Assembly (NCBI RefSeq): GCF_001921215.1
Contig: NZ_MSIF01000002.1
Span: 62,001 to 126,000 of the forward strand
Source: Actinophytocola xinjiangensis
Lineage (GTDB): Bacteria > Actinomycetota > Actinomycetes > Mycobacteriales > Pseudonocardiaceae
Direction: 5' to 3'
Length of the DNA stretch: 64,000 nt
Part shown: positions 1 to 64,000 of the stretch, one piece after another
How positions within the stretch are numbered: the first letter of the stretch is position 1
Layout: the number at the start of each line of letters is the position of its first letter
The notes under the pieces: model-generated
What the model saw: the letters and a program-made list of their open reading frames with translations, nothing else
Database searches by the model: none
Told to the model about the DNA's origin: nothing
Program-made: the position numbers and the translations under genes

Positions 1-580
1 GGAACAGCTTGGGCAGCGTGTCCGGGCCGATCGCCAGGATCGGCAGGCCGACCACCAGGATGCTCAGCGACGCCAGGTACAGCAGCAGCGCGAAGATCCG
101 CTGCCACACCTCGTTGCGGACCCCGTACTGGTCGTGCGCGACGGTGATCGCGTCGACGAACGACGACATCGCCGACGAGCCGGCCCACAACGAGATCAGG
201 AAGCCGACCGTGAGGATCTCGCCCCGGCCGTGTTCGAGGATGTCGTCGACGGTCGGCTGGATGATCTGGTCGACGACGTTGGTGCTGAACGCGGTGCGCG
301 ACCATTCGATGATCGCGTCGTGCACCGACCGGATGACCTCCTCGCCGAACCAGCTGGCGACGTACCCGAGGCTGCCGAGCAGTCCCAGCAGCAGCGGCGG
401 GAGGGAGAGGATCTGCCAGAACGCGGCCTCGGCGGCCTCGGAGAACAGGTTGCCCTCCCACGCCTTGGACCAGGTCCGGCCGAGCAGCCGCAGCGGCCCC
501 CGGCGCAGCAGGGCGCCGGTACGCTGGGCCGCGTTGCGGTCGGGCTGCTGTGGTGGCGGGCTCATCTCGGCCTCAAGCAT
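1..580 (-). CDS. YihY/virulence factor BrkB family membrane protein (N-terminal part)
   Basis: The gene runs off the left edge, so only about 193 N-terminal residues are visible. After a polar N-terminus (MLEAEMSPPPQQ) comes the AW-GNLFSEAAEAAFWQILSLPP stretch typical of the YihY/BrkB family. A hydrophobic segment around residues 58-75 follows, then an amphipathic region (residues 80-120) and two further membrane segments. These proteins are multi-pass inner-membrane proteins of uncertain function, once misannotated as RNase BN. ATG at 580 is preferred; ATG at 565 is an in-frame alternative. The gene is divergent from the helicase gene at 818. Confidence 0.8.
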   Translation of the reverse strand, partial: MLEAEMSPPPQQPDRNAAQRTGALLRRGPLRLLGRTWSKAWEGNLFSEAAEAAFWQILSLPPLLLGLLGSLGYVASWFGEEVIRSVHDAIIEWSRTAFSTNVVDQIIQPTVDDILEHGRGEILTVGFLISLWAGSSAMSSFVDAITVAHDQYGVRNEVWQRIFALLLYLASLSILVVGLPILAIGPDTLPKLF

Positions 581-670
581 GGTCCATCGGACGATGATCG
601 GCGCGACGCGTCCGAAGATCGTGATGATCGTGCTGGACGTGGCGCATCTGACAGGACCGACCTTTCAGCG

Positions 671-749
671 TGGCGCACCCCGGCGGTGCGCCAGGCCCGA
701 GGGTAGAGTCGTGACGCCCTCAACGGAGCAGGACTCCTCGCTTGAGGGC
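671..749 (+). promoter_or_regulatory. Leader of the helicase gene: -10-like box and two hairpins
   Basis: TAGAGT at 704-709 resembles a -10 box and would place a start site near 716. That is exactly where a stem begins: GCCCTCAA (716-723) pairs with TTGAGGGC (742-749), enclosing a nested GGAG/CTCC pair (725-728 with 734-737). T-rich sequence (TTTGGTTTG) follows directly, giving an intrinsic-terminator or attenuator shape about 70 nt before the helicase start. A second perfect 9-bp hairpin lies upstream: TGGCGCACC (671-679) with GGTGCGCCA (685-693). The promoter call is inference; the stems are read directly. Confidence 0.45.
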
Positions 750-817
750 TTTGGTTTGCCCGGATTTCCCGGAGAGTTGTGCCCGGATCACGTGCCGGGG
801 GAAGGAGCGACCAGCCG

Positions 818-2551
818 GTGACAGCCGAGCCGATCGTGCAGGGGACCGAGGACCGACCGGCCGCGAGGCCGTTGCGCGCCTGGCAGCGCCGGGCGATCAC
901 GAAGTACCTGGCCGGCGGGCCGAAGGACTTCCTGGCGGTGGCGACGCCCGGCGCCGGCAAGACCGTGTTCGGTCTGCGGGTGGCCGCCGAACTGCTCGCC
1001 GACCGGATCGTCGAGCAGGTCACGATCGTGACCCCGACCGAGCACCTCAAGCACCAGTGGGCCGGCGCGGCGGCCGGCGCGGGGATCGCCATCGACCCGA
1101 ACTTCCGCAACGGGGCCGGTGCCACCTCCAGCGACTATCGGGGTGTCGCGGTCACCTACGCCCAGGTCGCGGCGCATCCGATGCTGCACCGGGTGCGCAC
1201 GGAGAACCGCAAGACGCTGGTCATCCTGGACGAGATCCACCACGGCGGCGACGCCAAGTCCTGGGGCGACGCGATCCGCGAGGCGTTCACGCCGGCCGTG
1301 CGCCGCCTGGCGCTGACCGGGACGCCGTTCCGCAGCGACGACTCGCCGATCCCGTTCGTCAACTACGAGCCCGACGAGTCCGGGTTCCAGCGCAGCCGGG
1401 CCGACCACACCTACGGCTACGCCGACGCGCTGGCCGACGGCGTGGTCCGGCCGGTGATCTTCCTGGCCTACTCGGGTGAGGCGAGCTGGCGGACCAGCGC
1501 CGGCGAGGAGTTCACCGCGCGGCTGGGCGAGCCGATGACCGCCGAGCAGACCGCGCGGGCGTGGCGGACCGCGCTGGACCCGCAGGGCGAGTGGATCCCG
1601 GCGGTGCTCGGCGCCGCCGACGTGCGGTTGCAGCAGCTGCGTCAGGTCGTGCCGGACGCCGGGGGGCTGGTGATCGCCTCGGACCACGAGTCGGCCAAGG
1701 CCTACGCCAGGCTGCTGGAGGTCACCACCGGGTCGCCGCCGGTGGTGGTGCTCTCCGACGACCCGAAGGCCTCCGGGCGGATCGCCGAGTTCGCCGAGTC
1801 CGACGACCGGTGGCTGGTCGCGGTGCGGATGGTGTCCGAGGGTGTCGACGTGCCCCGGCTGGCGGTCGGGGTCTACGCGACCAGCGCGTCGACGCCGCTG
1901 TTCTTCGCCCAGGCCGTCGGCCGGTTCGTCCGGGCGCGCCGGCCGGGGGAGACGGCAAGCGTGTTCCTGCCGAGCGTGCCGGTGCTGCTGGATCTGGCCA
2001 GCCAGCTGGAGGCGCAGCGCGACCACGTGCTGGGCAAGCCGCACCGGGAGAAGGACGGCTGGGACGACGAGCTGCTGGCCGACGCGAACCGGACCAAGGA
2101 CGAGCCGGGCGAGGAGGAGAAGGCGTTCACCTCGTTGGGCGCGTCGGCCGAGCTGGACCAGGTGATCTACGACGGTTCGTCGTTCGGCACGGCGGCGTTC
2201 GCCGGGTCGGCCGAGGAGCAGGAGTACCTGGGGCTGCCGGGGTTGCTGGAGCCCGACCAGGTGCGGGCGCTGCTGCGTCAGCGGCAGGCCGACCAGGTCA
2301 GCGACCGGTCCCGGCGGGCACGGGACGCGCCGGCCGAGCAGCCGGCCAAGCCGAGGTCGCAGACGACGGCCGAGCGGCTCGGGGCGTTGCGCAAGGAGCT
2401 GAACACGCTGGTGGCGATGTACCACCACCGCACCGGCAAGCCGCACGGGATGATCCACAGCGAGCTGCGGCGGGTGTGTGCCGGGCCGCCGACCGCGATG
2501 GCGTCGGTCGAGCAGTTGGAGGAGCGGATCGCGACCCTGCGTTCGTGGTGA
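818..2551 (+). CDS. DEAD/DEAH-box superfamily 2 helicase
   Basis: A 577-residue soluble SF2 ATPase, probably a DNA/RNA helicase or translocase. Visible motifs are Walker A ATPGAGKT (about residues 42-49), motif II DEIHH (138-142), motif III TGTPFR (167-172) and motif VI QAVGRFVRAR (365-374) in the second RecA-like lobe. The last 190 residues are charged and carry no domain I recognise. The GTG at 818 is chosen because GGAAGGAG lies about 11 nt upstream and the product then begins MTAEPIVQGT; an upstream in-frame GTG at 779 has no such site. It stands alone in transcription, divergent from the YihY gene and 177 bp ahead of the sugar operon. Its substrate cannot be deduced. Confidence 0.88.
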   Translation: MTAEPIVQGTEDRPAARPLRAWQRRAITKYLAGGPKDFLAVATPGAGKTVFGLRVAAELLADRIVEQVTIVTPTEHLKHQWAGAAAGAGIAIDPNFRNGAGATSSDYRGVAVTYAQVAAHPMLHRVRTENRKTLVILDEIHHGGDAKSWGDAIREAFTPAVRRLALTGTPFRSDDSPIPFVNYEPDESGFQRSRADHTYGYADALADGVVRPVIFLAYSGEASWRTSAGEEFTARLGEPMTAEQTARAWRTALDPQGEWIPAVLGAADVRLQQLRQVVPDAGGLVIASDHESAKAYARLLEVTTGSPPVVVLSDDPKASGRIAEFAESDDRWLVAVRMVSEGVDVPRLAVGVYATSASTPLFFAQAVGRFVRARRPGETASVFLPSVPVLLDLASQLEAQRDHVLGKPHREKDGWDDELLADANRTKDEPGEEEKAFTSLGASAELDQVIYDGSSFGTAAFAGSAEEQEYLGLPGLLEPDQVRALLRQRQADQVSDRSRRARDAPAEQPAKPRSQTTAERLGALRKELNTLVAMYHHRTGKPHGMIHSELRRVCAGPPTAMASVEQLEERIATLRSW

Positions 2552-2680
2552 GCCGGCGCTGAGGGCGACCCCGGGAACACCGGGCGGATGATCTGCGGAT
2601 TACCTGTTCGTTGCCGAAACGTGTCGTAGGCGAGTCAGAATTTGCCCGTTCGCGGGTTCCCTCACCGTCCCTCGCGGCAT

Positions 2681-2699
2681 ATGTTGTGCACCGCAACAT
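2681..2699 (+). promoter_or_regulatory. Candidate ROK-repressor operator upstream of the sugar ABC operon
   Basis: ATGTTG (2681-2686) and CAACAT (2694-2699) are perfect inverted arms around a 7-nt spacer, 29 bp before the start of the binding-protein gene. It is AT-rich against a GC-rich background. ROK repressors such as XylR bind palindromes of about this size, and a ROK gene is the last gene of this operon. The pairing of site and repressor is inferred from position. Confidence 0.5.
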
Positions 2700-2728
2700 T
2701 TGCCGTGAGGACCGTGAAGGGACAGTTG

Positions 2729-3859
2729 ATGCGCAGTACAAGGCTTGCTCTGCTCGCCGCGGGGATGGGTCTGACCCTTGCCCTCTCGGCGTGTGGCGCG
2801 AACGAGGAAGCACCCGAGGCCGGTGGCGACGACACGGGCACCACGAACGAGTCCGCCGGCGGTATCCCGGTCGGCGTGATCCTGCCCGAAACCGCCTCCT
2901 CCGCCCGCTGGGAGGGCTTCGACAAGCCCATGCTCCAGGCTGCCCTGGAAGCCGAGGGGCTCGACCCGCAGATCGAGAACGCCCAGGGTGACGTGCAGAA
3001 GTTCGCCACGCTGGCCGACGGCATGATCAACGACGGGGTCAAGGTCCTGATCATCGCCTCGATCAACAGCGAACTCGGTGGCACGGTCGCGCAGAAGGCC
3101 AACGCCCAGGGCATCCCGACCATCGACTACGACCGCCTCAACCTCGGCGGCAGCTCCGAGTACTACGTGTCGTTCGACAACGTGAAGGTCGGCGAGCTGC
3201 AGGGCCAGGGCCTGGTCGACGCGCTCAAGGACAAGCCGGACGGCGCCCAGGTCATCGAGATCGAGGGCGCGCCGACCGACAACAACGCCACCCTGTTCCA
3301 CGAGGGCCAGCGCAACATCCTCGACCCGGAGTACGAGTCGGGCAAGCTCAAGCTCGTCCAGTCCCAGCCGATCGACAACTGGGACAACCAGAAGGGCGGC
3401 AGCACCTTCGAGCAGATCCTGACCTCCAACGGCAACAAGGTCGACGGCGTCGTCGCCGCCAACGACGGCCTCGCCGGCGCGATCATCACCGTGCTCAAGA
3501 AGAACGGCCTCAACGGCAAGGTCCCGGTCACCGGCCAGGACGCCACCGCCGACGGTCTCAAGGCGATCCTCGCCGGCGACCAGTACATGACGGTGTTCAA
3601 GCCGATCAAGGAGGAGGCCGAGGCCACCGCCAAGCTGGCCGCGGCCCTGGCCAAGGGCGACACGGCCGCCGCCGACGAGATCGCCACCCAGACCTCCAAG
3701 GACCCGGTCGGCAAGCGCGACGTCAAGTCCGTGCTGCTTGAGCCGTTCCTGATCACCAAGGCCGAGGTCAAGCGGGTCATCGACGAGGGCTACGTGCCGG
3801 CGACCGACGTGTGCACCGGCGAGCTCGCGGCCGTCTGCACCGAGCTCGGCATCTCCTGA
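2729..3859 (+). CDS. xylF: Sugar ABC transporter substrate-binding lipoprotein (xylose type)
   Basis: A 376-residue extracytoplasmic binding lipoprotein. The signal peptide ends in lipobox LSAC with Cys22 as the lipidation site, followed by a short acidic linker. The mature part is a periplasmic-binding-protein type 1 fold (about residues 50-350) of the kind that binds D-xylose or a related monosaccharide: it starts IPVGVILPE, followed by ARWEGFDKP. ATG at 2729 is chosen because GAAGGGA lies 6 nt upstream and the signal peptide then has normal length; GTG at 2714 is an alternative. It is the first gene of a four-gene set with ATPase, permease and ROK regulator, separated from the ATPase by a strong hairpin. 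Ligand assignment to xylose rests on family resemblance. Confidence 0.85.
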   Translation: MRSTRLALLAAGMGLTLALSACGANEEAPEAGGDDTGTTNESAGGIPVGVILPETASSARWEGFDKPMLQAALEAEGLDPQIENAQGDVQKFATLADGMINDGVKVLIIASINSELGGTVAQKANAQGIPTIDYDRLNLGGSSEYYVSFDNVKVGELQGQGLVDALKDKPDGAQVIEIEGAPTDNNATLFHEGQRNILDPEYESGKLKLVQSQPIDNWDNQKGGSTFEQILTSNGNKVDGVVAANDGLAGAIITVLKKNGLNGKVPVTGQDATADGLKAILAGDQYMTVFKPIKEEAEATAKLAAALAKGDTAAADEIATQTSKDPVGKRDVKSVLLEPFLITKAEVKRVIDEGYVPATDVCTGELAAVCTELGIS

Positions 3860-3876
3860 CGGGTCGTCCGGGTGGA

Positions 3877-3907
3877 GGTCCGCGCCGGTCGGTCACCGGC
3901 GCGGACC
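3877..3907 (+). terminator. Intra-operon hairpin between binding-protein and ATPase genes
   Basis: GGTCCGCGCCGGT (3877-3889) and ACCGGCGCGGACC (3895-3907) form a perfect 13-bp stem with a 5-nt loop. No T tract follows. Such hairpins after binding-protein genes commonly cause partial termination or protect the upstream mRNA, so that more binding protein than ATPase is made. Confidence 0.65.
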
Positions 3908-3929
3908 CTCCCCCGGGTTTGGAGCAACC

Positions 3930-4703
3930 ATGACTGAGCCCCTTCTCGAACTGGTCGGCATCAACAAGAGCTTCGGCCCGGTGCACGTCCTGCACGACGT
4001 GGACTTCACCGTGCGGGCCGGCGAGGTCACCGCGCTCGTCGGCGACAACGGCGCCGGCAAGTCGACCCTGGTCAAGTGTGTCGCCGGGATCTACCCGACC
4101 GAGTCGGGCGAGATCCGCTTCCGCGGCGAACCGGTCACCATCCACAGCCCCAAGGACGCCGCCGACCTCGGCATCGAGGTCGTGTACCAGGACCTCGCGC
4201 TGGCCGACAACCTCGACGTCGTGCAGAACATGTTCCTCGGCCGGGAGCGCGGCTCGCGCTGGCTGATGGACGAGTCGAGCATGGAACGCGCCGCCCGCGA
4301 GACCCTCGCGTCGCTGGCCGTCCGCACGGTCAAGTCGGTGCGCACCCCGGTCGCCGCCCTGTCCGGCGGACAGCGCCAGACCGTCGCCATCGCCAAGGCC
4401 GTGCTCTGGGAGAGCAAGGTCGTGCTGCTCGACGAGCCGACCGCCGCGCTGGGCGTCGCGCAGACCCGACAGGTCCTCGACCTGGTCCGCCGGCTGGCCG
4501 AGAACGGCCTCGGGGTCGTGCTGATCAGCCACAACATGGCCGACGTCTTCGAGGTCGCCGACCGCATCTCCACGCTCTACCTTGGCCGGCTGGTGGCCGA
4601 CCTGCCGGCGAAGGAGACCACGCACAGCCAGGTCGTCGAGCTGATCACCGCGGGCCGCTCCGGCGACCTCGGCCTCGCCCGGCCCGAGCAAGTCACCCTC
4701 TGA
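3930..4703 (+). CDS. xylG: Sugar ABC transporter ATP-binding protein (half-size XylG type)
   Basis: A 257-residue ABC ATPase energising sugar uptake. Visible motifs are Walker A GDNGAGKST (38-46), Q-loop YQD (86-88), signature LSGGQRQ (144-150), Walker B VVLLDEP (164-170) and H-loop His201. Classical XylG, RbsA and AraG carry two fused ABC domains of about 500 residues in total. This protein has only one, so it must act as a homodimer; the half-size form is known in actinobacterial sugar importers. The ATG has GGAG five nucleotides upstream. It lies between the binding protein and the permease, 20 bp ahead of the latter. Confidence 0.88.
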   Translation: MTEPLLELVGINKSFGPVHVLHDVDFTVRAGEVTALVGDNGAGKSTLVKCVAGIYPTESGEIRFRGEPVTIHSPKDAADLGIEVVYQDLALADNLDVVQNMFLGRERGSRWLMDESSMERAARETLASLAVRTVKSVRTPVAALSGGQRQTVAIAKAVLWESKVVLLDEPTAALGVAQTRQVLDLVRRLAENGLGVVLISHNMADVFEVADRISTLYLGRLVADLPAKETTHSQVVELITAGRSGDLGLARPEQVTL

Positions 4704-4723
4704 CCAACACCGAGGACTCATTC

Positions 4724-6157
4724 ATGACCGACTCCCCGGCCAGGACGGACACCGGCGCCAACAGCGGCGCGATCTCCGACTTCGGCATCGACACCACCTC
4801 CCAGTCCGCCGGCGAGGCCATCCGGGACTACGTCGCCAGGGTGCGCGGCGGTGAACTCGGCTCGCTGCCGGCACTGCTGGGCCTGGGCGTGCTGGTGCTG
4901 GTGTTCACCATGCTGTCGGACAACTTCCTGACGCTCAACAACACGGCCAACCTGATCGCGCAGGGCGCCGGCAAGATGATCATCGCGATGGGGCTGGTGT
5001 TCGTCCTGCTCCTCGGCGAGATCGACCTGTCGGCCGGCACGCTGTCCGGCGTGTGCGCCTCGGTGATGGCCATGCACTACGTCCGGGGCGGCAACCTGCT
5101 CGGCGGCATGGGCAGCACCGTGTTCTACGTGTTCATCATCGGCATGGTGCTCGCCGCGGCGCTCGCGCTGGTGATGCGGATCTGGGCCGGCGCGGTGCTG
5201 AGCCTGGTCGCCGTGCTGATGGCGGCCCTCGGTGTCCCGGCCAACGCGTGGCTGGAGATGGTGCTCGCGGTCTGCGTCGGCGCCGCCATCGGCTGCATCA
5301 CCGGGTTCATGGTCGCCAAGGTCGGCGTGCCGTCGTTCGTGGTCACCCTGGCGCTGTTCATCACCTGGCAGGGCGTGATCCTGCAGTTCATCGGTGAGGG
5401 CGGCGTGTTCGGCATCCGCAACTCGCAGGTGCTGTTCAACGTGGCCAACGGCAACCTGTCGGTCCTCGGCTCGTGGATCCTGTGCGTGGTCGCCGCCGGC
5501 GGCTACGCGGCCGTCGTACTCGGCGAGCACTTCACCCGGCTGCGCAAGGGCCTGGTCACCCAGCCGACGCTGATCGCGCTGTTCAAGGTCCTCGCGGTCG
5601 CGGCGATCGCCGGCCTGTCGACCTGGGCACTGACCGTCAACCGCTCGCCCAACCCGGACCTGGTCACCATCCAGGGCGTGCCCTACGTCGTGCCGATCAT
5701 CCTCGGGCTGCTGGTCATCGGCACCTACGTGCTCAACCGCACCCGCTACGGCCGCCACATCTACGCCGTGGGCGGCAATGCCGAGGCCGCGCGCCGCGCC
5801 GGCATCGATGTGAGCAAGATCCGGGCCAGTGTTTTCGTCGTGTCGGCCTGTGCGGCGGCGATCGGTGCGATCGTGTACTCGTCGAAGGCGGGATCGGTCG
5901 ACCCGCAGGCCGGCGGGCTGAACACGCTGCTGTTCGCCGTCGGGGCCGCGGTCATCGGCGGGACGTCGCTGTTCGGCGGTCGGGGCAAGGTCGCTCACGC
6001 GGTGATCGGCGGGCTGGTGCTCGCCGCCGTGGAGAACGGCCTCGGGTTGCTGCGGCAGCCGGCGGCGGTGGTCAACATCGTCACCGGACTGGTGCTGCTC
6101 CTCGCCGCCACGGTGGACGCGCTGTCTCGGCGGAGGGCTGCCGTGACGACGCGTTGA
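4724..6157 (+). CDS. xylH: Sugar ABC transporter permease (XylH type)
   Basis: A 477-residue integral membrane permease of the BPD_transp_2 family. After a polar N-terminus of about 50 residues (MTDSPARTDTG) come roughly 11-12 hydrophobic segments. The family motif GEIDLSAGT is visible after the second segment, and the C-terminal half carries GNAEAARRAGI and GGTSLFGGRG. The length and extra central segments match XylH rather than shorter RbsC proteins. ATG at 4724 is the first start after the ATPase stop, and in-frame sequence upstream overlaps the ATPase gene. It follows the ATPase by 20 bp and is followed by the ROK gene after 32 bp, consistent with one transcript. Confidence 0.88.
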   Translation: MTDSPARTDTGANSGAISDFGIDTTSQSAGEAIRDYVARVRGGELGSLPALLGLGVLVLVFTMLSDNFLTLNNTANLIAQGAGKMIIAMGLVFVLLLGEIDLSAGTLSGVCASVMAMHYVRGGNLLGGMGSTVFYVFIIGMVLAAALALVMRIWAGAVLSLVAVLMAALGVPANAWLEMVLAVCVGAAIGCITGFMVAKVGVPSFVVTLALFITWQGVILQFIGEGGVFGIRNSQVLFNVANGNLSVLGSWILCVVAAGGYAAVVLGEHFTRLRKGLVTQPTLIALFKVLAVAAIAGLSTWALTVNRSPNPDLVTIQGVPYVVPIILGLLVIGTYVLNRTRYGRHIYAVGGNAEAARRAGIDVSKIRASVFVVSACAAAIGAIVYSSKAGSVDPQAGGLNTLLFAVGAAVIGGTSLFGGRGKVAHAVIGGLVLAAVENGLGLLRQPAAVVNIVTGLVLLLAATVDALSRRRAAVTTR

Positions 6158-6189
6158 GCGGGGGCGTTGACCAGACAGGAGCGAGGGGT

Positions 6190-7377
6190 TTGACCAGCAC
6201 ACCAACGGGTGGGCCCAACCTGGGTGCCCGGCCCGACGAGGTGCGCCGGCACAACCGCACGGTCCTGATCCGGCGGCTGCACATCGGCGGGCCGTGCACC
6301 AGGGCCTCGCTGGCGGCCGAACTCGGCCTCAACCGCAGCACCATCAAGGCGCTGGTCGACGGCCTGGCCGAGGCCGGCGTGGTGGAGGAGCGGGTGCCCC
6401 GCCAGCGCAGCGGCGCCGGCCGGCCCTCGCTGCTGGTCCTGCCCCAGGCGCACGCGGCCGTGGTCCTCGCGGTCGACGTGCGGGTCGAGCAGGTGGCGAT
6501 CGCGCTGGTCGGCCTCGGTGGGGAGATCCTCGGCCGCAACAGCTGGAACCTGCGGGTACGCACCAGGGAGCCGGCCGAGGTGATCACCCACGTGGTCGAC
6601 TCGGCCATCGTGCTCGCCGCCGACCTCGGCGTGCGGATGGTCGCCGCCGGGATCTCGGTGCCCGGCGTCGTGCGCCGCTCCGACGGCCTCGTGCACGAGG
6701 CCCCCAACCTGCACTGGACCGACGTGCCGCTGGGCGAGCGGCTGGGCGCGGTGTTCGACGTGCCGATCCGGGTCGGCAACGACGCCGAGCTGGGCGCGCT
6801 GGCAGAACACCTGCGCGGCACCGCCCGGGGCAGCTCCGACGCGGTCTACGTCACCGCCGACGTCGGCGTCGGCGGCGGCGTCATCTCCGACGGCTCGGCG
6901 CTGCGCGGCACCGCCGGCTACCTCGGCGAACTCGGCCACATGGTGATCAACCCCGGCGGCCGGTCCTGCTACTGCGGCAGCCGGGGCTGCTGGGAGACCG
7001 AGGTCGGCGAGCGGTCGCTGTGCCGGGCGCTTGGCCTGCGGGAGGGCGCGCCGCGCGGCGCCGTGGTGGCCGAGCTGCGGGCGCTGGCCGACCACCCCGA
7101 CCTGGTGCGCTCCCGGCTCGGCGAGTTCACCGAGTGGCTCACGATCGGCCTGGTGAACGTGGTGAACGTGCTGGGTCCCGAGCTGGTGGTGCTCGGTGAC
7201 CTGTTCACCGCCCTGCCCGGCTCGCTGATCGCCGACGTGGCGGCTGCGGTGCGTGACCGCAGCCTGGTTTCCCGGGCCTCCGGTGGCACCCGGATCGTGG
7301 CCTCCACGCTGGGTGCCGACGTGACTCTGCTCGGTGCGGCCGAGCTGGCCTTCGAGCCGGTGCTCGACTCGGTGTGA
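6190..7377 (+). CDS. ROK-family transcriptional repressor (XylR-like)
   Basis: A 395-residue regulator. An N-terminal winged helix-turn-helix (about residues 37-61) precedes a ROK sugar-kinase-like domain. The ROK zinc site is complete: His250 in ELGH, then Cys260, Cys262 and Cys267 in CYCGSRGC. The kinase-type GND (Asn197-Asp198) is retained, though most ROK repressors are not kinases. The TTG start at 6190 is favoured by AGGAG eight nucleotides upstream; nothing nearer fits. As the last gene behind a xylose-type importer it probably represses this operon and is released by the imported sugar. The 19-bp palindrome at 2681-2699 is the likely site. Confidence 0.87.
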   Translation: MTSTPTGGPNLGARPDEVRRHNRTVLIRRLHIGGPCTRASLAAELGLNRSTIKALVDGLAEAGVVEERVPRQRSGAGRPSLLVLPQAHAAVVLAVDVRVEQVAIALVGLGGEILGRNSWNLRVRTREPAEVITHVVDSAIVLAADLGVRMVAAGISVPGVVRRSDGLVHEAPNLHWTDVPLGERLGAVFDVPIRVGNDAELGALAEHLRGTARGSSDAVYVTADVGVGGGVISDGSALRGTAGYLGELGHMVINPGGRSCYCGSRGCWETEVGERSLCRALGLREGAPRGAVVAELRALADHPDLVRSRLGEFTEWLTIGLVNVVNVLGPELVVLGDLFTALPGSLIADVAAAVRDRSLVSRASGGTRIVASTLGADVTLLGAAELAFEPVLDSV

Positions 7378-7414
7378 TCACCGTCATGATCGCCCGGGCA
7401 CACCCCGAACACGA

Positions 7415-7455
7415 CGGCGGGCGGGACCCCGGTCACCCGGAGATCCCGCCCGCCG
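7415..7455. terminator. Bidirectional terminator hairpin
   Basis: CGGCGGGCGGGA (7415-7426) and TCCCGCCCGCCG (7444-7455) pair perfectly over 12 bp with a 17-nt loop. It lies between two convergent genes, the ROK gene and the small zinc-finger gene, so it can serve both. No U tract. Confidence 0.7.
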
Positions 7456-7471
7456 ACGGAACGTGTAACCC

Positions 7472-7657
7472 TCAGGCCTGGCCCTGCTGGATGTTCGCGG
7501 CCAGCTCGCGCAGGCGCTCCTGGTGCTTGCGGGCGTGGTGCCCACAGAAGAGCAGTTCGCCTCCGGAGGGAAGAATGGCCCTCACCTGGGCGGCAGCGCC
7601 GCAACGGTCGCAGCGGTCGGCAGCGGTCAGGTCGGGGCGGGCGAGTGTGGTGTTCAT
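7472..7657 (-). CDS. Small zinc-finger-like protein, DUF7455
   Basis: A 61-residue protein with CxxC (CDRC, residues 16-19) followed by a CGHH motif about 20 residues later. This is a compact putative zinc site of the actinobacterial DUF7455 family, found near the principal sigma factor gene in many relatives. The function is not established. The ATG at 7657 has GGGAG six nucleotides upstream. It is divergent from the EamA exporter gene and shares the 194-bp region between them. Confidence 0.8.
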   Translation of the reverse strand: MNTTLARPDLTAADRCDRCGAAAQVRAILPSGGELLFCGHHARKHQERLRELAANIQQGQA

Positions 7658-7778
7658 GGTCGGTCTCCCTCCGTCCCGGCACCGGTTGTCCCGATGCCGT
7701 CTCCGGCTGCGATCACCGTGAGGTGTTCGCTGCCTCTACTCTTCCAGACGTTTGAGCTTCCGTCAGTGTTCCCGGGCC

Positions 7779-7798
7779 CGTTGAGAGTTCGCTCAACG
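7779..7798. promoter_or_regulatory. Inverted repeat in the DUF7455/EamA divergent promoter region
   Basis: CGTTGAG (7779-7785) and CTCAACG (7792-7798) are perfect 7-bp inverted arms with a 6-nt spacer, 54 bp upstream of the EamA gene start. It could be an operator for either divergent gene; no regulator is assigned. Confidence 0.35.
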
Positions 7799-7851
7799 CG
7801 AGATTTAACCCGCATGTCGTATCACTGGACCCGCGATGCAGGATCGATGAA

Positions 7852-8721
7852 GTGAGCACGTCAACCAGCACAGGGCGCCTGCCGCGCATCCCCGCGCCAT
7901 TACTTTTCGTGACCGGCGGATTGTCGATGTATCTCGGCGCCGCGGTCGCGGTGTGGCTGTTCGCCGAGGTCGACCCCGCCGGTGTGGCCTGGCTGCGTAC
8001 CCTCGGCGCGGCGCTGGTGCTGCTCGCCTGGCGTCGCCCGGGGCGCCTGGCGTGGCGCGGACGGGCGTTCTGGCTGGCCGCCGTGTACGGGGTGGTCACC
8101 GCCGGGATGAACGTCGTGTTCTACGAGGCCATCGCGCGCCTGCCGCTGGGCACGGTCGTGGCCCTGGAGTTCGTCGGCCCGGTCCTCGTGGCCGCGTTCG
8201 GCTCGCGGACCCGGCGCGACGTGGCCGCGCTGGCCCTGGTCGGCTGCGGGGTGTTCCTGATCGCCGACGTGCGGTGGGCGGGCAGCACGCTGGGCGTGCT
8301 GTTCGCGCTGTCGGCTGCCGCGCTGTGGGCCGGCTACATCCTGCTGGGCAAGCGGCTGGCCGACGACGGCCTCGGCCTGGACGGGATGGCCGTCGGGTTC
8401 ACCGTGGCCACCGTGGTGCTGGCCCCGCTGGCCTGGGGCACCGGCCCGGTGTGGACCTCGCCGAGGCTGCTGCTGCTCGGGATCGGCGTCGGCGTGGCGG
8501 CCACCGTCGTGCCCTACGCGCTGGACCAGATCGTGCTGCGCCGCCTCGGCCAGGCGAGTTTCGCGCTGCTGCTGGCCCTGCTGCCGGTCACCGCGACGGT
8601 CGTCGGCCTGGTCGTGCTGCGACAGGTGCCGACGCTGACCGAGGCGCTGGGCATCCTCGCGGTCGTCGGCGGCCTGACGCTGCGGTCGCGGCGCCGCAAC
8701 GCCAAACGCCCGCCGGCCTGA
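7852..8721 (+). CDS. EamA/RhaT-type DMT exporter (RhtA-like)
   Basis: A 289-residue inner-membrane protein with about ten hydrophobic segments in two EamA repeats (roughly residues 14-135 and 148-280). The second repeat begins with the GVLFALSAAALWAGYILLGK segment characteristic of RhtA-like threonine/homoserine exporters and related metabolite efflux proteins. The substrate cannot be read from sequence. The GTG at 7852 has no obvious ribosome site, so a leaderless or weakly initiated mRNA is possible. Its last codons and stop form half of the terminator that also serves the convergent sigma factor gene. Confidence 0.85.
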   Translation: MSTSTSTGRLPRIPAPLLFVTGGLSMYLGAAVAVWLFAEVDPAGVAWLRTLGAALVLLAWRRPGRLAWRGRAFWLAAVYGVVTAGMNVVFYEAIARLPLGTVVALEFVGPVLVAAFGSRTRRDVAALALVGCGVFLIADVRWAGSTLGVLFALSAAALWAGYILLGKRLADDGLGLDGMAVGFTVATVVLAPLAWGTGPVWTSPRLLLLGIGVGVAATVVPYALDQIVLRRLGQASFALLLALLPVTATVVGLVVLRQVPTLTEALGILAVVGGLTLRSRRRNAKRPPA

Positions 8722-8736
8722 GGCCGACGGGCGTTT
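8704..8736. terminator. Bidirectional terminator overlapping the EamA stop codon
   Basis: The left arm 8704-8718 begins AAACGCCCG and the right arm 8722-8736 ends CGGGCGTTT. They pair over 15 bp with one mismatch around a 3-nt TGA loop, which is the EamA stop. Both ends finish in TTT on their own strand, so it can terminate both the EamA gene and sigA. Confidence 0.75.
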
Positions 8737-8754
8737 CGCGAGGGTGATCGGGTC

Positions 8755-10113
8755 TCACTCGAGGTAGTCGCGCAGGACCTGCGAGCGGGACGGGTGACGC
8801 AGCTTGGACATCGTCTTCGACTCGATCTGGCGGATGCGCTCCCGCGTCACGCCGTAGACCTGGCCGATCTCGTCGAGCGTGCGGGGCTGGCCGTCGGTGA
8901 GGCCGAAGCGCAGCCGCACCACGCCCGCCTCGCGCTCGGACAGCGTCGCCAGCACCGACTGGAGCTGGTCCTGCAACAGCGTGAAACTCACGGCGTCGAC
9001 CGCGACGACCGCCTCGGAGTCCTCGATGAAGTCACCGAGCTGGCTGTCGCCCTCGTCGCCGATGGTCTGGTCGAGCGAGATGGGCTCCCGGGCGTACTGC
9101 TGGATCTCCAGCACCTTCTCCGGGGTGATGTCCATTTCCTTGGCGAGCTCCTCCGGCGTCGGCTCACGGCCGAGGTCCTGGAGCAGCTCACGCTGGATGC
9201 GCCCGAGCTTGTTGATCACCTCGACCATGTGGACCGGGATGCGGATGGTCCGCGCCTGGTCGGCCATGGCCCGGGTGATCGCCTGGCGGATCCACCACGT
9301 GGCGTAGGTGGAGAACTTGTAGCCCTTGGTGTAGTCGAACTTCTCGACCGCGCGGATCAGACCCAGGTTGCCCTCCTGGATCAGGTCGAGGAAGGCCATG
9401 CCGCGGCCGGTGTAGCGCTTGGCCAGCGAGACCACCAGGCGGAGGTTGGCCTCCAGCAGGTGGTTCTTGGCCCGCTCACCGTCGCGCACGATCCAGCGCA
9501 GGTCACGCCGCAGCTGCGGGACGAGCTTCTCCGAGGACTCCTCCTCGGCCTTGCGCACCCGCTCCGCCGCGTACAGGCCGGCCTCGATCCGCTTGGCGAG
9601 CTCGACCTCCTCCTCGGCGTTGAGCAGGGCGACCTTGCCGATCTGCTTGAGGTAGGCCCGGACGGAGTCGGCCGACGCGGTGAGCTCGGCGTCCTTGCGA
9701 GCCTGGCGCAGGGCCTCGGACTCCTCCTCGTCCCAGACGAAGTCGCCGTCCTTGGTCTCCTTGCCGGGCTTCTCCTCGGCGGGCTCCTCCTCGGTGACCG
9801 CCTCGTCGACCACGTCGATCTCGACGTCCTCAAGGTCCTCGAGATCGGGGGAGTCGAGGTCGGGCTCGTCGCCGTCGGGGCCGTCGCCCGCGGCGTCGGC
9901 CTTCTTGTTGGCGTCGGCGGCCTTGGTCTTCTTCGCGCCGGCCGCGGTCTTGGCGGTCTTGCGAGGCGCCCTGGTGGTGGTCTTGGCGGCCGGCTTCTTC
10001 GCGGTCTTCAAGGCAGGCTTCTCAGTCGGTTCGGTGTCCGGCTGAGCGTCCGCCGACTTGGCGGCGCTCGCCGAGGCGGTGGAGCGTCGGGTTGCGGTTC
10101 GTGCGGCTGCCAC
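8755..10113 (-). CDS. sigA: Principal RNA polymerase sigma factor (SigA/HrdB/RpoD)
   Basis: A 452-residue sigma-70 housekeeping factor. The N-terminal 120 residues are Lys/Ala-rich and then strongly acidic, replacing a classical region 1.1 as in other actinobacteria. Region 2 contains [20 protein letters not shown] and [16 protein letters not shown], which contact the -10 element and the core enzyme. Region 4 ends [17 protein letters not shown] and [13 protein letters not shown], for -35 recognition. GTG at 10113 is preferred (AAAGGG five nucleotides upstream, product [10 protein letters not shown]); GTG at 10143 would add ten residues. It lies next to ppgK, as in Mycobacterium tuberculosis (Rv2703-Rv2702). 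Confidence 0.97.
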
Positions 10114-10220
10114 GTACGCCCTTTCGCTGCTGCGGTCGATCACGGAAACCAGATGGGGAGCCCTGGTTGTCCGGATTTCGGGGGAAGGCCCGGGCCGCTG
10201 AGGGCCGTGGGCACTGTTCC

Positions 10221-10226
10221 ATTGTA
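10221..10226 (-). promoter_or_regulatory. Predicted sigA promoter -10 element
   Basis: On the minus strand TACAAT, within GTTACAATGG, matches the sigma-70 -10 consensus in five of six positions. It would start a transcript with an untranslated leader of about 100 nt before sigA. No good -35 hexamer is visible at the right spacing. The rest of the 254 bp between ppgK and sigA shows no gene. Confidence 0.45.
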
Positions 10227-10367
10227 ACGACGATACTCCGCATCGGGTGCGCCCCCGGGCAAGATCGGCCGGGGCCGCTCGACCGGCTGATCGGCCAGCG
10301 CCCGGTCAGGGCGTGTTCGGTGCCCCGCCGGCGCGCTGGCGGCGCTCGGTCGAGCGCTCAGCCGCAC

Positions 10368-11129
<762 letters not shown>

Positions 11130-11203
11130 CCCCACGGATCCCTTCGTACTCGATTCAGTCCACCTTTCCACGGAGATTAGCCGGGTGTGGTCCGATAGGT
11201 CTT

Positions 11204-12001
11204 GTGGGTGTTGCCGAGGGAGACCTTCTCGATATCGCGACGTCGGTCGCGGTGGCGGCCGCGGAGCTGGCCAGGACCGCGCGCACGGCCGCGCTCGAGG
11301 ACGACGTGGGTACCAAGTCCAGCGAGACCGACGTGGTGACCGCGGCGGATCTCGCGGTCGAGCGGCTGGTGCGCGAGCTGCTCGCGCGGGCGCGGCCGGG
11401 AGAGCCGGTGCTGGGTGAGGAGACCGGCGGGTCCGGCGAGCCGGGTGACGGTGTGTGCTGGGTGGTCGACCCGATCGACGGCACCGTCAACTACCTGTAC
11501 GGACTGCCCTGGTACGCGGTGTCGCTGGCCGCCCAGGTCGACGGCGAGTCGGTGGCCGCGGCCGTGGTCGAGCCGGCGTCCGGGCGCCGCTGGACGGCGG
11601 TCCGTGGCGGCGGCGCCTGGCTGGACGGCCGGCCGCTGCGGGTGTCCGACGCGCGGCGGCTGGACCTGTCGCTGATCGGCACGGGCTACGCCTACCGCCC
11701 CGAGCGGCGGGTGCGGCAGGCCGACGCGGTGGCCGGGCTGCTGCGGCGGGTGCGTGACGTGCGGCGCCTCGGCGCGGCGTCGCTGGACCTGTGCGCGGTG
11801 GCCGCCGGCTGGCTGGACGGCTACGCCGAGCACGGCCTCAACCGCTGGGACTGGGCCGGCGGCGCGCTGATCGCCGCCGAGGCCGGCGCGGTCGTGCGGC
11901 TGCCGGCCGGTGAGGGCGGTATGACGTTCGCCGCCGCGCCCGGTATCGCCGAGCAGCTGCTGGTGGCGCTCGACGAGACCGGGTTCAGCGAGATCGACTG
12001 A
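11204..12001 (+). CDS. suhB: Inositol monophosphatase family protein (SuhB-like)
   Basis: A 265-residue Mg-dependent phosphatase of the inositol-monophosphatase superfamily, expected to dephosphorylate inositol 1-phosphate for phosphatidylinositol synthesis. Metal ligands are visible in GEET (71-74) and DPIDGT (89-94), with the C-terminal WDWAGG motif near residue 223. The GTG at 11204 is just upstream of the conserved N-terminus; with no Shine-Dalgarno it may be leaderless. The position equals Rv2701c (suhB) next to ppgK. Substrate specificity within the superfamily cannot be settled from sequence. Confidence 0.88.
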   Translation: MGVAEGDLLDIATSVAVAAAELARTARTAALEDDVGTKSSETDVVTAADLAVERLVRELLARARPGEPVLGEETGGSGEPGDGVCWVVDPIDGTVNYLYGLPWYAVSLAAQVDGESVAAAVVEPASGRRWTAVRGGGAWLDGRPLRVSDARRLDLSLIGTGYAYRPERRVRQADAVAGLLRRVRDVRRLGAASLDLCAVAAGWLDGYAEHGLNRWDWAGGALIAAEAGAVVRLPAGEGGMTFAAAPGIAEQLLVALDETGFSEID

Positions 12002-12021
12002 CGGCGTTCACCTGATGGCGT

Positions 12022-12729
12022 TCAGCAGCGGACCTGGCGGGCGCCGTCGAGCAGGTCGGCGGCGATGTCGGGCTGCGGGCCGTTGGCCTGGAGCCCGCCC
12101 CGGGTCTCCGGGTGGTCGACGGCCCACTGGGTCAGCTGTTCGAGCGCGGTGCGGGCCTGGGCGTTGGGCCGCAGGCTGTCGAACTCACCGCCGAGGACCA
12201 TGTCGACGGTGCCGTCCTTGCGCTCGTCACGCACCAGCTCGGCGCACGGGTCGAGCAGGCTCAGGGTGCGGGCGGCCGAGGTGCCCTGCGGGCCGAAGCG
12301 GATCTGGGCACGGCAGGTCATGGTGTCGCCGTAGAGCGGGTCGTTGGTCGGCTCGGTCACCTGCTCGAAGCCCAGCTGGCGCAGGCTCTCGGTGACGATC
12401 CTGGCCGCGCCCTTCTTCGAGCTGGCGTTGACCACCCTGACCTGGATCTGGTTGGGCGGGGCCGGCACGGTGCGGTCCAGCGAGTCGTAGCCCATCGGCT
12501 TGCCGAGCGTGGTCGGCGCGGCCGGCGGCGCGGTCTGCTCGGTGCTCGGCTGCGGGCCCGGCGGGTCGCAGTGGATGTCGTTGGCGGTGGCGGCCTCGTC
12601 GGTCATGACGTTGAGCCAGACGACCGTGGCCGCCACGAACAACAGCAGGATGAGAATGAACGCGGGCAGCGGGCGCCGCTTGCGATAGCGCTGCGGACCG
12701 TCGTTCGGCCACACGTTCCCGGACGCCAC
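12022..12729 (-). CDS. cei: Envelope integrity protein Cei (LytR C-terminal domain)
   Basis: A 235-residue membrane-anchored extracytoplasmic protein. One transmembrane helix (about residues 21-41) follows the basic stretch RYRKRR. A Pro/Thr linker leads to a LytR_C domain beginning IQVRVVNASSKKGAA (about residue 88 on). Four Cys in the exported part could form disulfides. GTG at 12729 is fixed by GAGGAGG eight nucleotides upstream. The location between suhB and DUF4193 equals Rv2700 (Cei), needed for envelope integrity in M. tuberculosis; that role is inferred here from synteny and domain. Confidence 0.87.
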   Translation of the reverse strand: MASGNVWPNDGPQRYRKRRPLPAFILILLLFVAATVVWLNVMTDEAATANDIHCDPPGPQPSTEQTAPPAAPTTLGKPMGYDSLDRTVPAPPNQIQVRVVNASSKKGAARIVTESLRQLGFEQVTEPTNDPLYGDTMTCRAQIRFGPQGTSAARTLSLLDPCAELVRDERKDGTVDMVLGGEFDSLRPNAQARTALEQLTQWAVDHPETRGGLQANGPQPDIAADLLDGARQVRC

Positions 12730-13259
12730 CCGTCCCGCCTCCTCAGTCAGAAAGACCCCACGACACCCCAGTGTTGCGTCGCTGATCAGCCTAGGCGTTT
12801 CCGTGTCCATCGGCGGGACGGGGCTGGTGCTGTTCCCAGCATCGTTTCTCGATTGAGTCAAGACCGAGCGCGGATCGATGGTCAACCGGTAACCATCGCA
12901 TACCGCGACGGGTCGAGCGCATACTGTCACCCCGACAGCCGGGTGAATCGCACCACGGACGGACGCGTCGGGCAAGAGTCGATCTCGGAAGGAGCCGGGT
13001 GAACAGCAGGGTGACCAGCGTGGTGGCCGGCCGTCTCGGTCACAACACACCCATTCGAGTGACGTGCTGGATGAGTGCTGGTCGATGGGCTACCCTCTGC
13101 GGGCTCCAGTCGTCGACGTCCGACGCGAATCGATTCCGAGGTGCGCCGCTGTCCGGGCGCGTCGTGCGAGACCTCCGTCACTCACCTGGCGGGCACAAAC
13201 TGGAGCGCCTGAACGTTGACCAGCGGCACGAACACATTCTGAAGTGGGGGTGCTAGACC
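12730..13259. other. Non-coding region upstream of cei and the DUF4193 gene
   Basis: This 530-bp divergent region holds no convincing gene. It contains an imperfect dyad, GATGGT (12877-12882) with ACCATC (12892-12897) around ACCGGT. It also has a small GTG open frame at 12999-13256 behind a good GGAAGGAG, but its third codon positions are only about three-quarters G/C, well below the real genes here. It most likely holds the promoters and leader of DUF4193. Confidence 0.5.
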
Positions 13260-13568
13260 ATGGCCACCGATTACGACGCGCCACGCCGCAGCGAAGCGGA
13301 CGATCTCGCTGAGGACTCTCTCGAGGAGCTCAAGGCGCGTCGCAACGAGAACCAGTCCGGGGTAGTCGACGTGGACGAGTCGGAGACCGCGGAGAGCTTC
13401 GAACTGCCCGGAGCCGACCTGTCCGGTCTGTCCGGCGAGGACCTGACGGTCCGCGTCGTACCCAAGCAGGCCGACGAGTTCACCTGTTCCAAGTGCTTCC
13501 TGGTGCATCACCGCAGCAGGCTGGCCGAGGAGAACAAGGGGCAGTACATCTGCCGCGACTGCGCCTGA
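13260..13568 (+). CDS. DUF4193 family protein with CxxC/CxxC motif
   Basis: A 102-residue acidic protein. The N-terminal 70 residues are rich in Asp/Glu. The C-terminus has two Cys pairs, CSKC (about 80-83) and CRDC at the extreme end, a likely zinc ribbon. This is the actinobacterial DUF4193 family, Rv2699c in M. tuberculosis, with no defined function. The gene ends six bases before the stop of the convergent DUF3093 gene. Confidence 0.88.
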
Positions 13569-13573
13569 GCGCG

Positions 13574-14083
13574 TCAGCGCTCGCGCAGCGCCTCGACCAG
13601 CCGGTCGGGGTGGCGCGTGCTGAACACCCAGTACGGGGTCGGGTCCTCCGGGTCGGTCTGTCGCAACCGCACCACCGGACCCACCCAACCCCGGTGCAGG
13701 ACGTGGGCGGCGGGGTCCAGATGGGGGCCGAGGACCTTGCGCTTGGTCTTCGCGTCGACCACCTGGATCTCGCCGACGTGTTCCAACGGCAGGTGGGCGC
13801 GGCCCACCCACAGTTCACCGTCGGTGACCTGGAGGCGGGTCGAGCCGGCGCGGTGGACCAGCAGCGCGGTGATCGGCAGCAGCACGACGTAGGGCAGCCA
13901 CGCGCGTACCCCCGGGTAGCCGAGGTGGACCTCGGCGGCGAGCAGCCCGGCGGCGAGCAACGGCAGCAGCCACCAGTACCACGTGACGTACAGCCGTTCG
14001 GAGTACTCGGGGGCGGGTCGCCGGCCGGCGGGGGAGCCGGCGGTCTTCACGGCAGGGTCCGCACCAGGGGAAGTGTCGCTCAC
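13574..14083 (-). CDS. DUF3093 family membrane protein
   Basis: A 169-residue protein with two adjacent hydrophobic helices (about residues 32-50 and 58-76) after the conserved [12 protein letters not shown], followed by a soluble beta-rich tail containing [16 protein letters not shown]. This is DUF3093, equivalent to Rv2698. The GTG start gives [12 protein letters not shown]. It is divergent from dut with only 24 bp between the starts, so the two promoters must overlap or the mRNAs be leaderless. Confidence 0.88.
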
Positions 14084-14107
14084 GTCGCCAGGGTAGTCTC
14101 GCCGCTC

Positions 14108-14587
14108 GTGCCCAGCGTGGAGGTCCTGTTGACCCGGCTCGACCCGGGTGTTCCCGTCCCGTCGTACGCGCGACCGGGCGACGCGGGTGCCGACCTGGTG
14201 ACCACCTCGGACGTGACGATCGCGCCCGGGGAACGGGCCACCGTCGGTACCGGTGTCGCGATCGCGCTGCCCGGCGGGTACGCCGCGTTCGTGCATCCGC
14301 GTTCCGGTCTGGCCGCGCGGGTGGGGCTGAGCGTGGTCAACACGCCGGGCACGATCGACTCCGGGTACCGGGGCGAGATCCGGATCTGTCTGATCAACCA
14401 CGACCTCCGCGAGCCGGTCGAGTTGCGCCGGGGCGATCGAGTCGCTCAGCTTGTGGTGCAACGGGTCGAGCACGCGGTGTTCCGTGAGGTGGACGAGCTG
14501 GATGACTCCCCACGGGGTTCCGGGGGCTACGGGTCGACCGGTGGGCACGCGGTGCTGACCGGGTCAAGGACCGCGGTGGAGGAGTAG
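14108..14587 (+). CDS. dut: dUTP diphosphatase
   Basis: A 159-residue trimeric dUTPase hydrolysing dUTP to dUMP and diphosphate, keeping uracil out of DNA and feeding thymidylate synthesis. All five motifs are present: [10 protein letters not shown] (21-30), PRSGLAA (64-70), [10 protein letters not shown] (81-90, with catalytic Asp84 and base-stacking Tyr87), [10 protein letters not shown] (108-117) and the glycine-rich [10 protein letters not shown] (136-145). The GTG start gives [12 protein letters not shown]. It precedes the DUF3710 gene by 5 bp, so the two are co-transcribed, as Rv2697c-Rv2696c. Confidence 0.96.
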
Positions 14588-14592
14588 GTCAA

Positions 14593-15306
14593 GTGGCACT
14601 GTTCGGGCGGCGCAAGCGGGACCTCGAGGACGAGGCCCCCGAGTTCGACGATGACGCCGACTACGCCGACGACGGGTACGACGAGGACGAGGACCTCGAC
14701 GACTTCGACGACGGGAACCTCGGCGAGGTCGACGGCGAGGTCGGCGGCGACCTGTTCGACGACGCCGGTCCCTACGACGTCGACGACGCGCCGCGTGACG
14801 GTGTGCCCCGGCTGGACCTGGGCGCGCTGCGGGTGCCGGTGACGCCCGGCTCCTCGGAGCTCAAGGTGAAGATGAACCCCGACGGCACCGCCAGCGAGGT
14901 CTACCTCATCATCCCCGAGCTGTGCGTGATCACCGTCAGCGTCTTCGCCGCCCCGCGTTCGAACGAGCTGTGGCGCGAGGAGTGGTGCGGCGACCTGGCC
15001 AAGGACATGCGGGACAAGGGCGCCGACGTGCGCAGCGTGGCCGGGTCGTGGGGCCAGGAGCTGGTGGTGCACTTCCCGGGCGAGGTGCTGCGTTTCCTCG
15101 GTGTCGACGGCCCGAGGTGGATGCTGCGCGCGGTGGCCTCCTCACCCGCCGAGCGGGTGGACAACGCGGCCGCCGCGCTCTACGAGCTGGTGCGCGGCAC
15201 GGTCGTGGTCCGGGGGACGATCCCGATGCCGGTGGGCATGCCGCTGCCGTTGCAGCTGCCGCCGGCGGTGGCCGCGCACATCCGCAACCAGGCCTCCGGG
15301 GGCTGA
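14593..15306 (+). CDS. DUF3710 family protein
   Basis: A 237-residue cytosolic protein. After the basic MALFGRRKRD, residues 12-65 are very acidic with many Asp/Glu, then a globular DUF3710 domain begins at RLDLGALRVPV and ends in the Pro-rich MPVGMPLPLQLPP. Equivalent to Rv2696c; function unknown. It starts 5 bp after dut and is followed by the LysE-type gene after 7 bp. Confidence 0.88.
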   Translation: MALFGRRKRDLEDEAPEFDDDADYADDGYDEDEDLDDFDDGNLGEVDGEVGGDLFDDAGPYDVDDAPRDGVPRLDLGALRVPVTPGSSELKVKMNPDGTASEVYLIIPELCVITVSVFAAPRSNELWREEWCGDLAKDMRDKGADVRSVAGSWGQELVVHFPGEVLRFLGVDGPRWMLRAVASSPAERVDNAAAALYELVRGTVVVRGTIPMPVGMPLPLQLPPAVAAHIRNQASGG

Positions 15307-15313
15307 GCCGGCC

Positions 15314-15934
15314 GTGCCGACCTCGACCGAGTGGCTGGTGTTCCTCGGCGCGGCGGCGCTGTTCGCGCTGCTGCCCGGTCCGGGGGTGCTCTACGTGCTG
15401 GCCCGCAGCCTGCGCGGCGGCCGGGCCGACGGCGTGCGGTCGGTGATCGGCAACGGCATCGGCGCCTCGGTGCACGTGGTGGCGGCGGCGTTCGGTCTGT
15501 CGGCGGTTCTCGCGACCTCGGCGACGGCGTTCACCGTGCTGAAGCTGGCCGGTGCGGCGTACCTGGTCTACCTGGGGGTGCGGGCGTTGTTCGACCGCTC
15601 CCCGGTTCCGGTGGCGGCCGGCGGGTCGGGCCGGGGCGCGCTCGGCCAGGGGATCCTGGTGGAGACGCTCAACCCGAAGACGGCGTTGTTCTTCCTGGCG
15701 TTCCTGCCGCATTTCGTGCATCCGGAGCAGGCGCCGGCGGCGTTGGTGTTCGTGGTGCTCGGGCTGGTCGTGGTGGCGATGACGGTGGCGGTGGACCTGG
15801 TGGTGGCGGTGTTCGCCGGCGCGTTGTCGGCCAGGCTCATGGGTGACCCGCGGTGGCGGGTGCGCGAACGGGTGGCCAGCGGCCTGACGATGATCGGTCT
15901 CGGTGGGGCGCTCGCGGTGGCCGAGCGGGGTTAG
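15314..15934 (+). CDS. LysE/RhtB family amino-acid exporter
   Basis: A 206-residue protein with six hydrophobic segments typical of the LysE superfamily. It shows the early ALLPGPGVLYVL motif after helix 1, and GILVETLNPKTALFFLAFLP in the middle, the family hallmark. It exports amino acids or derivatives; the substrate is unknown. It is appended to the dut-DUF3710 operon and absent from that place in M. tuberculosis. Its stop overlaps the stop of the convergent XRE gene by 3 bp. Confidence 0.87.
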   Translation: MPTSTEWLVFLGAAALFALLPGPGVLYVLARSLRGGRADGVRSVIGNGIGASVHVVAAAFGLSAVLATSATAFTVLKLAGAAYLVYLGVRALFDRSPVPVAAGGSGRGALGQGILVETLNPKTALFFLAFLPHFVHPEQAPAALVFVVLGLVVVAMTVAVDLVVAVFAGALSARLMGDPRWRVRERVASGLTMIGLGGALAVAERG

Positions 15935-16149
15935 GGCTCGTACCGGAGCAGGTCGCCTGGCTGGCAGTCCAGGGCCTGGCAGAGGCGGGTGAGGGTGGAG
16001 AACCGGATCGCCTTGGCCCGGCCGTTCTTGAGCACCGACAGGTTCACCACGGTGACGTCGACCAGGGCGGCGAGCTGGGTGAGGGTCAGGCCGCGGGCGG
16101 CGAGCAGGTCGTCGAGGTGCACGGTGATCGCCGTGTCCGGCGGCGGCAT
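15931..16149 (-). CDS. Small XRE-family helix-turn-helix regulator (YozG-like)
   Basis: A 72-residue regulator that is essentially one HTH_XRE (Cro/C1-type) domain: LTLTQLAALVDVTVVNLSVL forms the helix-turn-helix, and LCQALDCQPGDLL the C-terminal helix typical of the HTH_26/YozG group. Its ATG overlaps the TGA of the DUF2975 gene by one base (TGATG), so the two are translationally coupled. This DUF2975-XRE pairing is widespread. The regulator probably binds the palindrome at 16719-16747 in front of the pair. Confidence 0.88.
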   Translation of the reverse strand: MPPPDTAITVHLDDLLAARGLTLTQLAALVDVTVVNLSVLKNGRAKAIRFSTLTRLCQALDCQPGDLLRYEP

Positions 16150-16700
16150 CAGACGGTGCCTTCGAGGTCCTCGCGCATCCGCACGCCGATCGTCAGGATG
16201 TGGGCGAAGGTGAGCGCGGTGATGCCGGCGGCCAGCGACCACCAGGGGAACCCGGCGCGCCACTCGGTGAACCAGCCGGCGGGCGTGCCGTGCAGCAGGC
16301 TGTCGCGCAGGGCGGTGCGGGACACGGCGTGCAGCAGCTCGGCGGCCGGCGCGCCGGCCAGGACGAACCAGCCCAGTGTGCTGAGCCGGCCGGGGACGGT
16401 GTCGGCGTAGGGGCCTTCCTGCCAGGCGGTGCGCAGGAACCGCACCAGCAGCGCCAGTGCCCCGAGCCCGAACAGGGCCTGCGGGACCTGGTGGCCGAGG
16501 CCGGCGATGCTCTGCGCGGTGGTGGGGTCGGTGGTGCAGACCCGTTCGACGCACACCGGGCTGGTTCCGGTGCCCGGCAGCCAGCCCATGGCGCTGAGGT
16601 TGGCGATCACGACGATCAGCGCGCCGGCCCCGATGACCCAGGTGGCGCCGCGGGCGAGCCCGGTGAGTGGCCGTAGGGGGGTCCAGTCCTGGCGGGTCAT
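16149..16700 (-). CDS. DUF2975 family membrane protein
   Basis: A 183-residue membrane protein with four predicted helices (about residues 22-40, 68-86, 104-122 and 150-172). A Cys-containing extracytoplasmic loop (CVERVCTTDP) lies between the first two. This matches DUF2975, a family of unknown function nearly always encoded beside a small XRE regulator. The ATG at 16700 has GAGGTG six nucleotides upstream. The two-gene unit has its own AT-rich palindromic promoter region and is an insertion in the conserved backbone. Confidence 0.82.
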   Translation of the reverse strand: MTRQDWTPLRPLTGLARGATWVIGAGALIVVIANLSAMGWLPGTGTSPVCVERVCTTDPTTAQSIAGLGHQVPQALFGLGALALLVRFLRTAWQEGPYADTVPGRLSTLGWFVLAGAPAAELLHAVSRTALRDSLLHGTPAGWFTEWRAGFPWWSLAAGITALTFAHILTIGVRMREDLEGTV

Positions 16701-16718
16701 GCCGGCACCTCGATACAT

Positions 16719-16747
16719 ATCGTTTGTCGATATTATCGAAAAACGAT
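16719..16747. promoter_or_regulatory. 29-bp palindromic operator upstream of DUF2975-XRE
   Basis: ATCGTTTGTCGATA (16719-16732) and TATCGAAAAACGAT (16734-16747) are inverted arms of 14 bp with a single mismatch, centred on one T. The site sits 18 bp before the DUF2975 start codon, is strikingly AT-rich for this genome, and overlaps the likely core promoter. The simplest reading is autoregulation by the XRE protein. Confidence 0.7.
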
Positions 16748-16753
16748 AACACG

Positions 16754-17497
16754 TCAGGTCGGTGTGTCCAGCCCACCCGCGTCCACCCAGGCCAGCACGG
16801 CCGCCCGCCCCAACGCCTCCGGGTCGACACCGACCACGTCGAGCCGGGTACTCCGCACGGCCGAGCGCGGCAGCGCGGCGGCCCACCGCCGCGCGGCGGC
16901 GACCGGGTGGATCGGGTCGTCCACGCACGCGGCGATCCCGGCCGGCACCCGCACCGTCGCCAGCTGCTCCAGGGTCGGCGCCGCCCGCCCGGCCGCCAGC
17001 TCCAGCGACGCCACCAGCCCGTCGCCGTAGCCCGTCCACGCCCGCTCCAGCTCCCCGGCCAGCCACGCCGGGGCCGAGCCGGCGACACCGTCGAGCGCGC
17101 CGCGCAGGCCAAGACGCGCCACGTCGCCGGCCGAGGCCAGGGCGGAGAGCGCGGCCGGCGCGTCCCCTGGCGGCCCGTTCCAGGCCGGTAGCGCCAGCAC
17201 CAGCCCCGCGCACCGGGCGGGATTGGCCACCGCCCACTCGGCGGCCAGGTGCGCGCCGAAGGACACCCCGCCGACCAGCACCGGGGCGTCGGCGGCGGCC
17301 GCGTCCAGGGCGGCGAGGTGGGCGCTGGCGAGCCGGTCGCCGGGCACCGGGGCGGGGGTGTGGGTCCGCACGCCGACGGCGGCCAGCGGGATCTCGAACA
17401 CAGATCGGACGAAGACATCGTCAGATCCGGTGCCGGGCAGCATAATCGCGGTCCGTGGAGCGCGGTCCCCGGCCGACGGGCGTGCCGAGATTGTCAC
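16754..17497 (-). CDS. Alpha/beta hydrolase
   Basis: A 247-residue, Ala-rich cytosolic hydrolase. The oxyanion region IMLPGTGSDD (about 18-27) and nucleophile elbow GVSFG (Ser79) are clear, and DDPIHPV (near residue 197) may supply the acid and the His. The substrate is unknown. It occupies the position of Rv2695 between Rv2694c and Rv2696c and runs divergent from the OB-fold gene. The GTG at 17497 is the furthest sensible start; an internal start near residue 19 would remove the first strand. Confidence 0.78.
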   Translation of the reverse strand: MTISARPSAGDRAPRTAIMLPGTGSDDVFVRSVFEIPLAAVGVRTHTPAPVPGDRLASAHLAALDAAAADAPVLVGGVSFGAHLAAEWAVANPARCAGLVLALPAWNGPPGDAPAALSALASAGDVARLGLRGALDGVAGSAPAWLAGELERAWTGYGDGLVASLELAAGRAAPTLEQLATVRVPAGIAACVDDPIHPVAAARRWAAALPRSAVRSTRLDVVGVDPEALGRAAVLAWVDAGGLDTPT

Positions 17498-17592
17498 GTG
17501 CCAGATCCTCCACCCAGCGCTGCTGTGCGTGGTTACGCTGGTTTTGTACGGGTCGGAAGTTGGGGCCGGCCCCAGGCAACTGGAGCGTCAGT

Positions 17593-17973
17593 ATGGGCAA
17601 CGGAGCCGGTCGCGGTCCGCTACGCCGGCTGGTCAAACGTCTGACCAGCGATATCGACGAACTCGATGCCGAGAACCTGTCCGAGAACGTCGAGGCCGTC
17701 GGCGCCCGCAAGGCGTGTGACTGCCGGTCCGGCGACGAGGTGACGGTTCTCGGAAGACTGCGTACCGTCGAACTCAGCCCCCGTGACGCCGTGGCGACCC
17801 TCGAGGCCGAGCTGTTCGACGGAACCGAGGGTGTGACACTAGTCTGGCTCGGACGACGGCGAATTCCGGGCATCGAGCCGGGACGCACCATCAAGGCGCA
17901 GGGACGGATCGCGATGCGGGACGGCCGCAAAGTCCTGTACAACCCCTACTACGAGTTGCAGACGGCTACATGA
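17593..17973 (+). CDS. OB-fold nucleic-acid-binding protein
   Basis: A 126-residue basic protein. A short N-terminal helical region (RRLVKRLTSDIDELDAENL) leads into an OB-fold anticodon/nucleic-acid-binding type domain (about residues 45-120), with GDEVTVLGRLRTVEL and TIKAQGRI strands. Equivalent to Rv2694c; the biological target is unknown. GGAGCG lies upstream of the ATG. The stop overlaps the DUF3159 start (ATGA), so the pair is co-translated. Confidence 0.87.
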   Translation: MGNGAGRGPLRRLVKRLTSDIDELDAENLSENVEAVGARKACDCRSGDEVTVLGRLRTVELSPRDAVATLEAELFDGTEGVTLVWLGRRRIPGIEPGRTIKAQGRIAMRDGRKVLYNPYYELQTAT

Positions 17974-18692
17974 CCGAATCCGAGAACGGCACCACCACCG
18001 AGAGACAACCGACGCTGCTCGAACAGATGGGCGGCATCAGCGGGTTGGTCTTCTCGACGATCCCGGTGCTGGTCTTCGTCCTGATCAATTCGCTGTTCGG
18101 GCTCACCCCCGCGATCTGGAGCGCGCTGGGCAGCGCGGTGGCGATCACCGTGCTCAGGCTCGTGCGCAAGGAGCCGTTGCAGCCGGCGATCTCCGGTTTC
18201 TTCGGCGTCGCGATCGCCGCGTTCATCGCCTACCGGACCGGCTCGGCCAAGGGCTTCTTCCTGTTCGGGATCTGGGCGAGCCTGATCTACGGCAGCGTCT
18301 TCCTGGTGTCGGTGCTGGTGCGCTGGCCGCTGGTCGGCGTGATCTGGTCGTTCCTCAACGGGCACGGCATGATCTGGCGCGGCGACCGCCGGGCGGTCCG
18401 CGCCTACGCCATCGCCACGCTGACCTGGGTGGCGGTCTTCGGTGCCCGGTTCATCGTGCAGCGCTGGCTCTACGACGAGGACCAGACCGGGTGGCTGGCC
18501 TTCGCCAGGATCGCCATGGGCTACCCGCTGACCGCCGTCGCCCTGCTGGTGACGGTCTGGGCGGTGCGGGTCGCCGGGCACCGGCAGAAGGACCTTGAGG
18601 CGCTCGCGGCGGCCAAGGAGGCCGAGGAACGCGAGGCCGAGGCCCAGCTGCGCGCCAAGTACAGCGGCCGGCAGGCGCCGGAGAGCGCCTAG
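17970..18692 (+). CDS. DUF3159 family membrane protein
   Basis: A 240-residue membrane protein with about six hydrophobic segments between residues 20 and 200, and a charged C-terminal helix rich in Ala/Glu. It carries the family core GLVFSTIPVLVFVLINSLFG and a conserved NGHGMIWRGDRRAVRAYA loop. Equivalent to Rv2693c; function unknown. It overlaps the OB-fold gene by 4 nt and is therefore a coupled partner. Confidence 0.88.
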   Translation: MTESENGTTTERQPTLLEQMGGISGLVFSTIPVLVFVLINSLFGLTPAIWSALGSAVAITVLRLVRKEPLQPAISGFFGVAIAAFIAYRTGSAKGFFLFGIWASLIYGSVFLVSVLVRWPLVGVIWSFLNGHGMIWRGDRRAVRAYAIATLTWVAVFGARFIVQRWLYDEDQTGWLAFARIAMGYPLTAVALLVTVWAVRVAGHRQKDLEALAAAKEAEEREAEAQLRAKYSGRQAPESA

Positions 18693-18700
18693 CCCGCTGC

Positions 18701-19324
18701 TCAGTCCGCCAGCCGGCGGGTGGCCTCGGACTCCTGGGCCATCCGCCGCAGCGCGCTCATCAGCGCGTCGCCGATGACCGTCAGGGTGACCACGGTCTCG
18801 GCCATCCCGTCGACGTTCGGTCGGCCCAGGACGAGGTCGACCTCCGGGTCGGCGAGGGTCTGCGCCGCGTCGGCGTAGCGTTCCAGCAGCGGTAGCGCGT
18901 CGCCGTGGCCAAGGCGGGTCAGGTGGGCCAGTGCCTCGGCCAGGCCGGCGCGGGCCGGGTTGGACTCGCGGACCAGCCAGCCGCGCCGCTCGATCAGCTC
19001 GTCGACCCTGGTCCGGGCGTCGGCCAGGGCGGCGTCCTCGTGCGGCTCGGTGCGCGGGCCGAGGGCGAACTGGGCCTTGCCGATCGAGTGCAGCTGGCTG
19101 TCGGCGCCGCGCATCTTCTCCAGCACCGCCCTGGTCGCCGAGATGGACAGTCCGCCGACCTCGACCAGCGCCCGTACCAGGCGCAGCCGGTGGACGTGCG
19201 TCTCGCCGTAGTGGGCCTGGTTGGGGCTGGTCAGCTCGCCGGCGGGCAGCAGGCCCGCGCGCAGGTAGTACTTGATGGTCGGGATCGGCACCCCGGTCCG
19301 TTGGCTCAGCTCGGCGACTCGCAC
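18701..19324 (-). CDS. MerR-family transcriptional regulator
   Basis: A 207-residue regulator. The N-terminal winged helix begins MRVAELSQRTGVPIPTIKYY and continues to the second wing HYGETHVHRLRLVRAL (about residue 50). The remaining 140 residues form a helical effector or dimerisation region without a recognised ligand domain. The GTG start lies right at the divergent region with no ribosome site, so a leaderless mRNA is likely. It is divergent from the Tat-signal SDR gene, with three dyad elements in the 75 bp between them, suggesting that it controls both genes. Confidence 0.85.
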   Translation of the reverse strand: MRVAELSQRTGVPIPTIKYYLRAGLLPAGELTSPNQAHYGETHVHRLRLVRALVEVGGLSISATRAVLEKMRGADSQLHSIGKAQFALGPRTEPHEDAALADARTRVDELIERRGWLVRESNPARAGLAEALAHLTRLGHGDALPLLERYADAAQTLADPEVDLVLGRPNVDGMAETVVTLTVIGDALMSALRRMAQESEATRRLAD

Positions 19325-19325
19325 C

Positions 19326-19381
19326 TGAGAATGATCTCAGACAGATAGTCCTACTATCCGTTTTCAGATAGCTGGACTATC
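19326..19381. promoter_or_regulatory. Twin GATAG-N5-CTATC operators plus a third dyad (MerR/SDR promoter)
   Basis: GATAGTCCTACTATC (19344-19358) and GATAGCTGGACTATC (19367-19381) share identical 5-bp arms around different 5-nt spacers, centred 23 bp apart (two helical turns). A third dyad, TGAGA/TCTCA, lies at 19326-19339. The AT-rich block fills the gap between the divergent MerR and SDR starts and is the probable MerR binding region. Confidence 0.68.
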
Positions 19382-19399
19382 CATAAGGAGGGCATTTCC

Positions 19400-20320
19400 A
19401 TGGGCGAACAGGTTGGCCGACGGGCCGTTCTCGGCGGCGCGGCGGCCGGTGCCGCGGCCCTGGCCGTCGCGGCTGGCGCCGGCACGGCGTCAGCCGCCCC
19501 CAGGACACCGGGGCGCTACCGCGGCACGGTCGTCGCGATCACCGGCGCGACCTCGGGGATCGGCCGGGCGACCGCGCTGGCCTTCGCCAGGGAGGGCGCG
19601 AAGGTCGGCTTCTGCGGCCGGCGCGAGGACCTGGGCCGCGAGGTCGAACGGGAGATCCGCCGCGCCGGCGGCGACGCGCTCTACCTGCGGGCCGACGTGC
19701 GGGTGCCCGAACAGGTGCGGGCCTTCGTCGACGGAGTCGCCGGCCGCTACGGCCGCCTGAACATCGCCGTCAACAACGCCGGCATCCACCTCGGCACCCC
19801 GCTGCACGAGACCACGCTCGACGAGTGGGAGGACGTGCACCGCACCAACGCGCGCGGCGTGTTCCTGTCGATGAAGTACCAGGTCCCGCACCTGATCCGG
19901 GCCGGCGGCGGCGTGATCGTGTGCGTCGCGTCCTCCCAGGCCGAGCACACCCGCCCCGGCCACGCCGCCTACACCGCCAGCAAACGCGCCGTGCAGGGCC
20001 TGGTCCGCGTCGCCGCCCTGGACTACGGCGCCCAGGGCATCCGGGTGGTCAGCGTCGACCCCGGCACCACCGACACCCGCCTGGTGCGTCCGCCAGGCAT
20101 CCCCGACGACCTGTGGGCCCAGTTCAAGCAGGCCTGGGGACCGTTGAACGTGCACGGCCTGCCGAGGATGGCCGAACCGGAGGAGATGGCCGGCGCGATC
20201 CTGGCCGTGGCCGCGCCCGAACTCTCCTACCTGTCCGGCACGTCGGTCCTGGTCGACGGCGCCATGAGCGCCGGCCGGCCGATGGTCATGCCGCCGGGCT
20301 TCCCCACCCCGCCCCAGTAA
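19400..20320 (+). CDS. Short-chain dehydrogenase/reductase with a Tat-type signal
   Basis: A 306-residue SDR oxidoreductase of the classical type. The cofactor loop TGATSGIG is at 48-55, NNAG at 125-128, and the catalytic set is Ser178/179, Tyr191 and Lys195 (YTASK). Unusually, the SDR domain is preceded by GRRAVLGG plus a hydrophobic Ala-rich stretch ending ASA-AP (about residue 33), which looks like a twin-arginine signal peptide. The strong AAGGAGGG eight nucleotides upstream fixes the ATG, so the leader is really translated. If exported, it would carry NAD(P) folded through Tat. Substrate unknown; probably controlled by the divergent MerR protein. Confidence 0.85.
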   Translation: MGEQVGRRAVLGGAAAGAAALAVAAGAGTASAAPRTPGRYRGTVVAITGATSGIGRATALAFAREGAKVGFCGRREDLGREVEREIRRAGGDALYLRADVRVPEQVRAFVDGVAGRYGRLNIAVNNAGIHLGTPLHETTLDEWEDVHRTNARGVFLSMKYQVPHLIRAGGGVIVCVASSQAEHTRPGHAAYTASKRAVQGLVRVAALDYGAQGIRVVSVDPGTTDTRLVRPPGIPDDLWAQFKQAWGPLNVHGLPRMAEPEEMAGAILAVAAPELSYLSGTSVLVDGAMSAGRPMVMPPGFPTPPQ

Positions 20321-20323
20321 CGC

Positions 20324-20980
20324 TCAGTAGCCCAGCGCGCCGCGGATCTCGTCCTCGACGTTCGCCGACGCCACGAACAGCAGCTCGTCGCCGGGCTCCA
20401 GCGGGTCGTCGGGCTGCGGCACGATCACCCGGCCGCCGCGCAGGATCGTCACCAGCGCGGCGTCCCGGGGCAGGTGCACCTCGCGGACCGGGCGCCCGGC
20501 CAGCGGGGTGTCCTCCGGCAGGGTCAGCTCGACCAGGTTGGCCTGGCCCTGCCGCAGCGTCAGCAGCCGCACCAGGTCGCCGACCGACACCGCCTCCTCG
20601 ACCATCGCGGCGAGCATGCGCGGGGTCGACACCGCCACGTCCACACCCCACGCCTCGTTGAACAGCCACTCGTTGGCCGGGTCGTTGACCCTGGCCACCA
20701 CCCGGCGCACGGCGAACACCGTCTTGGCCAGCAGCGCCACCACCAGGTTGACCTTGTCGTCGCCGGTGGCCGCGATCACCACGTCACACAGCTGCATGCC
20801 GGCGTCCTCCAGCGACGCCAGCTCGCAGGCGTCGGCCAGCACCCACTCGGCCTGCTCGACGGTGTGCGGCTCGAACTGGGACTCCAGCCGTTCGATGAGC
20901 ATCACCTGGTGCTCGGCCGCGACCAGCTCGGCGGCGATGGAGCGGCCGACGGCGCCGGCTCCCGCGATCGCGACCCGCAT
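20324..20980 (-). CDS. TrkA-family potassium uptake regulatory protein (CeoC/TrkB type)
   Basis: A 218-residue cytosolic protein: an RCK_N Rossmann domain starting MRVAIAGAGAVGRSIA, then an RCK_C domain (about residues 135-218). RCK proteins bind NAD(H), ATP or, in RCK_C, c-di-AMP, and gate potassium channels or carriers. Its ATG directly abuts the stop of the preceding TrkA gene (TAGATG), so the two are co-translated, probably as hetero-oligomers. Equivalent to Rv2692. Confidence 0.9.
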   Translation of the reverse strand: MRVAIAGAGAVGRSIAAELVAAEHQVMLIERLESQFEPHTVEQAEWVLADACELASLEDAGMQLCDVVIAATGDDKVNLVVALLAKTVFAVRRVVARVNDPANEWLFNEAWGVDVAVSTPRMLAAMVEEAVSVGDLVRLLTLRQGQANLVELTLPEDTPLAGRPVREVHLPRDAALVTILRGGRVIVPQPDDPLEPGDELLFVASANVEDEIRGALGY

Positions 20981-21646
20981 CTAGGACGCCTCCTCGGGCG
21001 GTTGGCCGGCGGCGGCGGTGACGTCGCTGATCGTGCCGGACAGCGCCGCGACGTACACCTGGTCGTCGGCCTGGACGACGGTCTTGGGGGCGGGCAGCAC
21101 ACCGGTGCCGAAGCGCATCACGAACGCGATCCGCGCGCCGGTGGCCTGCTCCAGCTCGGCGAGCGTGTGCCCGACCCAGCCCTCGTGCACCGGCAGCGCG
21201 ACGATCGCCACCTTGCCCGTCGGGTCCCGCCACGCCGAGGCCACGCCGTCGGGCAGCAGGGTGCGCATCAGCCGGTCGGTGGTCCACGGCACGGTCGCGA
21301 CCGTGGGGATGCCCAGGCGTTCGTAGACCTCGGCGCGCTTGGCGTCGTAGATCCGGGCGACCACGTGTTCGACGCCGAAGGTCTCCCGGGCGACCCTGGC
21401 GGAGATGATGTTGGAGTTGTCGCCGCTGGACACCGCGGCGAACGCGCTTGCCCGCTCGATCCCGGCCTTGACCAGCACTCTTCTGTCGAACCCGCCGCCG
21501 ACGACCTGCTGGCCGTGGAAGTCGGTGCTCAGTCGCCGGAACGCGTGCTGGTCCTTGTCGACGACGGCGACGGAGTTGCCGAGCCGTTCGACCGCGGCCG
21601 CGAGGGACGCGCCGACGCGCCCGCAGCCCATGATCACCACGTGCAC
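20981..21646 (-). CDS. TrkA-family potassium uptake regulatory protein (CeoB type)
   Basis: A 221-residue RCK protein with an N-terminal Rossmann nucleotide site (MHVVIMGCGRVGASLA) and a C-terminal RCK_C domain (about 145-215). GTG at 21646 is chosen because GGAG lies about 10 nt upstream and the product then begins at the first beta strand. It is followed without a gap by the second TrkA gene and is divergent from the APC permease, as Rv2691 is in M. tuberculosis. Confidence 0.9.
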   Translation of the reverse strand: MHVVIMGCGRVGASLAAAVERLGNSVAVVDKDQHAFRRLSTDFHGQQVVGGGFDRRVLVKAGIERASAFAAVSSGDNSNIISARVARETFGVEHVVARIYDAKRAEVYERLGIPTVATVPWTTDRLMRTLLPDGVASAWRDPTGKVAIVALPVHEGWVGHTLAELEQATGARIAFVMRFGTGVLPAPKTVVQADDQVYVAALSGTISDVTAAAGQPPEEAS

Positions 21647-21751
21647 GACCAGGCCTCTCCTTCTCTCGGGGCCCACCGTCGGGCGCAACCCGGGTAGAAC
21701 CTACCCGTGGCTGCTCCAATCCGGTGACGGGACCGCATACCCTTGCGCATC

Positions 21752-23764
21752 GTGCCCAAGTTCGCCTCGATGGTGAAACGACTGCTGGTCGGCCGTCCGT
21801 TCCGCACGGACCGGCTGTCCCAGACATTGTTGCCCAAGCGCATCGCCCTTCCGGTCTTCGCCTCGGACCCGATGTCCAGCGTGGCGTACGCGCCGGAGGA
21901 AATCCTGCTGACCCTGTCCATCGCGGGGGTGTCGGCCTACGCGTTCACCCCGTGGATCGGCCTGGTCGTGGTGCTCGTCATGGTCACCGTGGTCGCCTCC
22001 TACCGCCAGAACGTGCACGCCTACCCCTCCGGAGGCGGCGACTACGAGGTCGTGACGGTCAACCACGGCCCGCGCTGGGGCCTGGTGGTGGCCAGCGCGC
22101 TGCTGGTCGACTACGTGCTGACGGTGGCGGTGTCGATCTCCTCGGCGGCGGCCAACATCGGCTCGGTGGTGCCGTTCGTGGCGACCCACAAGGTGGAGTT
22201 CGCGGTCGGTGCGATCGTGGTGCTCACGGCGATGAACCTGCGCGGGGTGCGCGAGTCCGGTACCTGGTTCGCGATTCCGACCTACGCGTTCGTCGCCGGC
22301 ATCCTCGCGATGGTGGTGTGGGGCGCGACCAGGGTGTACCTGCTCGGCGACGAGGTGCGCGCGGAGAGTGCCGACTTCACCCTGTTGGAGGAAGGCGACC
22401 ACCTGTCCGGTTTCGCGCTGTTGTTCCTGGTGCTGCGCGCGTTCTCCTCCGGCAGCGCGGCGCTGACCGGGGTGGAGGCGATCAGCAACGGGGTGCCGGC
22501 GTTCCGCAAACCGAAGTCGCGCAACGCGGCCACCACGCTGCTGTTGATGGGCACGCTGGCGGTGGTGATGTTCCTCGGTCTGATCATGCTGGCCGGGGTG
22601 AGCGGCGCGAAGCTGGCCGAGTTCCCCGCCCATCAGCTGGTCGACGCGCCGCCGGGCTACGAGCAGAAGACGCTGGTGGCGCAGCTCGCTGAGGCGGTGT
22701 TCGCTGGTTTCGACCCGGCGATCTGGTACGTCATCTTCTTCACCGGTCTGATCCTGGTGCTGGCGGCGAACACGGCGTTCAACGGTTTCCCGGTGCTGGG
22801 GTCGATCCTGGCCCAGGACCGCTACCTGCCGCGACAGCTGCACACGCGCGGTGACCGGCTGGCGTTCTCCAACGGCATCGTGGGCCTGGCGGCGTTCGCG
22901 GTGGTGCTGGTGATCGCGTTCGACGCCGAGGTCACCCGACTGATCCAGCTCTACATCGTCGGGGTGTTCGTGTCGTTCGTGCTCAGCCAGAGCGGCATGA
23001 TCCGGCACTGGAACCGGCTGCTGCGGGGCGAGACGGACCCGTTGGCGCGCAAGCGGATGCGCCGCAAACAGATGATCAACTCGTTTGGTCTGTTCATGAC
23101 GTCGGCGGTGCTGGTGATCGTGCTGCTGACCAAGTTCACCAAGGGCGCGTGGATCGCGATCGCCGCGATGGGCGCGATCTACCTGGTGATGACGGCGATC
23201 CGCCGGCACTACGACCGGGTGGCCCAGGAACTGAGCGAGGCGGAACTCAACCGCGAGCCGACGACGTTGCCCTCGCGCAACCACGTGATCGTGCTGGTGT
23301 CGAAGCTGCATCTGCCGACGCGGCGGGCGCTGGCCTACGCGCGGGCGACCAGGCCGGACGTGCTGGAGGCGGTGACGGTCAACGTGGACGACAAGGACAC
23401 CCGGATGCTGGTGACGCAGTGGGAGAAGGAGGACTTCTCGGTGCCGCTGAAGGTGATCGAGTCGCCGTACCGGGAGATCACCAAGCCGGTGCTTGACTAC
23501 GTGCGGCGGGTGCGCGGCGACAACCCGCGCGACGTGGTGACCGTGTACATCCCGGAGTACGTGGTTGGCCGGTGGTGGGAGCAGCTGCTGCACAACCAGA
23601 GTGCGTTGCGTCTCAAGGGAAGGCTGCTGTTCCAGCCGGGGGTGATGGTCACCAGCGTGCCATGGCAGCTGGCGTCCGCGCAGCGTGTCCGCGACCGCGA
23701 CCCCGGCGTGGCGGCCCCCGGTGCTGTCCGCCGTGGACTGTCCGAGAAGGACTCGAAACGATGA
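21752..23764 (+). CDS. APC-superfamily permease with cytosolic C-domain (KimA-like)
   Basis: A 670-residue membrane protein with about twelve helices between residues 35 and 470 and a cytosolic C-terminal domain (about 480-640) beginning NHVIVLVSKLHLPTR, of the USP-like type seen in KimA-type potassium importers. LPVFASDPMSSVAYAPEEIL near the N-terminus is a family hallmark. Being divergent from two TrkA proteins supports a potassium role, which remains inference. GTG at 21752 is preferred; TTG at 21743 is the longer alternative. CATACC at 21732-21737 may be a -10 box for a leaderless mRNA. Equivalent to Rv2690c. Confidence 0.87.
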   Translation: MPKFASMVKRLLVGRPFRTDRLSQTLLPKRIALPVFASDPMSSVAYAPEEILLTLSIAGVSAYAFTPWIGLVVVLVMVTVVASYRQNVHAYPSGGGDYEVVTVNHGPRWGLVVASALLVDYVLTVAVSISSAAANIGSVVPFVATHKVEFAVGAIVVLTAMNLRGVRESGTWFAIPTYAFVAGILAMVVWGATRVYLLGDEVRAESADFTLLEEGDHLSGFALLFLVLRAFSSGSAALTGVEAISNGVPAFRKPKSRNAATTLLLMGTLAVVMFLGLIMLAGVSGAKLAEFPAHQLVDAPPGYEQKTLVAQLAEAVFAGFDPAIWYVIFFTGLILVLAANTAFNGFPVLGSILAQDRYLPRQLHTRGDRLAFSNGIVGLAAFAVVLVIAFDAEVTRLIQLYIVGVFVSFVLSQSGMIRHWNRLLRGETDPLARKRMRRKQMINSFGLFMTSAVLVIVLLTKFTKGAWIAIAAMGAIYLVMTAIRRHYDRVAQELSEAELNREPTTLPSRNHVIVLVSKLHLPTRRALAYARATRPDVLEAVTVNVDDKDTRMLVTQWEKEDFSVPLKVIESPYREITKPVLDYVRRVRGDNPRDVVTVYIPEYVVGRWWEQLLHNQSALRLKGRLLFQPGVMVTSVPWQLASAQRVRDRDPGVAAPGAVRRGLSEKDSKR

Positions 23765-24948
23765 CGTCCTGGAAGGGCAGGCGTTTCGAGGTCACGGTGG
23801 GGGCGGTGGCCCACGGCGGCCACTGCGTGGCCCGCCACGAGGGCCGGGTCGTGTTCGTCCGCCACACCCTGCCCGGCGAACGCGTGGTCGTCGCGGTCAC
23901 CGAGGACCGCGGCGGCTCCTTCTGCCGGGCCGACGCCGTGGAGATCCTGACGCCGTCCCCGGCCCGCGTCACCCCACCGTGCCCGTTCGCCGGCCCCTCC
24001 CGCTGCGGCGGCTGCGACTGGCAGCATGCGACGCTGGCCGAACAGCGGTCGCTCAAGGCGTTCGTGGTGGCCGAGCAGCTGTCCCGCCTGGCTGGTCTCA
24101 CCGTGCCGGTCACCGTCGAGCCGCTCCCCGGCGACGGCCGCGACTGGCGCACCCGCACGAGAATGACCGTCGACCGCCAGGGCCGTCCCGGTTTCCTCGC
24201 CCACCGCAGCCACCGGGTGGTGCCGGTGTCCGAGTGTGTGATCGCCGCCCCCGGCACCGTCGACGAGGTGGTCGGCCGCCGCTGGCGCCCCACCGCGTCC
24301 CTGACCGTCGCCGTGGACGCCACGGCCCACACCCACATCGTCGAGAACGACCGGGTCGTCGAGGGTGGCGACCCCGTCGAGTTCGCGGCCCGCCGCCACT
24401 GGCACGTGGCACCCGACGGCTTCTGGCAAACCCACCCCGACGCCGCCGACCAGTACGCCGAGGTCATCGAGTCCTGGTCAGACGCGACCGAAGGCGAGTG
24501 CGTCTGGGACCTGTACAGCGGCGTGGGCCTGTTCGCCGCGGTCCTGGCGGCCCAGGTAGGTCCCACCGGCACGGTCCTGTCCATCGAGGGAGACCCCGAA
24601 GCCTCCCGCCTGGCGGCCGCGAACCTCGCCGACCTGCCCCAGGTCGAAACCCTCTCCGGCCCCGTCACGGCGATGATCGACAAGGCCCCCGCCCCGGCCG
24701 TCGTCGTCCTCGACCCACCCCGCAAGGGCGCCGGCCGCGACATCGTCGAGTCGATCGCCGCCCACCACCCCCGCCGAGTGGTCTACGTGGCCTGCGACCC
24801 GGCGGCACTGGCCCGCGGCGTGGCAACCTTCGCCCAGAACGGCTACACGCTGACCGACCTACGCGCCTTCGACGCGTTTCCGATGACGCACCACGTGGAG
24901 TGCATAGCTCTGCTCACCCGCACCGACACTGTCGGTGGTGCCGGGTAG
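23761..24948 (+). CDS. TRAM-domain class I RNA m5U methyltransferase (RumA/TrmA family)
   Basis: A 395-residue SAM-dependent RNA methyltransferase. An N-terminal TRAM domain (about 1-60) is followed by a four-Cys iron-sulfur site (Cys74, Cys82, Cys85 and Cys159) typical of RumA. The methylase domain has DLYSGVGLF (SAM site), DPPRKG and VYVACDPAALARG with the nucleophilic Cys. It should make 5-methyluridine in tRNA or rRNA; which position cannot be told. The ATG overlaps the APC permease stop by 4 nt (ATGA), so the genes are coupled. Equivalent to Rv2689c. Confidence 0.92.
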   Translation: MTSWKGRRFEVTVGAVAHGGHCVARHEGRVVFVRHTLPGERVVVAVTEDRGGSFCRADAVEILTPSPARVTPPCPFAGPSRCGGCDWQHATLAEQRSLKAFVVAEQLSRLAGLTVPVTVEPLPGDGRDWRTRTRMTVDRQGRPGFLAHRSHRVVPVSECVIAAPGTVDEVVGRRWRPTASLTVAVDATAHTHIVENDRVVEGGDPVEFAARRHWHVAPDGFWQTHPDAADQYAEVIESWSDATEGECVWDLYSGVGLFAAVLAAQVGPTGTVLSIEGDPEASRLAAANLADLPQVETLSGPVTAMIDKAPAPAVVVLDPPRKGAGRDIVESIAAHHPRRVVYVACDPAALARGVATFAQNGYTLTDLRAFDAFPMTHHVECIALLTRTDTVGGAG

Positions 24949-24970
24949 CGTGGATTCCGGGGGGCCGGAG

Positions 24971-24988
24971 GCCGCCCACCCGGGCGGC
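24971..24988. terminator. Bidirectional terminator hairpin
   Basis: GCCGCCC (24971-24977) and GGGCGGC (24982-24988) form a 7-bp stem with a 4-nt loop between the convergent RNA methyltransferase gene and the Pro-rich gene. No U tract. Confidence 0.55.
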
Positions 24989-25004
24989 TACGGCGTTCGG
25001 GTCG

Positions 25005-27392
25005 TTACCTGTCGGTGGGCCACTGGGGTTGTTGGCCCGGCTGCGCGTGGCTCGGTTGCCGTGTTCCGGTGTCGCCTTCGGGCTGGGCTCCGGTGGGTGG
25101 GGTGGCGTGGCGCTGGTCGAGCACGGACCGGTGCGCCTCGGGCGGGGTGAAGAAGAGCGAGGCGCGGTTGGTTTCGCCGGGTGGCGTGAAACCGGAGGCC
25201 GGGGGCTCGCCGGGACGTGCGTGTCCCGACGCGGGGCCCGCCGGTGGGTGACTCTCGGCGTCGCCGGGAGATGGCGTGTTGCTCGGCCACTGGGCGCCGG
25301 CCCGAGGTCCGTTGGAGGTGATGCGCTTCGGAAGCGGGTATCCGGCGGGCGGGGTGCCCGGTCGCTGTTCCCCAGCGGGCGCCGTGGCGTTGTCCGGTTG
25401 CCGTGGGGTGAAGACGTGCGATGGTCGCGGACCGGTTCCGCCTGATGGCGTGACGTGGCTCGGCTGCTGAGCGGGTGGCTCGCTGGGGTTCGGGTCGGTT
25501 CCGCTGCTCGACGGGTCGCGGTCGTACAGACGGAACCCGCCGGGCGAGGTGACTCGGTTCGGCTGCCGGGTCCCGGTGGAGGACGGCTCGTGGCGGGAAC
25601 TGTCCGGTTGCCGCGGCGCGCTGGCCGTGTGGCCTGGCTGGCCGGTCGGTTGCTGGAACCCACCCGGCGGGGTGGTGCGACCTGGCTGACCGGTGACGGG
25701 TGAACCGGAACGGTCCGGTTGCTGGTGGCCGCCAGTGGGTCGGCCGGTGCCGGTCGAGTGGTCTGGTTGGTGTTCGCCGGTGGGTTGGCGGGTGCTGGTC
25801 GAGTGGTCTGGTTGGTGTTCGCCGGTGGGTTGGCGGGTGCTGGCCGAGTGGTCTGGTTGGTGGTGTTCGCCAGCGGACTGGCCGGTGCCGGTTGTCGCGG
25901 ACTGGTCCGGCTGGGGGAAACCGCCAGCCGGTGTGGGTCCGGTTGGTGCCGGACGATCCCCTGGCCGGCCGGGGCGGGTTCCGGGAGGAACCGGTGTGGC
26001 GCCGCCCGGATGGAATCCGCTGGGCGGGGTGGGGTGCGGTGCTCCGGGAGACGGTTGGTGCGCTCCGCCTGACGGCGGATGAGCGGCGGCGTCGCCGGGG
26101 AAGGGTCGTTGAAAGCCGCCGGCGGGGGTGTGGCCGTGAGGCCCAGGGTGGTGGGCGCCGGCTTGTGCCGGGTTGCCGGGACGGTGGAATCCGCCGGGCG
26201 GTGTCGCTTGAGGGCCGGCGGGTGCCGACTGGGCGCCGGCCGGGGGCGTCGCCTGGCCCGGTGGTGTTGCCTGGCTCGGTGGTGTTGGCCGCGCGCTGCC
26301 GGCGTGGGCTGTGCCGGAGGGGGCTGTGCCGGAGGAGGCCGTGTCGGAGGGGGCTGTGCCGGAGGGGGCGTCCGCTGGTGTTGCTCGCCGGAGGCCACCG
26401 GGGGGTGTCGCCTGGGGGCCGCCGGCGGCGGAGTGGTGGGGAGCGCCGGCCGGCGGTGCGGGGTGGCCTGGTTGGGGCAGACCGCTGGGGGGCGTTGCCC
26501 GGACGGGTTCGCCGTGGCTTGGTTGGGTGCCGGCGGGTGGAGTCGGGTGATGGGCTCCGGCGGGCGGTGCGGTGGTTCCGGGGTGGGTTTCGCCGGGCGC
26601 GGGGTGGGCTTCGGCCGGTGTGGGGGCGCCCGGTTGTTGGGTGCCGGTAGGCGAGGTTGCCGTGCCGGGTGCTGCGGTGCCGGGCGCTGCGGTGCCGGGT
26701 GTTGCCGTGCCGGGTGCTGCGGTGCCGGGCGCTGTGGGGCCGGGCGGTTGGGCGCCTCCGGCTGGTTGACCAGCTCCAGAAGGTTGGGCCGCTCCGGCTG
26801 GTTGACCGGCGCTGGAAGGTTGGGCTGCTCCCGCTGGTTGACCGGCGCTGGAAGGTTGGGCGGGGGCGGCTGGGTGGCCGGGTCCGGGGCCGCCGGTGGC
26901 TCCGGCTGGTTGGGTGAGTCCGGCGGGTGGGGTGGCGGCGGGCGGTTCGACTGGGGGCAGGCCGGCTCGTTGGCGGAACCAGTCGGGGATGTGTTCGTCC
27001 GCGCGGGGGAAGAAGCGCAACTCGTCGGCGAAGCCGATGGGGGGTGGGAGGCGGCGCCAGCGCGGTTCGGTGTCGGGCTCGAACTCGGCGTTGAAGGTGC
27101 TGGGCGGGTCCAGCAGGTACAGCGCCGACAGCCACGTACCCCGGCCCGGGCGGTACATGCCCTGGCGCAGCCGGCCCAGTCCCTCGACGACCTCCTGCGG
27201 CGGGCGCACCGGACGCGGCTCGCCGTCCGGGCCGCTGACCAGCACGTCGACCTCGATGTGGCGGCCGGCGGAGCGGTACTCGGTGCGTATGTGCGTCCAG
27301 TCCTGGCCGGCGACGGTCAGAAGTGCGCGCCCGATCTGTCGGATCAACCGATCCTGCTCGGCCTGATCCATCACCGGCTGCGGCTCGGTCAC
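25005..27392 (-). CDS. Large Pro/Gly/Thr/Gln-rich protein with small N-terminal domain
   Basis: A 795-residue protein. Residues 1-148 are a normal globular domain (LIRQIGRALLTVAG, EYRSAGRHIEVDVLV, YRPGRGTWLSALYLLDPP, FADELRFFPRADEHIPDWF). Its size and pattern recall small DUF600/YezG-type proteins met around actinobacterial TNT-type toxins; this is recalled resemblance, not proven. Residues 149-795 are low-complexity and presumably disordered, with 5-, 12- and 15-residue tandem repeats. There is no signal peptide or membrane helix. The GTG at 27392 has GGTGGGGA seven nucleotides upstream. It lies 57 bp downstream of the larger Pro-rich gene on the same strand, so the two are probably one transcript. 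Overlapping long plus-strand frames are judged to be shadows. Confidence 0.75.
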   Translation of the reverse strand: MTEPQPVMDQAEQDRLIRQIGRALLTVAGQDWTHIRTEYRSAGRHIEVDVLVSGPDGEPRPVRPPQEVVEGLGRLRQGMYRPGRGTWLSALYLLDPPSTFNAEFEPDTEPRWRRLPPPIGFADELRFFPRADEHIPDWFRQRAGLPPVEPPAATPPAGLTQPAGATGGPGPGHPAAPAQPSSAGQPAGAAQPSSAGQPAGAAQPSGAGQPAGGAQPPGPTAPGTAAPGTATPGTAAPGTAAPGTATSPTGTQQPGAPTPAEAHPAPGETHPGTTAPPAGAHHPTPPAGTQPSHGEPVRATPPSGLPQPGHPAPPAGAPHHSAAGGPQATPPGGLRRATPADAPSGTAPSDTASSGTAPSGTAHAGSARPTPPSQATPPGQATPPAGAQSAPAGPQATPPGGFHRPGNPAQAGAHHPGPHGHTPAGGFQRPFPGDAAAHPPSGGAHQPSPGAPHPTPPSGFHPGGATPVPPGTRPGRPGDRPAPTGPTPAGGFPQPDQSATTGTGQSAGEHHQPDHSASTRQPTGEHQPDHSTSTRQPTGEHQPDHSTGTGRPTGGHQQPDRSGSPVTGQPGRTTPPGGFQQPTGQPGHTASAPRQPDSSRHEPSSTGTRQPNRVTSPGGFRLYDRDPSSSGTDPNPSEPPAQQPSHVTPSGGTGPRPSHVFTPRQPDNATAPAGEQRPGTPPAGYPLPKRITSNGPRAGAQWPSNTPSPGDAESHPPAGPASGHARPGEPPASGFTPPGETNRASLFFTPPEAHRSVLDQRHATPPTGAQPEGDTGTRQPSHAQPGQQPQWPTDR
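25756..25890 (-). repeat. 45-bp tandem repeat in the smaller Pro-rich gene
   Basis: Units start at 25756, 25801 and 25846. The first two differ by one base and the third carries a 3-bp insertion. On the coding strand each unit gives the 15 residues QPTGEHQPDHSTSTR (about residues 505-550). Confidence 0.8.
26662..26736 (-). repeat. 15-bp tandem repeat (five units) in the smaller Pro-rich gene
   Basis: Units start at 26662, 26677, 26692, 26707 and 26722, each near GTGCCGGGTGCTGCG on the plus strand. They encode the pentapeptide PGTAA or PGTAT on the minus strand. Confidence 0.8.
26764..26871 (-). repeat. 36-bp tandem repeat (three units) in the smaller Pro-rich gene
   Basis: Units start at 26764, 26800 and 26836, each beginning GGTTGACC on the plus strand. 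They encode 12-residue units close to AQPSSAGQPAGA. Confidence 0.8.
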
Positions 27393-27449
27393 GACAAGAT
27401 CCCCACCCTCATGCTCATCTTGGCGATTCGACCTTACCGGGTCGAGATC

Positions 27450-30400
27450 TCACCGAGCGTGGTTAGGGCCGAAGGACAGGCACAACATCAGCGGATGCAC
27501 GTCCCACGTGGCCACCGCGAACCTCGTCAGGAGGCCCGCGGCCCGCAACGTCTGGTCAGTAGCCGGCGAAATCAGTGACTGACTGTTGCCGTTGACCGGT
27601 TGTTGCCCACTCCATATGGGTGCGCCAACCGGAACGGGTGAAGTTTCGACAACTGATTGCCACTCCTCCCCGTCGTCGGTGCGAAGCGTGATCGACACCC
27701 TCGGCGTCGGCGCCACTCCCCACCCGCCCGACTCGACCACCACGTACTCGTCCCGCTCGCCGGCGGCCAGCACGATCTCGCCCAGCCACCGGTACAACTC
27801 CGACGTCGCCCCATCGTCGACGGCGCCGAACGCCTCGTCCTCGGTCGCCTCGGCCAGACCCGTGGTGACACCGCCCAGCCGGCCACTCCGATCACGGAAA
27901 CGGTTCGGAAGGAACAGTGTCCGCGCGTCGGTGTCGACCGTGGCGGTCTCCCGGAACCGTGACTCCTCGACCTCGGAGCGGAACCCGAGACCGGCGCCGA
28001 GACGGGCTCGGACGATGTCGGGTTCGGTCAGACGCCAGTAGCTGGGCTTGTCATCCAGCCACAGCGTGATGTGGTCGCCGACCGGGAGGCCGAGAAGAGC
28101 TGTGAGGGCAGCGTTGGTGGGGCGGGGCGTGGGGGATGGAGGTGTCCAGGTGGTGGCGCGGGGGCGGGCCGGTTCGCTGACGGCCGTCGTGGCTGGGGCT
28201 GTCGTGAATGGGGCTGTGGGGGTTGGGGCGGGTCGCGTTGGGGTGGCGGGGCTTGGTGGGACGGGGGAATTGGGCGTTGGGGAGGTCGAGCTTGTTGGGG
28301 TGGGGGAGTTGGGTGTTGGGGTGGTCGAGGTTGGTGGGGTGGCGAAGGTTGGTGCTGGGGTGGGGGAGTTGGGTGTTGAGGTGGCCGAGCTTGGTGTTGA
28401 GGTGGTCGAGCCGGGTGCTGGTGCGGTTGAAGGGGCGCCCGGGGCGGTCTCGGTGCCGAACTCGGCGACCACCTGCCGGTAGGCGTCCTCGACGTTGGCG
28501 GCGGAGGTTGGATGTGTCGGTTCGGTTGGTGCTGGGTGGGCCGGATGTGCTGGGTTGGTGGCCGTGGCCACGGCTGGGGCGGTGACCGGGGTGACCGTTG
28601 GTTCGGAAATTGGGGGCGCCGGGGCGGTGTCGGGTGTTGCCGTCGGCGCGGTTGGGGTGGTCACGGGGGTTGGGGTGGTCACGGGGCCGGTTGGTGCTGG
28701 GTGAGGTGGCGCGGCGGGTGTTGGCTGCGCTGGCTCGGTTGGTGGGCGTGCTGGTTCGGGCGGGGTTGGGTGAGTGGGTTCGGTCGCGGCGGCCGGAGTT
28801 GGGTGTGGTGGGCCGGTCGTGATGGCTGTGGGGGGCGCCAGGTCGGTTGACGGTTCGGGGGCTGGTGTTGGTTCGGTGGGGTGGGGTGGTTCGGAAGTGG
28901 TGGTGTCGGGCGGGCCGTCGGTGGTGGTGTCGGTGTCGGGCGGGCCGTCGGTGGTGGTGGCGAACTGGGTCGGGGTGTGGTGGGCCGAGTGCTTGGCCCG
29001 GTCCGCCGGTGGCTCGGGGTCCGGGGTCGCGTTCGAGGCTGGGGGGTGAGCTGTTGGTGGTGGGGCGGTGGGGGTTTCGGGGGTGGCGGCGGCGTTGGAG
29101 ACCAGGGTCAGGATGGCGCCGGGGGCTGAGGGTTGGGGGACACCTCGGGGCGGGAGCGTGGCGTGGAAGGTCGCATTGGTGATCAGGGATGCGAACGCCG
29201 GGTCCGGCGGAATGTCCGATGTGGAGTGTCGAGCCGCGGCGGGTGTCACGTCGTCCCGGGGTTCGGCTGTGGTGGGCGGGTCGGGATCGGGTGCGGGGGT
29301 GTCGTCGGGCTGCGGGGTCACGTCGGGCTGGAGGGTGTCGTCGGGCTGGGGGGTGGGGTGGGACCAGGTGGTCGGGGGGTCGTCGGTGGCTTGGTGGGCC
29401 GCGCGCCGGCGACGGGGTGGGAGGCCGGTCGGGAACAGCGGGGTGGGTTCGGGGATGTCGCTGGAGGGCGAGGTGGTGTCGGGGGCCTGGTGGCGGCCCG
29501 TGGACGGGCCGGCTGGGCCGCCCACGGCGTTCACATCTGCGCTGCCAGGGCTGGCGGGACTGCCGGGGCTCGCAGGGTTGCCGGGGCTGCCAGGGCTGCC
29601 GGGGCTCGCAGGGCTGGCGGGGGTGGCAGAGGTGGTGGGGCTGGCAGAGGTGGCGGGGCTGGCAGAGGTGGCGGGGGTGAGCGGATCTGTGGCGGGGAGG
29701 TCGGTGTCGGCCGGCCGGTCACCGTCGGTCGGCGGGTCGGGGCGGGTGAGCGGGTTGCTGACCGTGGTGGGGATCCGGCCCGGCAGGTCGGTGGCGGTCG
29801 ACGTGTCTACGTGGGTTGGGTCGGGGGCGCTGGGCCTTGCCAGGTCGAAGTAGTCGGCGAAAGTGGGGTGCGGTGCGGTGCCGTGGGAAGGGCCGGCGTG
29901 GCCGTCGTGGGGTGGCTCGGCGTGGGGTGGCTCGGTGAGGCCGTAGCCGGTGAGGTCGTTGCCGGTGACGTCGTGGGTCAGCGCGGTCGGACCGGTGTGA
30001 CTGGGGTCGGTCGGGTCCGTGAAGTCGGGGCCGGGCGGGGTGCTGGGTGTGGAGATGTCGGGGTCCGCCGGGGCTGGTGGGTTGGCGGAGTCGGGGTGGG
30101 GTGGATCGGCGGCGGTGAGAAAGGCGAGCGCGGGAGAGGTGGCGGTCGCGAGAGGGGGGTTGGTGACGGTCGCGTCCGGTGGGGTGGCGGAAGGCGGCGG
30201 GGTGGGTTCGGTCGGGCTTTGAGGGCCTGCGGCGCCAGGGTTGGTGGGGCCGGGTGAGCCAGGCAGCTCGGTGTCGGGGCCGGCGCCGATGAGTGGACTG
30301 GGTTGGCTGAGGGGCGAGCTGGGCTGGTTGAGCGGGCGGCCGGGCTGGTTGAGCAGGGGGCTGGGCTGGTTGGACGGGGGGCTGGGCTGGCTGAGGGGCG

Positions 30401-31871
30401 AGCTGGGCTGGTTGAGGGGCGAGTCGGGCTGGCTGGCCGGGGAGCCGGGCAGGCTGAGCGGGGAGTTGGGCTGGTTGAGGGGCGAGTCGGGTTGGTTGAG
30501 CGGGGAGTTGGGCTGGTTGAGGGGCGAGTCGGGCTGGTTGAGCGGGGAGCTGGGCTGGTTGAGGGGCGAGTCGGGTTGGTTGAGCGGGGAGTTGGGCTGG
30601 TTGAGGGGCGAGTCGGGCTGGTTGGACGGGGAGCTGGGCTGGTTGAGCGGGGAGTCGGGTTGGTTGAGCGGGGAGTCGGGTTGGTTGGACGGGGAGTCGG
30701 GTTGGTTGGACGGGGAGCTGGGTTGGTTGAGCGGGGAGCTGGGTTGGTTGAGCGGGGAGCTGGGTTGGTTGAGCGGGGAGTCGGGTTGGTTGGACGGCGA
30801 GCTGGGCTGGTTGGCCGGGGAGCTGGGCTGGCTGAGCGGCGAGCCGGGCAGGCTGGCCGGGGAACCAGGCAGGCTGGCCGGGGAGCCGGGCTGGCTGAGG
30901 GGCGAGCTGGGCTGGTTGGACGGGGAGCCGGGCAGGGTGAGCGGCGAGCCGGGGTTGCTGGGTGGCGAACCGGGGTGGTCTGGCCGATCGGGGTGGACTT
31001 CGTCGGGTGGGTGTTGGCCGTTGGTGGTGGTGGTTCGGCCTTCGATGTCGGTGGGGGCTCGGGTGGGTAGGCCGGGGGTGGCCATGCCTCCGGGGCCGAG
31101 GGGGTCCGGGCCGCCGGGTCGGGTGGTCGACGCGCCGCCGGGCGGGATCTGCCAGACGGGCTGGGGGTCGGCGTCCAGCGGGGGGACGGCCCGCAGGCGC
31201 GACTCGCGCCGGGGGCGGGGGCTGGGCCGCTTGTCCTCTGGCTGGGTGTCACCCGAGAGGGGGACCAGGCGGGGGAAGGTCTCGGTGACGCCGGCGGTCG
31301 TCGGGTGGAACGGGGGGAGGCGGGCGAAGTCCGGGTCCACCCGGGCCGTGGCGATCATGTGGTGTGCCCAGGCTCGGGCGCGGGTCAACGGGTGGTCAGG
31401 GAACCGCGGGTCCCACTGGGCGTCGTCGGCCGGGTGGGAGGGGAGCAGGCCCGACACCTCCGGGGCGTACGGGTGGGGGCGTGCCTGGGCGGACACCGCA
31501 GCCTCGCGGACACCCGCCCACGTTCCGTCCTCGGCGCACTGGATCCTCAGCACGGCACTGCACGTCGCCTTGGGCAGGGTGAAGGCGGCGATGTACGCCT
31601 GGCCGGCCTCCTGGCCGGGGATCGGCACCTTGAGCAGCTGGAACAGCGCCGGCACCTGGTCCACCACCACCGCGTGGGCCTCGATCAGCGCGCCGATCTC
31701 GGACGTCTCGACCGCCAGGCGGTGGCGCAGCGGCCCCAGCTCGTCCAGTCCCGCCGGCAGGTCTGGTTCCATGCCGATGTACGACAGACTGACCTGGTCG
31801 CCGGTCCGCGGATCGAACCACGTCCGCTCGTCGTACTGCTCCATACCGGAGGTGTCGAAGGCAACAGGCAC
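27450..31871 (-). CDS. Giant Pro-rich protein with terminal globular domains and 32 heptads
   Basis: A 1473-residue protein of unrecognised function. Residues 1-200 form a globular domain (YDERTWFDPRTGD, LFQLLKVPIPGQEAGQAYI, HPLTRARAWAHHMIATARVD). Residues 302-525 are 32 perfect-length heptads of the form SPLNQPx (x is Ser, Asp, Asn or Gly). Residues 526-1250 are Pro/Thr/Ser/Ala-rich, with shorter ASPGSPG-like runs and Thr-Pro-Asn repeats. Residues 1252-1473 form a second globular domain (GDHITLWLDDKPSYWRL, YVVVESGGWGV). It has no signal peptide or membrane helix, so it is probably cytosolic. The GTG at 31871 lies six nucleotides after TAGACT, a -10-like box, suggesting a leaderless mRNA. It is divergent from dxs and followed by the second Pro-rich gene. 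Confidence 0.75.
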   Translation of the reverse strand: MPVAFDTSGMEQYDERTWFDPRTGDQVSLSYIGMEPDLPAGLDELGPLRHRLAVETSEIGALIEAHAVVVDQVPALFQLLKVPIPGQEAGQAYIAAFTLPKATCSAVLRIQCAEDGTWAGVREAAVSAQARPHPYAPEVSGLLPSHPADDAQWDPRFPDHPLTRARAWAHHMIATARVDPDFARLPPFHPTTAGVTETFPRLVPLSGDTQPEDKRPSPRPRRESRLRAVPPLDADPQPVWQIPPGGASTTRPGGPDPLGPGGMATPGLPTRAPTDIEGRTTTTNGQHPPDEVHPDRPDHPGSPPSNPGSPLTLPGSPSNQPSSPLSQPGSPASLPGSPASLPGSPLSQPSSPANQPSSPSNQPDSPLNQPSSPLNQPSSPLNQPSSPSNQPDSPSNQPDSPLNQPDSPLNQPSSPSNQPDSPLNQPNSPLNQPDSPLNQPSSPLNQPDSPLNQPNSPLNQPDSPLNQPNSPLSLPGSPASQPDSPLNQPSSPLSQPSPPSNQPSPLLNQPGRPLNQPSSPLSQPSPLIGAGPDTELPGSPGPTNPGAAGPQSPTEPTPPPSATPPDATVTNPPLATATSPALAFLTAADPPHPDSANPPAPADPDISTPSTPPGPDFTDPTDPSHTGPTALTHDVTGNDLTGYGLTEPPHAEPPHDGHAGPSHGTAPHPTFADYFDLARPSAPDPTHVDTSTATDLPGRIPTTVSNPLTRPDPPTDGDRPADTDLPATDPLTPATSASPATSASPTTSATPASPASPGSPGSPGNPASPGSPASPGSADVNAVGGPAGPSTGRHQAPDTTSPSSDIPEPTPLFPTGLPPRRRRAAHQATDDPPTTWSHPTPQPDDTLQPDVTPQPDDTPAPDPDPPTTAEPRDDVTPAAARHSTSDIPPDPAFASLITNATFHATLPPRGVPQPSAPGAILTLVSNAAATPETPTAPPPTAHPPASNATPDPEPPADRAKHSAHHTPTQFATTTDGPPDTDTTTDGPPDTTTSEPPHPTEPTPAPEPSTDLAPPTAITTGPPHPTPAAATEPTHPTPPEPARPPTEPAQPTPAAPPHPAPTGPVTTPTPVTTPTAPTATPDTAPAPPISEPTVTPVTAPAVATATNPAHPAHPAPTEPTHPTSAANVEDAYRQVVAEFGTETAPGAPSTAPAPGSTTSTPSSATSTPNSPTPAPTFATPPTSTTPTPNSPTPTSSTSPTPNSPVPPSPATPTRPAPTPTAPFTTAPATTAVSEPARPRATTWTPPSPTPRPTNAALTALLGLPVGDHITLWLDDKPSYWRLTEPDIVRARLGAGLGFRSEVEESRFRETATVDTDARTLFLPNRFRDRSGRLGGVTTGLAEATEDEAFGAVDDGATSELYRWLGEIVLAAGERDEYVVVESGGWGVAPTPRVSITLRTDDGEEWQSVVETSPVPVGAPIWSGQQPVNGNSQSLISPATDQTLRAAGLLTRFAVATWDVHPLMLCLSFGPNHAR
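30297..30968 (-). repeat. 21-bp tandem repeat array, 32 in-frame units
   Basis: The array is exactly 672 bp of 21-bp units with no frame break, encoding heptads from SPPSNPG (30948-30968) to SPLSQPS (30297-30317). Central units are nearly uniform (SPLNQPS, SPLNQPD, SPLNQPN); units near both edges are more varied. The plus strand carries runs of three or four G spaced 6-8 nt apart, so it could form G-quadruplexes. Confidence 0.92.
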
Positions 31872-31877
31872 GCCGGG

Positions 31878-31918
31878 AGTCTAGGGCCGGCACTCGCCGT
31901 GACGGACGCTCGTAGACT
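31878..31918. promoter_or_regulatory. Divergent promoters between the giant Pro-rich gene and dxs
   Basis: The hexamer TAGACT occurs on the minus strand at 31883-31878 and on the plus strand at 31913-31918. Each is placed as a -10 box for its own gene, giving a leaderless mRNA leftward and a leader of about 45 nt for dxs. No clear -35 boxes are seen. Confidence 0.45.
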
Positions 31919-31968
31919 GGCCGGAACCGCCAAACAGCCGAACGAACCAGAATTCGAGGTGACCAGCG

Positions 31969-33912
31969 GTGACCGACCATCCGAGCCTGCTCCAATCGCT
32001 GCACGGGCCCGTCGACCTCAAGCGGTTGTCCCCCGAGGACCTCACGAGGCTCGCGGCAGAGATTCGGCAGTTCCTGGTCGACAAGGTCACCGCGACAGGC
32101 GGTCACCTCGGGCCGAACCTGGGCGTCGTCGAGCTCACGATGGCCATTCACCGGGTATTCGACTCACCGCACGATTCGGTGATTTTTGACGTCGGGCATC
32201 AGGCTTACGTGCACAAAGTGGTCACTGGGCGTCAGCAGGAGTTCGATTCGCTCCGGCAGCGGGACGGGCTGTCCGGCTACCCCAGCCAGGCCGAGAGCGA
32301 GCACGACCTCGTCGAGAACAGCCACGCCTCCACCGCACTGTCCTATGCGGACGGTCTGGCCAAGGCCTACGAGCTGCGCGGGGAGCGCCGGCACGTCATC
32401 GCCGTCGTCGGTGACGGGGCGCTCACCGGCGGCATGTGCTGGGAGGCGCTCAACAACATCGCCGGCGGCAAGCACCGGCCGATGGTCATCGTCGTCAACG
32501 ACAACGGGCGCTCCTATTCGCCCACCATCGGCGGCCTCGCCGACCACCTCACCTCGCTGCGCCTGACCCCCGGCTACGAGCGCGCCCTGGAGGGCGGCAA
32601 GCGTGTCCTGCAGGGCACCCCGGTCGTCGGCAAACCCATCTACGCCGCCCTGCACGCCGCCAAACGCGGCATCAAGGACGCGCTCAGCCCGCAGATGATG
32701 TTCGAGGACCTCGGCCTGAAGTACCTCGGCCCGGTCGACGGCCACGACTTCGTCGCTCTCGACGCGGCGCTGCGCCGGGCCAAGGAGTTCGGCGGGCCGG
32801 TCATCGTGCACGCGGTCACCCGCAAGGGCCGCGGCTTCCCGCTCGCCGAGAACGACGAAGTCGACCAGATGCACCAGACCGACCCGATCGACCCGGTCAC
32901 CGGCAAGCCCACCACCGCCAAGGGCGCCACCTGGACCTCGGTGTTCGCCCAGGAGATGGTGCGGATCGGCGGCGAGCGTCCGGACGTGGTGGCGATCACC
33001 GCGGCGATGTTGCGCTCGGCCGGGCTGGAGCCCTTCGCCACGGCCTTCCCCGACCGCTGGTTCGACGTCGGCATCGCCGAGCAGCACGCCATCACCTCGG
33101 CGGCGGGCATGGCGATGGCCGGGCTGCACCCGGTGGTCGCGATCTACTCGACGTTCCTCAACCGCGCGTTCGACCAGCTGCTGATGGACGTCGCGCTGCA
33201 CCGGCTGCCGGTGACCGTCGTGCTCGACCGGGCGGGCATCACCGGGCCGGACGGCGCCAGCCACCACGGCATGTGGGACCTGTCGATCCTCGGCGCGGTG
33301 CCGGGTATCCGGATCGCCGCGCCGCGTGACGCCGGCACGCTGTCCGAGGAGCTGGCCGAGGCCGTCGAGGTCGACGGGCCGACCGTGCTGCGGTTCCCGA
33401 AGGCGGCCGTCGGCGCGGACGTCGGGTCGCTGGAGCGCCGGGGGGTGGTCGACGTGTTGCGCCGGCCGGCGTCGGGCGAGGGCCAGCACGTGCTGCTGGT
33501 CACCGTCGGCGCGTTCGCCGAGCTGGGGTTGGCGGCTGCCGACCGGCTCGCCGACCAGGGCATCGGGGTGACCGTCGTCGACCCGCGCTGGGTCACGCCG
33601 GTGCCGCCGGAGCTGGTGGAGCTGGCCGCCGAGCACCGGCTGGTGGTGACCGTCGAGGACGGTGGGCGGCACGGCGGGTTCGGGTGGGCGCTGGCCGCCG
33701 CGCTGCGTGACGCCGATGTGGACGTTCCGCTGCGGGATCTGGGCATTCCGCAGGAGTTCCACGGGCAGGGCACGCGCGCGGAGGTGCTGGTCCGGCTGGG
33801 GCTGACCGCTCAGCAGGTCGCCCGCGCCGTCACCGAGTGGACGGTCGACCGGCTGGGTGACCTCACCGCGACCCGTGACGAGAAGGCGGTGCGTGGGGCC
33901 GACGGCGGCTGA
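31969..33912 (+). CDS. dxs: 1-deoxy-D-xylulose-5-phosphate synthase
   Basis: A 647-residue thiamine-diphosphate enzyme joining pyruvate and glyceraldehyde 3-phosphate, the first step of the MEP isoprenoid pathway. The ThDP/Mg site [16 protein letters not shown] is near residues 148-163. The transketolase pyrimidine domain follows ([12 protein letters not shown], then [15 protein letters not shown] with the catalytic Glu), and the C-terminal transketolase domain begins after [14 protein letters not shown] at 31969 has GAGGTG seven nucleotides upstream. Equivalent to Rv2682c (dxs1). Confidence 0.96.
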
Positions 33913-33938
33913 CGGCGGCGCGTGGCATCGTTGGTGCG

Positions 33939-34613
33939 GTGCGGATACTGATCGTCGAGGACGAGGAGCCCCTGGCCGAGGCCGTGGCCAGGGGGCTGCG
34001 CCGAGAGGGCATGGCGGTGGACGTCGCCCTGGACGGCGACGAGGGACACGAGAAGGCCACGGTCACCCGGTATGACGTGGTCGTGCTCGATCGTGACCTG
34101 CCTGGCATGTCCGGTGACGAACTGTGCCGGGAGATCGTCGCGTCCGGGCAGCTGACCCGGGTGCTCATGCTGACCGCGTCCGGGTCGGTCGCCGACCGGG
34201 TCGAGGGACTGTCGCTCGGCGCCGACGACTACCTGGCCAAGCCGTTCGCGTTCGACGAGCTGGTTGCCCGGGTGCGGGCGCTGGCCAGGCGGTCCACCCC
34301 GGTCACGCCGCCGGTGCTGCGGGCCGGTGATCTGGAACTTGACCCCGCGCGGCGCACCGTGACCCGGTCGGGCGCACCGGTCGAGCTGACCCGCAAGGAG
34401 TTCGGCGTGTTGGAGGTGCTGCTCGCCGCGTCCGGGTCGGTGGTGAGCAGCGAGGAGCTCCTGGAGCGGGTCTGGGACGAGCACGCCGACCCGTTCACCA
34501 CAACCGTTCGAGTGACGGTGATGACGCTGCGTAAGAAGCTGGGTGAGCCGGGGATCATCGACACCGTCGTCGGGTCGGGGTACCGGGTGCCGGCCGCGGC
34601 CGCCGGCGCGTGA
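33939..34613 (+). CDS. OmpR-family response regulator
   Basis: A 224-residue two-component regulator. The receiver domain (1-115) has the acidic pair in VEDEEP, phospho-acceptor Asp in VVLDRDLPG (about residue 51), the Thr of MLTAS and Lys of AKPF. The C-terminal winged helix (about 125-220) has VELTRKEFGVLEVLL and RVTVMTLRKKLG. Its TGA overlaps the GTG start of the histidine kinase gene (GTGA). The stimulus and targets are unknown. This pair lies just downstream of dxs and is not part of the mycobacterial backbone. Confidence 0.92.
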   Translation: MRILIVEDEEPLAEAVARGLRREGMAVDVALDGDEGHEKATVTRYDVVVLDRDLPGMSGDELCREIVASGQLTRVLMLTASGSVADRVEGLSLGADDYLAKPFAFDELVARVRALARRSTPVTPPVLRAGDLELDPARRTVTRSGAPVELTRKEFGVLEVLLAASGSVVSSEELLERVWDEHADPFTTTVRVTVMTLRKKLGEPGIIDTVVGSGYRVPAAAAGA

Positions 34614-35737
34614 CCCACCCCCGGCGCGGTCCCGGCCTGCGCGCCAGGATCACGCTGCTCGCGACCGCGCTGGTCGCCCTGGTCTCGGTGCTGCTGCTGT
34701 GGCTGGCCTGGGCGCTGGCGTCCGGGGCGGTGACCGTGCCGTCGCTGCCGGCCGGGACGACCGTGCTGGTCGACGGGGTGCCGGTGAAGGCCGAGAAACT
34801 GGCCGAGGTCCTGCGTGACCAGGCACGGACCAGGGTGCTGGTCGCCGGCTCGATCGCGTTCGTGTGCGTGCTGGTCGCGACGGCGCTGCTGGCGTGGACG
34901 TTCACCGGCCGCATGCTCAAGCCGCTGCGTGACGTCACCGGGACCGCGCGCCGGCTGTCGGCCGAGTCGCTCGGTGAACGCATCGCACTGCGCGGCCCGC
35001 GCGACGAGGTCGCCGAGCTGGCCGACACGTTCGACGCGATGCTCGACCGGTTGCAGGCGACGTTCGCCGCCCAGCGCCAGTTCGTCGCGAATGCCTCACA
35101 CGAGCTAAGGACCCCACTTTCGGTTATTCGTACCGAACTCGACGTGACCCTCGCCGACCCGAACGCCGACGCCGACGAGCTGCGCCGCATGGCCGGCGTC
35201 GTGCGGGCGGCGACCCTGCGCGCCGGCCAACTGGTGGAGGCACTGCTCCTGCTGGCGAGGACCGACGGCATGGGGCTGGCCGTGGTGGAACCGGTCGACC
35301 TGGCCGCCGTGGTGGGTTCGGCGTGGCGCCCGCTCGGCCAGGACGCGGCCGGCCGGGGACTGTCGGTGACGTTCAACGACCTGCCGGCGCCGGTCAGGGG
35401 TGACCCGGCGCTGCTGGAGCGGGTGGCGGGCAACCTGCTGGAGAACGCCGTGCGGCACAACGTCGACGGCGGCTGGATCGAGGTGTGGACCGGCGCCGGG
35501 CCGGAGTGGTCGAGCCTGCGGGTGGCGTCGTCGGGAGCGGCGGTCGACCCGGAACGGGTGGACGAGCTGTTCGAGTCGTTCCGCCGGGGCGGGGTGGACC
35601 GGACGGCGCACACCGGGACCGGGCTGGGCCTGTCGATCGTGAAGGCGGTGGTGTTGGCGCACCGGGGAATGGTGGGCGCGGAGGCGGTCCCCGGTGGCGG
35701 GCTGACGGTGACCGTGCACCTGCCGGTCGCGCGCTGA
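34610..35737 (+). CDS. Sensor histidine kinase
   Basis: A 375-residue membrane kinase. TM1 (about 16-38) and TM2 (about 78-97) flank a short extracytoplasmic loop of about 40 residues. HAMP follows (GRMLKPLRDVTGTARRL), then HisKA with the phosphorylated His in ASHELRTPLSVI (about residue 164), and HATPase_c with the N box NLLENAVRHN and G box GTGLGLSIVKAV. It overlaps the response regulator by 4 nt, so the cognate pair is co-translated. The small sensor loop suggests membrane-proximal sensing; the ligand is unknown. Confidence 0.92.
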   Translation: MTHPRRGPGLRARITLLATALVALVSVLLLWLAWALASGAVTVPSLPAGTTVLVDGVPVKAEKLAEVLRDQARTRVLVAGSIAFVCVLVATALLAWTFTGRMLKPLRDVTGTARRLSAESLGERIALRGPRDEVAELADTFDAMLDRLQATFAAQRQFVANASHELRTPLSVIRTELDVTLADPNADADELRRMAGVVRAATLRAGQLVEALLLLARTDGMGLAVVEPVDLAAVVGSAWRPLGQDAAGRGLSVTFNDLPAPVRGDPALLERVAGNLLENAVRHNVDGGWIEVWTGAGPEWSSLRVASSGAAVDPERVDELFESFRRGGVDRTAHTGTGLGLSIVKAVVLAHRGMVGAEAVPGGGLTVTVHLPVAR

Positions 35738-35768
35738 CCTCGCCCCGCGCCGCCGGGCCGAGGGGTCG

Positions 35769-36569
35769 TTACCGCCAGGTGGCGGTGTCGGGGTCGATGC
35801 CGTTGGCGCGGGCGGACTCGTCGATGATCTGGCGGAACCAGGTGGCGAGACCGTCGGCCACGCCGTTGTAGTGGGCGGCGAAACCGGGGTCGGACTCGAA
35901 CAGGCGGCCCAGGCACACCTGCATCTGGCGGGTGAGCGGGAAGAAGTTCGAGAACAGCTCGCGGTGCCGGTCGACGAGGTCGTTCGCGGTGGGGGTGCCG
36001 GGGAGTGTGCCGGCGGTCAGGGCGGTGGCGAGGTCGGCCTGGAGAGCGTGCATCGCGTCGGCCAGGGACTGCCACTGGGGGCGGGTGCGGGCGGCGGAAC
36101 GCTCGGCGAACCGCGCCCACTGCGGGGTGTCGCCCCAGGCCACGCGGGCCAGGCGGGTGTGGTCGGGGTTCCAGTCCTTGCCGAAGGTCTCCCGCTGTTC
36201 CTCGGCGGTGAGCAGGATGCCGTGTTCGTGGGCCTCGGTCATCCGGCTGAGGCGCTCGTCGAGCCGGTGGAGGTCGTGGATGCGTTCGGCCAGGTGGGCC
36301 CGCTGTTCGCGGAGGGTGGCGGTGATCTCGGTGGTGGCGTCGTCGAGGACCGTGCGGATCGCGTCCAGGCCGAGTCCGGTTTCCCGGTAGGCGACCACCC
36401 GGTGCAGGCGGTCCAGGTCCGGTTCGGTGTAGAGGCGGTAGCCCGCCGGGCTGCGGCCCGACGGTGAGGCCAGGCCGATCTCGTCCCAGTGGTGGAGCGT
36501 GCGGACCGTCACGTTCACGAGATCGGCGGCGGCACCGACCGTCACGCCGCCGGTCTCGTGGTCAACCAT
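35769..36569 (-). CDS. MerR-family regulator with TipAS-type effector domain
   Basis: A 266-residue regulator. The MerR winged helix is GVTVGAAADLVNVTVRTLHH onward (residues 8-75), then a long coiled dimerisation helix (about 75-115), then a TipAS antibiotic-recognition domain (about 150-260) with ANDLVDRHRELFSNFFP and LGRLFESDPGFAAHYNGVA. TipAS domains bind peptide antibiotics or other hydrophobic ligands. ATG at 36569 is used; GTG at 36584 would overlap the VOC stop (GTGA) and is also possible. It is the last gene of the RNase D, DUF72, NACHT, VOC, MerR directon. Confidence 0.87.
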   Translation of the reverse strand: MVDHETGGVTVGAAADLVNVTVRTLHHWDEIGLASPSGRSPAGYRLYTEPDLDRLHRVVAYRETGLGLDAIRTVLDDATTEITATLREQRAHLAERIHDLHRLDERLSRMTEAHEHGILLTAEEQRETFGKDWNPDHTRLARVAWGDTPQWARFAERSAARTRPQWQSLADAMHALQADLATALTAGTLPGTPTANDLVDRHRELFSNFFPLTRQMQVCLGRLFESDPGFAAHYNGVADGLATWFRQIIDESARANGIDPDTATWR

Positions 36570-36580
36570 GAACACCAGTA

Positions 36581-37081
36581 TCACTGCGCCGGGGCCGAGA
36601 TCCCGACCGAGGTGAGGTACTGCCCTTCGGCGCTGTCGGGGTCGAAGACCCGGGCCGCGGTGAGCACCACGCGCACGCCCTCCGGGGTGGTCACCTCGAC
36701 GTCACGGGTGTTCCACGGGGTGTCCCGCGGTTCGGTGACGTTCTCCGGGGCGAGCGCACGGCACGCCGAGGCGAGGGAGTCGAGCTGGTTGAGGACGATC
36801 GCGAAGCTGACACTCATTCCGGAGGTACTGATCGTCCCTGGCACGAGGAGCACGTCCTGGAACGCCCACCGGCGCAGGTGCACCACCCTGCCGGGGATGC
36901 TGAACAGTTCGATGAAGCCGAAACCCTTGGTCCAGAACTCGATCGACGCGTCCAGGTCGGGCGTGGGGATCGTCACGAACATCGGCATCCCGTAGATCCC
37001 CCGGAACGGTTCGGGGGCGACGGCGTCCGGACCCGGCGCGGGGACGGGGCTCGTCTCGAAGGCGTCGTAGAAGTCGTTCAT
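36581..37081 (-). CDS. VOC-superfamily (glyoxalase/bleomycin-resistance-like) protein
   Basis: A 166-residue protein with one vicinal-oxygen-chelate module pair: MPMFVTIPTPDLDASIEFWT begins the first beta-alpha-beta unit, and the second covers VSFAIVLNQLDSLASACRAL to TTPEGVRVVLT. Metal ligands are not obvious; it may bind a ligand rather than catalyse. It is immediately upstream of, and nearly overlapping, the TipAS-MerR gene. A VOC protein beside a drug-sensing regulator suggests sequestration or modification of a small molecule (inference). Confidence 0.82.
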   Translation of the reverse strand: MNDFYDAFETSPVPAPGPDAVAPEPFRGIYGMPMFVTIPTPDLDASIEFWTKGFGFIELFSIPGRVVHLRRWAFQDVLLVPGTISTSGMSVSFAIVLNQLDSLASACRALAPENVTEPRDTPWNTRDVEVTTPEGVRVVLTAARVFDPDSAEGQYLTSVGISAPAQ

Positions 37082-37115
37082 GGGAACCACTCTCGGGCCT
37101 CACGTCGCGTGAGGG

Positions 37116-39032
37116 TCAACCTCGGGGTTTGTCCCACTGGGCGGCGAGGTGGTCCTGGAGGGTGGCGTGGCGGAACTGGTAGACCGGGCCGGCGGTGCGC
37201 AGGATCTGCCGTTTCCTGGCGTCCTCCAGGAAACGGACCAGACGCAGCGGGGTGCGCTCGGTGAGGGTCAGCTGGGCCTGGGCGGCGAGGACGGGCCAGG
37301 TCGTGGTGCTGGTGGGCCAGATCCACACCGCACCGGCCAGGCCGCCGAGGGCGGCGATGGCCAGGACGGTGAGCGGGGGGACGGCGAACTGGGAGGCGAA
37401 ACCCAGGCCGATCACGAACGCGCCGAGGGCGGCCACGGCGGTGAACGCGACGCCGGTTCTGGCGTCCCGGCGCCAGGAGCGCACCGGGTCCAGGGCGGAG
37501 CTTTTCTCCTGGGTGCCGCTGAACAGGGATGCGCCCAAGCCCAGGGCCAGCCACACCACCACGCCCGTCGCGAGCCAGCCGAGGGGGCCGGGGAGGGCCG
37601 AGTCGAGCAGGGTGAGGACCAGGGCCACGGCGAAACCGGTGGGTAAGGCGGTCAGCAGCGCCGTGGGGCGCAGGGGGGTCGTCCACCAGTTCTTCGGGAT
37701 GCGTTTGGGGGAGGCGGGCCGGCGGATGGTCATGTAGGCGCAGAGGTAGCCCACCACCAGTCCGACCGGCAGGCCGGTGAGGACGGGCTCTCCGGAGGCC
37801 AGCCGGTAGGAAAGGCCGAGCAGGCCGCCCACCAGGACGGCGACCACCGCCACGACGACGTGTCCGCGCAGGATCAGGCCAAGCGGCCTGTCTGTCCACT
37901 GTGGAACATGCCACCAGGCGAGGTCGCGGGTGGATCGCTGGTTGAGCTGGTGGGCCAGGTAGGTGAGGGTCCTGCGGGCGGTGCCCGGGGAGTACGGGAG
38001 GCGTTCGGGGCCCTCGGCGTAGGCCGCGTCGAGGGAGCGGTCGAGCAGGTGGGTCTCGATCTGCGTGGCCTTGCGGAAACGTTTGCCGTCCAGGAGTTCG
38101 TCGACCGGGCCGGCCGGCGGATAGGCGTCTCGGAGCAGGGTGAGCAGGAACGGGTTGCGCAGGGTGCGGGTGAGCGGGCCGGCGGGGTGGGTGCGCAGGT
38201 GATCGGCGACCGCCCGCCAGGCGGGCGGCGGCTCGGTGAAACGGCCCAGGAGATGGTCGGCGGCGGTCTCGGGGTCCAGTGGGCGGAGCTCGACGGTGAC
38301 CGCGCCGGCCAGGGCGAGGCTGGCCGTGGTCAGCTCGGGGGGCCGACTGAGCAGTACCACGCGGAACGTCGCCTGGCGGCTCAGTTCGCGTAACACCTGG
38401 GGGCGTAAGGATTCCTCCAGCTCGTCGAAGCCGTCGAGGAACACCGCGAGCCGGGGGACCAGGTCTGCCGCGCCCCGGGCGAGGCCGGGGGTCTCGGCGA
38501 TCTTGCCGGCCAGCCAGTCCCTGGCCGACGTGGCGGCCGGATTCCAGCCGTGCGGCGTGACCAGCAACGGCACCGGGTCGCTGGCGGTGCGCCGCTTGAG
38601 GGCCTCCACCAGCAGCAGAATGCCGGCGGCGGTCTTGCCGGCGCCCGGTCCGCCGGTGATCACCAACCGGTTCGATGGCAGGGCGGCGTACAGACGGTGC
38701 AGGTCACCGAGGTCCCCCCGGTCGGCGCCGGCGCGCCAGTGGATCGGCAACGGCGTGGTCAGATCCCGTTCCACCACGGCCTTCTCCCAGGTGTCGAGCA
38801 TCGACAAGGCCAGAGTGTCCAGACGATCCGCCAGCGGCGGCAACGGATCGCGGCCGTGCCACCGGAGGGCCTCGCTGATCAACGCGATGAGCACTCCCAG
38901 CACGGTCAACGCCGTCTGGGCGAACCCGACGGCGGTGGTCTGCTCGGCGGGATCGAGCGTGGTCAACCGCACCAGCACCCACACCGAGCCACCGGCGAAC
39001 ACCACGATGCCCACGACCGTCAACCAGCGCAC
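37116..39032 (-). CDS. Membrane NACHT-domain NTPase
   Basis: A 638-residue STAND-class protein. Two N-terminal helices (about 5-22 and 38-53) are followed by a NACHT NTPase domain with Walker A GGPGAGKT (127-134) and Walker B LAVFLDGFDEL (195-205), a sensor region near LLSRPPE, and RNPFLLTLL downstream. From about residue 395 to 590 there are some six to eight hydrophobic helices, and the C-terminus ends soluble with YQFRHATLQDHLAAQW, a motif commonly closing NACHT modules. No repeat sensor domain is visible. Bacterial NACHT proteins include anti-phage effectors, but membrane forms are mostly uncharacterised. It follows the DUF72 gene by 18 bp. Confidence 0.85.
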   Translation of the reverse strand: MRWLTVVGIVVFAGGSVWVLVRLTTLDPAEQTTAVGFAQTALTVLGVLIALISEALRWHGRDPLPPLADRLDTLALSMLDTWEKAVVERDLTTPLPIHWRAGADRGDLGDLHRLYAALPSNRLVITGGPGAGKTAAGILLLVEALKRRTASDPVPLLVTPHGWNPAATSARDWLAGKIAETPGLARGAADLVPRLAVFLDGFDELEESLRPQVLRELSRQATFRVVLLSRPPELTTASLALAGAVTVELRPLDPETAADHLLGRFTEPPPAWRAVADHLRTHPAGPLTRTLRNPFLLTLLRDAYPPAGPVDELLDGKRFRKATQIETHLLDRSLDAAYAEGPERLPYSPGTARRTLTYLAHQLNQRSTRDLAWWHVPQWTDRPLGLILRGHVVVAVVAVLVGGLLGLSYRLASGEPVLTGLPVGLVVGYLCAYMTIRRPASPKRIPKNWWTTPLRPTALLTALPTGFAVALVLTLLDSALPGPLGWLATGVVVWLALGLGASLFSGTQEKSSALDPVRSWRRDARTGVAFTAVAALGAFVIGLGFASQFAVPPLTVLAIAALGGLAGAVWIWPTSTTTWPVLAAQAQLTLTERTPLRLVRFLEDARKRQILRTAGPVYQFRHATLQDHLAAQWDKPRG

Positions 39033-39050
39033 GGCCCTGATTCTGCCGAA

Positions 39051-39875
39051 TCAGGGCGGCCAGGGGAGGTCAAGTCGACGACTCAGTGCCAGCGCGTCGG
39101 CGGGCGCGCGGACCTTCGCGTCGTTGTCGAAGTACACGTGGACGTCCAGGCCCTCGTCGGTCCAGCCGCGGATCCGGGCGGCCCACTCGTCCAGTGCCCG
39201 GTCGGTGTACCCGCTGGCGTACAGCTCGGTACTGCCGTGCAGGCGGGCATAGACGACGTCGCTCGTCACGTGGTCCAGCGACGGCCAGTCGGCGGCCGCG
39301 TCGGCCAGGACCAGGGCGATGTCGTGGGCGCGCAACAGGTCGGGCAGGCCGGGGTCGGTGAAGCTGGGGTGGCGGACCTCCAGCGCGTGCCGCAGCGGCA
39401 TGTCCACCTCGGCGGTGGTCAGCGCCCGGTCCTCGACGCGTTCGTCGTGGTGGGTGGCCAGGGCGGCGGCCTCGGTCGTGGTGCGGGGCAGGGTGGCGAG
39501 GAAACCCGCCAGGGTGTCGGGGTCGTAGGGCAGGTTCGGGGGCAGCTGCCAGAGGATCGGGCCCAGCTTCTCGCCCAGGGCGAGCACACCGGAGGCGAGG
39601 AAGTTCGCCAGGGGAGCCGAGGTGTCGCGCAACCGTTTGAGGTGGGTGATGAACCGGCTGCCCTTGACGGCGAACAGAAAGCCCGCAGGTGTCTGCTCGC
39701 GCCACGACCGGTAGCTCGCCGGGCGTTGCAGGGCGTAGAAGCTGCCGTTGATCTCCACCGAGTTGAGCCGGCCGGACAGGTACTCCAGCTCGCGGCGGTG
39801 CGCCAGGCCCGGCGGGTAGAACGCGCCGCGCCACGGCGGGTACACCCAGCCCGACGTGCCGACGCGGACGGCCAC
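39051..39875 (-). CDS. DUF72 family protein
   Basis: A 274-residue TIM-barrel-like DUF72 protein. It has the N-terminal VGTSGWVYPPWRGAFYP, the SVEINGSFYALQRPASY motif, FLFAVKGSRFITH, and a C-terminal VYFDNDAKVRAPADAL. The biochemical role is unknown, though the family is often linked to nucleic-acid metabolism. The GTG start has GAGG four nucleotides upstream and lies 6 bp after the RNase D stop, so it is co-transcribed with it. Confidence 0.9.
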   Translation of the reverse strand: MAVRVGTSGWVYPPWRGAFYPPGLAHRRELEYLSGRLNSVEINGSFYALQRPASYRSWREQTPAGFLFAVKGSRFITHLKRLRDTSAPLANFLASGVLALGEKLGPILWQLPPNLPYDPDTLAGFLATLPRTTTEAAALATHHDERVEDRALTTAEVDMPLRHALEVRHPSFTDPGLPDLLRAHDIALVLADAAADWPSLDHVTSDVVYARLHGSTELYASGYTDRALDEWAARIRGWTDEGLDVHVYFDNDAKVRAPADALALSRRLDLPWPP

Positions 39876-39881
39876 CGAGCC

Positions 39882-41135
39882 TCAGCTGGTGCCGTCGAGC
39901 GCCGTGGACAGTGCCGTCGACAGCGTCTGGGCGGTCAGCGCGATCTGCCACTCCCGCGCCCCGCCGGAGCGCAGCGCCTCGGCCACCGAGTCCTCGTTCA
40001 GCGTCTCCGGCGGACGCCAGCAGGTGCGGCGGACCAGGTCGGGCTGGAGCAGGTTCTCGATCGGCAGGCGGTTGGCCTCGGCGACGGTCGTCAGCGCGGC
40101 CCTGGCCGCCGACAGCCGCGCCGCGGCGGCCGGGTCGCGGTCGGCCCAGCGGTTGGGCGGCGGCGGGCCGTCGTGCGGCGGTGACGGGTCGGGCAGTTCC
40201 GCGCGGGGCAGCGCCGCGGCGGCGCGCAGGGCGCGTAGCCAGGTGTCGGCGATCCGCCGCTGCGAGCGACCCTTGAAGACCGGCAGCTTCAACAGGTCGG
40301 TCTCGTTGTCGGGGGCGGCCACGGCCGCCTCGACGATCGAACTGTCCGGCAGGACCCGGCCGGGGGCGATGTCGCGTTGCCTGGCCAGGGCGTCACGGGT
40401 CTCCCACAGCGCCCGCACCGACGCCAGACCACGCGGGGAACGCACCCGGTGGATGCCCGAGGTGCGGCGCCACGGTTCGGCGCGTGGCGGCGGTGGCGGG
40501 GCCACCCGCAGCGCCTCGAACTCCTCCAGCGCCCACTCCAGCTTGCCCTGGGAGTCGAGTTCGGCCTCCAGCGCGTCACGCAGCGGCACCAGCAGTTCGA
40601 CGTCCAGGGCGGCGTAGTCCAGCCAGTCCTGGGGCAGCGGCCGGCGTGACCAGTCGGCGGCGCCGTGGCCCTTCTCCAGGCGGTAGCCCAGCAGCAGTTC
40701 GACCAGCGTGCCGAGGGCGACGCGTTCGTAGCCGGCCAGTCGTCCGGCCAGTTCGGTGTCGAACAGGCGCGCCGGTGCCAGGCCCAGCTCGGCCAGGCAC
40801 GGCAGGTCCTGGGAGGCGGCGTGCAGTACCCACTCGGTGTCGCCGAGAGCGGCGATCAGCGGGTCGATCCGGTCGTTGAGCGCCACCGGGTCGACCAGGA
40901 CGGTGCCGGCGCCCTCACGGCGGACCTGCACGAGGTAGGCGCGCTGGGAGTAGCGATAACCCGACGCCCGCTCGGTGTCGACCGCGATCGGCCCTCGCCC
41001 AGCGGCCAGCGCGTCCGAGGCAGCTCGTAACGCCTCGTCCGTCTCGACCACATCCGGGGTGCCCTCCGCTGGCTGGGCCAGCAGCACCGGCTCCGGTTGG
41101 GTCTCCTCGTCTGTTCCCGTCCCCGATTCGCCCAC
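39882..41135 (-). CDS. Ribonuclease D-like 3'-5' exonuclease (DEDDy) with HRDC domain
   Basis: A 417-residue exoribonuclease trimming 3' ends of structured RNA. The DEDDy residues are visible in IAVDTERASG (Exo I), VLHAASQDLPCL (Exo II) and LDYAALDVELLVPL (Exo III Tyr and Asp), with DTELAG between. An HRDC nucleic-acid domain spans about residues 225-305 (RALWETRDALARQRDIAPGR). The C-terminal 100 residues carry a second HRDC-like helical region. Equivalent to Rv2681; it starts the minus-strand directon running to the TipAS regulator. Confidence 0.92.
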   Translation of the reverse strand: MGESGTGTDEETQPEPVLLAQPAEGTPDVVETDEALRAASDALAAGRGPIAVDTERASGYRYSQRAYLVQVRREGAGTVLVDPVALNDRIDPLIAALGDTEWVLHAASQDLPCLAELGLAPARLFDTELAGRLAGYERVALGTLVELLLGYRLEKGHGAADWSRRPLPQDWLDYAALDVELLVPLRDALEAELDSQGKLEWALEEFEALRVAPPPPPRAEPWRRTSGIHRVRSPRGLASVRALWETRDALARQRDIAPGRVLPDSSIVEAAVAAPDNETDLLKLPVFKGRSQRRIADTWLRALRAAAALPRAELPDPSPPHDGPPPPNRWADRDPAAAARLSAARAALTTVAEANRLPIENLLQPDLVRRTCWRPPETLNEDSVAEALRSGGAREWQIALTAQTLSTALSTALDGTS

Positions 41136-41278
41136 GGCGGATGACCATACGGGACGACGGAACGAGACGTACGCCTAACGTGGCGTTATGGGATCGAGAC
41201 GGGTCGGAACAGGGGTCCGAACACCGGCGGATCGGGGAGCGCACTGTGCCCCGCGCCCCGATCCGCCGCATGCTCGAT

Positions 41279-41995
41279 TCAGCGGATCACACCGGCCCGC
41301 ATGGCCAGCGCGACCATCTGTGCCCGGTCGCCGGTGCCCAACTTCCGGCCGATCCTGGAGAGGTGGCTCTTGACCGTCAGTGCTGACAGGTTGAGCCCCT
41401 CCCCGATCTCTTTGTTGGACTGACCGTCCGCGACCAGCTGGAGCACCTCGACCTCGCGAGCCGACAGCTCGCGTGGGGTGTTGTCGGTGCCAGGGACCCG
41501 CGTGCCCGTGGCGAGGATCGGAGCGACGCTCGGGTCGGCGTAGACGCCGCCTTCGAGCACGCGCCGGACCCCGTCGGTCACGACCACCGGCGAGGCCGAC
41601 TTCAGCAGGTAGGCCTGGGCCCCTGCCTGGAAGGCCGAACGCACGGCGTACGGGTCGTCTGACGACGCCAGCACCACGATCCGCGGCCAGCCATGGCTGC
41701 GGAGCTCGGTGACCAGTTCAATTCCACTGCCGTCCGGCAGACCGAGATCGAGTATCGCGAGATCGCATGGCCCGGTGGCCAGCGCTCGCGCCCTCGCTTC
41801 GGCCACCGTGGCAGCCTCGTGGACGGTGCCCGCACCCATCTGGGTCAACCGGGCAGCTATCGCCTCCCTCAACAACGGATGGTCATCGACCACCAGCACC
41901 GAGAACAGCTCTTCCCGCGGGTGCGGGACCATGTTCGCCGGCAAGACGCCGGCTGGCGTGGTTCGAACGGCCTGACCTAAGCCGACGGCAGCCAC
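41279..41995 (-). CDS. Orphan NarL/FixJ-family response regulator
   Basis: A 238-residue regulator. The receiver domain (about 32-150) has the acidic pair VVDDHP, phospho-acceptor Asp83 in AILDLGLPDGSG, and Lys of YLLKSAS. A LuxR-type helix-turn-helix (about 172-235) follows, with LSAREVEVLQLVADGQSNKE and LTVKSHLSRIGRKLG. No histidine kinase is adjacent. The GTG start gives a 30-residue N-terminal extension; internal ATG (residue 22, MVPHPREELF) is an alternative. The 248-bp region upstream shows only weak dyads. Confidence 0.88.
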   Translation of the reverse strand: MAAVGLGQAVRTTPAGVLPANMVPHPREELFSVLVVDDHPLLREAIAARLTQMGAGTVHEAATVAEARARALATGPCDLAILDLGLPDGSGIELVTELRSHGWPRIVVLASSDDPYAVRSAFQAGAQAYLLKSASPVVVTDGVRRVLEGGVYADPSVAPILATGTRVPGTDNTPRELSAREVEVLQLVADGQSNKEIGEGLNLSALTVKSHLSRIGRKLGTGDRAQMVALAMRAGVIR

Positions 41996-42243
41996 GTCAC
42001 TACCTCCCTGGAGTCGGTCGTGCCCCCCGACCTACACCGGGACCTTCGGCCAAACAGCCGCGCCGCCATTGGACCGAAAGTGGTGTCGACGTCCGCAGCC
42101 TAGCCCCCCAAGCGGGTTAGCGGGATGATCAATTCGTTATCTATCCAATCGAGACATCACTCAGGCGTGCGGATGTAACACGATCGGGTGACTCTTGGTT
42201 TGTGACGTAACGCATCAGAGTCGGCACACGATGAAACGGAGTC

Positions 42244-43404
42244 GTGGTTGTGGAGAACGCCAACACCTCGCGCGCCCGGGCCCTGCTCGGCACCACCCCG
42301 CTGGTCGACGGGCACAACGACCTCCCCTGGGCGCTGCGCTCCTTCCCCGGCGCCGACGCCTCGCGCGCGGACGGGTTCGGCGTCGACCTGACCCAGCACC
42401 AGCCCACCCTGCACACCGACCTGCCGCGACTGCGCGCCGGCGGCGTCGGCCTGCAGTTCTGGTCGGTGTACGTGCCGTGCCGGCTGACCGGCGACGCCGC
42501 CGTGACCGCCGTGGTCGAACAGGCCGAGCTGGTGCACACGCTCGCCGCCCGCTACTCCGACGACCTGCGGATCGTGTCCACCGCGGCGCAGGCCCGCGCG
42601 GCGTTCGCCGACGGCCGGATCGCCTCGATGCTCGGCGCCGAGGGCGGCCACTGCATCAACGGCTCCCTCGGTGTGCTGCGCGCGCTGTACCGGCTGGGCG
42701 TGCGATACCTGACGCTGACCCACAACGAGAACGTGCCGTGGGCCGACTCGGCCACCGACGAACCAGCCCACGGCGGACTGACCGACTTCGGCCGCGAGGT
42801 CGTCGCCGAGATGAACCGGATCGGCATGCTCGTCGACCTCTCGCACGTCGCCCCGACCACCATGCGCGACGCGCTGGACGTGAGCACCGCGCCGGTGATC
42901 TTCAGCCACTCCTCGTGCCGGGCGGTCACCGACCACCCGCGCAACGTCCCCGACGACGTGCTGGCCCGGCTGGCCGGCAACGGCGGCGTGTGCATGGTGA
43001 CCTTCGTGCCCTCCTTCGTGTCCGACGCGCTGGTCGCCTGGGACAAGGGCCTGCAGGCCGCGATGGCCGGGGCCGGCGCCGACCACCGGGACCTCGACCA
43101 GCGCAACCGGTTCGCCGAAACCTGGGACGGGCCGCCGATGCCGACGGTGGGCATCGACGCGGTGGTCGAACACGTCGAGCACGCCCGCGAGGTGGCCGGC
43201 ATCGACCACATCGGTCTCGGCGGTGACTACGACGGGGTGACCTCGCTGCCCGAGGGGCTGGAGGACGTGAGCCGCTACCCCGCGCTGTTCGCGGCGCTGC
43301 TGGACCGGGGGTGGAGCGAGCGGGACTGCGCCAAGCTCGCCGGTGAGAACGTGCTGCGTGCGCTGGCCGGTGCCGAGGAGGTCGCCGCGTCTCAGCCGTT
43401 GTGA
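42244..43404 (+). CDS. Membrane dipeptidase (peptidase M19, renal dipeptidase family)
   Basis: A 386-residue Zn-dependent dipeptidase with TIM-barrel fold. Metal ligands are visible: VDGHNDLPW (His24, Asp26), the bridging Glu in [10 protein letters not shown] (near residue 136), and His in [20 protein letters not shown] carries the C-terminal conserved Asp. There is no signal peptide, so it is cytosolic despite the family name. It cleaves dipeptides, sometimes with D-residues. GTG at 42244 is used; GTG at 42250 is nearly equivalent. Its 3' end overlaps the convergent DUF3000 gene by 13 bp. Confidence 0.9.
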
Positions 43405-43955
43405 CGGTGGGTGAACATGGTTACCCCTACCGGGGGTAGCCCGACCACGCTGGCCATCAGGTCGCAGAACGCCTCGCCGTGCGGGGCGAGGTCCTCGTCG
43501 GACGGACTCCAGGACGCGCGCAGCTCCAGGTCGTCCGTCCGGCCGGGGCCGGCGATGTCGCCGAAGCGCACCGACGAGGTGTCGGTGACCGTGCCGCCGA
43601 GCGCGGCGTACGGGGCGCCGGCGGCCGACAGCGCGTCGGTCAGCCAGGACCAGGCCACGGTGGGCAGCAGCGGGTCGTCGGCGAGTTCGGTGTCCAGCTC
43701 GGCGCGGACGTAGGCGACCAGGCGCAGCACCCCGCCCCACGCCTCGACGCCGTCCGGGTCGTGCAGCAGGACCAGCCGGCCGGTGGCCAGCACGTCGGCC
43801 GGGCCGGTGACCTCGGCGGTGATCGCGTACGCCCACGGCGCGAGGCGCTGCGGTGCGCGCACGACCCCGAGCTGCACCTCAGACCTCGGTCGCAGCGACT
43901 TCAACGCGGCGACGGCCTGAGTGAACAGTTCGGGCGCTGCCGACGTACTGGTCAC
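43392..43955 (-). CDS. DUF3000 family protein
   Basis: A 187-residue protein of the actinobacterial DUF3000 family, with the central [31 protein letters not shown] and the Trp-rich [10 protein letters not shown] motif. Function unknown; equivalent to Rv2680 beside RNase D and dxs. GTG at 43955 is preferred: TACAGT ten nucleotides upstream could be the -10 box of a leaderless mRNA. GTG at 43976 would add seven residues. Divergent from hemE. Confidence 0.88.
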
Positions 43956-44080
43956 GACTCGTAACTGTAAGACCACCCGAGTCAGTGAGCGGGGACGCCG
44001 CGCCGGACACGTCGATGAGTTCCTGCGTACCCACAGTGGCGCGACGGTCCTCCGGCGCCCCGTGGCACGATCAAGGCGTT

Positions 44081-45139
44081 ATGACACCAGCCTCCGAGAC
44101 CGCCTCCCGCGTCCCGACAGCTCCGCTGTTGGTGGCCGCCGCCGGCGGCACCCCCGCCCACCCGCCGGTCTGGTTCATGCGCCAGGCCGGCCGGTCCCTG
44201 CCCGAGTACCGCGAGGTCCGCAAGGACGTCCCGATGTTGCAGGCCTGCTTCACGCCGGACCTGGTCTGCGAGATCACCCTGCAGCCCGTGCGCCGGCACG
44301 GTGTCGACGCGGCCATCCTGTTCAGCGACATCGTGGTGCCGCTGGTCGCCGCCGGGATCGACGTCGACATCGTGCCCGGTACCGGGCCGGTGGTGGCCTC
44401 GCCGGTGCGTGACGCCGACGCGGTCGCCGCGCTGCCGACGCTGGCCGCCGAGCAGCTCGACCCGGTGGCGCAGGCCGTCGGGCTGGTGCGTGCCGAGCTG
44501 GGGGACACCCCGCTGATCGGGTTCGCCGGGGCGCCGTTCACGCTGGCCTCCTACCTGATCGAGGGAGGCCCGAGCCGCCACCACGAGCGGACCAAGGCGC
44601 TGATGTACTCCCGGCCCGACACCTGGCACGCGCTGCTCGGTGCGCTCGCGGAGATCACCGCGACGTTCCTCCAGGTGCAGATCGGCGCCGGGGTGGCGGC
44701 GGTGCAGCTGTTCGACTCGTGGGCCGGGGCGCTGTCCGAGCGTGACTACCGGGAGTACGTGCTGCCGCACTCGACGCGGGTGCTCGGCGCGGTCTCCGGG
44801 GTGCCGAAGATCCACTTCGGGGTGGGTACCGGCGAGCTGCTGCCGGCGATGCGCGAGGCCGGCGCGGACGTCGTCGGCGTGGACTGGCGGGTGCCGCTGG
44901 ACGAGGCCGTGCGGCGGCTGACCGTGCCGGGCGGGCCGGCGCCGGTCGTGCAGGGCAATCTCGACCCGGCGGTGCTGCTGGCCGACTTCGACGCGATCGA
45001 GCGGGAGGTCCGGCGGGTCGTCGCGCAGGGCCGCGCGGCCGGCGGGCACATCGTGAACCTGGGGCACGGGGTGCTGCCCAACACCGATCCGACGGTGCTC
45101 ACGCGGGTGGTGGAGCTGGTCCACGGCCTGACGCCGTGA
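44081..45139 (+). CDS. hemE: Uroporphyrinogen decarboxylase
   Basis: A 352-residue cytosolic enzyme converting uroporphyrinogen III to coproporphyrinogen III. It has the N-terminal signature [36 protein letters not shown] with the conserved Asp, [16 protein letters not shown], and the C-terminal [19 protein letters not shown] at 44081 starts just before the conserved region, with no Shine-Dalgarno, so it may be leaderless. Its stop overlaps the hemG start by 4 nt (GTGA). First gene of the heme operon, as Rv2678c. Confidence 0.96.
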
Positions 45140-46602
45140 ACGAGGTCGCCGTGAACAGGGTCGTCGTCGTCGGTGGTGGGGTGACCGGGCTGGTCGCCGC
45201 CTACCGGCTCAAGCGGGAGCTCGGGCCGGCGGTGCGGATCACGCTCGTCGAACAGTCCGAGCGGCTGGGCGGCAAGCTGTCGACCGTCGAGGTGGGCGGG
45301 GTCGCGACCGACGTCGGCGCGGAGGCGTTCGTGGTGCGCAACCCGTCGGCGGCCCGCCTGGCCGACGAGCTGGGGCTGGACGTGATCCACCCGGGTACCG
45401 CGTCGGCGACCGTGCGGGCCGGCGGGCGGACCGTGCCGTTGCCGAGGCGGACGTTCCTCGGGGTGCCGGCGGCGGCGGACGCGGTGCGCGGGGTGCTGTC
45501 CGAGCAGGCGGCCGAGCGGGTGGCGGCCGAGGAGTCGTTGCCGCCGCTGCGGATGCCGGCCGGCGGGGACGTGTCGGTGGGCGAGGTGCTGGGCGAGCGG
45601 TTCGGGCGGGAGCTGGTCGATCATCTGGTGGAGCCGCTGCTGGGCGGGGTGTACGCGGGACGCGCGGACCTGCTCGGGCTGCGGGCGACGATGCCGGCGC
45701 TGGTCGACGCCCTCGACAAGGCCGGCGGTTCGCTGACCAGGGCGGCTGCCCGGCTCCTCGGCGGCGCGACCGGCGCTTCGGGTGGCGGTGCTTCGGGTGG
45801 CCAGCCCGGTGCCGACGCCGGTCCGGCCACGCGGCCGGCGGTGTTCGGGGCGCTGCGCGAGGGGATGGGGTCGCTGGTCGACAACCTCCTGGGGCGGACC
45901 TCACAGACGGTGCTGCTGGGGTCGCCGGTGCGGGAGCTGGCCAGGGACGGGCGGCGGTGGCGGCTGGAGCTGGGCAGTCCGGGGCGGGGGCGGGCGCTGT
46001 ACGCGGACGCCGTCGTGCTCGCGGTGCCGCCGCCGGCGGCCCGGCGTCTGCTGGCCGACGTCGCGCCGGGGGCGGCGGCCGGGTACGCCGGTATCGAGGT
46101 CGGTTCGATGGCGGTGGTGTCGCTGGCGTTCCCCGAGGGGACGGTGCTGCCCGACAGCAGCGGCGTGCTGCTCGCGGTGGGGGAGCGCCGGCCGGACGGG
46201 ACGGTGTTCACCGCCAAGGCGTTCACGCACACCAGCGTGAAGTGGGGCTGGGGGCCGCCCCGGTTGCGGGCCTCGGTGGGGCGGGTCGGGGAGACCCAGC
46301 TGCTCCAGCGCGAGGACGAGGACCTGATGGTGGCCGTGCTCGACGACCTGCGGGAGCTGACCGGGCTGACGGCCCACCCGATCGACTGGCGAGTCACACG
46401 TTGGGGTGGAGCTTTGCCACAGTACGGAGTCGGGCATCTGGAGGCGGTCGCGGCGATCGAGACCGCGGTCGCGGACGTCGCCGGGCTGGAGGTCGCCGGG
46501 GCGTCGTTCCGGGGCGTCGGGATCCCGGCGTGCGTGGACAGCGCCACCGAGGCCGCGCGCCGTGTCGCCGCGCACCTTCGCGCGCTGCCCGCCGGTGGGT
46601 AG
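45136..46602 (+). CDS. hemG: Coproporphyrinogen III oxidase / protoporphyrinogen oxidase (HemG/HemY/CgoX type)
   Basis: A 488-residue FAD enzyme. The dinucleotide-binding loop is [17 protein letters not shown] (about 9-25), followed by [14 protein letters not shown]. The C-terminal FAD-contacting region has YGVGHLEAV and [15 protein letters not shown]. In monoderm actinobacteria this family works in the coproporphyrin-dependent pathway, making coproporphyrin III; adjacency to hemQ supports that reading. A Gly/Ala-rich insertion near residue 212 ([11 protein letters not shown]) may be a disordered loop. It overlaps hemE by 4 nt and precedes hemQ by 15 bp. Confidence 0.94.
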
Positions 46603-46617
46603 TGGGAGCATGGGCCC

Positions 46618-47307
46618 ATGGCCCGCCTGAACTACGCCGAGCTGAACGACAAGATCGTCTACACCATGTGGTCGGTGTTCCGCGCCGAACCAGGCCGGAT
46701 CACCGACCGCGAGACCGCCGCCACCGAACTCGCCGACTACCTCGACGCCCTGGCGGACAAGGGGGTCATCGTCCGGGGCGTCTACGACGTCGCCGGGCTG
46801 CGGGCCGACGCCGACTTCCTCGTCTGGTGGCACGCCGAGGAGATCGAGCAGCTCCAGGCCGCCTACAGCGGGCTGCGGCGCACGGCCGTCGGCCGCGCCA
46901 GTACCCCGGTGTGGAGCCAGGCCGCGCTGCACCGGCCGGCGGAGTTCAACAAGAGCCACCTGCCGGCCTTCGTCATGGGTGAGCCGGCGCGCAAGTACCT
47001 CTGCGTCTACCCGTTCGTCCGCTCCTACGAGTGGTACCTGCTGCCGGAGGGGGAGCGCCGGCGGATGCTCGCCGAGCACGGGCAGATGGGACGCGAGTTC
47101 CCCGAAGTGATGGCCAACACCGTGCCGGCGTTCGCTCTCGGTGACTACGAGTGGATTCTGGCCTTCGAGTCCGAACAGCTCGACAAGATCGTCGACCTGA
47201 TGCGTGACCTGCGGGGCAGCGACGCGCGCCGGCATGTCCGCGAGGAGATCCCGTTCTACACCGGCCCTCGTGTGGAGCCGGCCGAACTGGTCGCGAACCT
47301 GCCCTGA
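46618..47307 (+). CDS. hemQ: Coproheme decarboxylase (HemQ/ChdC)
   Basis: A 229-residue enzyme of the chlorite-dismutase fold, oxidatively decarboxylating coproheme III to heme b with hydrogen peroxide. The catalytic Tyr region [17 protein letters not shown] is present, and the proximal heme His is probably in [14 protein letters not shown]. Both N- and C-terminal ferredoxin-like halves are complete. With hemE and hemG this marks the coproporphyrin-dependent route; the ferrochelatase gene is not in the window. Equivalent to Rv2676c. Confidence 0.95.
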
Positions 47308-47329
47308 CGCGCGCCGCCACCCCGGACCC

Positions 47330-50300
47330 TCAGCGCAGCCGGTAGGCGTCGATCAGGGTCTGGGTCACCTGGTTGCCGTCCTGGTCGGCGGCCGTCGTGC
47401 GCAGCGACACCGACGTGGCGTCGGCCGGGTGCGTGACGGTCGCGACCAGGTCACTGATCGGCAGCGCGGTCCACGTGTCGCCGCCGTCGAACGACGCCTC
47501 CACCGTGATCGACCCCGGGGTGACCGCCTCGCCGGTGCCGTTCTCCAGGCGAAGCGGCAGCGCGAACTCCTCGCCGGCCGGGGCGGAGTTGTCCGCGTCC
47601 AGCTCGGGCAGGAACCGGACCACGTTCAGGGCGACCCCCACCGGATCCTCACCGTCCACATGGGACGACGTGAAGGTCCATTCGGCGGTCGCCGAGGTGG
47701 TCAGGTCGAACGCGGCCGGGCGGGTGGCGGTGGTGACCAGGCGGTACTCCTCGGCCTCCGGCGGCAGGTCAGCGAACCGCCCGGCGCCCGGGTCCGGGGT
47801 CTCACCGACCAGCTCCGAACCCCGGTAGAGCTTCGTACTGGCCGCCTCGACGACCGAGAAGCCGGTGTTGCCGGCGCCGTCGCCGAACAGCGGGACCAGC
47901 ACGTCCAGGGTGTCGCCGACGCGGAAGCCCCACGGCAGCTCGGTGTCGGGCAGCGTCGGGCCGAACACCGCGTGGTTGAACCGGGCCGGGTACTCGCGGC
48001 CCGCCTCGTAGACGGTCAGCGGTGAGTCGAACTGGGCCAGCTGCGTGTCGCCGGCGGACACCGACAGGCCCGACGACCAGCCGATCCCGTCCTCGGTGGT
48101 GACGTACTCGGCCCGCGTCCCGGGCAGCGTGACCGGGGTGACCACGGCGAACACGAACGCGTCGCCGTCGGCGGGCAGCGGGTACGCCGAGCGGCCGCCG
48201 GTCTGGTCGCCGGTCACCGGGCCGAACTCGGCCCGCAGGGTCGCCAGGTCACCGTCGTCCACGGTCCGCTCGAACCCGGTCGGCACCTCGCCCTCGGTGA
48301 ACCAGGACAGGCCGTAGAACGAGCCGTCCGCGCCGAGCCACTGGCTGTTGATCTTGCCGGTGATCGTCGTGCCGTCCGGTGCGTCGGCCAGTTGCGTGGT
48401 CGCCACCGTGGCCAGGTCCTCGGTCAGCAGGGCGCTGCCGAAGCCGGAGGTGCCGGTGCGCACCGAGTAGCCGACGTCGCCCAGCGCGAGGGTCAGGTCG
48501 GTCCCGGCCGGCGGGGTGACCGCCACCGGTTCGGCCAGCCGCGCGTCGACCTCGACGTCGAGGTCCTGGTCGACGACCAGACCCGGGTGCGGGACCAGGT
48601 TGAAATTCTCCCCCGCGCCGGTGACGACGGTGTTGTGCGCCAGGTACTTCCCCTTGGGCAGCCGGATGGTGACCGAGCCGTCCTCCTCGTAGGGGAACGC
48701 GAACGTGGGATTGTCCAGGCCCACGAGCAGCGCGTCGTAGTCGGGCGTGGGGGCGCCGGTGTCGTCCAGGAAGGTCAGCGTGACGTCGTAGCTCTCCACC
48801 TCGCGGGTGATCGCCACCGGTGTCCTGCTGACCACCTCGCCCGGGGTGCCCATCGATGCCACGACCGCGCCGGAGTAGACGCCGTCGGCGTTGCCCAGGG
48901 TGGTGTCGCCGGTGACCGAGACGGTCGCCGTGCCGCCGCCGGGGACGGTGATCTCGGTGGCGCTCAACGAGAACAGGTTGGCCGGGGAGCCGTCAGGGCC
49001 GGTCGCCTCGATCGCGAGCGACAGGACGACGTCGGGGTCGCCGAGGTTGCGGTAGGTCAGTTCCCTGGTGACGGGTTCGTCGTCGTCGTGTGGCCAGGCG
49101 ACGGTGCCCAGGCTGACGTTGGTCGGCGTGCTGACCAGGGCCTGGTCGATGGCCCTGGGTACCTCGACGCGGCCGGCGCCCTGTTCGAACACGGTCGCGT
49201 CCGCGTTCGGGGTGGCCGAGGCGGACAGCGCGGCCTTGAGCTGCTCGCCGGTCCAGTCGGGGTGGCGTTGGGCCAGCAGCGCCGCCGCGCCGGCGACGTG
49301 CGGGGTGGCCATCGACGTGCCGGACAGTGCGGTGTACCCGTCGACGACCGGGTCGCCGATGGTGCCGGCGGAGTGCAGCGCGGCCACGATTCCCACACCC
49401 GGCGCGGTGATGTCGGGCTTGATCGCGCCGTCGCCGACGCGGGGGCCCCGGCTGGAGAACGGCGCGATGGTGTCGTCGCGGTCGACGGCGCCGACGGTCA
49501 GCGCGGCCTCGGCGCTGCCCGGTGAGCCGACCGACTCGGCGCCGGGGCCGGAGTTGCCGGCGGCGATGACGAACAGCGTGCCGTGCTCGGCGGACAGGGT
49601 GTTGACCGCCTCCTCCAGCGGGTCGGTGTCCGCGGTGTCGCTGCCGCCCAGGCTCAGGTTCACCACGTCGGCGCCCTGGGTCGCGGCCCACTCCATGCCG
49701 GCGACGATCCACGACTCCTGGCCGGAACCGTTGTCGTCCAACACCTTTCCGTCCAGGATCGACGCGTCCCAGGCCACGCCCCGGTACTTGCCGTCGGATT
49801 TGGCGCCGGTGCCGGCGACGATCGAGGCGACGTGCGTGCCGTGGCCGAAGTTGTCGACGTTGTCCGGCGCGTCGGTGAAGTTCTGCTCGCCGACCTCCCG
49901 GTCGGTGAGGTCGGGGTGGGTCTGGTCGACGCCGGTGTCGAGCACCGCGACGGTCACGCCCTCACCGGTGTAGCCGGCGTCCCAGGCGGCCGGCGCGCCG
50001 ATCTGCCGGACACTCTGGTCCAAGATGGACTGACGTTTGCCGTCCAGCCAGATCCGGGAGACGCCGTCGGTCGCGCGCCGGGTGGCGGTGCCGTCGGTGA
50101 GTGTTTCCCAGGTGGCGCCGTCCTTTCCGGCGTTGACGGCGACCGCGTCGATGCTGGCCAGGGTGCGCGCGCCGGCGAGGGCGGGGGCGGGGCGGCCGGC
50201 GGGGTGGCTGACGATCAGCGGCACGTCGGCGCGGTGGGCGTCGTCGTAGCCGAACTCGATCAGTGTGCTGACGTCGAACAGTCGCCGGTCGAGTTGGCCG

Positions 50301-50584
50301 GTGCGCACGAGGTGGCGCGCGTCGGCCGGGATGACGTACGTGCTGCCGGAGTGGGTGAACGCGGAGAACGTCATGCCGTCGCGGCCGGGTCCCGGTTGGA
50401 CGGATCTGGCCTGGCCGTCCTGGACGAGGACGCGGTCACCGGTGAGGAGGGTGACCGCGTTGGCCTGGTGTGCCTGTGGTTGTGCCTGTGGTGGTGATGG
50501 TGGCGCGGCGATGGCTACCGGGGATGCGCTGAGCACCATCCCCACGACCACGCCGCAGATCCCTGCTTTTCCGCCGATGTGCAC
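47330..50584 (-). CDS. Secreted subtilisin-like serine peptidase (S8)
   Basis: A 1084-residue exported protease. The signal peptide (about 1-26) is followed by a Pro/Gln linker and a propeptide-like region to about residue 190. The S8 domain has Asp216 (VAVLDTGVD), His248 (NFGHGTH), oxyanion Asn344 (AAGNSG) and Ser424 (LSGTSMATPHVAG). The C-terminal 600 residues are beta-rich and probably include Ig-like modules (EITVPGGGTATVSVTGD) and adhesive domains. GTG at 50584 is fixed by GGAGG six nucleotides upstream. It is convergent with hemQ (22 bp apart) and divergent from the GH87 gene. Confidence 0.93.
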   Translation of the reverse strand: MHIGGKAGICGVVVGMVLSASPVAIAAPPSPPQAQPQAHQANAVTLLTGDRVLVQDGQARSVQPGPGRDGMTFSAFTHSGSTYVIPADARHLVRTGQLDRRLFDVSTLIEFGYDDAHRADVPLIVSHPAGRPAPALAGARTLASIDAVAVNAGKDGATWETLTDGTATRRATDGVSRIWLDGKRQSILDQSVRQIGAPAAWDAGYTGEGVTVAVLDTGVDQTHPDLTDREVGEQNFTDAPDNVDNFGHGTHVASIVAGTGAKSDGKYRGVAWDASILDGKVLDDNGSGQESWIVAGMEWAATQGADVVNLSLGGSDTADTDPLEEAVNTLSAEHGTLFVIAAGNSGPGAESVGSPGSAEAALTVGAVDRDDTIAPFSSRGPRVGDGAIKPDITAPGVGIVAALHSAGTIGDPVVDGYTALSGTSMATPHVAGAAALLAQRHPDWTGEQLKAALSASATPNADATVFEQGAGRVEVPRAIDQALVSTPTNVSLGTVAWPHDDDEPVTRELTYRNLGDPDVVLSLAIEATGPDGSPANLFSLSATEITVPGGGTATVSVTGDTTLGNADGVYSGAVVASMGTPGEVVSRTPVAITREVESYDVTLTFLDDTGAPTPDYDALLVGLDNPTFAFPYEEDGSVTIRLPKGKYLAHNTVVTGAGENFNLVPHPGLVVDQDLDVEVDARLAEPVAVTPPAGTDLTLALGDVGYSVRTGTSGFGSALLTEDLATVATTQLADAPDGTTITGKINSQWLGADGSFYGLSWFTEGEVPTGFERTVDDGDLATLRAEFGPVTGDQTGGRSAYPLPADGDAFVFAVVTPVTLPGTRAEYVTTEDGIGWSSGLSVSAGDTQLAQFDSPLTVYEAGREYPARFNHAVFGPTLPDTELPWGFRVGDTLDVLVPLFGDGAGNTGFSVVEAASTKLYRGSELVGETPDPGAGRFADLPPEAEEYRLVTTATRPAAFDLTTSATAEWTFTSSHVDGEDPVGVALNVVRFLPELDADNSAPAGEEFALPLRLENGTGEAVTPGSITVEASFDGGDTWTALPISDLVATVTHPADATSVSLRTTAADQDGNQVTQTLIDAYRLR

Positions 50585-50943
50585 CTGACACCTCCGGTCG
50601 GGGCTGGCGGCGGCGGTGCAACTATACACATGATGTATAGCCGCACGTGGTCGTGCCTGTCCTCCCGCGAGCTGGCCCCGACGCCCCAGCCGTGCATGCG
50701 TTCGAACGTATCGGTCACCTCTGTGGGTGACAACCATCGAGCGATCGGCCAAATGGGCGCAACCGTGCGCCGAGGGTGGGCAAACCGTTGACTTCGGGTA
50801 GCGACTGGGCAACTCTTGACCCAATCGATGCAAAAATCGAGCAACAGCCTGCAAATACAGATCACACCGCCGTTGTTTCACTGACGGCTCTCTGGGGGCA
50901 GATCACCCGGTCCGAATCGTGAGGGCACGCTAGGAGACTCGCT
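50585..50943. promoter_or_regulatory. Divergent control region between subtilase and GH87 genes
   Basis: No gene is seen in these 359 bp. At 50622-50640 the perfect dyad CTATACA-N5-TGTATAG overlaps TATAGT (minus strand 50626-50621), a -10-like box for the subtilase about 35 bp before its start. A second dyad, GTCACC (50714-50719) with GGTGAC (50726-50731), lies in the middle. The right half is AT-richer and precedes the GH87 start, which has AGGAG seven nucleotides upstream. Confidence 0.5.
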
Positions 50944-53900
50944 ATGAGAGCGAAGCGCTTGGTGTCGTGGCTGACCGCCACGGCACTGCTGACCGGCCTA
51001 CTCGTCGCGACCGGGCCACCGGTCGCCGCCGCCGCGGATCCCGACGACCTCGCCCACGGCAAGCCCGTCACGGCGAGCAGCGTCGCCTCCGGGGCGGCCG
51101 CCGACGTCACCGACGGTGACCAGAACTCCTACTGGGAAAGCTCGACAGCCACCCAACAGTGGTTACAGGTCGACCTCCAGCGGAAGGCCCGGCTCGGCGA
51201 ACTGGTGCTCAAGGTTCCCGCCGACTGGGACGCCAGCAGCCAGATCCTCACCGTTCAGTCCAGTGTGGACGGTAAGACCTTCGGTGTCGCGACCGGCTCC
51301 GCCGCGCGCCGTTTCGACCCCGACGACGGCAACGCCGTCCGCCTGCCGCTGGGCGCCACCGAGGCCCGCTACCTGCGGGTCGACTTCCTGACCAACGGCG
51401 AGTCCGACACCGCCCGGCTGGCCGAGCTCCAGGTCTTCGCCGCCGAGGCCGGCGTCACCAACCTCGCCCGCACCGCCTCGGCCAGCAGCGCCCTGGGTGA
51501 GTACCCGGCCGCCAACGCCGTCGACGGAAACCCGGCCACCTACTGGGAGTCGGCCAACAACGCCTTCCCCCAGTGGATCCAGGTCGACCTCGGCTCGGTG
51601 GTCGCCACCAACCGGATCGTCCTCAAGCTGCCAGCGAACTGGGAGGCCAGGACCCAGACGCTGACCGTGCGGCGCAGCGACAACGGCACCACCTTCACCG
51701 ACCTGGTCGCCTCCGCCGGCCACCAGTTCAGCCCCGGCTCGGGCAACACCGTCTCGATCGAGTTCGGTCAGACCAGCACCCGGTACCTGCGGTTGCAGAT
51801 CACCGCGAACACCGGCTGGCCGGCCGGGCAGGTCTCCGAGATCGAGGTCTACGGCCCGGCCACCGGCGACACCGAGGCGCCCACCGCGCCGACCAACCTC
51901 GCCTACACCCAGCCGCAGACCGGCCAGATCCGGCTGAGCTGGAACGCCAGCACCGACAACGTCGGCGTCACCGGCTACACCGTCTACGCCAACGGGTCCC
52001 AGCGCACCAGCCTCGGCGCCGACGCGCGCACGTTCACCGACACCCAGCCGGCGTCGGCGACCGTGACCTACTTCGTGCGCGCCCGCGACGCCGCCGGCAA
52101 CGAGTCGGCCAACAGCAACGCCGTGACCCGCACGGGCACCAGCCAGGGCACCAACCTCGCGGTCGGCAAACCGATCACCGCGTCGGGCCACGTGCACACG
52201 TTCGTGCCGACCAACGCCAACGACGACTCGCTGTCCACCTACTGGGAGGGCAACAGCGGCTACCCGAACACGCTGACCGTCAGCCTCGGGTCCAACGCCA
52301 CGGTCACCTCGGTCGTCGTGAAGCTCAACCCCGACCCGATCTGGGGCCAGCGCACGCAGACCTTCCAGGTCCTCGGCCGCGACCAGGACGGCGGTGACTT
52401 CACCACCATCACGCCCTCGGCGCAGTACACGTTCGCGCCGGGCAGCGGCAACCAGGTCGCCATCCCGGTGACCGCGACCGCCGCCGACCTGCGTCTCCAG
52501 TTCACCGCCAACACCGGCGCGCCCGCCGGCCAGGTCGCCGAACTCCAGGTCATCGGCACCCCGGCACCCAACCCCGACCTGACCGTCACGGGGCTCACCT
52601 GGTCGCCGGCCACGCCGTCGGAGAGCGACCGGATCACCCTGTCGGCCACCGTGCGCAACGCGGGCGCCCGCCCGTCGCCGGCCACCTCGGTCGACTTCGC
52701 GCTCGGTGACACCGAGGCCGGCACCGCCCAGGTCGGTGCGCTGGCCGCCGGGGCGAGCACCACCGTCACCGCCGACATCGGCGGCCGTGACGCCGGCAGC
52801 TACACCCCCAGGGCCGTGGTGGACGCCGACGAGCAGGTCGTCGAGTCCGACGAGACGAACAACGCCTTCACCGCCACCTCGCCGCTGGTGGTGACCGCCG
52901 TGCCGACCTCGGACCTGGTCGCCTCGCCGGTGAGCTGGGCGCCGACCACCCCGCGCGCCGGGGACACGGTGACCTTCTCGGTGGCGATCCGCAACCAGGG
53001 CACGATCGCCGCCGCCAGCGGCGCGCACGGCATCACGTTGACCCTGGTCAACGCCACCACCGGCGCGACCATCCGCACGCTGACCGGTGCGCACACCGGC
53101 GCCATCGCGCCCGGCGCGGTGACCGCCCCGGTGACCCTGGGCACCTGGCCGGCGGCCAACGGCCGGTACACGGTGCGGGTGGTGCTGGCCAGTGACGCCA
53201 ACGAGTTGCCGGCCAAGCAGGCCAACAACACCACCACCAACAGCCTGTTCGTCGGCCGGGGCGCCAACATGCCCTACGAGATGTACGAGGCCGAGGACGG
53301 CCGGGTCGGTGGCGGCGCCAGCGTCGTCGGTCCCAACAGGACGATCGGGCACATCGCCGGTGAGGCGTCCGGGCGGCGGGCGGTCACGCTCAACGCCAAC
53401 GGTTCCTACGTGGAGTGGACCACCAAGGCGCCGACCAACACCCTGGTCACCCGGTTCTCCATCCCGGACTCGGCCGGGGGCGGCGGCATCGACTCGACGC
53501 TCAACATCTACGTCGACGGCACGTTCCACAAGGCGATCAACCTGACCTCGAAGTACGCCTGGCTCTACGGCAACGAGGCCAGCCCCGGCAACTCGCCGGG
53601 CGCGGGCGGGCCACGGCACATCTACGACGAGGCCAACGTCATGCTCAACGCCTCGGTCCCCGCCGGCAGCACGATCCGCCTGCAGAAGGACCCGGCGAAC
53701 ACCACGACGTACGCGATCGACTTCGTCAGCCTGGAGCAGGTCTCGCCGATCGGCAACCCCGACCAGGCGCGGTACACCACGCCCACCGGCACCGGGCACC
53801 AGGACGTGCAGAACGCCCTGGACCGGGTGCGGATGGACACCACCGGGAACCTGATCGGCGTGTACCTGCCGCCGGGCGAGTACCAGTCGACCAGCAAGTT

Positions 53901-54936
53901 CCAGGTGTACGGCAAGCCGGTGCGGGTGATCGGCGCCGGGCCGTGGTACACGCGCTTCCACGCGCCGGCCAGCCAGGAGAACTCCGACGTCGGGTTCCGC
54001 GCGGAGGGCTCGGCGAACGGGTCGGTGTTCTCCGGGTTCGCGTTCTTCGGCAACTACACGATCCGCCAGGACGGGCCGGGCAAGGTGTTCGACTTCGGGA
54101 CCCACTCCGGGTCGACGATCTCCAACATCTGGGCCGAGCACTTCGTGTGCCTGTTCTGGGGCATGAACACCGACAACATGACCATCAGGGACAACCGGAT
54201 CCGCAACATCTTCGCCGACGCGGTCAACATGACCAACGGTAGTTCCGGGAACCTGGTGGCCAACAACGAGTCCCGCGCGTCCGGTGACGACAGCTTCGCG
54301 CTGTTCAACGCCCAGGACGGCGGCGGCGGGGAGGTCACCGGCAACGTCTACGAGAACCTGACCTCGATCCTGACCTGGCGCGCGGCCGGCATCGCGGTGT
54401 ACGGCGGCTACAACAACGTCTTCCGCAACATCTACGTCGCGGACACGTTGGTGTACTCCGGGATCACGATCAGCTCGCTGGACTTCGGCATCCCGATGAA
54501 CGGCTTCGGGGCCGACCCGCCGACGACGTTCGAGAACATCTCGATCGTGCGGGCCGGCGGCCACTTCTGGGGCGCGCAGACCTTCCCGGGAATCTGGGTG
54601 TTCTCCGCGTCGAAGATCTTCCAGGGGATTCGGGTGTCCGATGTGGACATCGTGGATCCGACCTACAGCGGGATCATGTTCCAGACCAACTACGTCGGCG
54701 GCCAGCCGCAGTTCCCGGTGGCGGACACGGTGTTCACCAACGTGTCGATCAGCGGGGCGCAGCGCAGCGGTGACGAGTTCGACGCCAAGTCCGGGTTCGG
54801 GATCTGGGTGAACGAGCTGCCGGAGCCGGGCCAGGGGCCGGCGCGCGGGTCGGTCACGTTCACCAACCTGACGTTGTCGAACAACGCGGTCGACATCAAG
54901 AACACGACCTCGACGTTCACGATCAACCGCGACTAG
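50944..54936 (+). CDS. Secreted multidomain GH87 alpha-1,3-glucanase (mutanase/mycodextranase type)
   Basis: A 1330-residue exported hydrolase. Order: signal peptide (1-31), discoidin/F5-8C domain (about 36-165), second discoidin domain (167-300), fibronectin III (about 308-398), third discoidin domain (403-537), two CARDB-like domains (540-650 and 655-770), a CBM6/35-like module opening with YEAEDGRVGG (773-935), and a C-terminal GH87 right-handed beta-helix (938-1330). GH87 hallmarks include IGAGPWYTRFHAP, FADAVNMTNGSSGNLVANNE, ASGDDSFALFNAQD with the paired acidic residues, and GFGIWVNELPEPGQGPA. The expected substrate is alpha-1,3-glucan of fungal walls or biofilms. AGGAG precedes the ATG by seven nucleotides. 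Confidence 0.93.
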   Translation: MRAKRLVSWLTATALLTGLLVATGPPVAAAADPDDLAHGKPVTASSVASGAAADVTDGDQNSYWESSTATQQWLQVDLQRKARLGELVLKVPADWDASSQILTVQSSVDGKTFGVATGSAARRFDPDDGNAVRLPLGATEARYLRVDFLTNGESDTARLAELQVFAAEAGVTNLARTASASSALGEYPAANAVDGNPATYWESANNAFPQWIQVDLGSVVATNRIVLKLPANWEARTQTLTVRRSDNGTTFTDLVASAGHQFSPGSGNTVSIEFGQTSTRYLRLQITANTGWPAGQVSEIEVYGPATGDTEAPTAPTNLAYTQPQTGQIRLSWNASTDNVGVTGYTVYANGSQRTSLGADARTFTDTQPASATVTYFVRARDAAGNESANSNAVTRTGTSQGTNLAVGKPITASGHVHTFVPTNANDDSLSTYWEGNSGYPNTLTVSLGSNATVTSVVVKLNPDPIWGQRTQTFQVLGRDQDGGDFTTITPSAQYTFAPGSGNQVAIPVTATAADLRLQFTANTGAPAGQVAELQVIGTPAPNPDLTVTGLTWSPATPSESDRITLSATVRNAGARPSPATSVDFALGDTEAGTAQVGALAAGASTTVTADIGGRDAGSYTPRAVVDADEQVVESDETNNAFTATSPLVVTAVPTSDLVASPVSWAPTTPRAGDTVTFSVAIRNQGTIAAASGAHGITLTLVNATTGATIRTLTGAHTGAIAPGAVTAPVTLGTWPAANGRYTVRVVLASDANELPAKQANNTTTNSLFVGRGANMPYEMYEAEDGRVGGGASVVGPNRTIGHIAGEASGRRAVTLNANGSYVEWTTKAPTNTLVTRFSIPDSAGGGGIDSTLNIYVDGTFHKAINLTSKYAWLYGNEASPGNSPGAGGPRHIYDEANVMLNASVPAGSTIRLQKDPANTTTYAIDFVSLEQVSPIGNPDQARYTTPTGTGHQDVQNALDRVRMDTTGNLIGVYLPPGEYQSTSKFQVYGKPVRVIGAGPWYTRFHAPASQENSDVGFRAEGSANGSVFSGFAFFGNYTIRQDGPGKVFDFGTHSGSTISNIWAEHFVCLFWGMNTDNMTIRDNRIRNIFADAVNMTNGSSGNLVANNESRASGDDSFALFNAQDGGGGEVTGNVYENLTSILTWRAAGIAVYGGYNNVFRNIYVADTLVYSGITISSLDFGIPMNGFGADPPTTFENISIVRAGGHFWGAQTFPGIWVFSASKIFQGIRVSDVDIVDPTYSGIMFQTNYVGGQPQFPVADTVFTNVSISGAQRSGDEFDAKSGFGIWVNELPEPGQGPARGSVTFTNLTLSNNAVDIKNTTSTFTINRD

Positions 54937-54950
54937 TCACGCAGGACCTC

Positions 54951-54982
54951 GGCGGGTGGCGCGCTCCGGTGCGCCACCCGCC
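54951..54982. terminator. Bidirectional terminator hairpin
   Basis: GGCGGGTGGCGC (54951-54962) and GCGCCACCCGCC (54971-54982) pair perfectly over 12 bp with an 8-nt loop, 14 bp after the GH87 stop. Its right arm is the left edge of the 87-bp repeat array, and its sequence recurs as half-sites within that array. Confidence 0.72.
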
Positions 54983-55233
54983 GTCGTCTTTCTCTCAGCC
55001 GGTGAGCTCGTCGACGCGCAGCAGCAGCTGGCGGGACTCGTCGGTGGCGAAGGGGGTGTGCCACCCGCCGTCGTCTTTCTCTCAGCCGGTGAGCTCGTCG
55101 ACGCGCAGCAGCAGCTGGCGGGACTCGTCGGTGGCGAAGGGGGTGTGCCACCCGCCGTCGTCTTTCTCTCAGCCGGTGAGCTCGTCGACGCGCAGCAGCA
55201 GCTGGCGGGACTCGTCGGTGGCGAAGGGGGTGT
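54973..55233 (-). repeat. 87-bp perfect tandem triplication at the 3' end of the acidic protein gene
   Basis: Three identical 87-bp units lie at 54973-55059, 55060-55146 and 55147-55233. The rightmost contains the real gene end: 21 C-terminal codons (HTPFATDESRQLLLRVDELTG), the TGA at 55171-55169, and 22 downstream bases. The other two are non-coding copies behind the stop. Units join at GTGGC, shared by the terminator arm and the coding sequence. Confidence 0.95.
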
Positions 55234-55891
55234 GCCACTCGTCGGGGTCGTGCTCGTCGAGCAGCTCGGTGGCCTCCAGGATCCAGGTGGTGGCGCCGGC
55301 GGAGGCCAGGCCGGGGGTCTCGGCGAGCGCCTCGATGCCGCCGGCGTTGCGCAGCTGCTGGAGGGCCTCGCCGAGGTCGGCGACGTCCACCGGCTCGTCG
55401 TCGGGCTCCCAGGTGTCGTGGTAGGCGTCCTTGCCGGCCTGGATGACGGCCTGCTCGTCGGTGACGACGAAGTCGGCGCGGTGCAGGACGGTCAGCTTGA
55501 GGTCGGGCTCGCCGTTGTCCTCGGTCGTCTCCTCCGCCGTGTCCTCGGCGTCCTCGACGTCCTCGTACTCCTCGTCCTCGTCCTCGTCGTCGAGGTCGTC
55601 GAGTTCGTCCTCGTCCAGGTCGTCCTCGTCCAGCTCCTCGTCCAGGCCGAGGGGCGGCACGGTGCCGCTGAACTCGAACTGGGCGTCCGCGTAGGCCACG
55701 GCGGCCGCTTCGAGCAGCTCGTCGGCCTCGGCGATCACCTCGTCGGCCGCCTCGGCGCCGGTCGTGGCGGTCAGCTCCAGCAGCATCGTGGCGTGCCGGT
55801 TGATCGCCTCGGCCAGGTCCGCCGCCGCGGTCCGGAACGACTCGCGGGCCTCGTTGGTCCAGCGAAGGTCGTTCTCGTCGATCTCCGTCAT
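55169..55891 (-). CDS. Hypothetical acidic protein
   Basis: A 240-residue protein, not assigned to a named family. Residues 1-85 are helical (ARESFRTAAADLAEAINRHA, ADEVIAEADELLEAAAVAYA). Residues 86-140 are extremely rich in Asp/Glu, and residues 145-240 form a second globular part (LTVLHRADFVVTDEQAVI, AYHDTWEPDDEP). There is no signal peptide; it is probably a cytosolic dimeric or scaffold protein. ATG at 55891 is preferred, with ATG 55903 and GTG 55909 as close alternatives near AGGTGAGG. The last 21 codons lie within the tandemly triplicated 87-bp unit. Confidence 0.75.
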   Translation of the reverse strand: MTEIDENDLRWTNEARESFRTAAADLAEAINRHATMLLELTATTGAEAADEVIAEADELLEAAAVAYADAQFEFSGTVPPLGLDEELDEDDLDEDELDDLDDEDEDEEYEDVEDAEDTAEETTEDNGEPDLKLTVLHRADFVVTDEQAVIQAGKDAYHDTWEPDDEPVDVADLGEALQQLRNAGGIEALAETPGLASAGATTWILEATELLDEHDPDEWHTPFATDESRQLLLRVDELTG

Positions 55892-56623
55892 CTCCGCGCC
55901 CATCCTCACCTGCGGTCCCCCGGCGGGACCGCACCGCGCGGGAACGCTACCCGAGCGCCCGGAGGTGCCCTGGCACCGGTGCGCCGGTCCGCCGGTCCTC
56001 GGTGGACGGTGTATCGAGATCGTTTCGAGACCAACTAATGAGGTGAACCTGGAGGGTCATACCCCACTACTGTCCGATATGTGGGAATGTGCAGCTCGTC
56101 GCGTTATTGCTGTTCCGGACCACCGCTCCGGAACTTTCGGACGTTTTCCCGCGACGGCCGAACGGGTGATATTTGTCGGCCGTTCGGCTGGCTCTGCGTG
56201 GTCGTTGGTGGGCTGAGATGCCGTGACCAGCGTGTTTTCCGTGCGTAGAAGGGTGGTGTTCCTGCCCGTCGGTATGTGCGTTCCGTAGCCAACACCCAAT
56301 TGTGATGTGCGGCCATTCCGCTACATCAAGTTACGACGTAATCTCATCGGCAGGTGACGTGTTGAAGACCAACAGAAAGGCCCCACCGGAGTCCGGTCCC
56401 TGAAACCGCCAGCCGATCCTGCCCTGCAAGTGCAACTTCATCCGCAAACGCACACGCAAACGCAATTGCCACCTCCCTCGCCGAGCGTCGCAGGACCCCG
56501 GCGGCGAACCCCTGCGCCCCCTCCAGCACCGCGGATCAGGTCGTCGTCTTGCGCACCAGGTCGTGTACCGGCCTGGGTCGCGTTCTGCCGCGCCCTGTGA
56601 GGCTGTCCCCGCTGGAGGCCGGC
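55892..56623. other. Long intergenic region with two stable hairpins
   Basis: About 730 bp between the acidic-protein and MFS starts, with locally lower GC near 56040-56350 and no credible gene. Hairpin 1: GTTCCGGA (56112-56119) with TCCGGAAC (56127-56134). Hairpin 2: GCCGAACGG (56157-56165) with CCGTTCGGC (56180-56188). A small dyad TTACG-A-CGTAA lies at 56331-56341, and ACGCAAACGC-like short repeats near 56448-56466. Short open frames here lack codon bias. It could hold a small RNA or long leader sequences. Confidence 0.5.
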
Positions 56624-58672
56624 ATGAGGCCGAACCATGTCGTCGGGCGGAACGTCCCGCCCTACCGAGTTCTTGTCCCGGCGCGACCGTCGGGTGCGGG
56701 TCTGCATCGGGCGGCGCACCGGCCGCCCGCGGGTGGGGTGCCGGTCGGTGGTGCCCGTCTCGCACTGTCGATCTCCGTGCTGCTCGCGATCCCGTTGCTC
56801 GCTCTCAATCTTCGCCCCGCCGTCACCAGCGTCGGGGCCGTCCTGGCCGACATCCGCGCGGAGTCCGGAATGTCGGCCGTGCTCGCGTCGATCGTGGTGG
56901 CGGCACCGGTGTGGTGCTTCGCCCTGGGTGGCGGGTTGGCCTACAAGTTGCGGGCGGCGTGGGGGACCTCCCGCACGGTCACCCTGTCACTGGTGATGCT
57001 GGCGGCGACGCTGGCCACCCGGGTCGTCGCCGGGCCGTACCTGTTGCTGGCCGGAACGGTGGTCGCGTGCCTGTCGATCGCGGTGCTCGGCACACTGCTG
57101 CCGGTGATCACCCATGCGGCGCCGACGAAGGCGTGGGCGCTGCTGACCGGGTGTTACGTGGCGGCGATGGGGGGTGGCAGCGGCCTGGGAGCGCTGATCA
57201 CCCCACAGGTGTCCGGTGGGTGGACCTGGCAGTGGGGCGTGAGCGCGTGGGCGTTGCTCGCGGCGGCGGCGCTGGTCGCCTGGCGGGTGGCGGCCAGGAA
57301 GTTCACCGAACCGCCGATGGCGCCCGGTCCCCGGCCGAGCCCGTTCACCCTGCGGCCACCCAGTACGGCGTGGTCCACGACACTCCACTTCGGACTCACA
57401 TCCGGGTTCACGTTCACCATCATGGGGTGGCTGCCCAGTATCCTGATCGACCATTCCCATGTGGACTCAGGCACGGTCGGCTGGATGTTCGGCGTCGCGA
57501 TGGCGCTGGGCGTGCCGATCGCCCTGATGGTGCCGAAGTGGGCGAAGGCGACCCAGAGCCAGTCGGCGCTCGCGGTGGTGCTGTGCGTGCCGAACATGCT
57601 GGCGATCGCGGGTCTGTTGCTGTATCCCGAGATCACGCCGTGGGTGTGGGCGATCGCCCTGGGGCTGGGCATGCCGGCCGTCGGGCTCGGGCTGACCCTG
57701 ATCTCCCTGCGCGCGGCCCCCGACGGCGACACCGCGGCGGCCCTGTCGTCGATGGTCCAGGGCTTCGGCTACGCCATAGCCGGTGCCACGGCGCTGGGGG
57801 CCGGTCTGCTGCACAGCTCGACCAACGGGTGGGAATGGCCGCTGATCGCGCTCCTGGCGATCCTGTGTGGACAGTTGGTGACCGGTATGCACGCCGGTCT
57901 GCCGACCACTGTGTACTCGGGCCGCCGGTTCGCGCCCACCGTCCACCGCCCGGAACCGGCACCCCGGGTTCCATGGCAGGGCACCGGCCCGCTGCCGATG
58001 TCGGGTGCCGGCGTCGGCTGGGGCCCGCCGGCGGCACCGGCGACCGCGGCGCCGGTCCTGCGGCCGCCACGGCCGTTCCCGTCGCCCCGCCCCGCTCCGG
58101 AACCGTCGACCGCCCCGGTCCGTCCGGTGGCCACGGCCCCGCCGCCGGACACGGAGACGATCGTGGTCCCCGCGCCCGTGGTCGCCGCCGCCGAGCCGCC
58201 GGTGGAGGTCCCGTTGTTGCTGGTGGAGCTGACGGAGTCGGTGGCGGCGCCGGACGTCTCGGAGCTGGCCGACCTCACGGCCGCGTTCACGGCCGCCGAG
58301 TCCACGGTGCCGATCCTGGCCACTCTGGGCTCCGCGCCCGGTGTGGTCGAACCGGCCGACGAGGTGGCGGCCACGCCGGTCGTCGCGCCGCCGGTGTCGT
58401 TGGCGGAGCCGTCGGTGTCGTTGGCGGAGCGGGTGGAGCTGGCGGCCGTACTGGGAGAGTTCGTCGAGCCCGCACCCGAAACGATCTCGACGGTGATCGA
58501 CCTGGGGGACTGGGGTCTGGGGACGACTGGGGACGACGTGACGACCGACGATCCGGTCCTGTACCAGTACGGGGCCGATCCGCTGATGACACCTCGCCAG
58601 CAGGCGCTGTTCGAGGTCGCGGAACAGGAGGCACTGTTCGAGATCCCGCTGCCCAGGGTGCCGATCATCTAG
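56624..58672 (+). CDS. MFS transporter (CynX/NimT type) with long Pro/Ala-rich C-terminal tail
   Basis: A 682-residue membrane protein. The carrier part (about residues 45-425) has twelve hydrophobic segments, and NLRPAVTSVGAVLADIRAES after the first is the CynX/NimT hallmark (cyanate or nitroimidazole-related transporters, real substrates mostly unknown). Residues 430-682 form a soluble tail: first Pro/Arg-rich, then Val/Ala/Glu-rich, then acidic, ending LFEIPLPRVPII. Most family members end soon after the last helix (about 400 residues), so this tail is unusual. ATG at 56624 is chosen for GGAGG five nucleotides upstream. Confidence 0.87.
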   Translation: MRPNHVVGRNVPPYRVLVPARPSGAGLHRAAHRPPAGGVPVGGARLALSISVLLAIPLLALNLRPAVTSVGAVLADIRAESGMSAVLASIVVAAPVWCFALGGGLAYKLRAAWGTSRTVTLSLVMLAATLATRVVAGPYLLLAGTVVACLSIAVLGTLLPVITHAAPTKAWALLTGCYVAAMGGGSGLGALITPQVSGGWTWQWGVSAWALLAAAALVAWRVAARKFTEPPMAPGPRPSPFTLRPPSTAWSTTLHFGLTSGFTFTIMGWLPSILIDHSHVDSGTVGWMFGVAMALGVPIALMVPKWAKATQSQSALAVVLCVPNMLAIAGLLLYPEITPWVWAIALGLGMPAVGLGLTLISLRAAPDGDTAAALSSMVQGFGYAIAGATALGAGLLHSSTNGWEWPLIALLAILCGQLVTGMHAGLPTTVYSGRRFAPTVHRPEPAPRVPWQGTGPLPMSGAGVGWGPPAAPATAAPVLRPPRPFPSPRPAPEPSTAPVRPVATAPPPDTETIVVPAPVVAAAEPPVEVPLLLVELTESVAAPDVSELADLTAAFTAAESTVPILATLGSAPGVVEPADEVAATPVVAPPVSLAEPSVSLAERVELAAVLGEFVEPAPETISTVIDLGDWGLGTTGDDVTTDDPVLYQYGADPLMTPRQQALFEVAEQEALFEIPLPRVPII

Positions 58673-58786
58673 GTGACGGGGTCGCGCACGGCGGCCGCGA
58701 GACGGCAGAGTTCCCACGACTCCGTTCGCCGCGGCCGTCGTTGCGGTGTCCGGGGTTGACAACGGCCGGCGCGGCCACGCAAGGTG

Positions 58787-60691
58787 ATGAGAAATCGATT
58801 ACCGGAGTGGGTGTCGGCGATGGTCAGGGTTCTGGTCGTGGTGTCACTGCTGATGTCCGTGCTCAGCGCCGCCGGCACGGCGACCGCCGAGCCGGCGGCG
58901 ACGGTGTCGGCCGGGGCGTTCACGCGGGTCCACGACCCGTCGGTCGGGGAGACCGAGGACTGGTACTACAACGACCACACCCTCGTCCGGGACGTCGTGT
59001 CCGGCACCTGGCACGTCTACGCCATCACCCACGCCGAACCGGCGAACCCGTTGGACGAGAAGAACTTCGGGCACGCCACCGCGCCCTCCCCGCGCGGCCC
59101 GTGGACCAAACAGCCGTTCGCGCTCACCGCCGACCCCACCCAGGGCGAGAGCCACATCTGGGCGCCCCACGTCGTGCACGACGCCGGCACCTACTACCTG
59201 TTCTACGCCGCCGGCACCCCCGACCACGCCGCCTACCGCATGCACCTGGCCACCTCCACCGACCTCGTGCACTGGACGCGCAGCCCGGCCAACCCGCTGT
59301 TCACCGACGGCTTCGACGCCCGCGACCCGATGGTCACCCGCGTCGGCACCCAGTGGGTCATGTACTACACCGCCAACGCCACCCCGACCGGCGGCAACCA
59401 CCAGGTCGCCTACCGCACCAGCACCGACCTGCTGACCTGGTCGGACAAGCGCGTCGCCTTCCAACACCCGGCCTCGGGCACGTTCGGCGGGCCCACCGAG
59501 TCGCCGTTCGTGTTCGCGCGCGGCGGCTGGTGGTACCTGTCGGTCTGCTGCGACGCCGGCTACAAGGACACCCGCGTCTACCGCAGCCGTGATCCGTTCC
59601 ACTTCACCGTCGGGGACCTCGCCGGGCGGATCGACGCGCACGCCGCCGAGATCGTCACCGAGCCGTCGGGGACCACCTGGGTGACCGGCGCCGGGTGGGG
59701 GCAGGGCGGGCTGTGGCTCGCGCCGCTGGCCGTGAACTCACCCCAGGCGCACGTGTTCACCGGCTCGTCGGCCGACTTCGACGGTGACGGCCGTGACGAC
59801 ATCGTCACGTTCACCCACGGGGAGCTGGCCGACGTGTACGTCGCGCTCTCCGACGGCACCGCCTTCGTCGGCACCACCCGCAAGTGGCACGACCACTTCG
59901 CCCTCGACGGCGAGACCCCGCTGACCGGGGACGTCGACGGGGACGGCCGCGACGACATCCTCACCTTCACCCACGGCCAGCGCGCCGACGTCGTCGTCGC
60001 GCTCTCCACCGGCTCGGCGTTCGGCGCACCCGCGCTGTGGCACGACTTCTTCTCCCTCGACGGTGAGGTGCCGGCCGTCGGCGACGTCAACGGCGACGGT
60101 CGCGACGACATCATCACCTTCACCCGCAACGATCTGGCCGACGTCTACGTCGCGCTGTCCACCGGCAGCGGGTTCGGCCCGTCGGCCAAGTGGCACGACT
60201 TCTTCGGGATCGCCGGCGAATCGCCCGGGGTGGCCGACGTCAACGGTGACGGCCGTGACGACCTCGTCACGTTCACGCACGGGGAACGGGCCGACGTGTA
60301 CGTCGCGTTGTCCACCGGGACCGGGTTCGGTCCGTCGGCGAAGTGGCACGACGCGTTCGCCGGGGGCCTCGCCGCGCCCCGCCTCGGCGACGTCGACGGC
60401 GACGGCGCCGCCGACCTGCTGGAGTTCACCAACGACGGCGCGGCCGACGTGTACGTCGCGTTGTCCACCCGCGGTGGCTTCGGCCCCCGTCAGCGCTGGC
60501 ACGACTTCTTCGCCCCGGCCGCCGAGTTCCCCTATGTCGGTGACCACGACGGCGACGGCCGCGACGACATCGTCACCTTCACCCACACCGCCGGCGCCGA
60601 CGTCTACACCGCGCTCTCCACCGGCTCGGCGTTCGGTCCCGGTGTGCGCTGGCACGACTTCTTCGGTCTACCAGGGGAAACGAGCCTCTAG
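58787..60691 (+). CDS. Secreted glycoside-hydrolase-like beta-propeller protein with FG-GAP repeats
   Basis: A 634-residue exported protein. The signal peptide ends about residue 35 ([12 protein letters not shown]). Residues 45-320 resemble a GH43/GH32-type five-bladed propeller, with [59 protein letters not shown] and PTESPFVF. From about 327 six FG-GAP/VCBS-like repeats of 50-55 residues each open with a calcium loop such as DVDGDGRDD and end with a KWHDFF-like segment. Catalytic identity is uncertain. ATG 58787 is used; GTG 58784 and ATG 58820 are alternatives. Its stop overlaps that of the convergent YdjM-like gene. Confidence 0.8.
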
Positions 60692-61458
60692 GGGCTGGCG
60701 GCGGGAAGTTCGATGTTGCCGACGAACTCGGTCAGGAACGGCCACACGCCGGGCAGCAGCAGCACTCCCGCCACCACGCACACCGGCATGATCAGCCGTT
60801 TCTCCACCGGGCCACCGGTGCGGAAGCGCAGCCACTTCGGTGGCCGCAGCTCGTACCAGGTCTCGCCGGCGATGGGGATCGGCCACAGGAACGGGCACCC
60901 GGACTTCGTCATCGCGTCGCCGAGGCAGTGCATCACGCAGCCGACGGCGACCGCCACCCCCACCCAGCCGGTCGCCGGGGTCAACACGTCGTCGAGTTTC
61001 CCGTTGTAGGCGGTGAACCCGGCCGCGGCCAGCACGATCAGCAGCAACCAGTCGCCCAGGACGTCGGCGGCCAGCAGCAGGCCGAACGCCACGATCCCCC
61101 CGACCGCCCACGCCCCACCGAGTTCGGAGATCCCGGTGGCCGCCCACCCCAGCAGCAGCGCGAACACCACGGTGTGGGTGAGGTGGCGGTGCTGGCCGGT
61201 GTGTTTCTCGTCGCGCGGGCCCTTGGTGAGCGCGTAGATCCCGCGCGAGCACATCCGTAAGAACTTCGACAGCAACCCGGTCACCGGTCCGAGGAACTTG
61301 GACGCGGTGGCGTGCGGGTGGTCCAGGTCGGGTAACAGCGCGTATCCCGCGGACGCTGTCGCGAACGGCAGCACCTCGGGCAGGGTGTGTAACCCCACCA
61401 TCGGCGCGGCCACCAGTCCGGCACACCAGCCCGTGAGGGCGTGGCTGTGACCCATCAT
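60688..61458 (-). CDS. YdjM/LexA-regulated-type membrane-bound metal-dependent hydrolase
   Basis: A 256-residue membrane protein of the YdjM family. The N-terminal [14 protein letters not shown] and [14 protein letters not shown] hold the His/Asp metal-binding motifs. [16 protein letters not shown] and [22 protein letters not shown] give further conserved His/Asp, and about six hydrophobic helices lie between. The physiological substrate is unknown. The ATG has GGAGCC nine nucleotides upstream. Convergent with the FG-GAP gene and divergent from the DUF6351 gene. Confidence 0.87.
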
Positions 61459-61575
61459 CGTTGTCGGCTCCAAGGCAGGGTGGGCAGCCAGTTGATCTTA
61501 GAGACACACGTTCGACAGGCCGGCACGCCACGCCGCTGCTCGACGGGGTCGGGCACGGATGGCAGTATCCGGGCC

Positions 61576-63714
61576 GTGCCTGAGTTCCGTTCCCCGGCTG
61601 GGACACCTGTGCGAACCGGCCGGCGTATCGGTTGGGCGGTGGCGGCGGTGACCGTTGTCACGGTCGCGTTGACCGGCGCGATCAGCGCCTCGTCCGAGGA
61701 CGACGCGGACCGGTTGCTGGTCTCCGTGGTGTCCAACCCCGATCCCGACCTGGTCAGCGGCGGTGACGTGCTGGTGCGGGTGACCGACCGCGCCGACGAC
61801 GCGCCGGCGCCGGACATGTCCCGCAACGGCGCCGACGTGACCGAGGCGTTCGCCGAGCAGCCGGACGGGACGTGGCTGGGTCTGGTCACCGACCTGGAGC
61901 CGGGCCGCAACACGATCAGCGCGGACTCGGGCCTGCGGCGCACGACCCTGGAGGTCACCAACCACGACCGGTCGGGCCCGGTGTTCGCCGGCGCGCAGCA
62001 GAAACCGTTCTTCTGCCGGACAACGGAGTTCGGCCTGGCGGCGGCCGAGGAGTCCCGGTGCGCGGCGCCGACCACCGTCGACTACCAGTACCGCACCACC
62101 AGCAACGACTTCCGTCCGTTGCCCGACCCCGACGACCCGCCGGCCGACGCCGCGACGGTCACCGTCGGTGGCGAGCAGCGGCCCTACGTGGTGCGGGTGG
62201 AGACCGGCACGATCAACCGCGCGGTGTACGAGATCGCCGCGCTGCACACCGGGGACGGCCCGTCGCCGACCAGGCCGTCGGCCGAGCCGGCGTGGAACGG
62301 CCGGCTGGCCTACGTGTTCGGCGGCGGCTGCAACGGCGGCTACCACCAGGGCGACCGGACCGCCGGGGTGCTCAACGACCTGCTGCTCTCCCGTGGCTAC
62401 GCGGTGGCGTCCTCGACGCTGAACGTGCTGGAGAACAACTGCGGCACGGTGCTGTCGGCGGAGACCGCGATGATGGTCAAGGAGCGGTTCGTCGAGGTGT
62501 ACGGGCCGGTCACGCACACCATCGGCTGGGGAGGGTCGGGCGGCGCGATCCAGCAGTACCAGATCGCCGACGCCTACCCGGGGATCCTCGACGGCATCGT
62601 GCCGACCGTCGCCTACCCCGACCCGCTGACCGTGCTGAACACGGTGGCCGACTGTGGTCTGCTGAACACGTTCTTCGCCGGTCACGGCAGCGACTTCACC
62701 GCCGAGCAGCGCCGCGCGGTGTCCGGTTTCGGCAACTACGCGACGTGTGTGGAGTGGGCACGGCAGTTCCTCAGCCGCTTACGTCCGACCGACAGCTGCG
62801 CCACGGCCGTCCCGGAGGCGGCACGGTGGGAGATGCGCGGGAACCCCAAGGGCGTGCGGTGTCTGGCGGCCGAGCAGTGGGTCAACCAGCTGGGGCGGGA
62901 CACGAAGACGGGGTTCGTGCGTTCCTGGATGGACAACACCGGCGTGCAGTACGGGCTGGCGGCGCTGGGGTCGGGGGCGATCTCCGGTGAGCAGTTCGCG
63001 CGGCTGAACGCGGCGCTCGGCGGCTACAACGTGCTCGGTGACCGGGTGGGCAAGCGGATGGTGGCCGACCCGGTGGCGCTGTCGTCGGCCTACGAGACCG
63101 ACCTGTTCAACACCGCCGGGCTCGGCCTGCGCGACACCCCGGTGATCGACAACCGCACCTTCCTCGACCAGAAGGAGGGCGGGGACATCCACACCGCGGA
63201 GATGTCGTTCGTCATCCGTGAGCGGCTGATCGAGGCCAACGGCGACGCCGACAACCAGGTGATCATCATCGGTGGGCCGGAGCAGGACCGCCAGGACAAG
63301 GCCCTGGCCTACGCGCTGGACGCGATGGAACGCTGGCTGAACGCGATCGCCGCCGACCCCTCCGACGCCGACCGCGCGTCGAAGGTGGTCGCCAACAAGC
63401 CCGACGACCTGGGCGACGGCTGCTACCTGCCCTCCGGCGAGCGGGTCCGCCAGAAGCTGAGCTACCCGGGCGAGGGCCGCTGCGCGGAGTTGTACCCGCT
63501 GTCGGCCAACCCGAGGCTCGCGGCCGGCGCCGACCTGGCGATGAGCGCCCTCAAGTGCGAGTTACGGCCGATCGACTTCGGTGAGTACCCGGTGCCGTTC
63601 ACCCCCGAGCAGCGTTCGGTGCTGCGCGACGCCTTCCCCGGCGGCGTGTGCGACACCGACCGGGCCGGGGTGTCCCAGTCCCGCGCCGAACACCGCTGGC
63701 TGCGCTACGACTGA
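61576..63714 (+). CDS. DUF6351 family exported alpha/beta-hydrolase-like protein
   Basis: A 712-residue protein anchored or exported by one N-terminal helix (about residues 16-36, after RTGRRIG). Residues 45-130 are an Ig-like domain, then a large hydrolase-like domain of DUF6351 follows: RLAYVFGGGCNGGYHQGD, the nucleophile-like GWGGSGGAIQQY (about residue 316), and late GGDIHTAEMS that may hold the His. Many Cys suggest disulfides outside the cell. The activity is unknown, with depolymerase or esterase likely. GTG at 61576 has no clear ribosome site. Its end overlaps the convergent TPR gene by 10 bp. Confidence 0.82.
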   Translation: MPEFRSPAGTPVRTGRRIGWAVAAVTVVTVALTGAISASSEDDADRLLVSVVSNPDPDLVSGGDVLVRVTDRADDAPAPDMSRNGADVTEAFAEQPDGTWLGLVTDLEPGRNTISADSGLRRTTLEVTNHDRSGPVFAGAQQKPFFCRTTEFGLAAAEESRCAAPTTVDYQYRTTSNDFRPLPDPDDPPADAATVTVGGEQRPYVVRVETGTINRAVYEIAALHTGDGPSPTRPSAEPAWNGRLAYVFGGGCNGGYHQGDRTAGVLNDLLLSRGYAVASSTLNVLENNCGTVLSAETAMMVKERFVEVYGPVTHTIGWGGSGGAIQQYQIADAYPGILDGIVPTVAYPDPLTVLNTVADCGLLNTFFAGHGSDFTAEQRRAVSGFGNYATCVEWARQFLSRLRPTDSCATAVPEAARWEMRGNPKGVRCLAAEQWVNQLGRDTKTGFVRSWMDNTGVQYGLAALGSGAISGEQFARLNAALGGYNVLGDRVGKRMVADPVALSSAYETDLFNTAGLGLRDTPVIDNRTFLDQKEGGDIHTAEMSFVIRERLIEANGDADNQVIIIGGPEQDRQDKALAYALDAMERWLNAIAADPSDADRASKVVANKPDDLGDGCYLPSGERVRQKLSYPGEGRCAELYPLSANPRLAAGADLAMSALKCELRPIDFGEYPVPFTPEQRSVLRDAFPGGVCDTDRAGVSQSRAEHRWLRYD

Positions 63715-64000
63715 GCCGGCTGCCGGGCCATGGCGGCCTGGGTGTCGGCCAGACCGGCGAGCGCCAGGGCCCGCTGGTGGCGGTGGCCGAGGTTCTCGGC
63801 GATGACCAGCGCCTGCTCGTAGTGCTCGACGGCGTCGGCGTGCGCGCCGTTCAGACGGTGCAGTTCCCCCAGGACCAGCAGCGGGTCGGCGGCCTTGAGC
63901 CGGAAACCGGCCTCGCGGGCGATGGCCGCGCAGCGCCACGCCCAGGCGAACGCCTCGGCGCGCATCCCCAGCCGCCAGTACACGGTGGCCAGCACGTGCA
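63705..64000 (-). CDS. C-terminal end of a TPR-repeat protein (probably a regulator)
   Basis: Only the last 98 or so residues lie within the window. They contain two or more tetratricopeptide-like helices, for example ADAVEHYEQALVIAENLGHR preceded by LLVLGELHRLNGAH. Such C-terminal TPR arrays are common in AfsR/SARP and LAL-type LuxR regulators of actinobacteria, but the effector and DNA-binding parts lie outside the window, so the class is inferred. Confidence 0.65.
   Translation of the reverse strand, partial: HVLATVYWRLGMRAEAFAWAWRCAAIAREAGFRLKAADPLLVLGELHRLNGAHADAVEHYEQALVIAENLGHRHQRALALAGLADTQAAMARQPAQS

Follow-up and report, generated by a model that had tools for sequence, protein, structure and literature searches.

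A dxs-linked pair of Pro-rich genes in Actinophytocola xinjiangensis encodes proteins with predicted EsaG-type and Mog1-type domains

Two adjacent genes next to dxs in A. xinjiangensis encode a small protein, in which a predicted EsaG-fold head carries a long tail, and a large protein, in which a predicted Mog1-fold head is tethered to a second globular head by a linker whose length is hypervariable between species. The facts overall favour a protein-binding pair. That the pair is a cytosolic adaptor or chaperone module, partly taken from T7SS toxin operons, is proposed tentatively, as a reading that is quite possible although short of probable.

Organisation of the locus

The stretch analysed (the window) comprises 64,000 nucleotides of contig NZ_MSIF01000002.1, from a 9.5-Mb genome (label G000), and the GC content is 73%. 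A preliminary description of this DNA had located two minus-strand ORFs of 1473 and 795 codons, 57 bp apart, between an RNA methyltransferase gene and dxs, and had recognised no characterised family for the full proteins. The coordinates were confirmed (Table 1), the flanking products matched RlmD/RumA-type methyltransferases (TIGR00479, over its cut-off) and Dxs (TIGR00204), and searches of Pfam, NCBIfam and PADLOC gave no match in either protein. Since PADLOC was empty, a known defence system was rejected.

Table 1. Features of the gene pair and its surroundings (positions in the window)
Feature	Positions	Strand	Basis
Large gene, 1473 aa, GTG start: N domain, Pro-rich linker, C domain	27450..31871	-	
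N domain, residues 1-193, predicted Mog1/PsbP/DcrB-like fold	31293..31871	-	
Pro/Thr/Ser/Ala linker, 1063 aa, of hypervariable length across species	28104..31292	-	
Tandem array, 21-bp / 7-aa unit (SPLNQPS-like), about 31 copies	30300..30953	-	
C domain, residues 1257-1473, without family match	27453..28103	-	alignment
Small gene, 795 aa, GTG start: YezG/EsaG-like domain, Pro/Gly/Ala tail	25005..27392	-	
YezG/EsaG-like domain, residues 1-146; fold supported for 8-107	26955..27392	-	
Low-complexity tail of small protein; X domain of T7SS relatives not found	25008..26912	-	
-10-like TAGACT, 6 nt before large start codon; putative leaderless-type promoter	31878..31883	-	
-10-like TAGACT, putative, for dxs, divergent from large gene	31913..31918	+	
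-10-like TAAGGT upstream of small gene; putative own promoter	27431..27436	-	

Because the N and C domains of the large protein are conserved and share one open frame, the large ORF is considered real and not an artefact of the high GC content. At dxs, the two domains lie in a single open frame in all ten complete loci, across linkers of 6–1891 aa; these ten ORFs were picked for holding both domains, yet no dxs locus was found with the domains in different frames. Pro-rich genes were missed by the gene caller, and the YezG gene of L181 was recovered by a six-frame search.

A TANNNT hexamer just before the start codon is the pattern of leaderless actinobacterial promoters. Such a hexamer is present 6–7 nt before the large start codon in the nine loci printed (9/9), and GTA[AG]GGT lies upstream of the small gene in seven of the eight paired loci printed (L066 is the exception) and upstream of the solo gene of G032. 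These motifs suggest that the large gene may be leaderless and that the small gene may have a promoter of its own. A two-component system adjoins dxs in the window (33939–35737), and its response regulator is found near dxs in most dxs loci of the relatives.

Architecture of the large protein

The N domain of the window protein is 50–81% identical to those of its relatives (alignment, n=18), and the C domain 26–65% (alignment, n=15). The preliminary description had proposed small globular N-terminal domains followed by long low-complexity stretches in both proteins, and a C-terminal globular domain in the larger one; the first proposal is borne out by the alignments and by the composition of linker and tail, and the second by the conservation of residues 1257–1473 in 15 aligned relatives. 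The linker contains 26% Pro, 14% Thr, 11% Ser and 11% Ala, with 2 Lys in 1063 residues. Since compact relatives of 413–429 aa exist, in which the N domain is joined to the C domain, the Pro-rich part is regarded as an insert between the two.

Within the linker there is a 7-residue repeat, absent from the preliminary description, with 27 matches to one pattern and 31 copies by TRF. The S-P repeat was aligned by phmmer to RNA polymerase II tails, but homology was rejected in favour of low-complexity convergence.

The overall fold of the N domain is predicted to be of the Mog1/PsbP/DcrB type. DcrB, EagT6, SciW, LpqN, Apa and MTC28 were the proteins of this fold compared, and identities to the window domain are about 5–14%. 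Several of the proteins with this fold are secreted, are lipoproteins or serve as T6SS chaperones; no signal peptide is evident by eye in the large protein of the window. None is evident in the small protein either, and no membrane helix is indicated in the two proteins, because the highest 19-residue Kyte-Doolittle means are 1.46 (large) and 0.29 (small); the preliminary description had said as much on both points. Both proteins are presumably cytosolic, and their linkers are probably disordered.

In a model of a relative the C domain was folded together with the N domain, and the fold-search list was filled by N-domain matches. EspG, EspK and nuclease folds were absent from the fold lists, an absence that carries no weight because these lists barely probed the C domain. 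Pfam searches over 51 members for N or C gave scattered matches in 1–2 members each (best E 0.019). The invariant residues of the C domain (G, R, A, P and W) comprise no evident catalytic set. By eye, the order of strands and helices of the C domain in that model resembles that of the N domain. An origin of N and C as duplicates of one domain was rejected (profile comparison probability <1%), and the matches of the N profile to IgG-binding protein A rows were attributed to chance (best E 1.9e-4 over 33 residues; none of the stretches passed by itself).

Distribution in relatives and at other dxs loci

The N domain was detected in 4 of 396 genomes phylum-wide (two of them weak) and in 36 of 200 within the family, and the C-domain search matched 16 of 150 genomes, counting that of the window. 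When named genomes were scanned, 120 relatives of the large protein emerged, 80 of which were kept: 40 loci with N and C and 40 with N only, the N-only L088 being cut by a contig end. Proteins with both domains occur in Lentzea, Saccharothrix, Umezawaea, Kutzneria, Gandjariella, Labedaea, Herbihabitans and Actinophytocola. Three Lentzea have an N-C-C architecture, and in a fourth (L069) it is split over two frames; L069 and G619 are split N-C genes away from dxs. The N domain stands alone in Nocardia (some with tails of up to 533 aa), Streptomyces, Actinosynnema and one Lentzea. In L055, L057, L049 and other Lentzea and Umezawaea loci, a compact N-C gene lies between a PhoD-like gene (by eye) and a pullulanase-type gene (about 1820–1880 aa), and broken remnants of an N-C gene were observed away from dxs in G580 (L179, 8972–9447).

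In the ten complete dxs loci, which belong to four genera (G000, G001, G002, G003, G005, G013, G035, G049, G599 and G626; G004 and G584, cut by contig ends, were left out of the count), a YezG gene always adjoins the large gene. Linker lengths at this locus span 53–1063 aa within Actinophytocola and 99–1891 aa within one other genus. The linker exceeds 30 aa in 9/10 of these loci and the tail of the small protein exceeds 70 aa in 9/10. Nine of the ten dxs-locus copies form one clade in the large-protein tree; the Labedaea copy falls elsewhere, with a long-branch warning. G032 carries the YezG gene alone at dxs. Away from dxs, no YezG-like gene was found near the named N-C loci (34/34, within the DNA regions searched). 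Constant co-occurrence of the pair, a point raised in the preliminary description, holds for the ten complete dxs loci with a large gene and fails in the named N-C loci elsewhere.

YbaB-, EspC- and T7SS-effector-like genes were found neither in the window nor in 11 other dxs-locus regions, under conditions in which the controls L045 and L162 were detected. A short T7SS-effector-like gene lies within about 9 kb of five of the 34 N-C loci away from dxs, all five from Lentzea. In L058, L059, L064, L070 and L079 (Lentzea) a gene of this type (346–453 aa) was observed on the opposite strand, upstream of the compact N-C gene, and some of these loci also have EspC- or YbaB-like genes.

Two facts speak most strongly against the adaptor/chaperone reading: the locus lacks T7SS genes, and many copies of the large protein have no YezG neighbour. 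One alternative is that the pair has no role in secretion, the large protein being a Mog1/DcrB-type housekeeping factor and the small one a domesticated YezG that landed beside dxs by chance. The N domain alone in Nocardia and Streptomyces, the varied contexts of N-C proteins, the solo gene of G032, the promoter-like element of the small gene and the lack of any T7SS-like gene in 12/12 dxs-locus regions would all agree with it. Against it stand an adjacency kept in 10/10 loci of four genera while the linker varies so widely, and the fact that in most of these loci both proteins carry low-complexity extensions. This alternative is considered possible but rather unlikely.

The small protein and its relationship to YezG_X

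The N-terminal domain of the small protein is predicted to have an EsaG/DUF600-type fold, and homologous domains were matched in 35 of 60 genomes. No match to PF04634 was obtained in the window protein at E ≤ 1, and a same-genome paralogue reached E 0.0083, below the curated cut-off. The tail is composed of 22% Pro, 16% Gly and 14% Ala. A tree of 54 domains unites the 12 dxs-locus proteins with 10 of 12 YezG_X proteins (a name coined here for proteins that combine a YezG-like domain with a further domain, X) in one clade (99/99) that excludes TNT-fused and short YezG domains, several deeper forks of the tree being weak. The window domain is 59% identical to the YezG_X copy of the same genome. 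Unlike in YezG_X, the X domain was not found in 12/12 dxs-locus regions, where YezG was present and the controls were detected, and no YbaB-EspC-effector genes lie alongside.

The preliminary description had likened this domain to YezG/DUF600 proteins and had hinted at a link with TNT toxins, while noting no toxin domain in the pair. The likeness is supported by the predicted fold and by the clade shared with YezG_X, and PF14021 and other toxin families were indeed unmatched in both proteins. Two paralogues of the small protein in the same genome do contain TNT (PF14021), and the YezG-like domain is common to the small protein and TNT proteins of this genome; despite 43% identity to that of L046, a TNT relationship was rejected, because the TNT-fused domains fall outside the clade. 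The earlier interpretation is partly supported. YezG-X-linker-TNT genes seem widespread in the family (for example G000:C28, L046 6540–9536, minus strand; also L166 and L167), and an mdh-like gene (by eye) was seen near those of L046, L166 and L167, in which a TNT-like domain was found.

In the fetched loci, the YezG_X operons begin with YbaB and EspC, followed by a large effector, one or more immunity genes and YezG_X. The YbaB and EspC genes of L162 and the Imm49 gene of L168 exceeded their Pfam cut-offs. Six of seven effectors scanned have WXG100, PPE or EspA/EspE matches in the N-terminal part, only one over cut-off, and one of the seven ends in an Endonuclea_NS_2 domain. The same genome contains such an operon (L045, 7266–14116), with YbaB, EspC, an effector of 1465 aa, an immunity gene of 293 aa (its homologue in L168 is Imm49, PF15575) and YezG_X. 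Thirty standalone YezG_X loci were examined (10 fetched earlier and 20 chosen from a longer list). An effector gene is present in 21; YbaB and/or EspC occur without a called effector in five (L169, L186, L187, L189 and L196; that of L186 was not counted because its 1474-aa ORF was tagged immunity-like), and neither was found in four (L172, L173, L174 and L205). By their last 150 residues, the 21 effectors sort into five single-linkage classes (13, 4, 2, 1 and 1 members). Between effector and YezG_X lies a gene of Imm49 type in 5 loci and a YezG lacking X in 14, whereas no gene was called there in 2 (L194 and L202). YezG_X is not always last, since another YezG gene follows it in L203. Its constancy while toxin and immunity genes vary argues for, without proving, an accessory role. 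The YezG_X profile was also observed to match at E ≤ 1e-70 in 95 of 120 genomes, many matches lying in open frames of 700–1480 aa.

These operons bear on two further alternatives. Polymorphic toxins consist of an N part, a low-complexity linker and a C part, which is the plan of the large protein, and the effector-then-YezG order of T7SS operons is also that of the pair. The C domain might then be a toxin, perhaps decayed, neutralised by the YezG protein as EsaD is by EsaG. EsaG and YezG (DUF600, PF04634), T7SS nuclease antitoxins, are presented as antitoxins in PMC9616950, and the small protein shares their predicted fold; unlike them, it has a long Pro/Gly tail and a neighbour without a recognised toxin domain. 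The C domain, moreover, is conserved and not exchanged, has neither a toxin family match nor an evident catalytic set, and in the 34 named N-C loci away from dxs it has no YezG neighbour. A toxin-immunity pair or its relic is thus decidedly unlikely. The small protein might instead be an orphan immunity protein against nuclease toxins of kin, with an incidental neighbour; its predicted fold and the tandem YezG genes beside toxins in relatives, reminiscent of the strings of esaG genes in S. aureus as described in PMC9484751, point that way. Its closest kin, however, are the accessory-like YezG_X, found beside five effector classes and Imm49-type immunity genes, and not the short YezG genes or the EsaG/YezG antitoxins, and the neighbour of the small gene is not exchanged. 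We consider this alternative very doubtful.

Proposed function and significance

The adaptor/chaperone reading finds its closest parallel in EspK, the chaperone of EspB in mycobacterial ESX-1, whose N-terminus contains a WxG motif and whose C-terminus forms an alpha/beta/alpha sandwich with a helix bundle. Like EspK, the large protein has two independent globular ends and a low-complexity linker, proposed to be a rope in EspK. Unlike EspK, its N domain is Mog1-like, and since the N-terminal WxG region of EspK is unmatched, it is not considered an EspK member. It contains one WAG triplet, at a position where no aligned relative has W, and EspK was not among its PDB sequence matches.

In this reading, the small protein would keep the EsaG/YezG fold of YezG_X, with a low-complexity tail and without domain X, and the large protein would combine a Mog1/PsbP/DcrB-like binding domain with a second globular domain on a rope-like linker. 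Each globular head might hold one partner, either a T7SS substrate or a secretion ATPase, and the linkers might bring the partners together, as proposed for EspK with EspB. The two proteins may bind each other or T7SS parts, and would then act as chaperones. No paper on the pair or on YezG_X was among the literature matches listed, a search with subscription papers largely outside its scope.

A broader scenario, which we regard as unlikely, is that the EsaG fold, originally that of a cognate antitoxin, became a general accessory of T7SS in Pseudonocardiaceae (YezG_X), around which toxins and immunity proteins were exchanged. The dxs pair would be a version of it that stands free and is fixed in the chromosome, a two-rope chaperone with almost unconstrained linker length and S-P heptads superficially like the RNA polymerase II tail.

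Two unannotated giant genes thereby gain a testable frame, and the N-C protein family gains a predicted fold for its N domain. A constant EsaG-fold gene of actinobacterial T7SS toxin operons comes to notice as well, with chaperone, regulator and broad immunity as its candidate roles. The loci at dxs, in which the two domains are joined by linkers of 6–1891 aa, also form a natural length series.
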